From Arhodomonas aquaeolei DSM 8974 (GTDB lineage Bacteria; Pseudomonadota; Gammaproteobacteria; Nitrococcales; Nitrococcaceae): a stretch of 64,000 bases of DNA. The stretch lies in the NCBI RefSeq assembly GCF_000374645.1, contig NZ_KB894811.1, positions 1 through 64,000 on the forward strand. Direction: 5' to 3'. Of this stretch, positions 1 through 64,000 are shown in pieces (positions within the stretch are counted from its first letter, which is position 1; each line of letters opens with the position of its first letter). The position numbers and the translations under genes are program-made. Below the pieces are notes generated by a model. That model had not been told where the DNA came from and did no database searches. It saw only the letters and a program-made list of their open reading frames with translations.

Positions 1-286
1 GGGCGGCCTCGGCGACGAGGGCGTGGAGGGGGCGCTCGCTGGCGTCGGCCTGGCGGATGGCGAGCCGGGCGGGGGCGCCGATGAGGTGCTTGAGCTCGAG
101 ATCGCCGCGCTGGCAGAGGCAGTCGAGGCGGTAGCGGAAGGGGGCGCTCACCGCCTCCTCGCCGACCAGGCGGTGGGGGAGCAGCCCGGCCGGTGCGCCG
201 AGCTCCAGGCGCAGCAGCCGCTGGTGCTGCGTGAGCTCGACGTCGAAATGATCGAGCAGCCGGTCCGCAGAGGTGTCGTCGGGCAT
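1..286 (-). CDS. vgrG: Type VI secretion tip protein VgrG, N-terminal fragment (cut by window edge)
   Basis: The leftward frame starts at ATG 286 (MPDDTSADRLL) and stays open to base 1, so 95 residues are visible and the C-terminus lies outside the window. The pattern of a short beta segment, then LLPHRLVGEEAVSAPFRYRL, then a GDLELKHLIGAPARL stretch and a charged RPLHALVAEA strand, is that of the N-terminal gp27-like domain of VgrG (TssI). In the family this protein trimerises into the spike on the Hcp tube and carries effectors. A purine-rich GGGACGG lies about 6 bases before the start. No other type VI gene is visible, so whether it sits in a full cluster or is an orphan vgrG cannot be told from here. 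Confidence 0.75.
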   Translation of the reverse strand, partial: MPDDTSADRLLDHFDVELTQHQRLLRLELGAPAGLLPHRLVGEEAVSAPFRYRLDCLCQRGDLELKHLIGAPARLAIRQADASERPLHALVAEAA

Positions 287-459
287 GTGTCACCGTCCCT
301 GGTCGATCGCCGGATCGCGCCGGTGCGGCGCGTCATCGCCTTCCGCCCTCCTGGCGGTCGGCATGGGCCCGGGGGCAGGCCCCGGCCCGGATATCAAAAG
401 CCTACCGCAACGCGGCGCGGATGCCGAGTCCCGCGCCGCGCTGTTTCCCGGTGGCCCTG

Positions 460-1494
460 CTAGGGGCAGGGGTTGGCGTTGTCCCGGTGGATCGCCTCTA
501 TGCCCTCGATCACCGTCTCCGGCAGCGCCAGCGTCTCGCTGTCCATGTTGCTGTGGAGCTGCTCCATGGTGGTGGCGCCGATGATGTTGCTGGTGAGGAA
601 CGGCCGCGAGTTGACGTAGGCGAGGGCCATCTGCGCCGGGTCCAGTCCGTGCTCCCGTGCCAGCGCGACGTAGCGTGCCGTTACCGTCTCGCCGGGCTCG
701 CCCAGGTAGCGCTTGAACTGGGTGTAGCGGGTCAGGCGGGCGCCCTCCGGGCGTGCGCCGTTCAGGTACTTGCCGGTGAGCGCGCCGAAGGCTAGGGGGG
801 AGTAGGCCAGCAGCCCGGTGTACTCGCGGTGCGCGATCTCCGCCAGTCCCACTTCGAAGCTGCGGTTGACCAGACTGTACGGGTTCTGCACCGAGACCAC
901 CCGGGGCAGGCCGTGACGCTCGGCGAGCTGGAGGAAACGCATCACGCCCCAGGGGGTCTCGTTGGAGAGGCCGATATAGCGGATCTTGCCCTCGTCGACG
1001 AGGTCCGCGAGGGCGCGCAGGGTCTCCTCGATCCCCGGCTCCACGTCCTCCTCGGGATAGGTGTAGCCCAGGCGGCCGAAGTAGTTGCTCGGACGCTTGG
1101 GCCAGTGGAGCTGGTAGAGGTCGACGTAGTCCGTCTGCAGGCGCCGGAGGCTGCCCTCCAGGGCCTGGCGCAGTCCCTGGGCGTCGTAGCTCGGCCTGCC
1201 GTCGCGGATGTGCTTCACCCCCGGGCCGACGCACTTGGTCGCCAGGAACACCGAGTCGCGGGGCGCGCCGGCGGCGAAGTAACTGCCGATGTAGCGCTCC
1301 GTGGTGCCCCAGGTGTCCGCGTGGCTCGGCACGGGGTACATTTCGGCGGTGTCGAAGAAGTTGATCCCGCGCTCGCGGGCGGCATCCATCTGGGCGTGGG
1401 CCTCGGCCTCGGTGTTCTGGTGGCCCCAGGTCATGGTGCCCAGGCAGAGCCGGCTGACCCGTACGTCGGTATCCCCGAGTTGGCGGTATTCCAT
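460..1494 (-). CDS. tas: NADP(H)-dependent aldo-keto reductase, Tas-like
   Basis: 344 residues, close to the 346 of E. coli Tas, and recognisable along its whole length. The aldo-keto reductase tetrad is intact: Asp48 and Tyr53 in FFDTAEMYPVP, Lys87 in LATKCVG and His130 in LYQLHWP. The C-terminal NADP-binding stretch ends with GATTMEQLHSNMDS. The protein should be a cytosolic (beta/alpha)8 oxidoreductase; its physiological substrate is not known. The start is ATG 1494, preceded by GAGAGGGAC; an in-frame ATG at 1560 lies inside a repeat element and lacks a good ribosome site. It is a single gene, 173 bases from vgrG, with the repeat beginning 43 bases upstream of its start. Confidence 0.88.
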   Translation of the reverse strand: MEYRQLGDTDVRVSRLCLGTMTWGHQNTEAEAHAQMDAARERGINFFDTAEMYPVPSHADTWGTTERYIGSYFAAGAPRDSVFLATKCVGPGVKHIRDGRPSYDAQGLRQALEGSLRRLQTDYVDLYQLHWPKRPSNYFGRLGYTYPEEDVEPGIEETLRALADLVDEGKIRYIGLSNETPWGVMRFLQLAERHGLPRVVSVQNPYSLVNRSFEVGLAEIAHREYTGLLAYSPLAFGALTGKYLNGARPEGARLTRYTQFKRYLGEPGETVTARYVALAREHGLDPAQMALAYVNSRPFLTSNIIGATTMEQLHSNMDSETLALPETVIEGIEAIHRDNANPCP

Positions 1495-1537
1495 GCTGTC
1501 CCTCTCGTGGCTGGTGGGTGCCATAAGGCGGATGGGC

Positions 1538-1667
1538 GATCTTGCCGGAGGCATTGCCATGCGTCAGCCGCGCCGGCGCCCGGGGGCCTGAACGGGTGGC
1601 TGTATCGGCGCACCTGTCGCCGCGGTCCCGCGGTGCCCTGACGTGTGGGAATGCCTCTGGACGGATT
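1538..1667. repeat. Short copy of a terminal-inverted-repeat element (copy A)
   Basis: About 130 bases bounded by imperfect inverted ends. The left end 1538-1567 reads GATCTTGCCGGAGGCATTGC then CATGCGTCAG; the complement of 1638-1667 matches it at most positions. The same ends bound the 259-base element at 63272-63530, and the right end recurs at 55666-55694. The GC-rich interior encodes nothing recognisable. It lies between the divergent tas and cobU genes. A non-autonomous MITE-like or REP-like element is the simplest reading. Confidence 0.65.
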
Positions 1668-1764
1668 AGTGTGCGGTGTGCCGGCCACGCGCGTCCAACC
1701 CGCGGCGGGGCCTGCGTCAAAGCTGGTATCCTCGCGGCTTCCGTTGGGTCAGGAGGGATGGCGG

Positions 1765-2274
1765 ATGCGCGAGCTCGTACTCGGTGGCGTGAAGTCGGGC
1801 AAGAGCCGTTATGCCGAATCCAGGGCGGCGGAGACGGCCGACGTCGTCTACGTCGCGACCGCCTGTGCCGGTGACGACGCGATGGCCGAGCGTATCCGCC
1901 GCCACCGGGATCGTCGTCCCGTCCACTGGCGGACCCGCGAGACTGATATGGATCTCGCCGGGGTGCTTGCCGGCGAGGCCGCGCCCGGACGCTGTCTGCT
2001 GGTGGACTGCCTGACCTTGTGGCTGACGCGGTTCCTGGAGCAGCCGGACGCCTGGCCTGACGCCCGTACCGATCTCCTTGATGCCCTGCCCGGCCTGCCC
2101 GGCCGGGTGCTGATGGTCAGCAACGATGTGGGAGGCGGCGTGATCCCCGCCGACGCGGTGTCGCGCTGGTTCGTGGACGAGGCCGGCCGGCTCCACCAGG
2201 CCGTCGCCGAGCGCTGCGAGCGCGTCGCCCTCGTGACCGCCGGTCTCCCCCAGATACTGAAGGACGAGCGATGA
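1765..2274 (+). CDS. cobU: Bifunctional adenosylcobinamide kinase / adenosylcobinamide-phosphate guanylyltransferase
   Basis: 169 residues. It phosphorylates adenosylcobinamide and then transfers GMP to it, giving adenosylcobinamide-GDP for CobS. The P-loop GGVKSGKS is at residues 7-14. His47 in RIRRHRDRRP matches the histidine that is guanylylated in the Salmonella enzyme, and the following HWRTRE is also conserved. The start is ATG 1765, with AGGAGGG ending eight bases before it. It overlaps cobT by four bases (ATGA) and opens a four-gene cobalamin operon. I saw no B12-box or riboswitch fold in the 98 bases between the repeat element and the start. Confidence 0.93.
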   Translation: MRELVLGGVKSGKSRYAESRAAETADVVYVATACAGDDAMAERIRRHRDRRPVHWRTRETDMDLAGVLAGEAAPGRCLLVDCLTLWLTRFLEQPDAWPDARTDLLDALPGLPGRVLMVSNDVGGGVIPADAVSRWFVDEAGRLHQAVAERCERVALVTAGLPQILKDER

Positions 2275-3317
2275 GCACATCCCCAGCGATCGCACCGCCG
2301 GACACGGCGGCCATGGACCGCGCCCGGGCGCGGCAGGCCAACCTCACAAAGCCCCCGGGTTCACTGGGCCGGCTGGAGGAACTGGCCGTGCGCATGGCGG
2401 GGTTCCAGGGCAGCGAGCGCCCCTCGGCGGACCGGGTGGGCATCGTGGTGTTCGCCGCGGATCATGGCGTCGCCGCCCGGGGCGTGTCGGTCTTTCCCGC
2501 CGAGGTGACGGTGCAGATGATCGCCAACTTCGCCGCCGGCGGTGCCGCGGTAAGCGTGCTCGCTAACCGGCTCGGCGCGTCGCTGCGGGTGGTGGACGTC
2601 GGCTCAGCCACCGACTACTCGGTCCCCGAGGGCGTGACGCTGGCGCGTGCCGGCCGCGGGACAGCCGATTTTACTGTCGGGCCGGCGATGTCCGCGGAGG
2701 CCCTGGCGGCGGCCTCGGCCAGCGGCCGGGCCGCGGCGGACGAGGCCGTGGACGCCGGGGCTCAGGTGTTCGTCGGCGGGGAGATGGGTATCGCGAACAC
2801 GACCGCCGCCGCCGCGGTCGCGTGTGCGCTGCTGGACGCCGAGCCCACTGAGCTGGCCGGGCCGGGCACCGGCCTCGACGCCGCCGGCGTCAGCCGCAAG
2901 GCGGCGGTGATCGGCGAGGGGCTGGCACGGCACCGCGATGCTATCAACGGGCCGGACGATGCCCTCCGTTGCCTCGGTGGTTTCGAGATCGTCGCTCTGG
3001 CGGCGGCCATGGAGCGGGCGGCGGCCAGCGGCGTGCCGACCCTGGTGGACGGGTTCATCGTGACCGTGGCGGCCCTGGCGGCGGTCCGGCGCACGCCCTC
3101 GTTGGCACCGTGGCTGATCTTCGCCCATACCTCGGACGAGCCCGGCCATCGCGCGGTGCTCCGGGCACTGGACGCCGACCCCCTGCTTGCGCTCGGGCTG
3201 CGGCTCGGCGAGGGCAGTGGCGCCGCGGCGGCGGTGCCGCTGCTGCGTCTGGCCTGCGAGGTGCACGGCGGCATGGCCACCTTCGAGGAGGCGGCGGTGG
3301 CCGCCGGGGAGGGCTGA
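2271..3317 (+). CDS. cobT: Nicotinate-nucleotide--dimethylbenzimidazole phosphoribosyltransferase
   Basis: 348 residues, the usual family length. CobT makes alpha-ribazole phosphate from nicotinate mononucleotide and dimethylbenzimidazole, the lower ligand of cobalamin. Recognisable stretches are LTKPPGSLGRLE near the N-terminus, VVFAADHGVA, GEMGIANTTAAAA, and near the C-terminus LACEVHGGMATFEEA, where the catalytic glutamate of the family lies. It is translationally coupled to cobU by an ATGA overlap and followed three bases later by cobC. No CobT-type dimethylbenzimidazole synthesis gene (bluB) is in the window, so the base may come from elsewhere in the genome or from uptake. Confidence 0.95.
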   Translation: MSTSPAIAPPDTAAMDRARARQANLTKPPGSLGRLEELAVRMAGFQGSERPSADRVGIVVFAADHGVAARGVSVFPAEVTVQMIANFAAGGAAVSVLANRLGASLRVVDVGSATDYSVPEGVTLARAGRGTADFTVGPAMSAEALAAASASGRAAADEAVDAGAQVFVGGEMGIANTTAAAAVACALLDAEPTELAGPGTGLDAAGVSRKAAVIGEGLARHRDAINGPDDALRCLGGFEIVALAAAMERAAASGVPTLVDGFIVTVAALAAVRRTPSLAPWLIFAHTSDEPGHRAVLRALDADPLLALGLRLGEGSGAAAAVPLLRLACEVHGGMATFEEAAVAAGEG

Positions 3318-3320
3318 GCG

Positions 3321-3944
3321 ATGCAGCGTATCGACACCGGTGATGCGGTGTTCATCGATCTTATCCGCCATGGCATGCCGGTGGGCGGGCGCCGCTACCG
3401 GGGGCACCGGGACGACCCGCTATCGGAGGAGGGCTGGGCGCAGATGTGGGCGGCGGTGCCGGAGGCGCCGCCGTGGAAACGTATCGTGACCTCTCCGCTC
3501 ACGCGTTGCCGGGCATTCGCTGAGGCCCTCGGCGAGCGGATCGGCGCGCCCGTGGCCGTGGAGCCGGCCTTCACCGAGATCTCCTTCGGCGAGTGGGAGG
3601 GTCGTGAGGTCGCGGAGATCCTGGCGCAGACGCCGGAGGCGATGCAGGCCTACTGGGCGGATCCGGTGGCCGCCACGCCGCCCGGCGGCGAGTCGCTCGC
3701 CGGGTTCCGTGAGCGGGTGGTCCCCGGCTGGGAACGGCTCGCCGGCACCGCCGACGTGCACACCCTGGTGGTGGGCCACGGGGGGCTCATTCGCATGCTG
3801 CTGGCCCACGTCCTCGACATGTCGCTGGCGGCGGTCCTGCGCCTGGAGGTGCCGAACGCCGGCGTGACCCGGCTGCGGGTGCAGTCCGACATCAACGGCC
3901 GGCCGGCGCCGAGCCTGGTGTTCCACGCGAGGTCACGGGCATGA
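3321..3944 (+). CDS. cobC: Histidine phosphatase family protein, probable alpha-ribazole phosphatase
   Basis: 207 residues of the phosphoglycerate mutase-like superfamily. The catalytic RHG motif is at residues 16-18 (LIRHGMPV), the SPLTRCRAFAE segment carries the second phosphate-binding arginine, and VVGHGGLIRML supplies the second histidine. The superfamily alone does not prove substrate, but its place between cobT and cobS, with three bases before it and a four-base overlap after it, makes removal of the 5'-phosphate of alpha-ribazole the natural assignment. It is slightly shorter in its lid region than many general phosphatases of the family. Confidence 0.85.
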   Translation: MQRIDTGDAVFIDLIRHGMPVGGRRYRGHRDDPLSEEGWAQMWAAVPEAPPWKRIVTSPLTRCRAFAEALGERIGAPVAVEPAFTEISFGEWEGREVAEILAQTPEAMQAYWADPVAATPPGGESLAGFRERVVPGWERLAGTADVHTLVVGHGGLIRMLLAHVLDMSLAAVLRLEVPNAGVTRLRVQSDINGRPAPSLVFHARSRA

Positions 3945-4669
3945 CGGAGCCGCTGCGCGTGGCCTTCGCCTTCCTGACCCGCCTGCCGGTGCGGCCGCGG
4001 CGGATGGACGCGGCGACCACCGGGCGCTCGCTCGCGTGGTATCCGCTTGTCGGTGCCGTGATCGGCCTGCTTGCCGCCGCAGCGGTGCTGCTCGCCGGCA
4101 CGGCGGGGCTGCTCGGCGGGGCGCTGGCGGTCGCAGTGCTGGTGGTCGTCTCCGGGGCGCTGCACCTGGACGGGCTGGCCGACAGCGCGGACGCGTGGGT
4201 CGGCGGCCTGGGGGATGCGGAGCGCACCCTGGCGATCATGAAGGATCCGAGCTGCGGACCGGTGGGCGTCGCGGCGGTGGTCGTGGTCCTGCTGGTGGAA
4301 TTCGCGGCGGTGGCCACGCTCGCCGGCACCGGTGCGGTGGCGGCCCTGCTGGTCGCCGGCGTGCTCAGTCGTGCTGCGGCCCCGGCGCTGTTCCTGACGA
4401 CACCCTATCTCCGCACCGCCGGCCTGGGCACGGCGCTGGCCGGCGGTGCGGACCCAACCGCCGTGCGCCTGGGGCTGCTGGCGGCCGCGGCGGCGAGCCT
4501 GCTGGCCGGCGGTGCCGGGCCGGTGGCGCTGATTGCCGCCGGGGCGACGGTCTACGCGGTGCGTGCGGCCTGCCTGCGGCGGCTCGGCGGTATCACCGGC
4601 GACACCACCGGTGCCGCCATGGTGCTGGTCGAGGTCGTGGTGCTGGTGGTCCTGGCGCTGCTGGGCTGA
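3941..4669 (+). CDS. cobS: Adenosylcobinamide-GDP ribazoletransferase (cobalamin synthase)
   Basis: 242 residues, integral membrane. CobS joins adenosylcobinamide-GDP to alpha-ribazole, the last assembly step of the nucleotide loop. The signature HLDGLADSADAW (about residues 75-86) holds the metal-binding acidic residues, and the IMKDPSCGPVG stretch is also typical. Alternating hydrophobic alanine/valine/leucine runs give six or more membrane segments. The start overlaps the cobC stop by four bases. The stop is four bases from the convergent uppP stop, with no terminator hairpin between them. Confidence 0.93.
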   Translation: MTEPLRVAFAFLTRLPVRPRRMDAATTGRSLAWYPLVGAVIGLLAAAAVLLAGTAGLLGGALAVAVLVVVSGALHLDGLADSADAWVGGLGDAERTLAIMKDPSCGPVGVAAVVVVLLVEFAAVATLAGTGAVAALLVAGVLSRAAAPALFLTTPYLRTAGLGTALAGGADPTAVRLGLLAAAAASLLAGGAGPVALIAAGATVYAVRAACLRRLGGITGDTTGAAMVLVEVVVLVVLALLG

Positions 4670-4673
4670 CGCG

Positions 4674-5474
4674 TTACCAGAACACGAACAGCAGCACCGC
4701 CCCGAGCAGGAGCCGGTAGATCACGAACGGGGTCATGCCGATGCGGTCGAGCAGCGCCAGGAAGGCCGCGATGCAGGCATAGGCTGCCACGGCGGAGACG
4801 CCGGTGCCGATGGCGATCGCGCCCCAGTCCACCGGTGTCGCGGTGGTGAGCAGGTCGAGTCCCTTCCAGGCCCCGGCGATGGCGATGGTGGGGATGGAGA
4901 GCAGGAACGAGAAGCGCGCCGCCGCGGTCGGCGCCAGCCCCACCATGAGCCCGGCGGTCATGGTCACGCCGGAGCGTGACGTACCGGGGATGATCGCCAG
5001 GCACTGGGCGAGGCCGATGGCGAGTGCCGCGGGCAGGCGGATGGCCTGCTCGTCGCCCGTGCCGCGGCAGTAGCGCGCGGCGGCCCAGAGCGCCACGGCG
5101 AAGACCAGATTGGCGGCCGCGATGACCAGCGGTCCGCGCAGGGCGTCGTCGCCGGCCAGGGCCTCGAAGGCGCCCCCGGCGAGCACGATGGGCACTGTTG
5201 CCGCCACGATCATCATCCCGAGCCAGCCCTCGCCCCGAAGGCGGCCGGTGCGCAGGCCGAGCAGTGTCTCCGTGATCAGCCGCCAGAGCGTGTGCCGGAA
5301 GTAGGCGAGGACGGCGGTGAGCGTGCCCACATGGACGGCGATGTCGAAATCGAGTCCCTGGTCCGGCCAGTGGGTGACGATCGGCACGAGGATCAGGTGG
5401 GCCGAGCTGGAGATGGGCAGGAATTCGGTCAGTCCCTGCAGCAGGCCGAGAATCAGTGCGTGCAGCCAGTCCAT
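4674..5474 (-). CDS. uppP: Undecaprenyl-diphosphatase
   Basis: 266 residues, polytopic inner-membrane enzyme that recycles undecaprenyl pyrophosphate to the monophosphate carrier used in peptidoglycan and surface polysaccharide synthesis. The first motif LTEFLPISSSAHL (residues 15-27) and the second motif PGTSRSGVTM are both intact. It is the last gene of a leftward group folB-folK-midA-like-cyclase-uppP, five bases after the cyclase stop. uppP next to folB and plsY is a common gammaproteobacterial arrangement. Confidence 0.94.
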   Translation of the reverse strand: MDWLHALILGLLQGLTEFLPISSSAHLILVPIVTHWPDQGLDFDIAVHVGTLTAVLAYFRHTLWRLITETLLGLRTGRLRGEGWLGMMIVAATVPIVLAGGAFEALAGDDALRGPLVIAAANLVFAVALWAAARYCRGTGDEQAIRLPAALAIGLAQCLAIIPGTSRSGVTMTAGLMVGLAPTAAARFSFLLSIPTIAIAGAWKGLDLLTTATPVDWGAIAIGTGVSAVAAYACIAAFLALLDRIGMTPFVIYRLLLGAVLLFVFW

Positions 5475-5479
5475 GATCG

Positions 5480-6460
5480 TCAGTGTTGCTCCGTGGTGGT
5501 GACGGGGGCGAGAGAGTACACACGTACGGGGGCGGCAAGTCCGCGCAGGCGGCGCTCGCGCGGGCGCGCGAAGGGCAGGCCGTCACCGGCGAGATGGCGG
5601 GCCGCCTCCGAGACCAGGACCTGGCCGGGGCGGGCGGCGCTGCACAGCCTGGCGGCCACGTTCACCGGGGCGCCTATGGCCGTGTAGTCCAGGTGCTGCG
5701 GGCTGCCCAGGTCCCCCAGCGCGACCTGGCCGGCATGCAGGCCGGCGGCGAGGGGCAGGGCGGTGTGGTCGTCGCGGTCTGTGGCGAGGATCGCCTGGGC
5801 ACAGGTGGCGGCGCGCCGGCCACGCTCCGGGCCGTCGAACAGGGCCATCAGCCCGTCGCCGCTGAATCCGGCCACGAAGCCGCCACGGTCGTGAATCGCC
5901 GTTACCTGGGCCGCGAGGCGGGCGCTCACCATCCCGAACAGCCTCTCCGCGGACGCGCCGGTCTGCGACAGCGCGGTAAAGCCGCAGAGATCCGTGAACA
6001 GGACGCAGGCGTCGACCGTCTCGGTGTCACCGTGACCGGTGGCGGTGCCAGCGGTGAGCCGCTGATGCAGCCGTGGTCCCAGGTGCCGGGCTGCGGCGCG
6101 CTGGTAATCGGCACGCCGCAGCAGTCCGTCGATGCGTGCACGCACGACCGCCGGTGGGCACGGGGGGGTGAGGACATCGTCGCAGCCGGCGGCGATGGCC
6201 GTGCCGATGGCGGGGTCAGCGGGATCCGTGGCAGCGACCAGGATGGGGGTGACGCCGTCCGGCTCGTGCCCGCGGAGCTCGCGTACCAGCTCAAGTGACG
6301 CCGGCCGGGGGCTGACGACTACGGCCGCGGGCCAGCGTGCGGCGAGCCATTCGCGGGCGGCGTCGGTGTCGGCATGGTGGATCATCCGGAGGTCCGCGGC
6401 GCGCAGGGCGTCGGCAATGCCGCCCTGCTGTTCGCCGATGACCAGGATGACGGACGTCAT
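5480..6460 (-). CDS. Class III nucleotide cyclase with degenerate receiver domain
   Basis: 326 residues. Residues 1-115 have the alternating pattern of a response-regulator receiver, but the phospho-accepting aspartate position is Ser50 (AAVVVSPR) and the conserved lysine position is Pro100 (DDVLTPP), so classic phosphorylation is unlikely. Residues 145-315 form a class III cyclase domain: metal-binding Asp157 (FTDLCGFT) and Asp202 (FSGDG), and Asn267 and Arg271 (PVNVAAR). The lysine that normally reads adenine, usually three residues before the GDG, is Gly198, so ATP specificity is uncertain. There is no signal peptide or membrane segment. It overlaps the midA-like stop by four bases, placing it in the folB operon. 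Whether it makes cAMP, cGMP or nothing cannot be decided from sequence. Confidence 0.82.
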   Translation of the reverse strand: MTSVILVIGEQQGGIADALRAADLRMIHHADTDAAREWLAARWPAAVVVSPRPASLELVRELRGHEPDGVTPILVAATDPADPAIGTAIAAGCDDVLTPPCPPAVVRARIDGLLRRADYQRAAARHLGPRLHQRLTAGTATGHGDTETVDACVLFTDLCGFTALSQTGASAERLFGMVSARLAAQVTAIHDRGGFVAGFSGDGLMALFDGPERGRRAATCAQAILATDRDDHTALPLAAGLHAGQVALGDLGSPQHLDYTAIGAPVNVAARLCSAARPGQVLVSEAARHLAGDGLPFARPRERRLRGLAAPVRVYSLAPVTTTEQH

Positions 6461-7656
6461 CGCCTGCTGGTCAGCGCCCCGAGGCGCCCGGTCTGGTCGG
6501 CGACGGACAGGCCGGTGAGCGGCTCGTTCATGCCCCGGCCGAGATAGAGGACCTTGAAGCGCTCGCCCATGCCCGCGGGCATGACCAGCGGTTTCGCCTG
6601 CTGTGCGGCGATTACGCCGGCCTCGGTGCCGGCGGCCATCTCCGCCTCGATCAGCCCGGGCAGCCCGGCACCGAGGAGGAAGTGTGCCTGGGTGGTGAAG
6701 CCGAGCACGTCCAGGCCCGCGGCGCAGGCCGCGCGCGCGGCGGCGGTGAAGTCCACCGACGCCGTGATGTCCTGGAGACCGGGGTACCAGAGCGCGTCGT
6801 CATGGGCGCGGTGGCGGTAATGGCACAGCAGCGTGCCCATGGCCCGCTCCGGGTGGTAGTACTCGCGTCGCGGGTAGCCGTAGTCCACGAGCAGGGCGAC
6901 GCCGTGGCGGAGGCTGTCGGCGAGGGCGCCGATCCAGCCGTCCAGAGCGGGGCAGTACTCGCTGCTGTATCCCCGCGGCAGGGGGGTGTCCAGGTCCGCC
7001 TCGATGGCGGCGACGGCCTTGCGGGTGGCGGTGTCCGGTTCGCTCAGGCGGTATGCCAGGTGTCCGCGGTCATGGCCCACCGCGAGGCTGTGAAGGCCGT
7101 CTTCGCTGACCTGGAAACGCCGCACCGGCAGGGCGTCGAGCACCTCGTTGGCGAGGATCACCCCGTCCAGCGGTGCCTCCGGCAGGCGTTCGAGCCAGTC
7201 CACGCGTTCGTACAGACCGTCAGGCAGGGCGTCGGCGAGGGTGCGCGCCTGCTCCTCGCGCAGCGCGGCACTGACCTCGAGGATGAAGTAGCGCCGGGGC
7301 GCCTCGCCGAGGGCGTCGAGCTCGAGGAGGATGTCCGCGGCCATGCGGCCGGTGCCGGCGCCGAACTCCAGGATATCGCCGCCGTCCATGCGCGCCAGGA
7401 CCTCCGCGCACTGCCGCGCCAGCGTGCGCGAGAACAGCGGCGTGGTCAGCGGCGCGGTGGTGTAGTCGCCGCCGGCGCCGAAGCGGGGCTGCCCGGCGCT
7501 GTAGTAGCCGAGCCCCGGTTCGTACAGCGCCATTTCCATGAAACGGTCGAAGCCGACGGTGCCGCCGGCGGCATCGATGGCTGCGACGATGCGCTCGACC
7601 AGCCGCCCGCTGTGTGCGGCGGCGTCGGTATCGGGCAGTGGCAGGGCATCGGCCAC
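6457..7656 (-). CDS. MidA/NDUFAF7-family class I SAM-dependent methyltransferase
   Basis: About 399 residues of the COG1565 family, related to mitochondrial NDUFAF7, an arginine methyltransferase acting on a complex I subunit; the bacterial target is unknown. The SAM-binding motif I is ILEFGAGTGR at about residues 95-104, and LANEVLDALPV is the family signature. The start is chosen as GTG 7656, just after the folK stop and preceded by CTGGAG; upstream ATG codons would run deep into folK. The stop overlaps the cyclase start as ATGA. The family is often found beside folK/folB in proteobacteria. Confidence 0.86.
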   Translation of the reverse strand: MADALPLPDTDAAAHSGRLVERIVAAIDAAGGTVGFDRFMEMALYEPGLGYYSAGQPRFGAGGDYTTAPLTTPLFSRTLARQCAEVLARMDGGDILEFGAGTGRMAADILLELDALGEAPRRYFILEVSAALREEQARTLADALPDGLYERVDWLERLPEAPLDGVILANEVLDALPVRRFQVSEDGLHSLAVGHDRGHLAYRLSEPDTATRKAVAAIEADLDTPLPRGYSSEYCPALDGWIGALADSLRHGVALLVDYGYPRREYYHPERAMGTLLCHYRHRAHDDALWYPGLQDITASVDFTAAARAACAAGLDVLGFTTQAHFLLGAGLPGLIEAEMAAGTEAGVIAAQQAKPLVMPAGMGERFKVLYLGRGMNEPLTGLSVADQTGRLGALTSRR

Positions 7657-7660
7657 GGGA

Positions 7661-8155
7661 TCACTCCAGGTGGATGCGGCGCATGGCCTGATCGCTGGCG
7701 TCGAAGTCCGCCCAGAGATCCGCGTAGCGCCGGCCGAGGGTGGGGTGGCGGCGTTCGCCGGCGATGTCCGCGAGGGGGCGCAGGACGAAGGCGTAGCGCT
7801 GGATCTCCGCCCGGGGCAGGTGGATGCGGCCGTCCTCGTAGGCCTCCTCGCCCCAGGTGAGGAGATCGAGGTCCAGGGTGCGGGAGTTGTAGCGCCCCTG
7901 GGCGCGGCGCTCACGGCCGTGCTCGTGTTCCACCGCCTTGAGCTCGTCGGTGAGCGTGGCCGGGTCGGAGTCGGCGTCGGCGTCGAAGCCGACCACGAGG
8001 TTGAGGAAACTGTCCCCGTCGAAGCCCACGGCCTCGGTCTCGTAGACCGGCGAGATCTCCAGCTCGCCGTAGCGCGCGCGTAGCGCGGCCAGCGCCGAGC
8101 GGACGTTGCGCTCGCGGTCGATGTTGCTGCCGATGCTGACGTAGACCCGCGTCAT
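7661..8155 (-). CDS. folK: 2-amino-4-hydroxy-6-hydroxymethyldihydropteridine diphosphokinase
   Basis: 164 residues. FolK transfers pyrophosphate from ATP to hydroxymethyl-dihydropterin, the step before dihydropteroate synthase. The N-terminal VYVSIGSNIDRERN and the SRTLDLDLL stretch with its two metal-binding aspartates are both present, followed by LPRAEIQRYAFVLRPLADIA. The start ATG 8155 overlaps the folB stop by four bases. It lies in the leftward folB-folK operon, so two consecutive folate enzymes are coupled. Confidence 0.94.
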   Translation of the reverse strand: MTRVYVSIGSNIDRERNVRSALAALRARYGELEISPVYETEAVGFDGDSFLNLVVGFDADADSDPATLTDELKAVEHEHGRERRAQGRYNSRTLDLDLLTWGEEAYEDGRIHLPRAEIQRYAFVLRPLADIAGERRHPTLGRRYADLWADFDASDQAMRRIHLE

Positions 8156-8514
8156 GCCTGCCCGGTGGCTCCCCGTTCGATGCGTACACCGACACCCCGG
8201 GCGCCGGCCACGGCGCCGGGCTTGGTCAGCGACAGACGCAGCCAGGACACGCCGAAGCGCGTGCGCACGCCGTCCGCCAGGTGTTCGGCGAGGGCCTCGA
8301 GCAGCCGGAAGTCGCTGGCGCCGGCGGCCTCGACCAGCCAGGCGGCGACGTCGGCGTAACTGACCGCATCGGCCAGCTCGTCGCTGGCTGCGGCGGCGGC
8401 GACGTCGGCGGCGAGCTCCAGGTCCAGGCGCAGCCGCTGGTTCAGCGCCCGTTCCCAGTCCCACACGCCGATGCGTGCGCGCAGCTCCAGGCCCTCGATG
8501 AATACGCTGTCCAT
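8152..8514 (-). CDS. folB: Dihydroneopterin aldolase
   Basis: 120 residues, normal length. FolB cleaves dihydroneopterin to hydroxymethyl-dihydropterin, the substrate of FolK encoded next. Family features are the N-terminal MDSVFIEGLELRARIGVWDWE, the LLEALAEHLAD helix with the pterin-binding glutamate, and the LSLTKPGAV strand with the catalytic lysine. It is the first gene of the leftward operon and is divergent from plsY with 118 bases between the starts. Confidence 0.94.
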   Translation of the reverse strand: MDSVFIEGLELRARIGVWDWERALNQRLRLDLELAADVAAAAASDELADAVSYADVAAWLVEAAGASDFRLLEALAEHLADGVRTRFGVSWLRLSLTKPGAVAGARGVGVRIERGATGQA

Positions 8515-8632
8515 GTTGGTGATCCCGTAACGAGTCGCGTCATGATACCCGCGGGGCGCGGTGGCTTACCAACTCACCGGGCCGTGCGCCGGGCTTGACC
8601 CCGGCCCGGGCACCGGCTGGAATGGCGGCACT

Positions 8633-9223
8633 ATGACGATTGTACTCGTGCTCATCGGTTATCTGGTCGGCTCGGTGTCCTCGGCGGTGCTGGTCTGCCG
8701 GCTCATGGGCCTGCCCGATCCCCGCGGCGGGGGCTCCGGCAATCCCGGCGCGACCAACGTGCTGCGTCTCGGCGGGCGGCCCGCGGCGGCACTGACGCTG
8801 GCTGGCGACTTCTTCAAGGGCACACTGCCGGTATGGGCGGCGATGGCGTTCGGGGCCGCGCCGGTGGTGGTGGGGCTGACCGGCCTCGCCGCGTTCCTGG
8901 GGCACCTCTACCCGGTCTTTTTCGGTTTCCGCGGCGGCAAGGGCGTGGCGACGGGTCTGGGGGTGCTGCTCGGCTGGTCCTGGGCGGTGCTCGCCGTCAC
9001 GGCGGCGACCTGGGTGCTGGTGGCTGCGGTGACACGACTCTCCTCGCTGTCTGCCCTGACGGCCTTCCTGCTGGCGCCGCTCTACGTCTGGGGGCTGACC
9101 GGCGAGCCGGCGCTGGCCGCGGCCATGGCGGCGATGACGGCCTTCTCCTTCTGGCGCCACCGCGGCAACATCCGTCGTATCGTCGCGGGGGAGGAGCCGC
9201 GAATCGGTCAGCGCAGCGCCTGA
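8633..9223 (+). CDS. plsY: Acyl-phosphate glycerol-3-phosphate acyltransferase
   Basis: 196 residues, integral membrane, five or so transmembrane segments. PlsY transfers acyl groups from acyl-phosphate to glycerol-3-phosphate, the first step of phospholipid synthesis. All three conserved loops are present: GSGNPGATNVLR, FFGFRGGKGVAT, and the C-terminal FWRHRGNIRRI. ATG 8633 is chosen over an in-frame ATG at 8561 because the protein then opens directly with a membrane helix (MTIVLVLIGYLVGS). The stop abuts the stop of the convergent Nudix gene with no spacing. Confidence 0.95.
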   Translation: MTIVLVLIGYLVGSVSSAVLVCRLMGLPDPRGGGSGNPGATNVLRLGGRPAAALTLAGDFFKGTLPVWAAMAFGAAPVVVGLTGLAAFLGHLYPVFFGFRGGKGVATGLGVLLGWSWAVLAVTAATWVLVAAVTRLSSLSALTAFLLAPLYVWGLTGEPALAAAMAAMTAFSFWRHRGNIRRIVAGEEPRIGQRSA

Positions 9224-9712
9224 CTACGCCCCGCCGGAGGCGTCCTCCTCCCCGTCGGCGGGCTCCAGACGGCGTCGCAGCCAGCGCAGCACCCGCTGGA
9301 CCCGTGGGGAGGTCAGCCGGAAGGCCTCGTCGAAGTCCATCCAGCGGTACTCCTGGTGCTCCGGGCGCCCGAGCTCGGGATTGATGCCCATCACGACCTC
9401 TTCCTCCGGCGTCTCGGCGATGTAGTAGCGCGCGAGCTTGCCCTGGGCGTAGGGGCCGGTCTCGAAGTAGCAGTGGCCCCAGTGGAACGCGAGCCGGGTG
9501 ATTCCGGTCTCCTCCGCCACCTCCCGGCGCGCGCCTTCCAGGGGCGTCTCGCCGGACTCGACCTGCCCTTTCGGGAAGTCCCAGTACTGGTAGGCGCGCA
9601 GCATCAGCAACCGCCAGTCGCCGGAGTCGTCGTCGCGGCGGATCACGGCGACCCCGGCCGAGAGCACGCGGACACCGCCGCGGTGACGGTTGCGTGGACG
9701 CCTAGCGGCCAT
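9224..9712 (-). CDS. Nudix hydrolase, diadenosine tetraphosphatase-like
   Basis: 162 residues. The Nudix box spans residues 49-71 and matches GX5EX7REUXEEXGU exactly (Gly49, Glu55, Arg63, Glu64, Glu67, Glu68). The preceding [13 protein letters not shown] is typical of bis(5'-nucleosyl)-tetraphosphatases, which cleave alarmone-like dinucleotides; other Nudix substrates cannot be excluded. The start overlaps the hemE stop by 11 bases. It is the last gene of the long leftward run and meets plsY tail to tail. Confidence 0.82.
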
Positions 9713-10769
9713 GGCGGGCGGGGCTCAGCTCGTGGACCGCCTCCACCATGGCGGCCACGTGCTCCGGCGGGATCTGCGGATGGACCCCATGGCCGAGGTT
9801 GAAGACGTGTCCGGGACCGTCACCGAACTCCGCCAGAACGCGGGCGACCTGCTCGCGGATCACCGACGGACGGGCGTAGAGGATGCTCGGGTCGAGGTTG
9901 CCCTGCAGCGCCACGCGGTCACCGATGCGCCGGCGCGCCTCGCCCAGATCGATGGTCCAGTCCATGCCCAGGCCGTCGGCGCCGCAGTCGGCCATGGCCT
10001 CAAGCCACAGCCCGCCGCCCTTGGTGAAGAACACCACCGGCACCCGCCGGCCCTCGCGCTCGCGCACGAGTCCCTCGATGACACGCCGGGCGTAGGCCAG
10101 GGAGAACTCGCGGTAGGCGTCATGGGCCAGTGCCCCGCCCCAGGTGTCGAAGATCATCAGCGCCTGGGCGCCGGCGGCGCTCTGGGCGTTGAGATAGTCC
10201 GTGACGGCGTCGGCGGTGCGCGCGAGCAGGCGGTGCAGCGCGGCGGGCTCGTCGTAGGCCAGGGCCTTGATGTGGCGGAAGTCCCGGCTCGACCCGCCCT
10301 CGACCATGTAGGTCGCCAGCGTCCAGGGGCTGCCGCTGAAGCCGATCAGCGGGACCCGGCCCGCGAGCTCGCGGCGGATGACCGAGACAGCATCGGTGAC
10401 GTAGGCGAGTTCCGTACCCACGTCCGGCTGCGGCAGGGCGTCGATGGCGGCGACGTCGCGCAGCGGGCGCTCGAAACGCGGGCCCTCGCCGGGCTCGAAA
10501 TACAGTCCCAGGCCCATGGCGTCGGGCACGGTGAGGATGTCGGAGAACAGGATGGCAGCGTCCAGATCGAACCGCTCCAGGGGCTGGAGGGTGACCTCGC
10601 AGGCGAGGTCCGCGTTGCGGCACAGGTCCATGAAGCTGCCGGCATGCTGGCGCACACGGCGGTATTCGGGCAGATAGCGGCCGGCCTGGCGCATCAGCCA
10701 GACCGGGGTGCGGTCTACCGGCTCGCGTGCGAGCGCGCGCAGGAGTCGGTCGTTTTGGAGTTCACTCAC
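9702..10769 (-). CDS. hemE: Uroporphyrinogen decarboxylase
   Basis: 355 residues, family-typical. HemE removes four carboxyl groups from uroporphyrinogen III to give coproporphyrinogen III, feeding heme synthesis. The signature [11 protein letters not shown] is at about residues 27-37, and [21 protein letters not shown] and [10 protein letters not shown] are all conserved. It lies 140 bases after gltD, separated by a GC-rich hairpin, and overlaps the Nudix gene. hemW at 31907-33052 is also in the window but is not part of this unit. Confidence 0.96.
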
Positions 10770-10862
10770 GGTGGCGTCCCGGCCGGTTGGATGACGCGCG
10801 GCAGTGTATCACGCCAGGGTCGGCCGGCCCGGTACGCGCTGTCCTGCAGCCGTAGTGCGACC

Positions 10863-10886
10863 GCGGCGGCCGGGATCGGCCGCCGC
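10863..10886. terminator. GC-rich hairpin between gltD and hemE (candidate terminator or attenuator)
   Basis: A perfect nine-base stem, GCGGCGGCC with GGCCGCCGC, around a six-base loop lies 23 bases after the gltD stop. No T-run follows on the leftward strand, so it is at best a weak intrinsic terminator or a site of RNA processing between gltD and hemE. Confidence 0.35.
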
Positions 10887-10909
10887 TCAGGTGCACGGGC
10901 GCTGGCGGT

Positions 10910-16841
<5,932 letters not shown>

Positions 16842-16979
16842 GGGAGATAGCCTCTGCGTGTTGGGCCGTGGGGGCGCTCGCCGGGTGAGCTGTCTTTGCC
16901 GTTCTTCTGGCGGGCTCGGTGGGGCGGGCGCACCCCCCGTTTGACGCTTTGCCGGCGCCCGTGGGCCGCCGCGTTCTTG

Positions 16980-16995
16980 CCGCCCCGAAGGGCGG
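16980..16995. other. Hairpin in the dgt-gltB intergenic region
   Basis: A perfect six-base stem with a CGAA tetraloop (CCGCCC CGAA GGGCGG) sits in the 277 bases between the dgt stop and the gltB start. Nearby, 17028-17048 holds a second weak fold around a run of seven T. Neither is followed by a usable T-run on the leftward strand. They may slow transcription leaving dgt or lie in the gltB leader; no gene is visible in the gap. Confidence 0.3.
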
Positions 16996-17118
16996 TCGTC
17001 ACGGGGTGCGGTGGCCGGACGCCGGTGCCCATTTTTTTGGGCAAATGGCTGGGCAGAATACCCGCTGCGGGGCGTGTTCGTAAAGAGGCAAGCCGGGTTG
17101 CACGGCGCCGGGACGGGC

Positions 17119-18282
17119 TCAGGCGAGGCGGCGGGGGTCGTGCAGCCGCTCGTGCTCGGCGATGGCGAAACGGTCGGTCATGCCGGCGATGTAGTCGGCC
17201 ACGGCCCGGGCGCGTCCCCGCTCGCCGAGGCGCTGTTCGAGAGTGCGTGCGCTCTCGTGGGCCTGGGGCGGGAGCAGCTGGGGGTCGCCATGCAGGAGGG
17301 TGAAGAGCTCCTCGATCACCCGCTGGGCCTTCGTGGTCATGCGGTGGACGCGGTAGTGGCGGTAGAGGTTGTGGAAGAGGAAGTGTTTGAGCCCGCGGTG
17401 GGCCTCGGCCATCTCCGGGCTGAATGCCGCGAGGGGGGCTTCCGCGGTGCGCACGGCGTCGGCGTCGACGGGGGCGGCGGCCTCGACCCGGGTGCGGGTG
17501 GTGGTGATCAGGTCGTCGACCTGATGGCTGATGAGGTGGCGTACGGTCTGGTAGATCGTACGCCGTGCGTCCAGGCCCGGGTGACTCTCGCGCACGTGGG
17601 TGAGGATCTCTCCCACCAGCGGCACCTCGATAAGCGCGTCGAGTTCGAGCAGGCCGGCGCGAAGGCCGTCGTCGACGTCGTGGCTGTTGTAGGCAATCTC
17701 GTCGGCGAGGTTGGTGAGTTGCGCCTCCAGGCTGGGGTGGGTGCCGTCGAGGAAGCGTTGGCCCACGTCGCCCAGGCGCTCGGCGTGGCGGCGCGCGCAG
17801 CGCTTGAGAACGCCCTCGCGGGTCTCGAAGGTGAGGTTGAGACCGTCGAATTCCGCGTAACGCTGCTCCAGGCTGTCGACCACCCGCAGGGACTGGAGGT
17901 TGTGCTCGAAGCCGCCGTGGTCGCGCATGCAGCGGTTGAGCGCCTCCTGGCCGGCGTGGCCGAAGGGGGTGTGGCCGAGGTCGTGGGCGAGGGCGATGGC
18001 CTCGACGAGGTCCTCGTTCAGGCCCAGGGCCCGGGCCATCGTGCGGGCGACCTGGTTGACCTCCAGGGAATGGGTGAGACGGGTGCGGAAGAGGTCGCCC
18101 TCGTGGTTCAGGAAGACCTGGGTCTTGTACTCCAGGCGCCGGAACGCGCCGGCGTGGATGATCCGGTCGCGGTCGCGCTGGTACTCGCTGCGCCACTCCG
18201 GTGCCGGCTCCGGGTGGCGCCGGCCGCGGCTCGTGCGCACCGCCCAGGGGGCGAGGCCGTCGTGCGCGTCGGGGCGGGTCAC
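17119..18282 (-). CDS. dgt: Deoxyguanosinetriphosphate triphosphohydrolase-like protein
   Basis: 387 residues of the HD superfamily, matching the dGTPase-like type without the long E. coli Dgt insertions. Family enzymes hydrolyse dNTPs to nucleoside and triphosphate. The metal-binding residues are in TRLTHSLEV and [13 protein letters not shown], followed by FEHNLQSLR. Actual nucleotide preference is unknown for this branch. It lies 43 bases after aroB in the same leftward run, a placement seen in many gammaproteobacteria. Confidence 0.9.
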
Positions 18283-18325
18283 GGCAGGGGGCTCGGCGGG
18301 CGGTGCATGGGCGGGACCTCGCGGT

Positions 18326-19426
18326 TCATTCCGCCCCGGGGGCCTCGAGGTATTCGGCGAGGGTCGCCTCCAGGGCAGCGTCGTCGAATCCGCCGGTCAC
18401 CATGGCGTTGCCGATACCCTCGAGCAGGACCAGGCGCAGCCGTCCGCCTCGGGCCTTCTTGTCGATCTCCATGCACCCGCGGAAGCGCCCGGCGTCGACC
18501 GCCGGGGGACGGGTCGGCAGGCCGGCGGCCGCGATGAGGTCGTGGATGCGCTGGAATGCGGTGCGCGCCATGCGGCCCTCGCGAACGGACATCCAGGCCG
18601 CCATGCATATCCCCGCGGCCACCGCCTCGCCGTGGAGCCAGTCGGTATAGCCGGTGACGGTCTCGATGGCATGGCCGAATGTGTGGCCGAGATTGAGCAG
18701 CGCACGCTGTCCCGTCTCGCGCTCGTCCGCGGCGACCACGCGTGCCTTGTCGCGGCAGGATTGCTCGATGACGTGGGCGAGGGCCTCCGGATCGCGGGCA
18801 AGAACCTCGTCGAGGTGGCGCTGCAGCCACTGGAAGAAGGCGTAGTCCTGGATTACCCCGTACTTGATGACCTCCGCCAGACCGGCGCGGAACTCGCGCT
18901 CCGGCAGGCTCTCGAGGGTGGCGGTATCGGCGAGCACCAGCCGCGGCTGGTGGAAGGCGCCGATCATGTTCTTGCCTTCCGGGTGGTTCACAGCCGTCTT
19001 TCCGCCCACGGAGGAATCCACCATGGCGAGCAGGGTCGTCGGTACCTGGATGAAGTCGACACCGCGCTGGTAGGTGGCCGCGGCGAAGCCGGTGAGGTCG
19101 CCGATCACGCCGCCGCCTAGGGCGAGCAGGGTGGCGCTGCGGTCGAAGCGTGCGGCGACCAGGGCGTCGTAGACCCGTTCCAGGGTGGCGAGGGTCTTGT
19201 ACGCCTCTCCGTCCGGCAGCACCAGCGTTTCCACGTGGCGGTCGTACAGCGCGGTGCGCACGGCCTGGAGGTACAGCGGGGCCACGGTCTCGTTGGTCAC
19301 AATGAGGACCTGATCGCCGCGCAGCTGCCGGGTGAACGCCTCGCCGCCGAGCAGGCCGTGACCAATGGTGATGGGATAGCCGCGCTCGGCGAGATCCACG
19401 TGAACGGTTCGGGGCGTTGCGGTCAC
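18326..19426 (-). CDS. aroB: 3-dehydroquinate synthase
   Basis: 366 residues. AroB converts DAHP to 3-dehydroquinate, the second step of the shikimate pathway, using NAD and a metal ion. The NAD-binding and active-site stretches [36 protein letters not shown] and the metal-binding [10 protein letters not shown] are intact. It overlaps the aroK stop by four bases, so shikimate kinase and dehydroquinate synthase are coupled, the standard order downstream of pilMNOPQ. Confidence 0.96.
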
Positions 19427-19947
19427 GGCGCGATCCTTTCGAGTTGTTGCACGATGCCCTCGACCACAGCATCCACACTGCCCTGGTCCGTGTCCACCAC
19501 CACGTCCGCGAGGCCCTCGTAGAGCGGCGCGCGTTCCGCCATGAGCGCCTCCAGGCGGGCTTTGGGGTCTTCGGTGCGTAGTAGCGGACGGTCGCTGTCG
19601 TGTACACGGGCGAGCTGCGTGGCGAGCCCGATGCGCAGGTAGACCACCCGCCCTCGGCCGCCGAGCAGCCGCCGGTTCGAGGCGTCGAGCACCGCGCCAC
19701 CGCCGGTGGCCAGAACGGTGCCGTGACGCTGGGTCAGCTCGTCGAGCAGCCGCGACTCCCGGGTGCGGAAGCCGGCCTCCCCCTCGATGTCGAAGATGCG
19801 CGGGATGTCGACCCCGGTACGCTCCTCGAGGGCGGCGTCGCAGTCAATGAAATCAAAACCGAGCCGGCGCGCGAGGCGCCGGCCGATGGTGCTCTTGCCG
19901 GCCCCCATCGGGCCGATCAGGAAAACGGAAGCGGAACTCTTGCGCAT
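19423..19947 (-). CDS. aroK: Shikimate kinase
   Basis: 174 residues. AroK phosphorylates shikimate with ATP. The P-loop GPMGAGKST is at residues 12-20, [13 protein letters not shown] carries the substrate-binding aspartate, and ATGGGAVL and the RPLL lid segment follow. It sits between pilQ, 123 bases upstream with a hairpin in the gap, and aroB, which overlaps it by four bases. Confidence 0.95.
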
Positions 19948-20033
19948 GGACAGGTGGTAACGCCGTGGTTGAGCGGACAGGCGGGGCGGCTGCCTCGCCG
20001 CTTTCAGTCACGGACTATACTAACCGGCCGCCG

Positions 20034-20065
20034 GGTGCCGCCACCGCTTTCGCGGCGGCGGCACC
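20034..20065. terminator. Hairpin just after pilQ (candidate terminator)
   Basis: A perfect nine-base stem GGTGCCGCC/GGCGGCACC with further pairing inside the loop begins five bases after the pilQ stop. It is strong but lacks a following T-run on the leftward strand, so it may only partly separate pilQ from aroK. Confidence 0.45.
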
Positions 20066-20070
20066 GGATA

Positions 20071-22200
20071 TCAGCGCTTGACGTTGACGGCTTCGTCCAG
20101 GATCCGCGGGGTCACGAAGATGAGCAGCTCGCGATTGTCATCCACGCGCGTGCGGGAGCGGAAGAGGTTGCCGATGACCGGCAGCTCGCCGAAGAACGGC
20201 ACCCGCTCGACGTCGTTGCGCTTGGTGCGCTCGTAGACACCACCGAGCACGACGGTCTCCCCGTTGTCGACCAGGACCTGGGTGCCCACGGCCTGGGTGT
20301 CGATGGCTGGGCCTTCCTCGGTGGTGTCGCCGCGGCTGTCCTTGGAGACCTCGAGGTCCAGCAGGACCCGGTCGTCCGGGGTGATCTGCGGGGTCACCGT
20401 CAGCCCGAGCACCGCCTCCTTGAACTCGACGTTGGTGGCGCCGCTGGACGTGGACTCCTGGTAGGGGATTTCCTCACCCTGCTTGATGTAGGCCTCCTTC
20501 TGGTTGGCCGTGATCACCTTCGGCGAGGAGATGATCTGGCCGCGGCCCTCGCTTTCCATGGCGGAGAGCTCGAGCTGCAGGAGGTAGCTGCCGAGCTTGC
20601 CGACGGCGAGGCCCAGCGAGGACGTCGCGTCCGCCGCCGGCAGATCGACCATCAGGCCTTCGCTGTCGTCGACGGTGAAGCCGGTCGGGGTGCCTGTCTC
20701 GTAACCGTTGCCCTGGGTGCCGCCGACGATGAGGCCGCCGTCGCCGGTGAGGTCGCTCGTGCGCTTGGACAGGCCGAACTGGACGCCGAGCTCGTGGGAG
20801 AAGCTCTCCTCGGCGATGACCACGCGGGACTCGATCAGGACCTGGCGTACCGGGATGTCGAGCCGGTTGACCATCCGGCGGATATCGCTGATGTTCGCCG
20901 CGGTGTCCTGAACGATCAGGGTGTTGGTGCGCTCGTCAATGGTGACGCTGCCGCGCTCGGAGAGCAGTGACTGGCCCTCGGAGCCGCGGATCAGCGAGGC
21001 GAGCTGCGTGGCCTTGGCATAGTTCACCTGGATGAACTCGGAGCGCAGCGGCGCGAGCTCTTCCTGCTGGCGCTGGGCCTCGGCGATCAGGCGCTGGCGC
21101 TCGGCGATCTCCGCCGCCGGGGCGACCCACACGACGTTGCCGGTGCGGCGCATGTCGAGCCCCTTGGCGCGGAGGATGATGTCCAGGGCCTGATCCCACG
21201 GTACGTCCTGCAGGCGCAGGGTGATGCTGCCGCTGACGCTGTCGCTGACGACCATGTTGAGGCCCGTGAAATCCGCGAGGAGCTGGAGTACGGAGCGGAC
21301 CTCGATGTCCTGGAAGTTCAGCGAGAGCTTCTCGCCGGTGTACTCTTTCTCCTTGCGCTTGCCGTCCTGCTCCTCCGGGGTGAAGGGGCGGACCTCGATG
21401 GTGAACACCCCGTCGGCCTGGTAGGCGACCTGCTCGAACTCCTGGCCGGCCGCGATGGTCACACGGGTGCCGTCCCCGTGCTGGCGCGTCTCGATAGTGC
21501 TGACCGGTGTGGCGAAGTCGGTGACATCGAGCCGCCGGTGCAGCCGGTCGGGACTGGCGGCGCCCATGAAGTCGGCGATGACGGAGTTGCCCTGGCGCTC
21601 CACGTCCACCGGGATGCCGGGGTCGCTGAGACTGATCTGTACCCGCCCGGCGCCTTCCTCTCCGCGGGTGAAGTCCACCTTGGTAATCCGGGCGCCGGTC
21701 GGCGCATTCGTCGAAGTGCCCGCGGTGCCGGCGGTACCGTCGCCGGAGTCGTTGGACGCCGTCCTGGCGCCCGGGGCGGCGAGCAGCACGCGCACCGTGT
21801 TGCCGGATCGGGTGATGTCGTAGGGCACCATGCGGGTGAGGCCGATCACCGCGCGCAGGCGGTTGCCGCCCTTGGCGGTCGCTACGTCCTCGACAGCGCC
21901 AACACCGATGTCCAGACGGCGCTTGCCGGAGGTGTTGGTGGTGCCCTCGAAGTCCAGGGCGACGCGGGCCGGATCCACCGTGCGGAAGCTGCGCGGCTCG
22001 GGCGCCGTGCCGTCGAAGGTGAATGTGACGCGCACGCGGTCGCCCGAGAGGGTGGCGTAGTCCATGCTGGTGAGGCTGGCGGCGAGCGCCGTACCGACGG
22101 GCAGGAGCGCGAGCACCACGGCGATGATGAGGGCGCCGAGAAGGCCGGCCGCCGTGCGCTGGCGCGAGGCGGGCGTGAGGTTGGTCCGTTCTTGTCTCAT
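20071..22200 (-). CDS. pilQ: Type IV pilus outer-membrane secretin PilQ
   Basis: 709 residues. PilQ forms the outer-membrane pore through which type IV pili emerge. A signal peptide ends near ALAASLTS (about residue 40). Two AMIN domains for peptidoglycan contact cover about 45-125 and 160-255, then a secretin N-terminal STN domain (about 290-360), an N1 domain (about 385-450), and the C-terminal secretin barrel domain, which ends near the final VTPRILDEAV. It is the last of five pil genes, 22 bases after pilP. Confidence 0.95.
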   Translation of the reverse strand: MRQERTNLTPASRQRTAAGLLGALIIAVVLALLPVGTALAASLTSMDYATLSGDRVRVTFTFDGTAPEPRSFRTVDPARVALDFEGTTNTSGKRRLDIGVGAVEDVATAKGGNRLRAVIGLTRMVPYDITRSGNTVRVLLAAPGARTASNDSGDGTAGTAGTSTNAPTGARITKVDFTRGEEGAGRVQISLSDPGIPVDVERQGNSVIADFMGAASPDRLHRRLDVTDFATPVSTIETRQHGDGTRVTIAAGQEFEQVAYQADGVFTIEVRPFTPEEQDGKRKEKEYTGEKLSLNFQDIEVRSVLQLLADFTGLNMVVSDSVSGSITLRLQDVPWDQALDIILRAKGLDMRRTGNVVWVAPAAEIAERQRLIAEAQRQQEELAPLRSEFIQVNYAKATQLASLIRGSEGQSLLSERGSVTIDERTNTLIVQDTAANISDIRRMVNRLDIPVRQVLIESRVVIAEESFSHELGVQFGLSKRTSDLTGDGGLIVGGTQGNGYETGTPTGFTVDDSEGLMVDLPAADATSSLGLAVGKLGSYLLQLELSAMESEGRGQIISSPKVITANQKEAYIKQGEEIPYQESTSSGATNVEFKEAVLGLTVTPQITPDDRVLLDLEVSKDSRGDTTEEGPAIDTQAVGTQVLVDNGETVVLGGVYERTKRNDVERVPFFGELPVIGNLFRSRTRVDDNRELLIFVTPRILDEAVNVKR

Positions 22201-22222
22201 TTCGGTCTCAGCTCCCGAGAAA

Positions 22223-22762
22223 TCAGTCCTTGAGTGCCAGTTCCGACTGGCGCCTCTCCCAGTCGCCGTTGGCCTTCTGCACGAGCTCGCGAAGCTCGAT
22301 CGCCGTGGGCGTGATGGCCGTTATGCGGCCATAGTTCTGCCCCATGTAGTTGCCGATCTGCACCCTGTGGATGGTGCCGTCCGGCGCCTGGACGAGGGCC
22401 CAGAGCTCGTTGTTCCGCGAGAGCGTGCCCACATAGGCGAGCGCGTCCAGCGGAAAGCCCTCGAGCGCCTCGCGCGGGCGTGTCGGGTCCGGCTTCGGCC
22501 CGGCGTTGGAGCCGCCCTGGTCGACCTCCGGCTGCGCGAACGACAGTGCGCGGAATGGGTTGCGCAGAGGCTGATCCGGGTAGGTGTAGCCCTCGAACGG
22601 CTCCATGTGGGGAATCGGCTCGATGTCCCCGCCCGGCCGCGCCTTGACCTTGGCGACGTACTCGCGCAGCCCGCTCATGTCCTCGTTGCAGCCGGCCAGC
22701 GCCAGGCCGGCAACCGTTGCGATGACGGCGACGCGCAGTCCCGGCCACCGGTGAATGCTCAT
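22223..22762 (-). CDS. pilP: Type IV pilus biogenesis lipoprotein PilP
   Basis: 179 residues. A short signal sequence ends in the lipobox ALAGC at residues 20-24, so the protein should be an inner-membrane lipoprotein. The C-terminal half, with LDALAYVGTLSRNNELWALVQ and the VQIGNYMGQNYG strand, is the compact beta domain that links the PilMNO platform to PilQ. It overlaps the pilO stop by four bases. Confidence 0.93.
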   Translation of the reverse strand: MSIHRWPGLRVAVIATVAGLALAGCNEDMSGLREYVAKVKARPGGDIEPIPHMEPFEGYTYPDQPLRNPFRALSFAQPEVDQGGSNAGPKPDPTRPREALEGFPLDALAYVGTLSRNNELWALVQAPDGTIHRVQIGNYMGQNYGRITAITPTAIELRELVQKANGDWERRQSELALKD

Positions 22763-23361
22763 CCCCCGCCCTCCGTGTCGAGGTACCAGTAGGTGCGCGC
22801 GGTCAGGTTCATGACGAGCTCGCCGTCATCGCTCTTCTCGCCGCTGTCGGAACTGATCGAGACATCGTGCAGGGTCACGATGCGCGGCAGGTTGGCCACG
22901 CCGCTGATGAACTGCGCGAACTCGTGATAGGTGCCCCGCACGCGGATGCTGACGGGAAGCTCGGCATAGAATTCCCGCTTGATGGACGACTGCGGCTTGA
23001 ACAGCTCGAACGCCAGTCCGGCGCTCAGCCCGGTCTCGGAAATGTCCACCAGCAGCCGTGCGACCTCGGCACGGCTGGGGAGCTGGCTGAGCATGGCGCC
23101 GAAGGACTCGCGCATCTGGGCGAGCTGTTTCTCGTAGGCCTCGAGGTTGGCCGCGCGTTCCTGTTTCTTCTCGAATTCCTGGCGCAGGTCCTGCTCCTTG
23201 GAGCGGACCTGGGCGAGCTCGTCGCGCTGGTCCTGCCAGTCGAAGTACCAGCCGGCGCCGGCGATGACGGCGACGACGAGCACCAGTGCGACGAGCTTCG
23301 CCCCCAGGGGCCAGCCGCCGGGGTTGTTGAGGTCCAGATTGCGGTACTGTTCCAGACTCAT
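22759..23361 (-). CDS. pilO: Type IV pilus inner-membrane platform protein PilO
   Basis: 200 residues: a short cytoplasmic N-terminus (LDLNNPGGWPLGAK), one membrane helix at about 23-43, a periplasmic coiled coil rich in Gln/Glu/Arg (about 47-95), and a ferredoxin-like domain with the FYAELPVSIRVRGTYHEFAQF stretch typical of PilO, which pairs with PilN. The start overlaps pilN by four bases. Confidence 0.93.
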   Translation of the reverse strand: MSLEQYRNLDLNNPGGWPLGAKLVALVLVVAVIAGAGWYFDWQDQRDELAQVRSKEQDLRQEFEKKQERAANLEAYEKQLAQMRESFGAMLSQLPSRAEVARLLVDISETGLSAGLAFELFKPQSSIKREFYAELPVSIRVRGTYHEFAQFISGVANLPRIVTLHDVSISSDSGEKSDDGELVMNLTARTYWYLDTEGGG

Positions 23362-23936
23362 CCGGCGTCCCCCTCACCGTCGGCCTTGTTGTCGGCGGCG
23401 GTCTCACGGACCTTGAGGGTGAAATCGCTGACCCGGCGGCCGTTACGTTCCTCGACCTCGATGACCGTCAGGTCCGGGTCGGTCATCCAGGGTGAGCCAT
23501 TGAGGTTCTCCATGTAGCTGGAGACCCGGGCGTTGGATTCGGCGAGGCCGTCGATGGTGATGCTGTCGTCCTTTTCAACGAGCTTGTCGAGGTAGAGGCC
23601 GTCCGGGAGGGTCTCCGACCATTGCTCGAACAGGTGCACGATCTGCGGGCGCCCGTGCTGGAGCTTCTGGATGACCTCCATGCGCGAGATCAGCCGCTGC
23701 TTTGTCTCCTCGAGCTTGCGGATCTTGGCGATCCGCTGGTCGAGCCGGGATATCTCGGTACGCAGCAGGTCGTTGCGCTCCTGCTGGTAGTCGATGCGAC
23801 CGGCGAAGTACATGTGCACGCCGCCCCAGATCAGGGCGCCGATCATCGCCGCTGCGCCAAGCATGGCGTAGAAGCGCTGCTGACGGCGCTTGCGCGCGGC
23901 TTCCCGCCAGGGTAGGAGGTTTATCCGGGTACTCAT
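23358..23936 (-). CDS. pilN: Type IV pilus inner-membrane protein PilN
   Basis: 192 residues. The N-terminal INLLPWREAARKRRQQRF is the conserved cytoplasmic peptide that docks into the groove of PilM. A membrane helix follows at about 25-45, then a coiled coil and a small alpha/beta domain. PilN and PilO form a periplasmic heterodimer in the family. The start is two bases after the pilM stop and the stop overlaps pilO. Confidence 0.94.
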   Translation of the reverse strand: MSTRINLLPWREAARKRRQQRFYAMLGAAAMIGALIWGGVHMYFAGRIDYQQERNDLLRTEISRLDQRIAKIRKLEETKQRLISRMEVIQKLQHGRPQIVHLFEQWSETLPDGLYLDKLVEKDDSITIDGLAESNARVSSYMENLNGSPWMTDPDLTVIEVEERNGRRVSDFTLKVRETAADNKADGEGDAG

Positions 23937-23938
23937 GG

Positions 23939-25000
23939 TCAGTCGAAGCTCCGCATCGCCAGCCCGCAGGCGATAAGCAGTGCCGGCGCGTCCTCGGTCA
24001 GTGCATCCTTGCCGACCCGGGAGGCGGCCGACATGTCGGCGAACGGGTTGGCAACGTGGACCGGGATGCCGACTTCCCGCTCCGCTTCCTCGGCCACGCC
24101 GGCGATGCCGGCACAGCCGCCGGCGAGCAGGACGTGATCGACGCTGCTCTGCTGGCCGGCGCCATAGAAGAACTGAAGCGAGCGGGTGATCTGCTGGACC
24201 ATGGCCTCGCGGAACGGTGCCAGAATCTCACGCTCGTAATCATCGCCGAGTCCGCCCTGGCGCTTGGCGCGTCCGGCCTCGGCATAGCTCATGTCGAAGC
24301 GACGCATGATTTCCTCGGTGAGCTGCCGCCCGCCGAAGACCTGGTCCCGCGTGTAGGTGATGCGTTCGCCCTCGAGGACGGTGAGGGTGGACATGGTCGC
24401 GCCGATGTCCATGACCGCGATGGTCTGCTCGCCCTCGCCCTCGAGGGACTGAATGATGGGTTCGCAGGCGCGCTCGACCGCGAAGCTCTCGACGTCGACC
24501 ACCTTGGGCTTGATGCCGGCGGATTCGAGGGCGTCGACACGGATCTCGACGTTCTCGCTGCGGGAGGCGACCAGCAGGACCTCGATCTCGTCGTCGCCGC
24601 CCTGACGGGCCGGGCCGAGGACCTCGAAATCCAGGTCCACTTCCTCGAGGGGGTAGGGGACGTACTGCTCCGCCTGCAGGTTGACCTGGGACTCGATGTC
24701 CTCGTCGCTGGCGCTCTTCGGGAGGGTGAGGATGCGGCTGATCGCCGACGAGCCGGGCACGGCCACGGCGGCGTCGTGAAGCCTCGTGCGCGAGCGCTTG
24801 ACGGCCCCCTTGATCGCCCGCGACACGGCCTCGAGATCGGTGATGTTCTTCTCGACCACTGCGTTCTGCGGCAATGGCTCGACCGCGTAGCTCTCCACGC
24901 GGTAGCCCCTACCCTGACGACTCAGCTCGATCAGCTTGATGGCGGACGAGCTGATGTCCAGCCCCAGCAGTGGCGAAGACTTCTTCCTGAAGAGTGCCAC
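23939..25000 (-). CDS. pilM: Type IV pilus assembly protein PilM
   Basis: 353 residues, actin-like ATPase fold in the cytoplasm that binds the PilN N-terminus. The N-terminal LLGLDISSSAIKLIELS is the first phosphate loop, AVMDIGATMSTL the second, and LLAGGCAGIAG the adenosine loop. The start is GTG 25000, preceded by AAGGA at six bases. It opens the pilMNOPQ operon. A candidate promoter and a palindrome lie directly upstream (25027-25076). Confidence 0.95.
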   Translation of the reverse strand: MALFRKKSSPLLGLDISSSAIKLIELSRQGRGYRVESYAVEPLPQNAVVEKNITDLEAVSRAIKGAVKRSRTRLHDAAVAVPGSSAISRILTLPKSASDEDIESQVNLQAEQYVPYPLEEVDLDFEVLGPARQGGDDEIEVLLVASRSENVEIRVDALESAGIKPKVVDVESFAVERACEPIIQSLEGEGEQTIAVMDIGATMSTLTVLEGERITYTRDQVFGGRQLTEEIMRRFDMSYAEAGRAKRQGGLGDDYEREILAPFREAMVQQITRSLQFFYGAGQQSSVDHVLLAGGCAGIAGVAEEAEREVGIPVHVANPFADMSAASRVGKDALTEDAPALLIACGLAMRSFD

Positions 25001-25026
25001 TATTTTTCCTTATTGCATTATCATTT

Positions 25027-25047
25027 ACAGACAGTTGTTTAGTCTGT
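25027..25047. promoter_or_regulatory. Palindrome between the pilM promoter and pilM start
   Basis: ACAGAC (25027-25032) and GTCTGT (25042-25047) form a perfect six-base inverted repeat around nine bases. On the leftward strand it covers the predicted transcription start, directly after the candidate -10 element. This is where a repressor would bind, though a leader hairpin is equally possible. Confidence 0.4.
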
Positions 25048-25076
25048 ATTCAAACGTAGCCCCGTGCGGAGTTCAA
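25048..25076 (-). promoter_or_regulatory. Candidate sigma-70 promoter of pilMNOPQ
   Basis: On the leftward strand TTGAAC (25076-25071) is followed after 17 bases by TTGAAT (25053-25048). Each hexamer matches four of six consensus bases. It faces pilM, about 50 bases from its GTG start. Confidence 0.4.
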
Positions 25077-25091
25077 GATAAATGCGTCACG

Positions 25092-25117
25092 CTGTGAACA
25101 CCGGCTGTGAACACCGA
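25092..25117. repeat. Two exact tandem 13-base repeats
   Basis: GCTGTGAACACCG occurs at 25092-25104 and again, with no gap, at 25105-25117, in the divergent region between pilM and mrcA. The spacing is a little over one helical turn, so a protein could bind both copies on one face. No known operator is matched with confidence. Confidence 0.6.
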
Positions 25118-25219
25118 GTGATATCGATCAATTCATGGGCACGATCGCACGGTATTGACATGTTGTCACTCAATGGTGCCGGGCTTTGCAACCCCGTACG
25201 TCGGCGTGCCGGGATCGGG

Positions 25220-25228
25220 TGATATACT
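25220..25228 (+). promoter_or_regulatory. Candidate extended -10 promoter of mrcA
   Basis: TGATATACT fits the extended -10 pattern TGnTATAAT with one mismatch, about 49 bases before the mrcA ATG. No good -35 hexamer precedes it at the right distance, as is common for extended -10 promoters. Confidence 0.4.
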
Positions 25229-25276
25229 CCCCGCCAGGCGCACACTCAATCCCAAGGCCCGAAACGGCAATAGCCT

Positions 25277-27766
25277 ATGACATCCCTGTTGCGCGTGTTG
25301 AAGTACGCCCTTGTCTCGATAGTGGCGCTGGGGCTCGCCGGTGTGCTGACGGCCGCGGTCGGCTACTACCTCCTCGCCCCCAGTCTGCCGGCGGTGGAGC
25401 GGTTGCGGAGCGTGGATTTCCAGCAGCCACTGCGCGTGTACACCCGCGACGGGGCCCTGATCGGCGAGTTCGGCAGCCAGCGCCGCATCCCTTTGCGCTA
25501 CGGGGAATTTCCCCAGAAGCTGATCAACGCCTTCATCGCGGCGGAGGACCAGCGCTTCTTCGAGCACCCCGGTGTCGACTACCAGGGCATCATGCGCGCG
25601 GTCTGGCACCTGGTGCGTACCGGCGAGAAGGGGCCGGGCGGCAGCACCATCACCATGCAGGTGGCGCGCAACTTCTTTCTCTCCTCGCAGCAGACCTATA
25701 TCCGCAAGGCGCGTGAGATAATCCTGGCGCTGGAGATCGATCGCCTCCTCACGAAGGAGGAGATCATGGCGCTGTATCTGAACAAGATCTATCTGGGCCA
25801 GGGTGCCTATGGCGCCGCGGCGGCCGCGCAGATCTACTACGGCCGCAACCTCTCCGGGCTGACGCTCGCGCAGACCGCGATGATTGCCGGGCTACCCAAG
25901 GCGCCGTCGGCCTGGAATCCGGTGGCGAACCCGAAGCGCGCGGTGGAGCGGCGCAATTATGTCCTGCGCCGGATGCACGAGCAGGGCATGATCGGCGATG
26001 CCGCCTACCGCAAGGCCAGGCAGGCGCCGGTCACCGCCAAGCTCCATCGTATGCGCCCGGAGGTGTCCGCTCCATACGTGGCCGAAGCGGTGCGTGAGCG
26101 GCTGGTCCAACGCTTCGGCGAGGAAGCTACATACACTCGCGGCTACCGGGTTTACACCACCATCAGTGCCGAGCGCCAGAGGTCCGCGCAGGCCGCGCTG
26201 CGCAAGGCACTGTACGGCTACGACGAGCGCCACGGCTGGCGCGGCCCGGCTGGGCACTGGGAGTTGGCTGACTCCCCGGACGCGGCGGCGTTGCGCGAGC
26301 GCCTGGACGACGAGTATCCGGGCGTCGCCGCGCTGACCAGCGCGGTGGTGACGGGGGTCGGCGATGATGCCGTGACCGTGGTTTCCGCTGACCGTGAAGA
26401 GCCTTGGCGGCTCCCGTTCGAGGCGATGGCCTGGGCGCGGCCGTTCGTGAGCCGCAATGCGGTCGGCGAGAAGCCTGCTGGCCCGGGCGACGTCCTCGAG
26501 CGCGGTGACGTCATCCGTTTGCGCGAGACGGCGGATGGTCCGCGTCTCGCCCAGGTGCCCGAGGTGCAGGGGGCGCTGGTGTCGCTACGCCCACAGGACG
26601 GTGCCGTGGAGGCGATGGTGGGCGGCTACGACTTCGGGCGGTCCAAGTTCAATCGTGCCCTCCAGGCCAAGCGCCAGCCGGGATCGGCGTTCAAACCTCT
26701 GATCTATTCTGCCGCCCTGGCCAACGGTTTCACGCCAGCGACGCTGGTCAACGACGCGCCCGTGGTCTTTCGTGACCCGTCGCTGGAGGCGACCTGGCGT
26801 CCGGAGAACTACAGCCAGAAGTTCTACGGGCCGACGCGCCTGCGCCAGGCGCTGATCCACTCGCGCAACCTCGTCTCCATCCGTGTGCTGCGCCGGGTCG
26901 GTATCGGTCCCGCGCGGGCGCACCTGGCGCGCTTCGGCCTCGACCCCGAGGCGCTGCCCGCCAACCTGTCACTCGCGCTGGGGACGGCGAGCCTCACCCC
27001 CATGCAGTTGGCGCGCGCCTATGCCGTGTTCGCCAACGGTGGTTATCTGGTCGATCCCTACCTCATTGACCGCGTCGAGAACGACGTCGGCGAGGTGGTC
27101 TACGAACCGGTTCGGCTGCGCGTCTGCAAGGACGGCTGTCCCAGTGGCAATGCCGTAACCGCCGAGGGTGCGGCGCGTTCCGCCGCCGACCGGGGCATGG
27201 CGCAGACCGCGCTGGCGGGTGTGATGCCTCTGCCGGAGCGTACCCAAAGCATCCTGCCGGCGCCGCGGGTGTTGCCCGCTGCCAACGCCTGGCTGATCAC
27301 CAGCATGATGCAGGACGTGATCCGCCGGGGCACCGGTCGCGGCGCCCTCGTGCTCGGTCGCGACGACTTGGCCGGCAAGACCGGCACCACTAATGACCAG
27401 GTCGATGCGTGGTTCTCCGGATTCAATCACTCCCTGGTGGCTACCGCATGGGTGGGCTTCGATCGGTCCCAGCCGCTCGGCCGTGCAGAGACCGGTGCCC
27501 GGGCGGCGCTGCCGATGTGGATCGACTACATGGGGGCGGCTCTCGAGGGCGAGCCGTCCTCCACACTGCCGCGTCCTCCGGGGATCGTCAGCGTCGGCAT
27601 TGACCCGGAGAGTGGCCTGGTCGCGCGGGAGGGCTCGAAGTCGATGATCGAGTATTTCCGGGAAGGCAACGTGCCGAAGCGCGAGGCGCCGAACGCCGGG
27701 GGTGGCTATAGGGCCGCCTCGGACGGCTCCCCGAGTGGTTCCGGCAGCGGCAAGCCCCTATTCTGA
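25277..27766 (+). CDS. mrcA: Penicillin-binding protein 1A (glycosyltransferase/transpeptidase)
   Basis: 829 residues, class A PBP anchored by one N-terminal membrane helix (about 13-33). It polymerises and cross-links peptidoglycan. The glycosyltransferase domain (about 55-230) shows AAEDQRFFEHPGVD and GGSTITMQVARNFF. An OB-like insert precedes the transpeptidase domain, which has Ser470 in the SAFK motif, SRN as the second motif, and Lys701-Thr-Gly in AGKTGTTND. Divergent mrcA and pilMNOPQ is the normal gammaproteobacterial arrangement. The next gene starts seven bases after its stop. Confidence 0.95.
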   Translation: MTSLLRVLKYALVSIVALGLAGVLTAAVGYYLLAPSLPAVERLRSVDFQQPLRVYTRDGALIGEFGSQRRIPLRYGEFPQKLINAFIAAEDQRFFEHPGVDYQGIMRAVWHLVRTGEKGPGGSTITMQVARNFFLSSQQTYIRKAREIILALEIDRLLTKEEIMALYLNKIYLGQGAYGAAAAAQIYYGRNLSGLTLAQTAMIAGLPKAPSAWNPVANPKRAVERRNYVLRRMHEQGMIGDAAYRKARQAPVTAKLHRMRPEVSAPYVAEAVRERLVQRFGEEATYTRGYRVYTTISAERQRSAQAALRKALYGYDERHGWRGPAGHWELADSPDAAALRERLDDEYPGVAALTSAVVTGVGDDAVTVVSADREEPWRLPFEAMAWARPFVSRNAVGEKPAGPGDVLERGDVIRLRETADGPRLAQVPEVQGALVSLRPQDGAVEAMVGGYDFGRSKFNRALQAKRQPGSAFKPLIYSAALANGFTPATLVNDAPVVFRDPSLEATWRPENYSQKFYGPTRLRQALIHSRNLVSIRVLRRVGIGPARAHLARFGLDPEALPANLSLALGTASLTPMQLARAYAVFANGGYLVDPYLIDRVENDVGEVVYEPVRLRVCKDGCPSGNAVTAEGAARSAADRGMAQTALAGVMPLPERTQSILPAPRVLPAANAWLITSMMQDVIRRGTGRGALVLGRDDLAGKTGTTNDQVDAWFSGFNHSLVATAWVGFDRSQPLGRAETGARAALPMWIDYMGAALEGEPSSTLPRPPGIVSVGIDPESGLVAREGSKSMIEYFREGNVPKREAPNAGGGYRAASDGSPSGSGSGKPLF

Positions 27767-27772
27767 TACGCC

Positions 27773-28399
27773 ATGGTGAAACGACAGGCCACCCGTGCCG
27801 AGCGAATGCGCGAGCGCCTGACCCAGGAGGCGGCGCGTATTATGGTCGAGCAGGGGGTCAAGGACTTCCAGCTCGCCAAGCGCAAGGCCGCCGGGCGGCT
27901 GGGGGCGCCGGATACCCGCAACCTGCCGCAGAACCGCGAAATCCAGGCGGCGGTGGTGGACTACCAGCGGTTGTTCGGTGGCTCCGCCCAGCGCGCGCGC
28001 CTGCGTGCGCTGCGCGAGGCGGCGCTGGAGGCGATGCGGTTTTTCTCCCGCTTCGAGCCACGGCTGGTGGGTGGGGTGCTCGACGGGTCGGCCGGCGAGT
28101 TTGCCGACGTCCACCTCCATGTGTTCGCGGACACGCCTGAGGAGCTGGTGCTCTTTCTGGTCGAGAATGACATCCCCTTCGACATCGACGAACGGCGTTT
28201 CCGCTTCGGCGAGACCTACGTCTTCCAGCCGGTCTACCGCTTCGCCGCCGGGGACGTGCGCTTCGACCTCACCCTGTTCGATCGCCGCGGCCTGCGCCAG
28301 GCCCCGAACAGCCAGGTCGACGGTCAGGCCATGCGCCGCGCGGGGATCGCCGAGCTTGAGCGGCTGCTTGCGAATCCGCCGGAGCCCGAGGCCCTCTAG
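27773..28399 (+). CDS. Conserved hypothetical protein, possible nucleotidyltransferase-like
   Basis: 208 residues, not confidently recognised. The basic N-terminal third (RQATRAERMRERL, VKDFQLAKRKAAGRL) is helical and could bind nucleic acid. A central VGGVLDGSAGEFADVHLHVF stretch resembles the GS...DhD core of nucleotidyltransferases, with a further acidic strand FDLTLFDRRG near the end. No signal peptide or membrane segment is present. It follows mrcA by six bases and probably shares its transcript, ending at the terminator 28417-28441. ATG 27773 has a weak ribosome site; ATG 27806 is an alternative. Confidence 0.6.
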   Translation: MVKRQATRAERMRERLTQEAARIMVEQGVKDFQLAKRKAAGRLGAPDTRNLPQNREIQAAVVDYQRLFGGSAQRARLRALREAALEAMRFFSRFEPRLVGGVLDGSAGEFADVHLHVFADTPEELVLFLVENDIPFDIDERRFRFGETYVFQPVYRFAAGDVRFDLTLFDRRGLRQAPNSQVDGQAMRRAGIAELERLLANPPEPEAL

Positions 28400-28416
28400 C
28401 CAGGGGGGCAAACGCG

Positions 28417-28441
28417 AAAGGCCCGGCGATGCCGGGCCTTT
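28417..28441. terminator. Bidirectional intrinsic terminator between the 27773 gene and gltA
   Basis: A perfect 11-base stem AAAGGCCCGGC/GCCGGGCCTTT with a three-base loop sits between two convergent genes, 17 bases after one stop and 29 bases after the other. The A and T flanks make it usable from both sides. Confidence 0.85.
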
Positions 28442-28470
28442 GTAACAGTCGCGCTGGCCGTGGCCGGCGT

Positions 28471-29769
28471 TCAGGTCCGCCGGTGCAGCGGCACGTAGTC
28501 GCGCTTCGCCGCGCCGGTGTAGAGCTGGCGGGGGCGACCGATACGCTGCTCCGGGTCGGCGACCATCTCCATCCACTGCGCGATCCAGCCCGGGGTGCGG
28601 CCCAGGGCGAAGAGCACCGTGAAGAACTCGGTCGGGATGCCCAGCGCGCGGTAGATGATCCCCGAGTAGAAGTCCACGTTGGGATAGAGCTTGCGCTCGA
28701 CGAAGTAGTCGTCGGCCAGCGCAATCTCCTCGAGCTTCATCGCGAGCTCGAGCTGCGGGTCACCGCCCATGCCGAGCTCTGCGAGCACGTCATGGCAGGC
28801 CTTGCGGATCACCGTGGCGCGCGGGTCATGGTTCTTGTAGACCCGGTGGCCGAAACCCATGAGGCGGAACGGGTCGTCCTTGTCCTTGGCTTTCTCGATG
28901 AATTTCGGCACGTTCTTCACGTCGCCGATCTCCTCGAGCATGTTCAACACTGCCTCGTTGGCGCCGCCGTGGGCGGGCCCCCAAAGGGCCGCGCAGCCGG
29001 AGGAGATGGCGGCGAAGGGGTTGGTCCCGGTGCTGCCGGCGAGCCGTACCGTGGAGGTGCTCGCGTTCTGCTCGTGGTCCGCGTGGAGGATGAGCAGCTG
29101 GTCCAGGGCCTTCTCCGCCACCGGGTTGATCTCGAAGTCCTCGGTGGGCCGGGCGAAGAGCATGTTCAGCAGGTTGCCCGTATAGGAGAGGTGGTTCTGA
29201 GGATAGACGAAGGGCTCGCCCATCATGTGCTTGAATGCCGCCGCGGCGATGGTCGGCATCTTGGCGATGATGCGGTGGGCGCACAGGGTGCGGTTGTCCG
29301 GGTCATTGATATCGATGGTGTCGTGGTAGAACGCCGACAGGGAGCCGACCACGCCGGTGAGCATTGCCATCGGGTGGGCGTTGTAGTGAAAGCCGTTGAA
29401 AAAGTTCTTCAGGCTCTCGTTGACCATCGTGTGCCGGGTGATGGACTCGGCAAACGCCTCGAGCTCACCCTGGCGCGGCAGCTCGCCGTTGAGCAGCAGG
29501 TAGGAGACCTCGAGGAAGGAGCTCTGCTCGGCGAGCTGGTCGATCGGGTAGCCGCGGTAGAGCAGTGTACCCTTGTCGCCGTCGATGAAGGTGATGTCGC
29601 TGCGGCAGCTGGCCGTGGAGGTGAAACCGGGGTCGTAGGTGAACCGACCGGTCTGCTGGTACAGCGCCTTGATGTCGATCACGTCCGGACCATGGGTCCC
29701 CTCACGCACGGGGAATTCCACCTGCCCCCCCGTGCTGTTGTCGGTAAGCGTGACGGTCTTCTCGGACAT
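28471..29769 (-). CDS. gltA: Citrate synthase
   Basis: 432 residues, the type II hexameric form like E. coli GltA. It condenses acetyl-CoA and oxaloacetate at the head of the TCA cycle. The catalytic histidines lie in [13 protein letters not shown] and [12 protein letters not shown], and the [15 protein letters not shown] segment is the family signature. The N-terminal beta domain of the NADH-sensitive form is present. ATG 29769 is preceded by CAGGAG; an upstream in-frame ATG at 29865 has no ribosome site. Confidence 0.96.
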
Positions 29770-30072
29770 GGATAGCACTCCTGATTGGTACGGCGCCCGG
29801 TGCTGCGGCCCGCTCCGCGTGGAACGCGGCATCGCCCGCGCCGGCGCTGGACGCCGGTGTCCCACATATGGTGACGACTTCGCCCGGGGGCGCGTCGAAC
29901 GAGGCTCAACGGCCGGCGCCGGCCGCTCCCGTGGGGCTGAGGGATGGGGGCAACGGCGGGCCGTCAGGACAGGGCCGCGGAGATACTATCAATAATCCCA
30001 ATAGGCGGGAAGCGTAGCTGCCAGGTCAGGTGATGATCGCCGGACGGGGTGTCGGGAGCAGGGGCGGCAAAG
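29770..30072. other. Intergenic region upstream of gltA, no gene seen
   Basis: About 300 GC-rich bases between the gltA start and the terminator of rpmE. It should hold the gltA promoter. The best leftward -10 candidate is TAGTAT at 29984-29989, in the only AT-rich patch, but no convincing -35 matches it. Short open frames here have no ribosome sites or recognisable products. Confidence 0.5.
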
Positions 30073-30108
30073 AAAAAGGGGGCGCCATCGCAATGACGCC
30101 CCCCTTTC
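30073..30108 (-). terminator. Intrinsic terminator of rpmE
   Basis: On the leftward strand, 22 bases after the rpmE stop, GGGGGCG and CGCCCCC with an inner ATG/CAT-like pairing form a strong stem followed by CTTTTTC. The mismatch near the loop does not disrupt the stem. Confidence 0.85.
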
Positions 30109-30129
30109 TCCGGGATGTCTCGGGCCGGC

Positions 30130-30387
30130 TTACTTGCCTTTGGCCATGTTCCCGTAGCGCTTGCGGAACTGGTCGACCCGGCCGCCGCTGGAGAGCACCC
30201 GCTGCTTGCCGGTGAAGAACGGATGGCTCTTGCTAGAGACCTCCACGCGCACCAGTGGGTACTCCTGGCCGTCCTCCCAGGTGATCGTCTCCTCGGTCCG
30301 GACCGTGGAGCGGGTCTTGAACGCGAAATCCGCGGACGGGTCCTGGAAGACCACTTCGCGGTACTCGGGATGGATGTCCTTCTTCAT
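30130..30387 (-). CDS. rpmE: 50S ribosomal protein L31, type B (zinc-free)
   Basis: 85 residues, starting [16 protein letters not shown]. Type A L31 carries four zinc-binding cysteines; none is present here, and the [11 protein letters not shown] stretch and the longer middle loop mark type B. In species with both forms the zinc-free one replaces the other under zinc limitation through Zur. Only this copy is in the window, and I saw no clear Zur site upstream. The ribosome site is AAGGTGA before ATG 30387. It is a single-gene unit with its own promoter and terminator. Confidence 0.95.
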
Positions 30388-30808
30388 GCCGTCACCTTGA
30401 TCTTGCGCGTGGCCCCGGACTGCGACCCGGGGTTTGCGAGCCGATGTAGGCGGACAATCATAGCCCATGCAGCCGGTAGGGAACAACCATCATACCGCTA
30501 TCACAGCAATTCCCGTTATGGTGTGCCGCGCGGTTGAACCGGTCGCAGCCGGGCATGAAACGGTTGGCAAGACGTCGCACGCCTGCGGCGCATGAGCTAC
30601 CGAGCCAGCCGAGTCGGTCGTCACGGCCCTGGCCGAATGCCCCGGTCCCGCCACGTGGGGAATGGGTGGCACACGCCTGGTGCGCCGGAGCGTTCATTCG
30701 GCCGTGTGCGATATCCCCGCCGGCAACGCAGCTGTCCATTGTGGCATCGACGGCCGTCGGCCGCCGTCGAGTCCGTACGCGCTGCCATAATGAGGATTGC
30801 TGCCGCCG
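30388..30808. other. 421-base region between rpmE and the DUF3135 gene, no gene seen
   Basis: Contains the candidate rpmE promoter (30457-30486) and an eight-base perfect stem at 30747-30770 (TCGACGGC/GCCGTCGA), which may end the leftward DUF3135 transcript but has no T-run. Local composition is lower in GC than the neighbouring genes near 30460-30540. No recognisable coding frame was found. Confidence 0.5.
30457..30486 (-). promoter_or_regulatory. Candidate promoter of rpmE
   Basis: On the leftward strand TTGTTC (30486-30481) and TATGAT (30462-30457) are separated by 18 bases. The -10 matches five of six bases and the -35 three to four. It points to rpmE, about 70 bases from its start. Confidence 0.45.
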
Positions 30809-31144
30809 TCACCGCCGGCGCGAAGGGAAGGGCAGCACCCGTCCCGGCGGCCGCTGCGGGACAGGCCCGCCGCGCATGGCGTTGAGCCGCTCCGCGAGTC
30901 CGCCGGGGCCGGCGAAGCTGCGCCACATCATCCGGTGCAGGCGCACGCAGGCGTCCATCGGGTTGGCCGCGCGCTCACGCTCGCGGTCGATGCGCCACTG
31001 CAGCCGTCTCAGCCGCTCGGAACGCCGGCCCGGCCGCGCCCCTATCGCCGCCTCCACAGCGGCGCGCCGGCGCCGCTCGAAGGTCTCCGGCCAGCTTCTT
31101 GCCAGCTCTGCCCACTCGTCGAAATCGAAGCGCTCGTTGCCCAT
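30809..31144 (-). CDS. DUF3135 domain-containing protein
   Basis: 111 residues. The pattern FDFDEWAELARSWPETFE, then a basic helix with RLRRLQWRIDRER, then NPMDACVRLHRMMW is the DUF3135 family found in gammaproteobacteria. The family has no assigned function; the sequence is helical, charged and cytosolic, with a proline/arginine tail after residue 90. It is a single leftward gene, 180 bases from the divergent SirB2-family gene. Confidence 0.8.
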   Translation of the reverse strand: MGNERFDFDEWAELARSWPETFERRRRAAVEAAIGARPGRRSERLRRLQWRIDRERERAANPMDACVRLHRMMWRSFAGPGGLAERLNAMRGGPVPQRPPGRVLPFPSRRR

Positions 31145-31323
31145 GCCGGAGCCCTCCCTGCTTGCGCAAAAGATAGCAGCAGGGGGGCGGGCACGCGCTG
31201 GGGCCCGGGTGGGCGTGACAGGCGGCAGGGACCGGCTGCGTCAGCGGTGGCTGGGCGCGGCGCCGCAGGATTGGCATACTGGCCGGCCTTTACGCGGGGC
31301 CTCACGCACGGGAGTTGCCGACG

Positions 31324-31701
31324 ATGTACATGGCGGTCAAGCACATCCATCTCACCACCGTAGCGATCACGCTCGCGCTGTTCCTGCTGCGCGGGGGCTG
31401 GATGATCGCGGGTTCAACGATGCTGCAGCGCCGCTGGGTGCGTATCCTGCCCCACGTCAACGATACGGTGCTGCTGATCAGCGCGCTGTGGCTGGCGATC
31501 TCCGTGTACAGCTACCCGATGGTGCCCCATGCGTGGATCACGGCGAAGATCGTGGGGCTGTTGGCCTACATCGCCCTCGGGACGATCGCACTCAAGCGCG
31601 GGCGGACCTTCGGCGTCCGGCTGACGGCGTTTGCGGGTGCGCTGGTGGTCTTCGCCTACATCGTGCACACGGCGCTGACACGCTCGCCCTGGCCGTTCTG
31701 A
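31324..31701 (+). CDS. SirB2 family membrane protein
   Basis: 125 residues with four membrane helices and little else. The opening MAVKHIHLTTVAITLALFL and the LPHVNDTVLLISALWLA segment, with buried histidine and aspartate, are typical of the SirB2 family, named after a Salmonella invasion regulator but of unknown biochemical role. The start is taken at ATG 31324, with GGGAG about ten bases upstream; ATG 31330 is the alternative. It ends 11 bases from the convergent CPXCG gene. Confidence 0.82.
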   Translation: MYMAVKHIHLTTVAITLALFLLRGGWMIAGSTMLQRRWVRILPHVNDTVLLISALWLAISVYSYPMVPHAWITAKIVGLLAYIALGTIALKRGRTFGVRLTAFAGALVVFAYIVHTALTRSPWPF

Positions 31702-31712
31702 CGGCCGCCGGC

Positions 31713-31910
31713 TCAGTCGTCGTCGCGGGCGACGTCCACGCGTTCGGGCTGGCCGTCCGGGGTGAGCGCGAGCCGGAACTCGATGGGGCGGCAGCACACC
31801 TGGCAGTCCTCGATGTAGGTCTGGGCGCCCGCCGACCAGTCCACCAGGGTGGTCACGGGCTCGCCGCAGTAGGGGCACTCGATGGTGATCTCCTCGGTCA
31901 TCGCGGTCAT
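31713..31910 (-). CDS. CPXCG motif-containing cysteine-rich protein
   Basis: 65 residues. CPYCG near the N-terminus and CQVCC further on form two cysteine knuckles that should bind zinc, followed by an acidic tail ending VARDDD. The family is annotated in many proteobacteria without a known role. Its start overlaps the hemW stop as ATGA, so it is probably translated from the rph-rdgB-hemW transcript. The in-frame second ATG at 31901 is an alternative start. Confidence 0.85.
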   Translation of the reverse strand: MTAMTEEITIECPYCGEPVTTLVDWSAGAQTYIEDCQVCCRPIEFRLALTPDGQPERVDVARDDD

Positions 31911-33052
31911 GAGGGCTCCGGCAGGAAGCAGGCGAGCAGGTCGTTGAGGAACAGCTGTCCGCGCTCCGTGGGGCGGAGCGTATCGGGGTCGTCCGCCATC
32001 AGCCCGAGGGCGACGGCGCGTCCGCGTCCGGACTCGAACGCCGACAGCGGCATTCCCGCGCGCTCGCAGGCGCTGTCGGCAGCGATCCCGTCCGGCAGGC
32101 GCATGGCGTTCATCATCAGCTCCAGCACCCGCTCGTCGTCGTTGAGGTCGCGCCAGGTGGCCGGGCCCCGCGTGGGCGCGCTCATGTACTGGCGCGGCAT
32201 GTGATGGCGCTGGTAGCGCCGGATCGTGCCGTCGGCTAGGGTGAGCTTGCCGTGGGCGCCGGCGCCGATGGCGAGGTAGTCACCGAAGCGCCAGTAGTTG
32301 AGGTTGTGCCGGCACTCGTGCTCCGGCCGGGACCACGCGGACACCTCGTAGCGCCGGTAGCCCGCCTCGCGCAGGCGCGCGTGGACGCGCTCCTGGATGT
32401 CGAAGGCCGCGTCCTCGTCCGGCAACGCCGGCGGGCGCGCGGCGAACGCGGTGCCGGGCTCCAGGGTGAGCTGATAGCAGGACAGGTGCGGGGCGTCCAG
32501 CGCGATCAGTGCCCGGGCGTCCGCCTCGGCCGTCTCCGGCGTCTGCCCCGGCAGGGCGTACATGAGGTCGAGGTTGTGGCTGGCGAGCCCCGCGGCGGCA
32601 AGCTCGCGGGCGGCGGCGCGCGCCTCGTCCGGCCCGTGGATGCGCCCGAGCGTGTGCAGCTGGGCGGCGTCGAGGCTCTGTACGCCGAGGGAGACACGGG
32701 TCACGCCGGCCTCCCGGTAGGCGGCGAAGCGGCCGGTCTCGGCGGTACCGGGGTTCGCCTCCAGGGTGATCTCCGCCGTCGGGCTCAGCGCCAGGCGCTC
32801 GCCGAGGCCGGCGAGCAGCCGGCCGATGGCCTCCGGCGGGAACAGGCTTGGCGTGCCGCCGCCGATGAACACGGTCTCCACGCGCCGGCCGCCGGCGGCG
32901 ACCGCCTCCTCGTCGGCGTCCCGCAGCAGCGCCGCCAGGTAGTCGTCCACCGGCAGCGTGCCGTGCAGGGGGTGGGAGTTGAAGTCGCAGTACGGGCACT
33001 TGCGTACGCACCAGGGTAGGTGGACGTAGAGCCCGAGGGGTGGTGGCGTCAT
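31907..33052 (-). CDS. hemW: Radical SAM family heme chaperone HemW
   Basis: 381 residues. The radical SAM cysteines are Cys15, Cys19 and Cys22 (WCVRKCPYCDF), followed by FIGGGTPSLF and SLGVQSLDAAQL. The sequence around the cluster and the C-terminal domain match HemW rather than coproporphyrinogen dehydrogenase HemN, which has an extra N-terminal segment and CxxxCxxCxC with a different context; HemW inserts heme into acceptor proteins. ATG 33052 overlaps the rdgB stop by four bases. Confidence 0.9.
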   Translation of the reverse strand: MTPPPLGLYVHLPWCVRKCPYCDFNSHPLHGTLPVDDYLAALLRDADEEAVAAGGRRVETVFIGGGTPSLFPPEAIGRLLAGLGERLALSPTAEITLEANPGTAETGRFAAYREAGVTRVSLGVQSLDAAQLHTLGRIHGPDEARAAARELAAAGLASHNLDLMYALPGQTPETAEADARALIALDAPHLSCYQLTLEPGTAFAARPPALPDEDAAFDIQERVHARLREAGYRRYEVSAWSRPEHECRHNLNYWRFGDYLAIGAGAHGKLTLADGTIRRYQRHHMPRQYMSAPTRGPATWRDLNDDERVLELMMNAMRLPDGIAADSACERAGMPLSAFESGRGRAVALGLMADDPDTLRPTERGQLFLNDLLACFLPEPS

Positions 33053-33660
33053 TGCCCGAGGTACGCGCCCAGGCGTTCGCGCAGCGCCGCCAGGGCGCGG
33101 GCACGATGGCTGTGGCGGTTCTTTGCCGATGCCTCGAGCTCGGCGGCGGTGGCGCCGAGTTCCGGGACGAAGAACAGCGGGTCGTAGCCGAAGCCGGCCT
33201 CGCCCCGCGGGGTCTCCAGGATCCGGCCCTCCCAGCTGCCCTCGCAGATCAGCGGGGTCGGGTCCCCGGCGTGGCGCATGCACACGACCACGCAGCGGAA
33301 GCGCGCGCGGCGCGCGGCCTCCGGGAGGTCGCAGAGCTCGTCGAGCAGGCGCTGGTTGTTGGCCGCGTCGTCGGCGTCCTCGCCGGCGAAGCGGGCCGAG
33401 CGCACGCCGGGGGCGCCGTCGAGCCCGTCCACCTCAAGGCCGGAGTCGTCGGCGATCGCCGGCCGCCCGGTGTGGGCGCAGGCATTGCGCGCCTTGATGA
33501 TCGCGTTCTCGACGAAGGTGAGCCCGGTCTCCTCGGCCTCGGGGACGTAGTAGAACGACTGCGGCACCAGACGCACGCCCACCGGGGCGAGCAGCGCTTC
33601 GATCTCGCGGGCCTTGCCCGGGTTGTTGCTGGCCAGCACCAGCAGGGTGTCGTCGCTCAT
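33049..33660 (-). CDS. rdgB: RdgB/HAM1 family dITP/XTP pyrophosphatase
   Basis: 203 residues. It removes deaminated purine triphosphates (dITP, dHapTP, XTP) from the nucleotide pool. The N-terminal LVLASNNPGKAREI, the ADDSGLEVDGLDGAPGVRSARFAG substrate loop and FGYDPLFFVPE are the family signatures. It lies 26 bases after rph and is coupled to hemW by an ATGA overlap, a conserved order. Confidence 0.95.
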   Translation of the reverse strand: MSDDTLLVLASNNPGKAREIEALLAPVGVRLVPQSFYYVPEAEETGLTFVENAIIKARNACAHTGRPAIADDSGLEVDGLDGAPGVRSARFAGEDADDAANNQRLLDELCDLPEAARRARFRCVVVCMRHAGDPTPLICEGSWEGRILETPRGEAGFGYDPLFFVPELGATAAELEASAKNRHSHRARALAALRERLGAYLGQ

Positions 33661-33686
33661 GGTCCGTGCGGCTCCCGTGGGTCCCG

Positions 33687-34406
33687 TTACTCGGCGAGGG
33701 CCTCGCGCTGGCCGTCGATGAGCGCCGCAATGCCCTTCTCCGCCAGGGCGAGCATGGCATCGAGCTCGTCGCGACGGAAGGCGTGGCCCTCAGCGGTGCC
33801 CTGGATCTCGATCAGCCCGCCGGCCTCGTTCATGACCACGTTCATGTCCGTCTCGGCGTCGGAGTCCTCGGCGTAGTCCAGGTCCAGCACCGGCTCGCCG
33901 CGGTAGATGCCCACCGATACCGCCGCCACCTGGCCGACCAGCGGGTTGCGCCGCACGCGGCCGCTGCGGGCGAGCCCGCGCATGGCATCGGCGAGGGCGA
34001 CGTAGCCGCCGGTGATGGCCGCGGTGCGGGTGCCGCCGTCGGCCTGGATGACGTCGCAGTCGATCACGACGCGGCGCTCGCCCAGGGCCTCGAGATCGAC
34101 GCTGGCGCGCAGGGCACGGCCGATCAGCCGCTGGATCTCGATGGTGCGGCCCTGCTGGCGCCCGCGGGCGGCCTCGCGGTCGTTGCGGGTGCCGGTGGCG
34201 CGGGGCAGCATGCCGTACTCGGCGGTGACCCAGCCCTTGCCGCTGCCGCGCAGCCACGGCGGGATGCGCTCCTCGACCGAGGCGGTGCAGAGCACGCGGG
34301 TGTCGCCGAACTCCACCAGCACGGAGCCCTCGGCATGGCGGGTGAAGTTGCGGGTGAAGCGCACCGTGCGCCCTTCGTCGGGCTGGCGGCGACTCGGTCG
34401 CTGCAT
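33687..34406 (-). CDS. rph: Ribonuclease PH
   Basis: 239 residues. RNase PH trims tRNA 3' ends phosphorolytically. The core [40 protein letters not shown] and [20 protein letters not shown] stretches are complete. I take ATG 34406 (MQRPSRRQ) because it has AGGGGG at six bases and matches the usual MRPSGR opening; ATG 34412, two codons upstream, overlaps that ribosome site. It opens the leftward rph-rdgB-hemW-CPXCG unit, divergent from yicC. Confidence 0.95.
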
Positions 34407-34534
34407 GGTCATCCCCCTGGGTCGGGTTGATTTGAAGGGTGGCAGAGCCTAACACACCCGGCTCCCGCAGCGGTTTTTTCCCGGGGGCGTAAGGGGTACC
34501 ATTGATCGTTTAACGGTCAGTGGGGCAGCGGGCG

Positions 34535-36023
<1,489 letters not shown>

Positions 36024-36106
36024 AAGGGCTTTCTGCCGGCCCCGTCCGGGGGCTAGAATCGTTTCGTAATATATTGATTGACCGGTTAACGTTGGAGGTG
36101 CGCTGA

Positions 36107-36388
36107 ATGGCGCGTGTGACCGTTGAAGACTGCCTCGAGCACGTCGAGAACCGTTTCGATCTCGTCCTGCTCGCCACCCGCCGGGCGCGTCAGCTCGAGC
36201 GGGGCCGCCAGCCGTTCGTCGACTGGGAGAACGACAAGCCCAGCGTTGTCGCCCTGCGTGAGATTGCCGAGGCACGCGTGAATGCGCAGATGCTGGACGC
36301 CCAGGAGGCCGAGGCCGCCGTGGAGTCCGCCGAGGCCGAGATCGAGCAGCGTGCCGGCGAGATCGAGCAGCAGCCGCCCGGCGAGTAA
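36107..36388 (+). CDS. rpoZ: DNA-directed RNA polymerase subunit omega
   Basis: 93 residues. Omega helps beta-prime fold and, with it, forms one of the ppGpp sites. The N-terminal [20 protein letters not shown] and the [12 protein letters not shown] helix are conserved; the tail is an acidic Glu/Ala stretch. The ribosome site GGAGGT is seven bases before the ATG. It lies 15 bases before spoT, the usual order, which links ppGpp synthesis to one of its receptors. Confidence 0.95.
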
Positions 36389-36403
36389 CCGGGGAGTGCG
36401 TCC

Positions 36404-38572
36404 ATGAGCAGCGGCGAGGCGGTGGTCGAGCGGAGCGTCGCGGCCGTTGATCCCGCCGCGCGTGCTGCCGATCTGTGCGCGACGCTGGAGTCCTACCTCT
36501 CGCCGGCGCAGATCAACCTCGTCTACGAGGCGTACCGCTTCGGCGCGGAGGCCCATCGCGGCCAGCGCCGGCTCTCCGGCGAGCCCTACATCACCCATCC
36601 GCTGGATGTCGCCAAGATCCTCGCGGGGATGCGGCTCGACACCGAGAGCCTGGTGGCGGCGATCCTCCACGACGTGATCGAGGACACGCCCACCGCCAAG
36701 GCGGAGCTCGCCGAGCGCTTCGGCGAGGAGGTCGCCGAGCTGGTGGACGGCGTCTCGAAGCTCACCCAGATCAACTTCAAGAGCAAGGCCGAGGCCCAGG
36801 CGGAGAACTTCCGCAAGATGGTGCTCGCGATGTCCCAGGACATCCGGGTCATCCTCATCAAGCTCGCCGACCGGCTCCACAACATGCGCACGATCTGGGT
36901 GATGCCGCCGCACAAGCGCTGGCGTATCGCCCGCGAGACCCTCGAGATCTATGCCCCGATCGCCCAGCGCCTGGGTATCAACACCCTGCGCGTCGAGCTC
37001 GACGAGCTCGGCTTCGCCGCGCTCTATCCCATGCGCTACCGGGTGCTCAAGGAGAAGGTCCGGCGCCAGCGGGGCAACCGCCGCGAGGTCATCTCCAAGG
37101 TCCGGGAGACCCTGGAGGAGCGCCTCGCCGAGGCGGGCATCGAGGGCCGGGTCGAGGGCCGCGAGAAGCACCTGTGGAGCATCTACCAGAAGATGCGCCA
37201 CAAGCACGCGAGCTTCCACGACGTCTTCGACGTCTACGGCTTCCGCCTGATCGTCGGCGACGTGGACACCTGCTACCGCGTGCTCGGCGTGCTCCACCAG
37301 CTCTACAAGCCCTTGCCCGGGCGCATCAAGGACTACATCGCCATCCCCAAGGCGAATGGCTACCAGTCCCTGCACACGACGCTGCTCGGCCCCCGGCGCA
37401 TGCGCATCGAGGTGCAGATCCGCACCGAGGAGATGGACAAGGTAGCCGAGGCCGGCATCGCCGCGCACTGGCTCTACAAGGAGGCGGAGCAGGCGAGCCA
37501 CGTGGCGCACGCCCGGGCCCGCGAGTGGGTACGGGGGCTGCTGGAGATGCAGCGCGCGGCGGGCAACTCGCTGGAGTTCATCGAGAACGTCAAGATCGAC
37601 CTGCTGCCGGACGAGATCTACGTGTTCACGCCCTCCGGAGACATCATGGAGCTGCCCCGCGGGGCGACCGTGGTGGACTTCGCCTACGGCGTGCACTCCG
37701 ACATCGGCGACGCCTGCATCGCGGCCATGGTGGACCACCGCCTGACACCGCTGCGCACGCCGCTGGAGACCGGTCAGACCGTGGAGGTGATCACCGCCCC
37801 GGTGGCACGGCCGAACCCCGCGTGGCTGGACTTCGTGGTCACGGCCAAGGCGCGTACCGCCATCCGTCACAGCCTCAAGCGCCTGCGCGGCGCCGAGGCC
37901 GTCAGCCTCGGGCGGCGCCTGGTGAGCCAGGCCCTGCAGGCCTTCGAGATCGAGCTGGAGGACCTGGGCGAGGAGCGGGTCAATGCCGCACTGGCCTCGC
38001 TCGGCGCGCCCGACCTGGAGACCGTGCTGCGCGACGTGGGCCTCGGCCAGCGCATGCCCTGGCTGGTGGCCCAGCGTCTCTCCGGCCTGAACACCGAGGA
38101 CGCCGGCGAGCGCCAGCGCCCGGGCAGCGGCTCGTTCACGGTGCGTGGCACCGAGGGTGCCGTGGTTACCTTCGCGCGCTGCTGCCGGCCGATCCCCGGC
38201 GATCCCATCGTCGGCTTCGTCAGCGCCGGCCGCGGCGTGGTGATCCATCACCGCGACTGCAACAACATCCGCGACTACCGTAACCACCCGGAGAAGTGGC
38301 TGGATGTGCAGTGGGACGAGTCGGTGGGGGGCGAGTTCCCGGTCACCCTCGCGGTGGACGTGGTCAACAAGCGCGGCGTGCTGGCGAGTGTCGCCGCCAC
38401 CGTCTCCGAGCTGGACTCCAACATCGAGGCCGTGGACCAGGAGGAGAAGGAGGGGATGATCGCCACCATCCGCGTGACCATCTCCGTGCGTGATCGTGTC
38501 CACCTCGCCCGGATCATGCGCCGGCTGCGCGGGCTCAACTCGGTGCTGCGCATCAGCCGCCGCCGCGGGTGA
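36404..38572 (+). CDS. spoT: Bifunctional (p)ppGpp synthetase/hydrolase
   Basis: 722 residues. The HD hydrolase domain is intact, with His65, His89-Asp90 and Glu93-Asp94 (ILHDVIEDT). The synthetase domain (about 240-360) has RIKDYIAIPKANGYQSLHT. A TGS domain (about 405-465), a zinc-finger-like CCRPIPGD segment and a C-terminal ACT domain follow. Because the hydrolase residues are kept, this is the SpoT/Rel type that both makes and degrades ppGpp. It follows rpoZ by 15 bases. A long antisense open frame over it is a composition shadow. Confidence 0.96.
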   Translation: MSSGEAVVERSVAAVDPAARAADLCATLESYLSPAQINLVYEAYRFGAEAHRGQRRLSGEPYITHPLDVAKILAGMRLDTESLVAAILHDVIEDTPTAKAELAERFGEEVAELVDGVSKLTQINFKSKAEAQAENFRKMVLAMSQDIRVILIKLADRLHNMRTIWVMPPHKRWRIARETLEIYAPIAQRLGINTLRVELDELGFAALYPMRYRVLKEKVRRQRGNRREVISKVRETLEERLAEAGIEGRVEGREKHLWSIYQKMRHKHASFHDVFDVYGFRLIVGDVDTCYRVLGVLHQLYKPLPGRIKDYIAIPKANGYQSLHTTLLGPRRMRIEVQIRTEEMDKVAEAGIAAHWLYKEAEQASHVAHARAREWVRGLLEMQRAAGNSLEFIENVKIDLLPDEIYVFTPSGDIMELPRGATVVDFAYGVHSDIGDACIAAMVDHRLTPLRTPLETGQTVEVITAPVARPNPAWLDFVVTAKARTAIRHSLKRLRGAEAVSLGRRLVSQALQAFEIELEDLGEERVNAALASLGAPDLETVLRDVGLGQRMPWLVAQRLSGLNTEDAGERQRPGSGSFTVRGTEGAVVTFARCCRPIPGDPIVGFVSAGRGVVIHHRDCNNIRDYRNHPEKWLDVQWDESVGGEFPVTLAVDVVNKRGVLASVAATVSELDSNIEAVDQEEKEGMIATIRVTISVRDRVHLARIMRRLRGLNSVLRISRRRG

Positions 38573-38667
38573 GCCGCGGTGTTTGAGCCGGCGGCCCCAC
38601 GCTGGCTATGCTTGCTTGCCCGTGGCGCGTTGCCGTGCCCACTATCCCGAACCAACGGAGTGACCCG

Positions 38668-39054
38668 ATGTCCCGCGAGATCATCCATACCGACGACGCC
38701 CCGGCCGCCATCGGCCCGTATTCCCAGGCCGTGCGTATCGGCGACACCGTCTACCTCTCCGGCCAGATCCCCCTCGATCCCGAGTCCATGACCCTGGTCG
38801 AGGGCGGCTTCGAGACCCAGGCCCGGCAGGTGTTCGAGAACCTGCGCGCGGTCTGCCGCGCCGCCGGCGGTGACCTCGCGGATATCGCCAAGCTCAATAT
38901 CTACCTCACCGACCTCGCCAACTTCGCCACCGTGAACGATCAGATGATGGCCTACTTCGCCGAGCCGTATCCGGCACGGGCGGCGATCGGCGTCGCCGCG
39001 CTGCCCAAGGGCGCGCAGGTGGAGATGGAGGGGATCCTGAGCCTCGCCGGCTGA
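38668..39054 (+). CDS. ridA: RidA family reactive intermediate/imine deaminase
   Basis: 128 residues, a complete YjgF/YER057c/UK114 fold. RidA hydrolyses enamine/imine intermediates such as 2-aminoacrylate made by PLP enzymes. The [10 protein letters not shown]-terminal motif, [10 protein letters not shown] and the active-site arginine in [18 protein letters not shown] are present. ATG 38668 is preceded by ACGGAGTGA. It sits between spoT and recG, six bases before the latter. Confidence 0.94.
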
Positions 39055-39060
39055 ACGCGC

Positions 39061-41145
39061 ATGGCCGTGACAGGCCCGCTGGAGCGGCCGGTCACCGACC
39101 TGCCGCGGGTGGGGCCCCGGCTGGCCGAGCGCCTCGCCCGGCTGGGGCTGCACCGCGTTGGTGACCTGCTCTTCCATCTCCCGCTGCGCTACGAGGACCG
39201 CACCCGGGTGGTGCCCCTGGGCGAGCTGCGTCCGGGGCGTACCGGCCTGATCGAGGCCCGGGTAGCCCATGCCGCCGTGGTGCCCGGCCGTCGCCGGCGC
39301 CTGGTCTGCCGGGTGGAGGACGGCACCGGTGCCGCCGAGCTGGTCTTCTTCCACTTCCACGCGGCGCAGCAGCGGCGGCTGCAGCCGGGCACCCGCCTGC
39401 GCGCCTTCGGCGAGGGCCGTCCCGGGGCGGGCATGCTCCAGATGGTTCACCCGGAATGGGAGGTGATCACCGGCGACGCCCCGGCGCCGGTGGATGACGG
39501 TCTCACCCCCGTCTACCCGACCACGGAGGGCGTCACCCAACCGACGCTGCGCCGGATCGTGGCCCACGCCCTGGATACCGGGGCGCCGGCGCTGCTCGAG
39601 CTGCTGCCCGACCGGCTGCGAGAGGCGCTGTCGCTGCCGCCCCTCGTCGAGGCCCTGGCCATTATCCACCGGCCACCGCCGGACACCCCGGTGGAGGCCC
39701 TGCTCGACGGCCGTCATCCGGCCGTGCGCCGGCTCGCCTTCGAGGAGCTGCTGGCCCATCGCCTCAGTCTTCTGCGCCTGCGTGAGGCCCATCGCCGGAG
39801 CCTGCCGGCGCCGCGGCTCGCCGGCGACGGTGGGCTGCGCGAGGCCCTGCGGCAGGCCCTGCCGTTCGCGCTCACGGAGGCCCAGGAACGGGTCCTGGCC
39901 GAGGTCCTGGCGGATCTCGCCGAGCCGCAGGCCATGCTGCGGCTGGTCCAGGGCGATGTCGGCTCGGGCAAGACGGTGGTCGCCGCGCTCGCCGCACTCG
40001 CCGGGGTCGAGGCGGGCTGCCAGGCGGCGGTGATGGCGCCCACGGAGCTGCTCGCCGAGCAGCACTTCCGTGCCTTCCGTGACTGGCTGGCACCGCTCGG
40101 CGTGAGCGTGGACTACGTCTCCGGACGGCTGTCCGGGCGCGCCCGGCGGGACGCCCTGGCCGCGCTCGCTGATGGCACCACGCGGGTCGCCGTGGGCACC
40201 CACGCGCTGTTTCAGTCGGAGGTCGCGTTCCATGCCCTGGGACTGGTGATCATCGACGAGCAGCACCGCTTCGGCGTGCATCAGCGCTTGGCGCTGCGAA
40301 ACAAGGGCGCGGACGGCGCCAGCCAGCCCCACCAGCTGATCATGACCGCCACGCCGATCCCGCGGACGCTGGCGATGACCGCCTATGCCGACCTGGACGT
40401 CTCGGTGATCGACGAGCTCCCGCCCGGGCGCCAGCCGGTGGCCACCGTGGCGGTGCCGGACACCCGCCGCGACGATGTCGTCCAGCGGGTGCGTGCCGCC
40501 TGCGCCGAGGGCCGGCAGGCGTACTGGGTCTGCACCCTGGTGGAGGAGTCCGAGGTGCTGGAGGCGGAGGCGGCCGAGGAGCGTGCGCGGCTGCTCGGCG
40601 AGGCCCTGCCGGACCTGCGCGTGGGGCTGGTCCACGGCCGGCTTACGGGCAGCGAGAAGGAGGCGGTGATGACCGCCTTCGAACACGGCGGGCTGGATCT
40701 GCTGGTGGCCACCACGGTGATCGAGGTGGGCGTGGACGTGCCCAACGCCTCGCTGATGATCATCGAGAACCCGGAGCGCCTGGGCCTGGCCCAGCTCCAT
40801 CAGCTCCGCGGCCGGGTCGGCCGGGGCAGTGCCGCGAGCAGCTGCGTGCTTCTCTATCACGGCCCGCTCTCGGAGACCGCGAAGGCCCGGCTCGGGGTGC
40901 TGCGCGAGAGCGGCGACGGCTTCCGGATTGCCGCCCGGGACCTGGAGATACGTGGCCCGGGGGAGCTGCTCGGCACCCGCCAGACCGGCGCGATGGAGTA
41001 CCGCATCGCAGACCTCGGGCGTGACGCGGACCTGCTGGACGACGTCCGCACAGCGGCGTCGCGGCTGTTCGCCGGGGACGCCGCTACCGTGCAGGCGCTG
41101 ATTGAGCGCTGGGTGGGCGAGGGCGAGCGCTACGCCCAGGCGTGA
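39061..41145 (+). CDS. recG: ATP-dependent DNA helicase RecG
   Basis: 694 residues. RecG remodels stalled forks and branched DNA. The N-terminal wedge/OB domain starts with LPRVGPRLAERLARLGL; the helicase motifs include GDVGSGKTVVAAL (motif I), IIDEQHRFGVHQR (motif II), TATPIPRTLAM (motif III), and the C-terminal TTVIEVGVDVPNA and QLRGRVGRG. It ends ten bases before the convergent nrdG stop, with no terminator. Confidence 0.96.
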   Translation: MAVTGPLERPVTDLPRVGPRLAERLARLGLHRVGDLLFHLPLRYEDRTRVVPLGELRPGRTGLIEARVAHAAVVPGRRRRLVCRVEDGTGAAELVFFHFHAAQQRRLQPGTRLRAFGEGRPGAGMLQMVHPEWEVITGDAPAPVDDGLTPVYPTTEGVTQPTLRRIVAHALDTGAPALLELLPDRLREALSLPPLVEALAIIHRPPPDTPVEALLDGRHPAVRRLAFEELLAHRLSLLRLREAHRRSLPAPRLAGDGGLREALRQALPFALTEAQERVLAEVLADLAEPQAMLRLVQGDVGSGKTVVAALAALAGVEAGCQAAVMAPTELLAEQHFRAFRDWLAPLGVSVDYVSGRLSGRARRDALAALADGTTRVAVGTHALFQSEVAFHALGLVIIDEQHRFGVHQRLALRNKGADGASQPHQLIMTATPIPRTLAMTAYADLDVSVIDELPPGRQPVATVAVPDTRRDDVVQRVRAACAEGRQAYWVCTLVEESEVLEAEAAEERARLLGEALPDLRVGLVHGRLTGSEKEAVMTAFEHGGLDLLVATTVIEVGVDVPNASLMIIENPERLGLAQLHQLRGRVGRGSAASSCVLLYHGPLSETAKARLGVLRESGDGFRIAARDLEIRGPGELLGTRQTGAMEYRIADLGRDADLLDDVRTAASRLFAGDAATVQALIERWVGEGERYAQA

Positions 41146-41154
41146 GCGATCCGT

Positions 41155-41907
41155 TCAGGCGTCACGGATCTGAAAGGAGTCGAACAGCCGTTCTATAGGG
41201 TGTGCCCGGGTCGTCTCCAGCAGCCCGGTCACTCCGGGCGCGCCGTAGGCGGGATCGGTGGCGCCGGTCGCGCGGCAGGCCTGTAGCGTATAGTGCCGCA
41301 CGCCGAGCCTGGCCAGCTCCCTGGCCAGGTGCAGTAGCCCATCCGGGCTGATCACAAGGGGGTGAACCGTGGTGCGGACTTCGTAGGTGACGCCGCTGCC
41401 GAGCAGATAGTCCAGGCTCTGCCGGGCTCGCTCGCCGCTGCCGGGCACGCCGGTGACCCGCTCGTAATCGCTGAACCGGGTCTTGACGTCGAATCCCACC
41501 CAGTCCACCTGCGGCAGCAGCCGGCGCAACCGCTGCGGATAGGCGCCGCCGGTGTGCAGACCCGTCTCGAAGCCCAGGGATCGGACCTCGGCGAGGGCGT
41601 GCGCAAGCCCCCGTTGGAGGGTCGGTTCGCCGCCGGAGAAGACCACGCCGTCCAGTAGCCCCCGGCGCTGGCGCAGGAACTCGCGCACCGACGGCCAGCC
41701 GATCGTCTCCGGACCCGTGGCCGGGATCAGGTGGGGGTTGTGGCAGTAGCCGCACGCCCAGGGGCAGCCCTGGCAGAACACCACGGCGGCGAGCCGTCCG
41801 GGCAGGTCCACCGCGGTCATGGGGACGAGGCCGGCCACCTGGAGGGCGGCCGGCGGTTTCCGGTCAGTCAAGATGCGTGCGCTCCTCGCGGAAGTGTCGC
41901 CGCTCAC
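41155..41907 (-). CDS. nrdG: Anaerobic ribonucleoside-triphosphate reductase activating protein
   Basis: Up to 250 residues. NrdG is the radical SAM activase that makes the glycyl radical on NrdD. The cluster motif is CPWACGYC in FCQGCPWACGYCHNPH, followed by VVFSGGEPTLQ. The start is uncertain: GTG 41907 overlaps the small glycyl-radical gene by 44 bases, while TTG 41871, which overlaps that stop by eight bases and has GAGGAG upstream, would give a more usual N-terminus (TDRKPPAALQVAGL). Either way its translation is coupled to that gene. Confidence 0.9.
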   Translation of the reverse strand: MSGDTSARSARILTDRKPPAALQVAGLVPMTAVDLPGRLAAVVFCQGCPWACGYCHNPHLIPATGPETIGWPSVREFLRQRRGLLDGVVFSGGEPTLQRGLAHALAEVRSLGFETGLHTGGAYPQRLRRLLPQVDWVGFDVKTRFSDYERVTGVPGSGERARQSLDYLLGSGVTYEVRTTVHPLVISPDGLLHLARELARLGVRHYTLQACRATGATDPAYGAPGVTGLLETTRAHPIERLFDSFQIRDA

Positions 41908-42046
41908 GGTGCTCGCCCCGCTTGCCGACGTTGAACGACGAAACCGGACGGTGGTAGCCCATGACGCGGGTCCATACCTCGCAGGGCTGACGCTCCTCGT
42001 CGCGGAGCGCCTCGTGGCTGTCGTGCTCGGGTCGTACTGTCGTCAT
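41864..42046 (-). CDS. Glycyl-radical C-terminal segment of class III ribonucleotide reductase, encoded separately
   Basis: 60 residues. RQPCEVWTRVMGYHRPVSSF and the following NVGKRGEHRERRHF correspond to the extreme C-terminus of NrdD, where the glycine of the RVxGY motif carries the radical. The main nrdD frame stops 14 bases upstream, in another frame, before this segment. The gene has a strong site of its own (TAAGGAGGGCATACGCC before ATG 42046; the TAA is the nrdD stop). It is followed by nrdG, which overlaps it. So the radical site should be carried by a separate small polypeptide. Confidence 0.82.
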   Translation of the reverse strand: MTTVRPEHDSHEALRDEERQPCEVWTRVMGYHRPVSSFNVGKRGEHRERRHFREERTHLD

Positions 42047-42060
42047 GGCGTATGCCCTCC

Positions 42061-44136
42061 TTACGTATTGCTGATGGTGTCGTGGTCCTGCCTGCCCGTC
42101 TCTCGCCGTCGGCGCGCGAGGATCTCCTCGTCGCACCGGGGGCAGTAGGGGTGCTCGCCGGCGAGGTAGCCGTGCCTGGGGCAGATGGAGAAGGTCGGCG
42201 TGATCGTTATGTAGGGCAGGTGGAAGCGCTCCAGCGAACGCCGGACCAGTTTGCGGCAGGCCGCCGTGCTGGAGATCCGTTCGTTCATGTACAGGTGCAG
42301 TACGGTGCCCCCGGTGTAGCGACGCTGCAGCGCCTCCTGGTGTGCCAGCGCCTCGAACGGGTCGTCAGTATGGCCCACTGGCAGCTGCGAGGAGTTGGTG
42401 TAGTAGGGCGTCTCCTCGGTGCCGGCCTGGAGGATGCCGGGGAAGCGCCTGCGGTCCTCCCGGGCGAAGCGGTAGGTGGTGCCTTCCGCGGGCGTCGCTT
42501 CCAGGTTGTACATGTGTCCGGTCTCTTCCTGGAATCCGGCGATGACGTCGCGCACGTGATCGAGGAACTCGGCCGCGAACCGTTGACCCCAGGGCGTGGT
42601 GATGTCGCGGGCGTCGTCGGTGAAGTTGCGGATCATCTCGTTGATCCCGTTCACGCCGAGGGTCGAGAAGTGGTTGCGCAGCGTGCCAAGGTAGCGCCGG
42701 GTATAGGGGAACAGCCCGGCGTCCATGTGCCGCTGGATGACCCTGCGCTTGATCTCCAGGCTGCGGCAGGCCAGCGCGAGCAGGGTATCGAGCTGTTCGT
42801 ACAACACCGCGGCGTCGCCGCGGTAGAGGTGGCCGAGGCGGGCACAGTTGATGGTGACCACCCCGAGCGATCCGGTCTGTTCCGCGCTGCCGAACAGGCC
42901 GTTGCCCCGCTTGAGCAGCTCGTTGAGATCGAGCTGGAGCCGGCAGCACATAGAGCGGACCATGTGCGGCTCGAGGTCGGAGTTGATGAAGTTCTGGAAA
43001 TACGGCAGGCCGTACTTCGCGGTCATCGCGAACAGTCGTTCCGCGTTCTCCGATTCCCAGGGAAAGTCGTCGGTGATGTTGTAGGTGGGGATGGGGAAGG
43101 TGAACACCCGTCCGCGGGCGTCGCCAGCGGTCATGACCTCCATGTACGCCCGGTTGATCATGTCCATCTCGTCCTGGAGCTCGCCGTAGGTGAAGGGCAT
43201 GGGCTCGCCGCCGATCACCGGTGTGTCCTCGCACAGGTCTGCCGGACAGATCCAGTCGAAGGTGAGATTGGTAAAGGGCGTCTGTGTGCCCCAGCGCGAG
43301 GGGACGTTGAGGTTGTAGACGAGCTCCTGTATCGCCTGCCGGACCTCGGGGTAGGTGAGGCTGTCCTTGCGCACGAACGGGGCCATGTAGGTGTCGAACG
43401 ACGAGAACGCCTGGGCGCCGGCCCACTCGTTCTGCAGCGTACCCAGGAAGTTCACGATCTGGCCCACGGCGGAGCCTAGGTGCCGTGGCGGGCCGGCCTC
43501 GACCTTGCCGGGGATCCCGTTCAGGCCCTCATTGAGCAGGTTGCGCAGCGACCAGCCGGCGCAGTAGCCGGCAAGCATGTCCAGGTCGTGGATGTGGATA
43601 TCGCCGCGGCGGTGAGCCTCACCGATCTCCGCGGGGTAGACATGGCTGAGCCAGTAGTTGGCTACGACCTTGCCGGAGACGTTCAGGATCAGTCCGCCGA
43701 GGGAGTAGCCCTGGTTCGCGTTGGCGTTGATCCGCCAGTCTTCGCGTCCGAGGTATTCGTTGATGGTCCGCTCGACATCGACGAGCGTGTGCCGGTCCCG
43801 CCGCAGCCGGGCGTGCTGTTCGCGGTAGGCGATATAGGCGCGTGCGGTGGTGAAGTGTCCGGTCCCGGCGAGTTCGCGTTCGACGGCGTCCTGGATGGTC
43901 TCGACGCCGATTTCGGCATCCCCGTCCCCTGTCTCCGCGAGCCGGGCGATCACTTCTCGAGTGAGGGTCGCCGCGGCCTCGTTGCCGAATTCGCCGGTTG
44001 CTGCACCGGCCTGGCGTATCGCCGTGTGAATCTTGTCGGGGTCGAACGGCGCGTGGTTGCCGTCGCGCTTGACGACGCGGGCCGCCGGGGACGCATCGCC
44101 GGAGTCCTTCCGGCCACAGCGCGGGTGTTGGGGCAT
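42061..44136 (-). CDS. nrdD: Anaerobic ribonucleoside-triphosphate reductase, catalytic chain without glycyl-radical segment
   Basis: 691 residues. The N-terminal ATP-cone (VVKRDGNHAPFDPDKI onward) is followed by the class III barrel, with GYCAGWSLRNLL, YNLNVPSRWGTQTPF and GVVTINCARLG. It ends with a zinc-like CPRH/CPRC pair and a charged tail DHDTISNT, without an RVxGY glycyl-radical motif, which instead lies in the next gene. ATG 44136 has GGAGA at about seven bases; an upstream ATG at 44181 is in the regulatory array. It makes dNTPs without oxygen. Confidence 0.92.
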   Translation of the reverse strand: MPQHPRCGRKDSGDASPAARVVKRDGNHAPFDPDKIHTAIRQAGAATGEFGNEAAATLTREVIARLAETGDGDAEIGVETIQDAVERELAGTGHFTTARAYIAYREQHARLRRDRHTLVDVERTINEYLGREDWRINANANQGYSLGGLILNVSGKVVANYWLSHVYPAEIGEAHRRGDIHIHDLDMLAGYCAGWSLRNLLNEGLNGIPGKVEAGPPRHLGSAVGQIVNFLGTLQNEWAGAQAFSSFDTYMAPFVRKDSLTYPEVRQAIQELVYNLNVPSRWGTQTPFTNLTFDWICPADLCEDTPVIGGEPMPFTYGELQDEMDMINRAYMEVMTAGDARGRVFTFPIPTYNITDDFPWESENAERLFAMTAKYGLPYFQNFINSDLEPHMVRSMCCRLQLDLNELLKRGNGLFGSAEQTGSLGVVTINCARLGHLYRGDAAVLYEQLDTLLALACRSLEIKRRVIQRHMDAGLFPYTRRYLGTLRNHFSTLGVNGINEMIRNFTDDARDITTPWGQRFAAEFLDHVRDVIAGFQEETGHMYNLEATPAEGTTYRFAREDRRRFPGILQAGTEETPYYTNSSQLPVGHTDDPFEALAHQEALQRRYTGGTVLHLYMNERISSTAACRKLVRRSLERFHLPYITITPTFSICPRHGYLAGEHPYCPRCDEEILARRRRETGRQDHDTISNT

Positions 44137-44179
44137 GAGTGATCTCCGCCGTGTCGGACGATGGGTCGAGCATGGCGGC

Positions 44180-44195
44180 AATCAATATGTGGCAC
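44180..44195. promoter_or_regulatory. Candidate NrdR box 2 overlapping the nrdD -10 region
   Basis: AATCAATATGTGGCAC keeps the core C-A-ATAT-n-T-n-G of the NrdR consensus, with degenerate flanks. Its ATAT core is 32 bases from that of box 1, close to three helical turns, as in known paired NrdR sites. A leftward promoter CTGACA (44210-44205), 17 bases, TATTGA (44187-44182) lies between and across the boxes. Confidence 0.5.
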
Positions 44196-44196
44196 A

Positions 44197-44210
44197 TTGA
44201 CTTGTGTCAG
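44197..44210. promoter_or_regulatory. FNR/ANR-like site upstream of nrdD
   Basis: TTGACTTGTGTCAG fits TTGAY-N4-RTCAA with one mismatch at the last base. It lies between the two candidate NrdR boxes and overlaps the predicted -35, so its position is not that of a classic class II activator site. An oxygen-responsive regulator would suit an anaerobic reductase. Confidence 0.45.
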
Positions 44211-44211
44211 A

Positions 44212-44227
44212 GCACTATATGTAGTTA
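44212..44227. promoter_or_regulatory. Candidate NrdR box 1 upstream of nrdD
   Basis: GCACTATATGTAGTTA is a near-perfect match to the core of the NrdR box, acaCwATATaTwGtgt. NrdR represses ribonucleotide reductase genes according to the dATP/ATP balance. It lies about 80 bases upstream of the nrdD start, just before the candidate -35. Confidence 0.65.
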
Positions 44228-44283
44228 CTCGTGGCCGGCGTGGTGCGGGGGTCTCACGCGCAGCGTCTCCGCGGAGACCGTGC

Positions 44284-45171
44284 TCAGCGGTACATGTAGT
44301 GCAGCACGATCCCCACGAAGATCACGCCGCCGTACCAGTTGTTGTTCAGAAAGGCCTGGAAGCAGGGGCCGCGCTCGCGCTCGCGGATCAGCCACTGCTG
44401 GCGGACGAACAGCAGCGCACCGAGGGCCACCGACGCGTAGTAGATCGCCGATAGCTGTGCGGCGATGCCGATACCGACGAGCGTGACCGTCATCAGCACC
44501 TGCAGCAGGCCGATGATCATGCGGTCCTGGTTGCCGAACAGGATCGCCGTGGAGCGCACGCCGATGCGCAGGTCGTCATCCCGGTCGACCATGGCGTACT
44601 CGGTGTCGTAGACCGTGGCCCAGATCACCGCGGAGAGGAACACCAGCCACGCCAGCGGCGGCAGCGCGCCGGCCTCGGCGGCGAAGGCCATGGGCACTGC
44701 CCAGCCGAACGCCGCCCCCAGGTGGACCTGGGGCAGGTGGGTGTAGCGCTTGGCGAACGGGTAGGTCGCCGCGAGGGCCGCGCCGGCGAAGGCCAGCGCG
44801 ATGGTGAGGCCGTTCATGGTCAGCACCAGCGCGAAGGCGACGGCGCAGAGCACGGCAAAGACCCCCAGGGCCTCGCGCTCGCCCACCCGGCCGGTCGCCA
44901 GCGGCCGTTCCTGCGTCCGTTTGACGTGACCGTCAAAGTCGCGGTCGGCGAAGTCGTTGATCACGCAGCCCGCCGCGCGCATCACCAGCACCCCCGCGAT
45001 GAACACGGCGAGCACGAGGGGGCGCGGCGGGCCGCCGGCGGCTAGCCACAGCGCCCAGAGCATCGGCCAGAGCAGCAGGAAGTTGCCGATCGGCCGGTCG
45101 AACCGGGCCATCCGCGCGTAATCGTGGAGCCGGGCCAGCCATCCCGGCGGGGCGGGCGTGTTCGCGCTCAT
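44284..45171 (-). CDS. ubiA: 4-hydroxybenzoate polyprenyltransferase
   Basis: 295 residues, about eight membrane helices. UbiA attaches the polyprenyl tail to 4-hydroxybenzoate in ubiquinone synthesis. The two Asp-rich motifs are NDFADRDFD (first) and [13 protein letters not shown] (second). ATG 45171 overlaps the ubiC stop by four bases, so chorismate lyase and prenyltransferase are coupled. It ends 104 bases before the nrdD upstream array begins and shares no promoter with it. Confidence 0.95.
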
Positions 45172-45722
45172 GCAGCATCCTCCTCGGCACGACGGAGCGC
45201 CGGCAGAAATACCTCGGCGACCAGCAGGGCGCGTCCGCCGGCACGGAACACCGAGCGACGGGCCCACTCCGCGGGGGCCTCGCCGTGGTGCTCGGCATCG
45301 CGGCGCAGGCCGTCCCCGGGGCCGAGCCGAGCCACCTCGATGGGGCCGCGACGCAGGGGATAGCGGCCGAAGAGCACGCGGCCCAGGGGGGTGTGGCCAA
45401 GCGCGCGGAGCCGGCGCAGGGTGCCGCCGAGGGTGGCCGTGGGGATGACGCTCCGGGCGTAGATCCACGGTGTGTCGCCGTCGCAGAGTATGACCTCGCG
45501 GACCCAGGCGACGCGATGCTCGCGGATCCCCACGGTGAGGCGCTCGTCCCGCCAGGGGCGCTGCCAGTGCTGGCCGATGACCTGCACGCGGAAGGCGTCG
45601 CCACAGCGCCGTCGCATGCGCGCGGTCAGAGACCCCGGGGTCTCGATCCACGGTCTCAGCACCGCGGGGACGTGGCCCCCGCTCGGGGCACCGATGGGAC
45701 GCCAGTTACGCGCTCCAGGCAA
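45168..45722 (-). CDS. ubiC: Chorismate lyase
   Basis: 184 residues with the chosen start. UbiC converts chorismate to 4-hydroxybenzoate and pyruvate. Recognisable parts are the [12 protein letters not shown] segment near the N-terminus, [22 protein letters not shown], the [14 protein letters not shown] stretch, and the C-terminal [11 protein letters not shown]. No ATG fits; TTG 45722, with GGAGG six bases before it, is the best start. The longer frame reaching 45860 has no better site. Confidence 0.87.
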
Positions 45723-45853
45723 GCCGTTCCTCCCTGCGGATCCGTGCACGACCGCCGTGGCGCCTTCGGTGACGCCCGTGTGCCACCCGGCGGGGTTGTC
45801 GCGTGCGCATGTCGGGTGCGGGCCCGGCGGTGCCGGCGCCCGGGGCGCGTATT

Positions 45854-45871
45854 CTGGCACGCCGGTGCCAG
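45854..45871. other. Hairpin between comF and ubiC
   Basis: A perfect seven-base stem CTGGCAC/GTGCCAG with loop GCCG lies in the 213-base gap between the comF stop and the ubiC start, both leftward. It may end the comF transcript, though no T-run follows. It looks like a sigma-54 -24 element but the -12 spacing is wrong. Confidence 0.35.
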
Positions 45872-45935
45872 GGCGGCCAGTGAGTGCCGGGGCGAACGGC
45901 CGGCGGGTGTGGTCCTGCCCGGTCAGCGCCAGCGT

Positions 45936-46658
45936 TCAGCGGCCGCTTCGTGGGCCATCCGGCAGTGTTCGTGCCGGGGCGCAGACCCATACCCTATCGA
46001 CGCCCGCGTGGCGGAGTGCCGCCGTGACCGCCGTAAGGGTGGCGCCGGTGGTGACGACGTCGTCAACGACCAGGACCTGCAGCGGCAGGCGTCGGGGCTC
46101 GGCGGTGAAGGCGTGACGCACGTTGGCACGGCGTCGCCGGGCGTTGCCACCGCGCTGGTCCGCGCCGGCGGCCGGGCGTTGCAGCCGCCCGTGCAGGATG
46201 TGGCCCGGCAGGCGCCGCGCGATCTCGGTGGCCTGGTTGAAGCCCCGCTCGCGCAGCCGGCGCCGGTGCAGCGGGATGGGCAGGATGGCGCTCGGGCAGC
46301 CGTCCGGCAGGGCGCCGGCGAGCAGGTCCGCGAGCAGGCGACCGGCGGCGAGATCGCCATCGTCCTTGAAGGCGTGGACGAGGCCGCTGACCGGCGGTGC
46401 GTAGGCGAGCGGGGCGACCAGGCGCTGCCACGGGGGCGCACGGCGAAGGCAGTGCCCGCAGGGCGCGTCCGGGCGTCCCGGCGGCAGCGGCAGGCCGCAG
46501 CCCGGACACGGCGGGTCGATCCACGGCAGCGACGCCCGGCAGTCGCGGCACAGTTCGACCGGGCCCTCCGGCGGCTCGCCGCACAGCCGGCAGCGGCCCG
46601 TCATGAGGCGTCGCCCGATGTCCTCCCACAGTGCCGCGAGATCCATGCCCGGTATCAC
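45936..46658 (-). CDS. comF: ComF family protein (phosphoribosyltransferase fold)
   Basis: 240 residues. A zinc-ribbon N-terminus with CRLCGEPP, LCRDC, CPGCG and CGHC knuckles precedes a PRTase-like domain with LPIPLHRRRLRERGFNQATEIAR and the PRPP loop VLVVDDVVTTGATL. ComF proteins are needed for DNA uptake in naturally competent species; with type IV pilus genes in the same window, a competence role is plausible but unproven. The start is GTG 46658, five bases after GGAGG. It is divergent from bioC. Confidence 0.87.
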   Translation of the reverse strand: MIPGMDLAALWEDIGRRLMTGRCRLCGEPPEGPVELCRDCRASLPWIDPPCPGCGLPLPPGRPDAPCGHCLRRAPPWQRLVAPLAYAPPVSGLVHAFKDDGDLAAGRLLADLLAGALPDGCPSAILPIPLHRRRLRERGFNQATEIARRLPGHILHGRLQRPAAGADQRGGNARRRRANVRHAFTAEPRRLPLQVLVVDDVVTTGATLTAVTAALRHAGVDRVWVCAPARTLPDGPRSGR

Positions 46659-46742
46659 GACGGCCTCCGTGCCGTGCCCGTAAGGGCCCCATCATACGGT
46701 AGGATGGCGGCGGTTCGCAGTGCCGGAGAGGGCAGCACAGAC

Positions 46743-47609
46743 ATGGCCGATACCGACCACGGGGCGCGGGTGCGGGCGGGACGTTTCGACGCCGCGGCCG
46801 CCCACTACGACGAGGCCGCCGTCCTGCACCGCGAGGTGGGGGCGCGCCTGGTGGAGCGCTTCGAGCTCATCCGCATGGTGCCCGCGACGGTGCTGGACAT
46901 CGGGGCGGGCACCGGCGCGGTGACCCGCGAGCTCATGGGTCATTACCGCAAGGCCCGGTTCACCGCGCTCGATCCGGCACCGGCGATGCTGCGACTGGCA
47001 CGGGGGCGGGCGCCGCGCTGGCGGCGTCTTCGCTGTGTCGCCGGGCGTGCCGAGTCCCTGCCGCTCGCCGACGATACCTTCGACGTGGTGTTCTCGAACC
47101 TCGCCCTGCAGTGGGTGGCGGACCTGCCGGCGGCATTCGCCGAGATCCAGCGCGTCCTGCGCCCGGGCGGGGTGTTCATGTTCTCGTGTTTCGGCCCGGA
47201 CACCCTCGCCGAGCTCAGGGATGCGTGGGCCGGCGTCGACGCCCGCGCCCGCGTGAACCCCCTGGTCGACATGCACGACATCGGCGACGCGATGGCACGC
47301 GCGCGGCTGGCGGAACCGGTTATGGACATGGAGTACTTCACCCTTACCTACCCGGAGCCCCGGGCCGTGCTGCAGGAGTTGCGCGCCCTCGGTTCCCATG
47401 CCATCGACCCCGCTCGCCCCCGGGGGTTGACCGGGCCGGGCAGGTTCCGGGCGATGATCGCCGCCTACGAGGCCATGCGCGACGGCGACGGCCGTATCCC
47501 CGCCACCTACGAGGTGATCTACGGCCACGCCTGGGGCACCGGCAACGTCTTCCGTGCCGGTGAGCGGGCCGCGGCGCGACCGGCCTCGGGCACTTCCGGC
47601 GCACCGTGA
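46743..47609 (+). CDS. bioC: Malonyl-ACP O-methyltransferase BioC
   Basis: 288 residues. BioC methylates malonyl-ACP to start pimelate synthesis for biotin. The opening RFDAAAAHYDEAAVLHREVGARL, the SAM motif VLDIGAGTGAVTREL, and FDVVFSNLALQWVADL followed by LRPGGVFMFSCFG are those of BioC rather than a general methyltransferase. No bioH, bioF or bioA is in the window, so it stands apart from the rest of the pathway. Confidence 0.87.
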   Translation: MADTDHGARVRAGRFDAAAAHYDEAAVLHREVGARLVERFELIRMVPATVLDIGAGTGAVTRELMGHYRKARFTALDPAPAMLRLARGRAPRWRRLRCVAGRAESLPLADDTFDVVFSNLALQWVADLPAAFAEIQRVLRPGGVFMFSCFGPDTLAELRDAWAGVDARARVNPLVDMHDIGDAMARARLAEPVMDMEYFTLTYPEPRAVLQELRALGSHAIDPARPRGLTGPGRFRAMIAAYEAMRDGDGRIPATYEVIYGHAWGTGNVFRAGERAAARPASGTSGAP

Positions 47610-47737
47610 CTTGATCCAGATCATTGCAGCGACGAGAATTGGACTCGGAGCGGCGGCTTGCGTGTCCATCGCGATTCCCTAGAATACGCTGCGGTCTGAG
47701 GCAGGCCAGCTCCGTCACGGCTCGGGAGGTGCGCGTG

Positions 47738-48241
47738 ATGGCGGTGACAGCAGACCCTGCCGGTGCCGACGGCCCCCGGCGGTTTGTCCTCAAGCCGGCC
47801 TTTGGCGGACACTGGTCGGAGACGGTTTCGCTGTTTCGTGGCATTGCCGTGGTCAGCCTCGGTATCGCCGGGGTGCTGACCTGGCTCGGTTTCTGGCCGG
47901 TCCTGCCATTCGCGGGGCTGGAGCTGGCGCTGCTCGGTTGGGCGCTGTACGTGTCGGCGCGACGTGCGCTGGACACCGAGGTGGTCACCGTGTCAGAGGA
48001 ATGGGTGTGCATCGAGAAAGGGCGTGGCCGGCCGGAGGCACGCTGGTGGCTGGAACGCTACTTCAGCGAGGTCTGCGTGCCGGCGCCGGACGCTCCCGGA
48101 GCGCGCCTGATGATTCGCTGCCGTGGCGAGTGTGTCGAGCTGGGGGACTTCCTGGCGGCCGGCGAGCGCCGGCAACTGGGCCGGGAGCTGTACCGCTGCA
48201 TCGGGCCGGTGGCCGCCGGAGGCATCCGCCCGGCCGCCTGA
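47738..48241 (+). CDS. DUF2244 domain-containing membrane protein
   Basis: 167 residues. Two membrane helices (about 38-58 and 62-80) precede a C-terminal soluble domain with WVCIEKGRGRPE and a LERYFSEVCV stretch, matching the DUF2244 family. The family often sits directly upstream of cytochrome oxidase genes, as here (coxB begins 40 bases later), but its role is not known. ATG 47738 has GGGAGGT at seven bases. Confidence 0.8.
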   Translation: MAVTADPAGADGPRRFVLKPAFGGHWSETVSLFRGIAVVSLGIAGVLTWLGFWPVLPFAGLELALLGWALYVSARRALDTEVVTVSEEWVCIEKGRGRPEARWWLERYFSEVCVPAPDAPGARLMIRCRGECVELGDFLAAGERRQLGRELYRCIGPVAAGGIRPAA

Positions 48242-48281
48242 ACGCGATGGCGGTCTCAATCGATTCGGGAGACTTCGAGGG

Positions 48282-49157
48282 ATGATTAGAAAAAAGCTGA
48301 ACGCCGTCACCGGCTGTGTTCTGGCGATGGGGCTGCTTGCCCTGGCGCCCCCGGCCCTGGCCGACTGGGCGTTGAATATGCGGGAGGGGGTGACGCAGAC
48401 CAGCCATGACATCTACGGCCTGCACATGACGATCTTCTGGATCACGGTGATCATCGGCATCGTGGTCTTCGGGGCGATATTCTATTCGATCTTCATGCAC
48501 CGTAAGTCCCGCGGTGCGCAGCCGGCGAAGTTCCATCACAACACCGCGGTGGAGATCGTCTGGACGGTGATCCCGCTCGTGATCCTGGTCGGGATGGCCA
48601 TCCCGGCCACCGGCGTGCTCATCGACATGGACAATACCGGCGACGCCGATATGACCGTGAAGGTCACCGGCTACCAGTGGAAGTGGGGCTACGAGTACAT
48701 GGGCGAGGGCGTGAGCTTCTACAGCGAGCTCGCGGACAGCAGCGACCAGGCCCGTCAGAAGGGCTCGGGCGTGGATCCCGCGTCGGTGAACAACTACCTC
48801 CTCGAGGTCGATAACCGCCTTGTCGTGCCCACCGACACCAAGATCCGCTTCATGATCACCTCCGCGGACGTCATCCATTCCTGGTGGGTGCCGGATCTCG
48901 GCTGGAAAAAGGACGCCCTTCCGGGCTATATCAACGAGACATGGGCCCGGATCGACCAGCCGGGGGTTTACCGGGGCCAGTGCGCCGAGCTCTGTGGCCG
49001 TGGCCACGCCTTCATGCCGGTGGTGGTGGAGGCGGTCAAGCCCGAGAAGTTCAAGCGCTGGCTCGCCGAGCAGAAGAACGACGGTGGCGCCGACGGCGCA
49101 GAGACCGCCGGGGCCGGGGACGCGGGCGAGCCCGTGGTCGCCTCGGCTAACGAATGA
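48282..49157 (+). CDS. coxB: Cytochrome c oxidase subunit II
   Basis: 291 residues. A signal peptide ends near PPALADWAL, two membrane helices follow, then a periplasmic CuA domain. The CuA ligands are seen in HSWWVPDLG and in CAELCGRGHAFM (Cys-x3-Cys-x3-His-x2-Met). There is no C-terminal cytochrome c domain, so it is the plain caa-less form; an acidic, glycine-rich tail ends the protein. coxA starts 19 bases later. Confidence 0.95.
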   Translation: MIRKKLNAVTGCVLAMGLLALAPPALADWALNMREGVTQTSHDIYGLHMTIFWITVIIGIVVFGAIFYSIFMHRKSRGAQPAKFHHNTAVEIVWTVIPLVILVGMAIPATGVLIDMDNTGDADMTVKVTGYQWKWGYEYMGEGVSFYSELADSSDQARQKGSGVDPASVNNYLLEVDNRLVVPTDTKIRFMITSADVIHSWWVPDLGWKKDALPGYINETWARIDQPGVYRGQCAELCGRGHAFMPVVVEAVKPEKFKRWLAEQKNDGGADGAETAGAGDAGEPVVASANE

Positions 49158-49176
49158 TCGCTAGGAGGACGCTTTC

Positions 49177-50757
49177 ATGAGTGCGACATCCCACGACGTG
49201 GCGCACGGACACGAGCACAGCCAAGGGTTCATCCGGCGCTGGCTGATGTCCACGAGCCACAAGGACATCGGCACCCTGTACCTGGTGACCGCGCTGATCG
49301 CGCTGTTCTCCGGCGGCACCATGGCCATGGTCATCCGTGCGGAGCTCTTTCAGCCGGGTATCCAGCTGGTGGATCCCTACTTCTTCAACCAGATGACCAC
49401 GCTCCACGGCCTGATCATGATCTTCGGCGCCGTGATGCCGGCGTTCGTGGGCCTGGCCAACTGGATGATCCCGATGATGGTGGGTGCGCCGGACATGGCG
49501 CTGCCCCGGATGAACAACTTCAGCTTCTGGCTGCTGCCCGTGGGCCTGCTGCTCATCGCCTCGACGCTGTTGATGCCCGGCGGCGGACCGGCCGGCGGCT
49601 GGACGATGTACCCGCCGCTGGTGCTTCAGACCGGGCAGGCGTTCCCGTTCCTGATATTCGGCATCCACATCCTGGGTATCAGCTCGATCATGGGCGCGAT
49701 CAACGTTATCGCCACCGTGCTGAACATGCGTGCACCGGGCATGACGCTCATGAAGATGCCCATGTTCGTGTGGACGTGGCTGATCACCGCCTTCCTGCTG
49801 ATCGCGGTGATGCCGGTGCTCGCGGGCGCGATCACCATGCTGCTCACCGATCAGTACTTCGGCACGACCTTCTTCAACGCTGCGGGTGGCGGTGACCCGG
49901 CGCTCTATCAGCACATCTTCTGGTTCTTCGGCCACCCCGAGGTCTACATCATGATCCTGCCCGCGTTCGGGATCATCTCGGAGATCGTGCCAACGTTCGC
50001 GCGCAAGCCGCTGTTCGGCTATGCCTCGATGGTCTACGCCACGGCCTCGATCGCGTTCCTGTCGTTCATCGTCTGGGCGCACCACATGTTCACCGTGGGC
50101 ATGCCGCTGGCCGGTGAGCTGTTCTTCATGTACGCGACCATGCTCATCGCGGTGCCCACTGGCGTGAAGGTGTTCAACTGGGTGGCCACGATGTGGCGCG
50201 GGGCGATGACGTTCGAGACCCCGATGCTCTTTGCCATCGGCTTCATCATCCTGTTCACCATCGGCGGCTTCTCCGGGCTGATGCTCGCGATCGCCCCGGC
50301 GGACTTCCAGTACCATGACACCTACTTCGTGGTCGCGCACTTCCACTACGTGCTGGTCACGGGTGCGCTGTTCTCCATCATCGCCGCCGTCTACTACTGG
50401 CTGCCCAAGTGGACGGGCGTGATGTACAACGAGCGCCTGGGCAAGACGCACTTCTGGCTGTCCGTGATCTTCGTGAACGTGCTGTTCTTCCCGCAGCACT
50501 TCCTCGGGCTGGCCGGTATGCCCCGTCGTATCCCGGACTATTCGGTCCAGTTCGCCGACTGGAACATGGTTTCCAGCATCGGCGGCTTCGGCTTCGGCCT
50601 CACGCAGCTGCTGTTCGCATACCTCGTGATCCGTAGCATGAGCGGTCGTGGCGAGCCCGCGTCGGCGCGCGTCTGGGAAGGCGCCAGGGGGCTGGAGTGG
50701 GAGGTGCCCTCGCCGGCGCCGCACCACACCTTCGAGACCCCGCCGGAAGTGCGCTAA
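49177..50757 (+). CDS. coxA: Cytochrome c oxidase subunit I
   Basis: 526 residues, about twelve membrane helices. It holds heme a and the heme a3-CuB site. GHPEVYI carries the glutamate of the D-channel and the His-Tyr pair, so this is an A1-type heme-copper oxidase; [15 protein letters not shown] and the [15 protein letters not shown]-like C-terminal heme-ligand region are intact. The ribosome site AGGAGG is nine bases before the ATG. Confidence 0.97.
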
Positions 50758-50826
50758 CGGGATGGACGAGGCGCTGCCGCCCGCCGCGGGGGCAGCGCCG
50801 CGAACGGATCAGGGAGAACGCGTTCC

Positions 50827-50940
50827 ATGAGGGACGGGGATAACGAGGCCAGACGCCGGCGGGGGGTGCGGATTACCGTGTTCGTGCTCGCGGTGGCCGC
50901 GCTAGCGGCGTACGTGGGGACCTTCGTCGCGAACCTGTAG
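50827..50940 (+). CDS. Small single-helix membrane protein between coxA and coxC
   Basis: 37 residues: a charged N-terminus MRDGDNEARRRRGVR, then one hydrophobic helix (about 16-36) ending VANL. The basic side should stay in the cytoplasm. GGGAGA lies eight bases before ATG 50827, and the gene fits the gap between coxA and coxC. Short proteins at this position are annotated as cytochrome oxidase small assembly proteins; the usual neighbour ctaG (cox11) is missing here. Assignment rests on position and shape, not on a clear motif. Confidence 0.68.
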   Translation: MRDGDNEARRRRGVRITVFVLAVAALAAYVGTFVANL

Positions 50941-50990
50941 GCCGCGTCGGTGCGACGGGGTCGGTAACGAATAACTAGAGGATGGGATCG

Positions 50991-51854
50991 ATGGCACACG
51001 CACAGGGCGGGGGGTACTACGTCCCCGACTACAGCTACTGGCCGCTGGTGGCCAGCGCCGGACTGGCCTGCATGGGCGCAGGCGGGGCCGGTTACCTGCA
51101 GGGCCTGTCGTGGGGGCCGTATGCGCTGAGCATCGGCCTGGCGATCATGGTCGTGGTCTTCTTCGGGTGGTTCGGCAGCGTCATCCGGGAGGGCCTGTCT
51201 GGGCTGTACAGCGATCAGGTGGACGTCTCCTTCCGCTGGGGGATGATCTGGTTCATCTTCTCCGAGGTGATGTTCTTCGGCGCATTCTTCGGCGCGCTGT
51301 TCTATGCCCGGATGCTCTCGGTGCCGTGGCTCGGCGGCGCCGATCCGGCCACCAGCAAGGTGCTGTGGGACTCCGTCGCCCTGAACTGGCCGACCGCCGG
51401 ACCGGGCATGACCGGGCTCGAGTTCGAGCCGATGGGCGCCTGGCCGTTGCCGAGCATCAACACCATCATCCTGCTCTCTTCCGGGGTGACGCTGACCATC
51501 GGCCACCACGCACTCAAGGCCGGTGAGCGTGGCAAGCTGATCCTTGCGATGTGGGCCACCATCCTGCTCGGCGCCTCGTTCGTGAGCCTTCAGGCCTTCG
51601 AGTATTTCGAGGCCTGGACCCACATGAACCTGCAGCTCGATACCGGTATCTACGGGTCGACGTTCTTCATGCTGACGGGCTTCCACGGTGCCCACGTGAT
51701 CATGGGCACGATCATGCTCACCGTGATCGCGCTGCGCTGCATGCGGGGCCACTTCAACCCGGACCACCATTTCGGCTTCGAGGCGGTGGCCTGGTACTGG
51801 CATTTCGTGGACGTCGTCTGGCTCGGGCTGTTCGTGTTCGTCTACATACTCTGA
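50991..51854 (+). CDS. coxC: Cytochrome c oxidase subunit III
   Basis: 287 residues, seven membrane helices. The N-terminal GGYYVPDYSYWPLV, WFIFSEVMFFGAFFGAL and the C-terminal GFHGAHVIMGTIML and FEAVAWYWHFVDVVWLGLF are conserved subunit III stretches. I choose ATG 50991, nine bases after GAGG, over ATG 50982. It closes the structural oxidase genes; a seven-base hairpin lies 16 bases after its stop. Confidence 0.95.
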   Translation: MAHAQGGGYYVPDYSYWPLVASAGLACMGAGGAGYLQGLSWGPYALSIGLAIMVVVFFGWFGSVIREGLSGLYSDQVDVSFRWGMIWFIFSEVMFFGAFFGALFYARMLSVPWLGGADPATSKVLWDSVALNWPTAGPGMTGLEFEPMGAWPLPSINTIILLSSGVTLTIGHHALKAGERGKLILAMWATILLGASFVSLQAFEYFEAWTHMNLQLDTGIYGSTFFMLTGFHGAHVIMGTIMLTVIALRCMRGHFNPDHHFGFEAVAWYWHFVDVVWLGLFVFVYIL

Positions 51855-51870
51855 GCACCCGCCGGCGCGG

Positions 51871-51890
51871 GCCCGCTCAGGACAGCGGGC
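51871..51890. terminator. Hairpin at the coxC / DUF2909 convergence
   Basis: GCCCGCT (51871-51877) and GCGGGC-containing AGCGGGC (51884-51890) form a perfect seven-base stem. It covers the last bases of the convergent DUF2909 gene. No T-run follows on the rightward strand, so termination there is likely partial. Confidence 0.4.
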
Positions 51891-52095
51891 TCGCGTTCGG
51901 GTGCAGCACGCCGGTGAACAGCGCCAGCAGGATCAGCGCGAAGAGCAAGACGGACAGGGTGATGCGCACCGTCAGCGCGTTGAGCGTGCGCCGGGTGCGG
52001 CTACCGTCACGGATGAGGAAGAACAGGCCGGAGCCGAGACTGGCGACGATGGCCAGCATGGTGATCACGATTCCCGCCTTGATGAACAGCGTCAT
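51877..52095 (-). CDS. Twin transmembrane protein, DUF2909 family
   Basis: 72 residues with two membrane helices (about 4-26 and 45-66) joined by a basic loop RDGSRTRRTLN. This matches the DUF2909 / twin transmembrane family found beside oxidase assembly genes. CGGGAGC lies before ATG 52095. It is the only leftward gene in the oxidase cluster, antiparallel between coxC and the SURF1 gene. Confidence 0.8.
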   Translation of the reverse strand: MTLFIKAGIVITMLAIVASLGSGLFFLIRDGSRTRRTLNALTVRITLSVLLFALILLALFTGVLHPNASPLS

Positions 52096-52206
52096 TGGCA
52101 GCTCCCGCTGGTTGGCATCACGGGTCCCGGCGCCCGGGCGTCGGCCCGCGATTGGATACCGCATCCATTCTACGCGAGATGTCGTCACAGCGGGGTGCTG
52201 CGCCTG

Positions 52207-52935
52207 ATGCACGTCGGGCCGTTCGTCTTCCGGCCGGGGCGCTGGCCGACGCTGGTCACCATCACGCTCCTGCCGCTGCTGATCGCGTTGGGCTTCTGGC
52301 AGATCGACCGGGCGCACCAGAAGGAGGCGCTGATCGCTGACCGGGAGTCGGCGGCGGCCGCGCCGGCGCTGCAGCTCAATGCCGGTCTGCCGCGGCCGGA
52401 GGCGGGCCTGCACCGGCTGGCGCGGGCGACCGGACGCTATGACAGCGAGCACCAGTTCCTGCTGGACAACCAGACCCGGGACGGTGTGCCGGGCTACCGG
52501 ATCATTACCCCGCTGCGCCTGGAAGGCAGCGACGCCGCGGTCCTGGTGGACCGCGGCTGGGTGGCCGCACCGCCGCGGCGCTCGCAGCTGCCCGACGTCA
52601 CCGTCGATGCCACGACACGGACGGTGCACGGCCGTCTCGGAGACGGACCGTCCGTGGGCCTGCGCCTCGGCGACGCGTATCATGGCGACGGCAGCTGGCC
52701 GAGGCGCATCCAGTACCTGGACTTCGACGCCCTAGTGCCGTCCCTGCCGTATACGGTGCCCCCCTATCTCCTGCGCACCGGTGCGGCGGCGAAGAAGGCG
52801 CGCCCGGAGACGATGCGCTTCGGGCCCCGCCGCCACTATGGCTATGCGGTGCAGTGGTTCGCGCTCGCCACCGCGCTGCTGGTGATCTACATCGGCGTCA
52901 ATACCCGATTGAAGGGCAGGCATGAACGCGACTGA
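52207..52935 (+). CDS. SURF1 family protein
   Basis: 242 residues. Two membrane helices, one near the N-terminus (about 12-30) and one near the C-terminus (about 213-232), flank a periplasmic domain. LGFWQIDRAHQKEAL, PGYRIITPLRLEG and VDRGWVAAP are SURF1 signatures. SURF1 helps insert heme a into subunit I. ATG 52207 is chosen; GTG 52195 is in frame. It overlaps the next gene by 14 bases. Confidence 0.88.
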   Translation: MHVGPFVFRPGRWPTLVTITLLPLLIALGFWQIDRAHQKEALIADRESAAAAPALQLNAGLPRPEAGLHRLARATGRYDSEHQFLLDNQTRDGVPGYRIITPLRLEGSDAAVLVDRGWVAAPPRRSQLPDVTVDATTRTVHGRLGDGPSVGLRLGDAYHGDGSWPRRIQYLDFDALVPSLPYTVPPYLLRTGAAAKKARPETMRFGPRRHYGYAVQWFALATALLVIYIGVNTRLKGRHERD

Positions 52936-53551
52936 AACCCGTTCCGGGGCGCGCTGGCCGATCGTCGTGCTGGCCGTGATGTTCTTCGGCCCGGCGATCC
53001 TGGCCTGGGTCATGGTGATCAATGGATGGCGGCCCGGGTCGACGACCAACAACGGCGTGCTCGTCGATCCCCCGGTCAGCCAGGGGCACGACGGCTGGCG
53101 GATGGCCAACGGCCGGCCCATGCCGGCGAAGTGGTTCGAGGGTTACTGGACCCTGCTCGTCCCGGTCGCCGGCGACTGCGGCTCGGATTGCCGCGCCATG
53201 CTCGACGAGCTACGGCGCGCGCGGGTGGCTCTCAACCGCGACGCGGACCGGGTGCGGGTGCTGCTGCTGCAACCGCGGGGCGCCGAGCCGTTGCCCGCCC
53301 GGCTGGCCTACAACGGCCTGGTGCGCGCGAGCGCACCCCGCGAGCGCGTCACGGCCCTGCTGGAGGACGTGCCGGGTGATACCGCCGCCGGCCGCGGTGT
53401 CTTCATCATCGACTACCTGGGCTTCCGGATGATGGCGTATCCGGTGCCGCTGGATGGCGCCGGGCTGCTCGATGACATGGAGCGGCTGCTCAAGGCGGCC
53501 GAGGAGCGGATCGAGGACCATCTCCAGCACAGCAAACCCGAGGCCGGCTGA
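52922..53551 (+). CDS. SCO1-like thioredoxin-fold protein, cytochrome oxidase assembly
   Basis: 209 residues. One N-terminal membrane helix (about 13-35), then a periplasmic domain. The CGSDC motif at the end of VPVAGDCGSDC corresponds to the copper-binding CxxxC of SCO1, and the secondary structure fits a thioredoxin fold, but the usual CxxxCP proline is arginine and I could not place the third ligand, a histidine. The gene lies between SURF1 and ctaA, so a role in CuA copper delivery or thiol reduction is likely. Overlap with the SURF1 gene is 14 bases. Confidence 0.7.
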   Translation: MNATETRSGARWPIVVLAVMFFGPAILAWVMVINGWRPGSTTNNGVLVDPPVSQGHDGWRMANGRPMPAKWFEGYWTLLVPVAGDCGSDCRAMLDELRRARVALNRDADRVRVLLLQPRGAEPLPARLAYNGLVRASAPRERVTALLEDVPGDTAAGRGVFIIDYLGFRMMAYPVPLDGAGLLDDMERLLKAAEERIEDHLQHSKPEAG

Positions 53552-53583
53552 CGCCGCCAACCGTCAAGCAAGAGGAAATCCGC

Positions 53584-54591
53584 GTGTCCCGTTCCCCGTG
53601 GTTCCGGCGACTCTCCCTCATCGCGACCGTGCTGACCCTGGTCGTGGTCGTGCTCGGCGCCTACGTGCGCCTGTCCGACGCCGGCCTGGGCTGTCCCGAC
53701 TGGCCGGGCTGCTATGGCCAGATCAGCGTCCCGGACGCCCCGGCGGAGATCGCCAATGCCAACGCGGCCTACCCGGACCGGCCGGTGGAGGCGGCGAAGG
53801 GCTGGAAGGAGATGATCCACCGCTACGTCGCCGGAACGCTGGGGCTGCTGGTCTTTGCGCTCGCGGTTCTCGCCTGGCGTAATCGGCGCGACCCCGGCCA
53901 GCCGCTGGCGGTCCCGCTGGCACTGGTCGCGGTGATCATTTTCCAGGCGCTGCTGGGGATGTGGACCGTGACCTGGAAGCTCAAACCGCTGATCGTCATG
54001 GCGCACCTGCTGGGCGGGCTGACGACCCTGTCACTGCTGACCTGGCAGACCCTGCGCGTGTTCGGCGGGGCCGGTGCCCTGTGCCTGCCGCGGGGGTGGC
54101 GCGTTGCCATGGTGGCGGCGCTGGTGCTGCTGGCCGGCCAGATCGCCCTCGGTGGCTGGACGAGCGCGAACTACGCCGCGCTCGCCTGCAACGAGTTCCC
54201 GGCGTGCACGCCCGGGGAGGTCTGGCCGCAGGTGGCGGACTTCCCCGCGGGTTTCGACCCCTGGCACGGGATCGGGCCGGACTACGAGTACGGAACCCAC
54301 CTCAGCCGCGGGGCCAAGGTCGCGATCCACCTGACCCATCGGGTCGGGGCGGTGGTGGTCTTCATCGCGCTGTTCGGCCTGGGGCTGGCGCTGATCCGCC
54401 GGGGCGGCCTCGCCGCTGCGGGCGGGGTCGCCCTCGCCGCGGGCGTGACAGCGCAGTTCGCCCTGGGGGTCAGTAACGTCCTGTTCAGCTTGCCCCTCGG
54501 CGTGGCCGTGGCGCACAATGCAGGCGCCGCGATACTGCTTGCGGTGCTCGTCGCGCTGAATCACTTCGCACATCCGAGCCGACTGCCATGA
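53584..54591 (+). CDS. ctaA: Heme A synthase
   Basis: 335 residues, eight membrane helices in two four-helix halves. CtaA (COX15) oxidises the C8 methyl of heme O to a formyl, giving heme A. The first half opens with GAYVRLSDAGLGCPDWPGC and carries the IHRYVAG histidine; the second has ALACNEFPACTPGEVW, HLTHRVGA and the final VAHNAGAA. The start is GTG 53584, after AGAGGAAAT. It overlaps ctaB by four bases. Confidence 0.93.
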   Translation: MSRSPWFRRLSLIATVLTLVVVVLGAYVRLSDAGLGCPDWPGCYGQISVPDAPAEIANANAAYPDRPVEAAKGWKEMIHRYVAGTLGLLVFALAVLAWRNRRDPGQPLAVPLALVAVIIFQALLGMWTVTWKLKPLIVMAHLLGGLTTLSLLTWQTLRVFGGAGALCLPRGWRVAMVAALVLLAGQIALGGWTSANYAALACNEFPACTPGEVWPQVADFPAGFDPWHGIGPDYEYGTHLSRGAKVAIHLTHRVGAVVVFIALFGLGLALIRRGGLAAAGGVALAAGVTAQFALGVSNVLFSLPLGVAVAHNAGAAILLAVLVALNHFAHPSRLP

Positions 54592-55529
54592 ATCACACCG
54601 CCTCCGTCGCCGCCAGCGAGGACCTCCCGGTGCATCGCCACCTTATCCGGCACTGGCGGGACTACTACGAGCTCTGCAAGCCGGGCGTGGTTGCGCTGAT
54701 GGTGTTCACCGCGGTGGTCGGGGAGCTCCTGGCGGTCACCGCCGAGGTACCCTGGCGGGCGCTGACGGTGGGCAACCTGGGCATCGCGCTCGCCGCCGCC
54801 TCGGCGGCGGCGGTGAACCACCTGGTCGATCGCGGCATCGATGCGCGCATGGCGCGCACCCGCGGCCGGCCCATCCCCAGCGGCCACATCCGGCTGCCCC
54901 ACGCGATCGCCTTCGCCGCGCTGCTCGGCGTCGCCGGCCTCGGCCTGCTGTACTACCTTGTCAATCCGCTCACCGCGCTGCTGACCTTCGGCTCGCTGCT
55001 CGGCTACGCGTTCGTCTACACGATGTTCCTCAAGCGGGCGACGCCGCAGAACATCGTCATCGGCGGCGCGGCGGGTGCCGCGCCGCCGGTGCTTGGCTGG
55101 ACGGCGGTGACCGGCAGCGTCGATCCCAACGCGCTGCTGCTGTTCCTGATCATCTTCACGTGGACGCCGCCGCATTTCTGGGCGCTGGCCATCCACCGTC
55201 AGGCGGACTACGCCCGCGCCGACATCCCGATGCTGCCGGTCACCCACGGCGACCGATTCACCCGCTGGCATGTGCTGTTCTACACCCTGCTGCTGGTGGC
55301 GGTGACGGCGCTGCCCTTCGCGACCGGGATGAGCGGCTGGCTGTACTTCGTCGGTGCGATGGTCCTTGGCGTGGTGTACCTCGGCTACGGCGTGGCCATG
55401 CTGGTGAGCGATTCGGCCTCGCTGCCGATGCGCTCGTTCGGCTACTCGATTATCTATCTGATGGCGCTGTTCGCGCTGCTGCTGCTGGATCACTACCTGC
55501 CGATCATGGCGTCCGCGCTCGGCGGCTGA
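54588..55529 (+). CDS. ctaB: Protoheme IX farnesyltransferase (heme O synthase)
   Basis: 313 residues, UbiA-superfamily membrane enzyme with about nine helices. CtaB (COX10, CyoE) adds a farnesyl group to heme B, making heme O for CtaA. The prenyl-diphosphate motif is NHLVDRGIDARMARTRGRP and WTPPHFWALAIHR is the heme-side signature. It closes the oxidase cluster, 64 bases before a repeat element. Confidence 0.94.
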   Translation: MNHTASVAASEDLPVHRHLIRHWRDYYELCKPGVVALMVFTAVVGELLAVTAEVPWRALTVGNLGIALAAASAAAVNHLVDRGIDARMARTRGRPIPSGHIRLPHAIAFAALLGVAGLGLLYYLVNPLTALLTFGSLLGYAFVYTMFLKRATPQNIVIGGAAGAAPPVLGWTAVTGSVDPNALLLFLIIFTWTPPHFWALAIHRQADYARADIPMLPVTHGDRFTRWHVLFYTLLLVAVTALPFATGMSGWLYFVGAMVLGVVYLGYGVAMLVSDSASLPMRSFGYSIIYLMALFALLLLDHYLPIMASALGG

Positions 55530-55592
55530 CCGCCGCCGGGCGCCGTTACGACCGCTGTCCGCGGCGGAGGATGTACTAGTCTTCCCTCGACG

Positions 55593-55694
55593 GCGTTGCG
55601 TTTGCTTGACGTGAGCCCCGCCACGCCGGCGCGAACGCGCCTTGCCCCCGAACCGCTCCGGCGTTCTGACACACGGCAATCCCTCTGGGAAGAT
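55593..55694. repeat. Right half of the terminal-inverted-repeat element (copy B)
   Basis: About 102 bases very similar to 63425-63530 of the full-length copy, with only scattered substitutions. The right inverted end is 55666-55694 (CTGACACACGGCAATC, then CCTCTGGGAAGAT). A matching left end is missing or decayed; a weak trace may lie at 55578-55600. The end reaches the ribosome site of the LysR-type gene, whose GGGAAG is part of the repeat. Confidence 0.62.
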
Positions 55695-55698
55695 GAGT

Positions 55699-56559
55699 AT
55701 GGATTACATCCCCACCGAGCTGCTGCGCAGCTTCGTGCTGGTTGCCGAGGCCGAGGGCTTTACCCGCGCGGGCGAGCGCCTGGGCCGCTCCCAGCCGGCG
55801 GTCAGCCTCCAGATGAAGCGCCTCGAGGAGCTCACGGGCCAGTCGCTGCTGGTGCGCGACGGCCGCCGCCTGCGTCTCACGCCGGCCGGGGAGACGCTGC
55901 TCGACTATGCCCAGCGGATCCTCGCGCTCAATCGCGAGGCAATGGGGCGGCTGGCCACCCCGGAGCTTGCGGGCACGGTCCGCCTGGGGGTGCCCAACGA
56001 GTTCGCCAGCTCCTTTCTCCCGGAAATCCTCGGCAAGTTCGCCAAGGCCCATCCGAACGTCACCCTGGAGGTTACCTGCGACCTCAGCAACCGGCTGCTT
56101 GCCCGGCGCGAGCGCGAGGAGCTGGACCTGGTCTTCGCGCTGCACGCCGATGCCGAGGACGTCGCCTCCGGAGCGGGCTGGACGGAGGAACTCGTGTGGG
56201 TCACGAGTCCCCGTCACGACAGCCACGTGCGCACGCCGGTGCCGCTGGTGGTGGCCCCGGAGGGCTGCGTCTACCGCGGCCGGATCCTCTCGCACCTGGA
56301 GCGCGAGGCGGTGCCGTGGCGGGTGGCCTACACCTGCGCGAGCTTCGGGGGGATCCGCGCGGGCGTACTCGCCGGTCTCGGCGTGACGGTGCTCGCACGC
56401 AGCATCGTCCCGAACGGACTGCGGGCGGTGACCGCCGCCGAGCATCTGCCCCGCCTCCCGCCAGTGCAGGTGCGCCTGCACTATGACCCGGCGCGCACCA
56501 CCGAGGCCATCGACGCGCTGGTGGCCTATATGTCCGCCAACCTCGAGAGTCGCCTGTAG
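55699..56559 (+). CDS. LysR family transcriptional regulator
   Basis: 286 residues. The N-terminal helix-turn-helix reads ELLRSFVLVAEAEGFTRAGE and RLGRSQPAVSLQMKRLEEL; a ligand-binding domain follows, with VRLGVPNEFASSFLPEIL and a GRILSHLEREAVPWR stretch. Its ligand is unknown. ATG 55699 is chosen because GGGAAG lies six bases before it; ATG 55693 is too close to that site. Two palindromes lie between it and gcvP, so it could control the glycine cleavage genes, but this is inference. Confidence 0.85.
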   Translation: MDYIPTELLRSFVLVAEAEGFTRAGERLGRSQPAVSLQMKRLEELTGQSLLVRDGRRLRLTPAGETLLDYAQRILALNREAMGRLATPELAGTVRLGVPNEFASSFLPEILGKFAKAHPNVTLEVTCDLSNRLLARREREELDLVFALHADAEDVASGAGWTEELVWVTSPRHDSHVRTPVPLVVAPEGCVYRGRILSHLEREAVPWRVAYTCASFGGIRAGVLAGLGVTVLARSIVPNGLRAVTAAEHLPRLPPVQVRLHYDPARTTEAIDALVAYMSANLESRL

Positions 56560-56583
56560 TCGCATTTGAGAAATTTATGCGAC
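56559..56583. promoter_or_regulatory. Palindrome after the LysR gene
   Basis: GTCGCAT (56559-56565) and ATGCGAC (56577-56583) form a perfect seven-base inverted repeat around eleven bases, in an AT-rich patch between the LysR stop and gcvP. It fits the T-N11-A spacing of LysR operators but could equally be a weak terminator hairpin. Confidence 0.45.
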
Positions 56584-56596
56584 CATTGGGAGTATT

Positions 56597-56609
56597 GATT
56601 TAACAAATC
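56597..56609. promoter_or_regulatory. Short palindrome upstream of gcvP
   Basis: GATTT-AAC-AAATC is a perfect five-base inverted repeat 79 bases before the gcvP start and 14 bases after the larger palindrome. Both sit in the lowest-GC part of the neighbourhood and may form one operator region. Confidence 0.35.
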
Positions 56610-56687
56610 GATATGCCCGGGCTACGGTTGCGGGACTGATCGCTCCCGGCAGCGCATTGCCGCCACGATAGAGAGTGAGGCGACCCC

Positions 56688-59587
<2,900 letters not shown>

Positions 59588-59591
<4 letters not shown>

Positions 59592-60706
59592 GCGACGATA
59601 CGGATCTCCGCCGGGTGCCGCTGGATGCCCTGCACCGGGAGCTCGGGGCCAGGATGGTCCCCTTTGCGGGATACGCCATGCCCGTGAGCTACCCGCTCGG
59701 GGTGATGAAGGAGCACCTGCATACCCGCGAGCGTGCCGGGCTGTTCGACGTCTCGCACATGGGGCAGGTCTGCCTGTACGGCGCCGACGCCGCCGGGATG
59801 CTGGAGTCGCTGACCACGGGCAACATCGCCGGGCTCAAGCCCGGGCGCCAGCGCTACACGCTGTTCACCGACGAGCGCGGCGGTATCCTCGACGACTTCA
59901 TGGTCTGCAATGCCGGTGATCACCTCTACCTGGTGGTCAACGCGGCCTGCAAGGATGACGACCTTGCCCACCTGGAGGCCCACGCGGGCGCCGGGGTCCG
60001 TGTCGAGTCCCGCTTCGACCGGGCGCTGCTTGCCCTGCAGGGGCCGGCTGCCGCGGAGGTCATGGCCGAGCTCGCCCCGGACAGCCGGGAGATGGTCTTC
60101 ATGGATGCCCGGCCCCTCGAGGTTGCCGGCGTGCCGTGCTTTGTCACCCGCTCCGGCTATACCGGCGAGGACGGTTTCGAGATCTCCGTGGCCGCGGAAG
60201 ACGCGGACACCCTGGCCCGGCGCCTGCTCGCCTACGAGGCGGTGGAGCCCGTCGGCCTGGGGGCCCGCGACTCGCTCCGCCTGGAGGCGGGGCTGTGCCT
60301 GTACGGGCACGATATGGATACCACCACCACGCCGGTGGAGGCCGCGCTGGAATGGGCCGTCTCCAGGGTCCGCCGGCCCGGGGGCAGCCGCGAGGGCGGT
60401 TACCCCGGCGCCGACGTCATCGCCGGGCAGCTGCGTGACGGCGTCGACCGCCGCCGCGTGGGCCTGCGCCCGGAGGGGCGGGCGCCGGTGCGCGAGGGTG
60501 TGGAGCTGCAGGACGGCGACGGCCGCGGTGTCGGCCGGGTGACCAGTGGCGGTTTCGGTCCCAGTGTCGGGGCGCCGGTGGCGATGGGCTACGTCGAGAC
60601 CGGTTTCGAGGCGGTGGGCAGCCGTGTCACCGCCCTGGTGCGCGGGCGCGGGATCCCGGTGACCGTGGCGGAGACGCCGTTCCTGCGCCCGGGCTACCGC
60701 CGCTGA
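59588..60706 (+). CDS. gcvT: Aminomethyltransferase, T-protein
   Basis: 372 residues. GcvT releases ammonia from aminomethylated GcvH and transfers the one-carbon unit to tetrahydrofolate. [36 protein letters not shown] and [19 protein letters not shown] are the family signatures. ATG 59588 is coupled to gcvP by an ATGA overlap; the upstream open frame lies inside gcvP. An intrinsic terminator follows seven bases after the stop. Confidence 0.95.
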
Positions 60707-60712
60707 AACGAC

Positions 60713-60740
60713 AAGGCCCCCGCCGGGGCGGGGGCCTTTC
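60713..60740. terminator. Bidirectional terminator between gcvT and lipA
   Basis: AAGGCCCCCGC and GCGGGGGCCTT pair perfectly around a four-base loop, followed by TTCTT. It lies between two convergent genes and can serve both. Confidence 0.85.
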
Positions 60741-60767
60741 TTACGGATGCCGGGGTGGCCGCCGGTC

Positions 60768-61772
60768 TCAGCCGGAGGCGGCCTCGTCCAGCCCGCAGTT
60801 GTTTTTCTCCAGTACCCGCTCGGCACGGTAGCTCGAGCGCACCAGCGGCCCCGAGACCACCTCGAGGAAGCCCTTCTCCAGGCCCCACTCGCGATACTGT
60901 GCGAACTGCTCGGGCGTGACGTAGCGCTCCACCGGCAGGTGGTTCGCCGTCGGCCGGAGGTACTGCCCGAAGGTGACGATATCCACGCCGATGGCGCGGA
61001 GGTCGTCCATGGTCTCCAGGATCTCCTCGTCGGTCTCGCCGAGGCCCACCATCAGGCTGGTCTTGGTGAGGACCTTCGGGTTGTGACGCTTGGCGTGCTC
61101 GAGCACGTCGAGGGTGCGCTCGTAGCTCGCCCGCGGGTCGCGCACCGGGTGGGTGAGCCGGCGCACGGTCTCCACGTTCTGCGCGAAGACCTCCAGGCCC
61201 GCGTCGATGACGCGCTCCACCCACTCGTGAACGCCCTGGAAGTCCGGCGTCAGGGCCTCGACGGCCGTTTCCGGCGTGCGCTCCTTGATGGCGCGGATGC
61301 ACGCCGCGTAGTGGCCGGCGCCGGCGTCGTCGAGGTCGTCACGGTCCACGGAGGTCAGCACCACGTACTTCAGGCCCATGAGCTCGACGGTCTCGGCGGT
61401 CTGAACGGGCTCCTCGTGGTCAAGCCAGCCGTGGGGGTTGCCGGTGTCCACCGCACAGAAGCGGCAGGCACGGGTGCAGGTGTCGCCCATGAGCATGATG
61501 GTGGCGGTGCCGTGGCCCCAGCACTCGGCGATGTTGGGGCACATGGACTCCTCGCACACCGTGGACAGGCGGTGCTCGCGCACGGTCTGCTTGACCCGGC
61601 TGTAGCCCTTGCCCGTGGGGATCTTCACGCGCAGCCAGTCGGGCTTGTCGCCGCGGGCGACGGGGGCGTTGTCCCGGCGTGCCTTGATGCCGTTCTTCAC
61701 GGCGCGGAAGCCGTGGGGCTTGTCCACCTTGCTGCCGCTGACGACGACGGGGATTCCCTTGAGTTCACTCAT
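60768..61772 (-). CDS. lipA: Lipoyl synthase
   Basis: 334 residues. LipA inserts two sulfurs into an octanoyl group on GcvH and the 2-oxoacid dehydrogenases. The auxiliary-cluster cysteines are 73, 78 and 84 ([12 protein letters not shown]), and the radical SAM cluster is Cys99, Cys103, Cys106 (CTRACRFC). I chose ATG 61772 (MSELKGIP), giving the family N-terminus; ATG 61781 adds three residues. It is convergent with gcvT, whose partner GcvH needs this enzyme. Confidence 0.95.
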
Positions 61773-61892
61773 TGCTGCCATCCCGGTGGGTGACTGTGAC
61801 GGCCCAGTGTAACAGCCTCCGGCGTGTCGGGCCGCTCACAGGGGTGCTGAGCTCTGGTTGAAAGTGCCGGCGGTCCGCGCCGCCGGCACGCC

Positions 61893-63248
61893 TCATCCGC
61901 CGATTTGCGGGAGGTTGTCCAGCGCCCGGTGGATCGCCGCCTCCGGGTACTCGTAGTTCTCCAGCTCGCCGGCGAAATAGCGGTCGTAGGAGGCCATGTC
62001 GAAGTGGCCGTGCCCGGAGAGGGTGAACAGGATGGTGCGCTCGCGCCCCTCCTCCTTCGCCCTTAGGGCCTCGTCCACCGCGCCGCGCACGGCGTGGCAG
62101 GATTCCGGCGCCGGGATGATCCCCTGGGTGCGGGCGAACAGCACACCGGCCTCGAAGGTCGCGAGCTGCGGCACCGCCACCGCCTCCAGCACGCCGGCGT
62201 CGTAGAGCTGGGAGACCAGCGCCGAGTCGCCGTGGTAACGCAGCCCGCCGGCGTGGATGCCGGGGGGCATGAAGTCGTGGCCGAGGGTGTACATCTTCAT
62301 GATCGGCGTCAGCCCGGCACTGTCGCCGTAGTCGTAGGCGTAGTGGCCGCGGGTCAGCGTCGGGCAGGAGTCGGGCTCAACCGCCACCAGGCGCAGGTCC
62401 CGGCCCGCGGCCTTGTCCGCGAGGAACGGGAACATCATGCCGCCGACGTTGGAGCCGCCGCCGCAGGGCGCGAGGATGACGTCCGGGTAGGCCCCGGCGA
62501 TCTCCAGCTGGCGCTTCGTCTCCTGGCCGATAACGGTCTGGTGCAGCAGCACGTGGTTGAGTACCGAGCCCAGGGCGTAATTGGTGTCCTCGCGGCCGGC
62601 GGCCTCCTCGACCGCCTCGGAGATCGCCAGGCCCAGCGAGCCCGGGTTGTCGGGGCCGTCGGCGAGGGCCTTGCGGCCGGTCTCGGTGAGCGGCGAGGGG
62701 CTGGGAATGACCTCGCCGCCCCAGGTCTGCATCATCGAGCGCCGGTGGGGCTTCTGCTCGTAGCTCACCCGGACCATGTAGACCCGCACGTCCAGGCCGA
62801 AGAGGCTGCCCGCCAGCGCCAGTGAGCTGCCCCACTGGCCGGCGCCGGTCTCGGTGGTCAGCCGGGTGATGCCCGCCTCGCGGTTGTAGTAGGCCTGGGC
62901 TACCGCGGAGTTGGGCTTGTGCGAGCCCGCCGGGGAGACCCCTTCGTACTTGAAGAAGATCTTCGCCGGTGTGCCCAGGGCCTCCTCCAGCCGGGTGGCG
63001 CGGATCAGTGGCGAGGGTCGCCACAGCCGCAGGGCCTCACGCACCGGCTCGGGGATGGCGATCCAGCGCTCGGTGCTGACCTCCTGCTCGACGATCGCCG
63101 GCGGGAATATGGCGGTCATCGCCTCCGTCGGCACCGGCTGGCCGTCGGGGCCGACGTACGGCGCCAGCGGACCGGGGAGGTCCGGGATGACGTTGTACCA
63201 GTGGGTCGGGATGTCCGATTCCGGAAGCAGGATCTTGGTGTCGCTCAA
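61893..63248 (-). CDS. trpB: TrpB-like pyridoxal-phosphate-dependent enzyme (TrpB2)
   Basis: 451 residues, longer than the 400 of ordinary TrpB. This is the class 2 tryptophan synthase beta chain, which can work without TrpA and may use serine or related substrates. The PLP lysine is in AGSHKPNSA, the glycine-rich phosphate loop is in [10 protein letters not shown], and [14 protein letters not shown] is typical. No trpA is adjacent. The ribosome site CTTGGAGG lies before ATG 63248. A repeat element ends 23 bases upstream of the start. Confidence 0.92.
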
Positions 63249-63271
63249 AACGGGGCCTCCAAGGGGGTACT

Positions 63272-63530
63272 GATCTTCTCAGAGGTATTGCCATGCGTCA
63301 GCCGGTCTGTGTGTCGATGGGGCAAGGCGCGAGGCGCACGGTGTAGCCGGCACCATAAGCGGCGAGCAACGCAGCCCCATCGGCGCACAGAGCGGCCCAA
63401 AGGGAGCGCCAGAGCGCTCCGGTTGCGGCGTTGCGCTCGCATGAAGTGACCCGGCCACACCGGCACGAGCGCGCCTTGCCGCCCGAACCGCTCTGGCGCT
63501 CTGACACAGGACAATACCTCTGAGAAGATT
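63272..63530. repeat. Full-length terminal-inverted-repeat element (copy C, 259 bases)
   Basis: The left end 63272-63301 (GATCTTCTCAGAGGTATTGC then CATGCGTCAG) is repeated in inverted form at 63501-63530. Short internal open frames have no ribosome sites, and I found no transposase. The right 106 bases are nearly those of 55593-55694; both ends match the short copy at 1538-1667. It lies between trpB2 and the 54-residue gene. The structure fits a MITE-like element mobilised by an enzyme encoded elsewhere. Confidence 0.72.
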
Positions 63531-63550
63531 GGTATGTCGGCGGGCGTCGA

Positions 63551-63715
63551 TCAGTCCTTGCCGTAGTCGTTGTCGAGCACGCTGAACCAGTCCTGGTGGG
63601 TGCGGTCGGCCTGGTCGCGCCAGTGTCGCACCTGCTCGCTGGTGTATTCCTCGCGCAGCTCGCTGTCGGTGACGGGGCGCGGGTCGAAGTCCGCGTCCGG
63701 CTGCTTGTCGCTCAT
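63551..63715 (-). CDS. Small acidic protein of unknown function
   Basis: 54 residues, starting MSDKQPDADFDPRP and ending DNDYGKD, rich in Asp/Glu with two tryptophans. GGAGGG lies three to four bases before ATG 63715, which is a strong site. No signal or membrane helix is seen and no family is recognised. It is divergent from the TusA-family gene, with 92 bases between starts, so the two might be regulated together. Confidence 0.7.
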   Translation of the reverse strand: MSDKQPDADFDPRPVTDSELREEYTSEQVRHWRDQADRTHQDWFSVLDNDYGKD

Positions 63716-63807
63716 CGCTCCCTCCATCGCCCGCGTGGCCTTGCCGCCGCCGGGCTTAGTAGAATCCCTGATGTCAGGGCCGATAGTGTAACGCGTCAGG
63801 ATATCCC

Positions 63808-64000
63808 ATGGCTCACCCGTTCGATTCGGATCTGGACGTGCGCGGGCTCAACTGCCCGCTGCCGATCCTCAAGACCAAGAAGGCGCTGATCCCGCTGCCC
63901 GCCGGTGCAGTGCTGCGGGTGCGCGCGACGGATCCGCACTCGGTGATCGACTTCACCGCCTTCTGCGACAAGACCGACAACACTCTTGTCGCCCGGGACG
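63808..64000 (+). CDS. TusA family sulfurtransferase (cut by window edge)
   Basis: 64 residues are visible; the stop lies outside the window. The DLDVRGLNCPLPILKTKKAL stretch carries the catalytic Cys16 of the CPxP motif common to TusA-like sulfur carriers, followed by a beta-alpha-beta pattern. Such proteins move persulfide sulfur in tRNA thiolation, molybdopterin synthesis or sulfur oxidation; which applies here is not clear. CAGGAT is at seven bases before ATG 63808. Confidence 0.88.
   Translation, partial: MAHPFDSDLDVRGLNCPLPILKTKKALIPLPAGAVLRVRATDPHSVIDFTAFCDKTDNTLVARD

Follow-up and report, generated by a model that had tools for sequence, protein, structure and literature searches.

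Class III ribonucleotide reductase (RNR) is usually described as one catalytic chain, NrdD, together with an activase, NrdG. In the DNA analyzed here, a stretch of 64,000 nucleotides from Arhodomonas aquaeolei DSM 8974 (referred to below as the window), nrdD stops ahead of the radical loop, and the glycyl-radical motif is found in a short open reading frame behind it. The locus raises the question of whether this arrangement reflects an error in the sequence, an ordinary NrdD produced by recoding, or an enzyme in which the radical resides on a chain of its own. The three genes, nrdD, the 60-aa reading frame and nrdG, form an operon-like row on the minus strand (Table 1).

Table 1. Features of the class III RNR locus in the window
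Feature	Position	Strand	Description
nrdD large (catalytic) chain	42061..44136	minus	691 aa; ATG at 44136
nrdD large-chain layout			ATP-cone, NRDD barrel domain (MCCR finger loop) and C-x2-H / C-x2-C knuckle; ends ahead of radical loop
nrdD/small-gene junction	42047..42060	minus	14 bases; GGAGG directly after nrdD stop
separate glycyl-radical subunit	41864..42046	minus	60 aa; Gly30 (in TRVMGY) presumed to carry the radical
nrdG, radical-SAM activase (TIGR02495, NrdG2)	41155..41907	minus	overlaps small-gene end

An alternative, longer start of nrdD is present at TTG 44181. The large chain terminates as ...CPRHGYLAGEHPYCPRCDEEILARRRRETGRQDHDTISNT-stop, just past the zinc knuckle, and the small protein reads MTTV...RQPCEVWTRVMGYHRPV..., where the glycyl-radical motif is CEVWTRVMGYHRPV. 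The sequence-only reading that drew attention to this locus had described a 60-residue gene 14 bases on, in another frame, with its own GGAGG and the glycine motif, and all of these elements were recovered from the sequence (junction TAA-GGAGGGCATACGCC-ATG); the GGAGG is probably the ribosome-binding site of the small gene. The same reading let nrdD end after a zinc-like Cys/His pair without RVxGY. The ending and the missing motif stand, but the pair is in fact a set of four candidate ligands (C-x2-H and C-x2-C), all within the large chain, by which the knuckle would bind zinc. The nrdG gene is called with a GTG start (41155-41907); a TTG at 41871, located behind GAGGAG and overlapping the small-gene stop, may be the likelier start. 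Neither an FNR-type site (up to 2 mismatches) in 44137-44290 nor a promoter-like site in 41000-44400 was found. In the host genome, the only NRDD matches are nrdD and the small gene at this locus. Two further catalytic RNR chains of class I/II type are encoded elsewhere, so the class III enzyme need not be essential in this organism.

The two chains correspond to two parts of the NrdD model. PF13597 (NRDD) matches the large chain with E 1.4e-172 over model positions 2-540 (575.7 bits; curated cut-off 26.2) and the 60-residue protein with E 4.9e-8, above the curated cut-off, over positions 531-562, i.e., the chains jointly span the Pfam model. In NF006126 (684 positions), the NCBI model for the NrdD subfamily of the locus, the large chain covers positions 3-658 (1116.6 bits; cut-off 548) and the small chain 649-683 of 684, the latter far under the whole-protein cut-off, as expected of a fragment. 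The only Pfam matches of the large chain (P0001) are PF13597 and PF03477, the class I/II-type PF02867 being absent, while the small protein (P0002) matches, at E values up to 0.1, only NRDD (531-562) and displays no homology to the pyruvate formate-lyase C-terminus. The nrdG product is recognized as a radical-SAM activase by TIGR02495 (199.2 bits; cut-off 131.15) and PF04055. Residues M396, C397, C398 and R399 of the finger loop are invariant across the 13 large chains aligned; section 9 of PMC9669993 defines this motif as MCCR or MGCR for NrdD. The domains, the finger loop, the knuckle, the radical-loop sequence and the adjacent nrdG are thus common to this locus and to the known class III RNR NrdD/NrdG (PF13597; NF006126/PRK08270; TIGR02495). 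In contrast to ordinary class III NrdD, however, the radical loop is here a separate gene product, although fused members of NF006126 exist. The large-chain polypeptide lacks a C-terminal glycyl-radical motif, which is found on the 60-aa chain, and the class III enzyme would be the pair rather than the large chain alone. When a fused relative (L010) is aligned with T. maritima NrdD, its TRVMGY glycine falls on the glycine of RIVGY (residue 621 of 4coi, by counting). The small core, i.e., 41 residues around the motif, has a median dN/dS of 0.14 over 368 related, non-independent pairs. A conserved cysteine before the motif was considered as an inter-chain zinc ligand and dropped, given the four ligands in the large chain and three viral copies without this cysteine.

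A bare frame change, and nothing more, is also what would be left by a sequencing or assembly error that broke one gene into two frames. Such an error had been named in advance as grounds for abandoning the interpretation. However, the same split is observed in many independent assemblies, including that of the Cupriavidus necator H16 megaplasmid, the small gene has a separate start with GGAGG, and both spacing and frames vary between loci. Among 117 pooled loci (some species occurring twice), 103 are split, 11 are fused and 3 are without a large chain. The knuckle is complete in 100 of the 103 split loci, the imperfect ones being a decayed large gene (L049), a gene with masked bases (L062) and one with a broken frame (L076). 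An error is not supported by these data and is vanishingly improbable, and the split gene structure is certainly genuine. The other ground named in advance was a fused nrdD with identical flanks in a close relative: the sole fused near relative (G038) shares no flanks with the window, because recG and ubiA, which flank the locus in the window, were not found in the 1.5-kb flanks of G038, nor in those of the split relatives G023 and G030.

Near the window the system is patchy. NRDD was found in 4 of the nearest 59 genomes (the window's own included), of which the window's, G023 and G030 are split and G038 is fused; within this nearest set, family f1 has NRDD in 1 of 23 genomes. A class-wide draw yielded NRDD in 37 of 369 genomes, counted from the match table as 27 split, 7 fused and 3 undecided fragments, i.e., the split form accounts for 27 of the 34 decidable genomes; most of these splits were confirmed as sequence, and G186, G341 and G364 are taken from the match table only. 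In a phylum draw, which partly overlaps the class-draw genomes, NRDD was present in 57 of 398 genomes, 12 of them split by the match table (7 read as sequence), and most of the non-split rest scored more than 600 bits over the entire NRDD model; two far relatives that were checked (L011, L012) belong to other NCBI subfamilies. A scan of named genomes with an alignment of 12 small proteins (A1) gave at least 576 confirmed stretches. Of these, the 80 that ranked as most similar to the small protein of the window comprised 74 split and 3 fused loci (L059, L080, L106), as classified by script, and 3 without a large chain within 1500 bases; nrdG was on the same strand in 78 of these best 80. Organisms with the split include Thauera, Herbaspirillum, Undibacterium, Acidovorax, Hydrogenophaga, Devosia, Halomonas and Microbulbifer, as well as metagenome-assembled genomes (MAGs) assigned to Verrucomicrobiota or Elusimicrobiota, possibly through errors in binning. 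Short proteins with the motif exist in databases, as the sequence-only reading had noted, and small proteins of this kind bear the name nrdD there. That reading had supposed that the arrangement may be known but is little described, and it understated the extent: split loci are frequent, and in viral contigs the small gene also occurs by itself.

The two frames could also be fused into an ordinary NrdD during translation, by a ribosomal frameshift or stop read-through, which would suit the many loci with short spacing and the 4-base stop-start overlap seen in 9 of the 103 split loci. The distances do not fit such a mechanism: in the 100 split loci with an intact knuckle, the small gene starts between -38 and +298 bases from the nrdD stop (median 35), and all three frame relations occur (21, 40 and 39 loci). 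Furthermore, the small gene is located ~9 kb from the large gene in G712 (where nrdG is ~8 kb away from it) and ~2 kb from it in a viral locus (L338), and it follows nrdG in another (L364). Frameshifting or read-through was rejected on these frame and spacing counts, and we consider it extremely improbable.

Because the RVMGY glycine is present in the small chain only, the locus very probably encodes a three-component class III RNR composed of the NrdD large chain, the radical subunit and NrdG, in agreement with the earlier suggestion that the active enzyme needs all three. The gene structure, its conservation, the selection acting on it and the homology of the chains to two parts of a fused NrdD were observed directly, and from these we infer complex formation, activation by NrdG and catalysis. 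In such an enzyme, the ATP-cone, the zinc knuckle and the barrel with its finger-loop cysteines would all be supplied by the large chain, while the radical subunit of ~60 residues would contribute the glycine at which NrdG generates a glycyl radical. The loop of this small chain that bears the radical would then insert into the NrdD barrel, like the C-terminal loop of ordinary NrdD, and pass the radical to the finger-loop cysteine. With the radical on a small chain of its own, the cell should lose no more than a small, replaceable piece when oxygen damages the glycine.

The structure of a natural fusion (L059) was predicted from an alignment (A2) of 48 rows, i.e., 3 fused, 22 large and 23 small chains. 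The model displays a class III RNR fold at middling confidence (pLDDT 73.3, pTM 0.79), its best Foldseek matches being 4u3e, 8p2s and 4coi (T. maritima and P. copri NrdD). VIA-align superimposed residues 43..604 of the model on 26..587 of T4 NrdD (Z 26.9), which would place Gly597 of L059 near T4 NrdD position 580, as counted from the range ends alone. An AlphaFold model of the window's large chain by itself was poor (mean pLDDT 65.9) and unusable. For P. copri NrdD, PMC11226230 describes a radical domain that is ordered in one of the two monomers when the dimer has ATP bound, and that is mobile in other cases; this behavior makes a separable radical domain plausible.

An annotated example of the split is found in Cupriavidus necator H16, where the large chain, a 66-aa small chain and the activase follow each other on megaplasmid pHG1. 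A passage in PMC2864759 states that NrdDG is essential for complete denitrification in this organism. The metallidurans CH34 counterparts are given as Rmet_5137 and Rmet_5139, with the intervening number skipped. The H16 large chain has 676 aa and a computed mass of 76,191 Da; the small chain is WP_011154154.1, named nrdD by NCBI, and its gene is H16_RS32675. Siedow et al. reportedly described, in 1999, an H16 NrdD of 76.2 kDa and named Gly-650 as the radical site. In the H16 large chain, position 650 is occupied by the knuckle glycine of CPTHGYL. This coincidence, together with the conservation of the HGYL glycine (G656) in 13 aligned large chains, could mean that the large chain bears its own radical, e.g., at this glycine, and that the small protein serves only as a spare part or a regulator. 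We regard this as very unlikely, because all 11 fused NrdDs inspected combine HGY with an RVxGY-type motif, T. maritima NrdD shows HAF at the HGY position and RIVGY in the radical loop, and the split large chains have no RVxGY-like motif after the knuckle (8 of the 103 do show such a pattern, well ahead of the knuckle). If Gly-650 is indeed the residue that the 1999 paper named, its radical-site assignment would have fallen on the wrong chain.

In the literature searched, which lacks most subscription papers, we found no account of bacteria with a split class III RNR. A close parallel within the RNR family is the split class II enzyme NrdJa/NrdJb of Pseudomonas aeruginosa, which a section of Crona 2015 (PMC4520616) calls the only split RNR outside viruses. 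There, too, the enzyme consists of two chains of one operon, both required, but it is of class II with a B12 radical, and its small chain is described as performing disulfide exchange rather than carrying a radical. As to the small chain, YfiD (GrcA) and T4 Y06I are similarly small, stand-alone glycyl-radical proteins, also phage-encoded, that serve a larger partner; in contrast to the NrdD large chain discussed here, which has none, their partner pyruvate formate-lyase has a glycine of its own until it is damaged. According to passages of Andorfer 2021 (PMC8683613), these two are the only validated spare parts, and spare parts for other glycyl radical enzymes are thought possible. Interrupted nrdD genes are known from phages, where introns, inteins or unexplained breaks split them (excerpts of Dwivedi 2013, PMC3653736). 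In those cases a whole gene is interrupted, whereas here the break falls at a fixed domain boundary and viral contigs carry the radical piece alone. Should three chains make up the enzyme in a common proteobacterial form, that of C. necator H16 among them, then assays and annotations that omit the 60-residue gene describe an incomplete enzyme. A natural system with the glycyl radical on a separate, perhaps exchangeable, peptide would also offer an entry to radical-loop insertion, activation and repair after exposure to oxygen.

The evolutionary history of the split can be read in two ways. In the fused NF006126 members L010, L008 and L150, the knuckle is joined to the radical loop by a very short link, while L003, L059 and L080 have longer links similar to split-type ends; L059, L080 and perhaps L003 look like re-fusions. 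Fused rows are spread over a 36-row tree (7 changes), and the split rows fall on one side in 0 of 200 bootstrap trees, although support in this tree is weak and its bootstrap had yet to stabilize. The split and fused labels are hardly clustered on this tree, since as few changes suffice for 81 of 500 label shuffles; an earlier 57-row run, with a quick tree only, gave 7 changes, with 2 of 500 shuffles as low. The tree fits either several splits or one split with re-fusions. Extra and orphan copies of the small gene were also found in bacteria, in MAG or draft assemblies: a second small gene on another contig without neighbors from the system (G318, L152), two small genes in a Sutterella sp., one of them an orphan (G798, L079), a split pair with a second small gene beside the decayed large gene (G799, L049), and a small gene found alone, adjoining nrdG (G800, L075). 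On the A. vinosum plasmid pALVIN01, a single small gene is the sole NRDD match along the entire sequence.

Scanning IMG/VR with A1 gave 169 confirmed stretches, and in all 80 of these that were analyzed neither the large chain nor NrdG was found in the locus by tblastn; full 4-kb flanks on both sides were available in only 33 of these 80, and in two (L176, L232) the motif lies inside a longer open frame. Each of 35 whole viral contigs (27-108 kb) had exactly one PF13597 match, limited to model positions 521-562 and exceeding the cut-off in 34 of the 35, and neither NrdG2 nor the catalytic part of NrdD was detected. Since 90% completeness is not listed for any of these contigs, a gene absent from the contig may still be present in the virus. 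When IMG/VR was scanned again, this time with 13 viral proteins (A3), 348 stretches were confirmed, and in the best 80 of these (78 new locus ids, largely on the same contigs) the small gene was again alone. Together, 158 viral loci yielded 151 parsed cores with 77 distinct core sequences, in 83 distinct contexts (68 from the first scan and 15 added by the second, with near-copies treated as separate contexts). In every IMG/VR locus of these small-protein scans, the small protein occurs without the large chain or NrdG. One to three neighbors on each of 12 chosen contigs were compared with PHROGs: terminase, portal, virion, tape-measure, baseplate or endolysin genes were found in 6 (L172, L199, L203, L204, L226, L238), an integrase and no virion gene among the scanned neighbors in 4 (L207, L216, L219, L231), and neither in 2 (L241, with a dUTPase, and L248, with a phosphoesterase). 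All five small proteins tested, i.e., the window's and four viral ones, match PHROG 4132 ("unknown function").

The orphan bacterial and stand-alone viral copies fit a radical carrier that is replaceable in trans. The small subunit may be an exchangeable class III RNR cofactor protein: bacteria would renew a cheap part after oxygen damage, and many uncultivated phages would carry only that part to drive or refresh anaerobic dNTP synthesis of the host. We consider the chances of this proposal to be evenly balanced. Alternatively, the phage copies, being without NrdD or NrdG and in three cases (L227, L249, L251) without the cysteine before the motif, could poison or divert the host enzyme by binding NrdG or NrdD with no productive radical. 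Phages need dNTPs, which argues against such a role, as do the retention of the radical motif in all 76 aligned distinct viral cores (the parser required GY) and a median dN/dS of 0.12 over 102 pairs, although both of the latter would also fit a decoy; overall, poisoning appears rather unlikely. If the exchangeable-subunit proposal is correct, this chain would be to RNR what the spare parts YfiD and Y06I are to pyruvate formate-lyase, and the phage copies would be an auxiliary gene that acts on the dNTP supply of the host under anoxia, so that PHROG 4132 would gain a testable function.

The large chain was encountered less often in viral contigs, with 30 loci found using A4 and 4 using P0001 alone, a rough ratio because the sensitivities of the scans differ. 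By script, the A4 loci comprise 20 fused, 6 split, 3 with the large chain only and 1 cut; one of the split loci (L360) contains an intein-like sequence. Among isolated phages (INPHARED), P0002 had no match at E 0.01. A viral small protein retrieved, at E up to 1, two records: MT835493, which encodes a complete fused NrdD, and ANMV-1 virus, in which a 144-aa reading frame with CxxC pairs of its own and the radical motif is the only NRDD match in the whole record; a passage in PMC4372165 refers to this reading frame as an oxygen-sensitive ribonucleotide reductase.

Class III ribonucleotide reductase radical proteins stand alone on uncultivated viral contigs, in the best 80 of 169 IMG/VR stretches (L172-L251) and in 78 new loci within the best 80 of 348 (L258-L335); neither nrdD nor nrdG was found inside these loci. 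The viral copies tested match PHROG 4132, a family of unknown function. In two of the loci, L207 and L219, the radical gene lies close to an integrase gene and to one for a reverse transcriptase (PHROG 1423), and a diversity-generating retroelement is also reported for the ANMV-1 virus (PMC4372165). The same paper names a short ANMV-1 ORF an oxygen-sensitive ribonucleotide reductase; a search of the virus record revealed no second match to the NrdD domain model (NRDD).

In bacteria, four loci hold the small radical gene as an extra or orphan copy located away from intact nrdD; at one of them (L049) it adjoins a decayed large gene.

Small radical genes and unusual NRDD matches
Locus	Source	Positions	Contents
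L079	Sutterella		extra/orphan small gene
L152	genome G318		extra/orphan small gene
L049	genome G799		extra/orphan small gene
L038	A. vinosum plasmid		extra/orphan small gene
L253	ANMV-1 virus, KP703175	2686-3120	144-aa ORF; CxxC pairs and radical motif only
G612	0.9-Mb genome	C4:123722-125521	full-model NRDD match; two in-frame TAA codons

The interrupted G612 match may be a same-frame split or something else. An intein-like sequence seems to break the viral NrdD genes L360 and L365; the apparent break in L360 falls at the finger loop (MC|C). The fused class III reductase of a Simkaniaceae chromosome (L059, CP073763; Chlamydiota), which lacks an ATP-cone, groups weakly with a proteobacterial split sequence in the tree.

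Just upstream of nrdD, the window scan gave no TTGATNNNNATCAA-like palindrome at ≤2 mismatches; across the whole window, 14 such palindromes were observed vs 3.8 expected.
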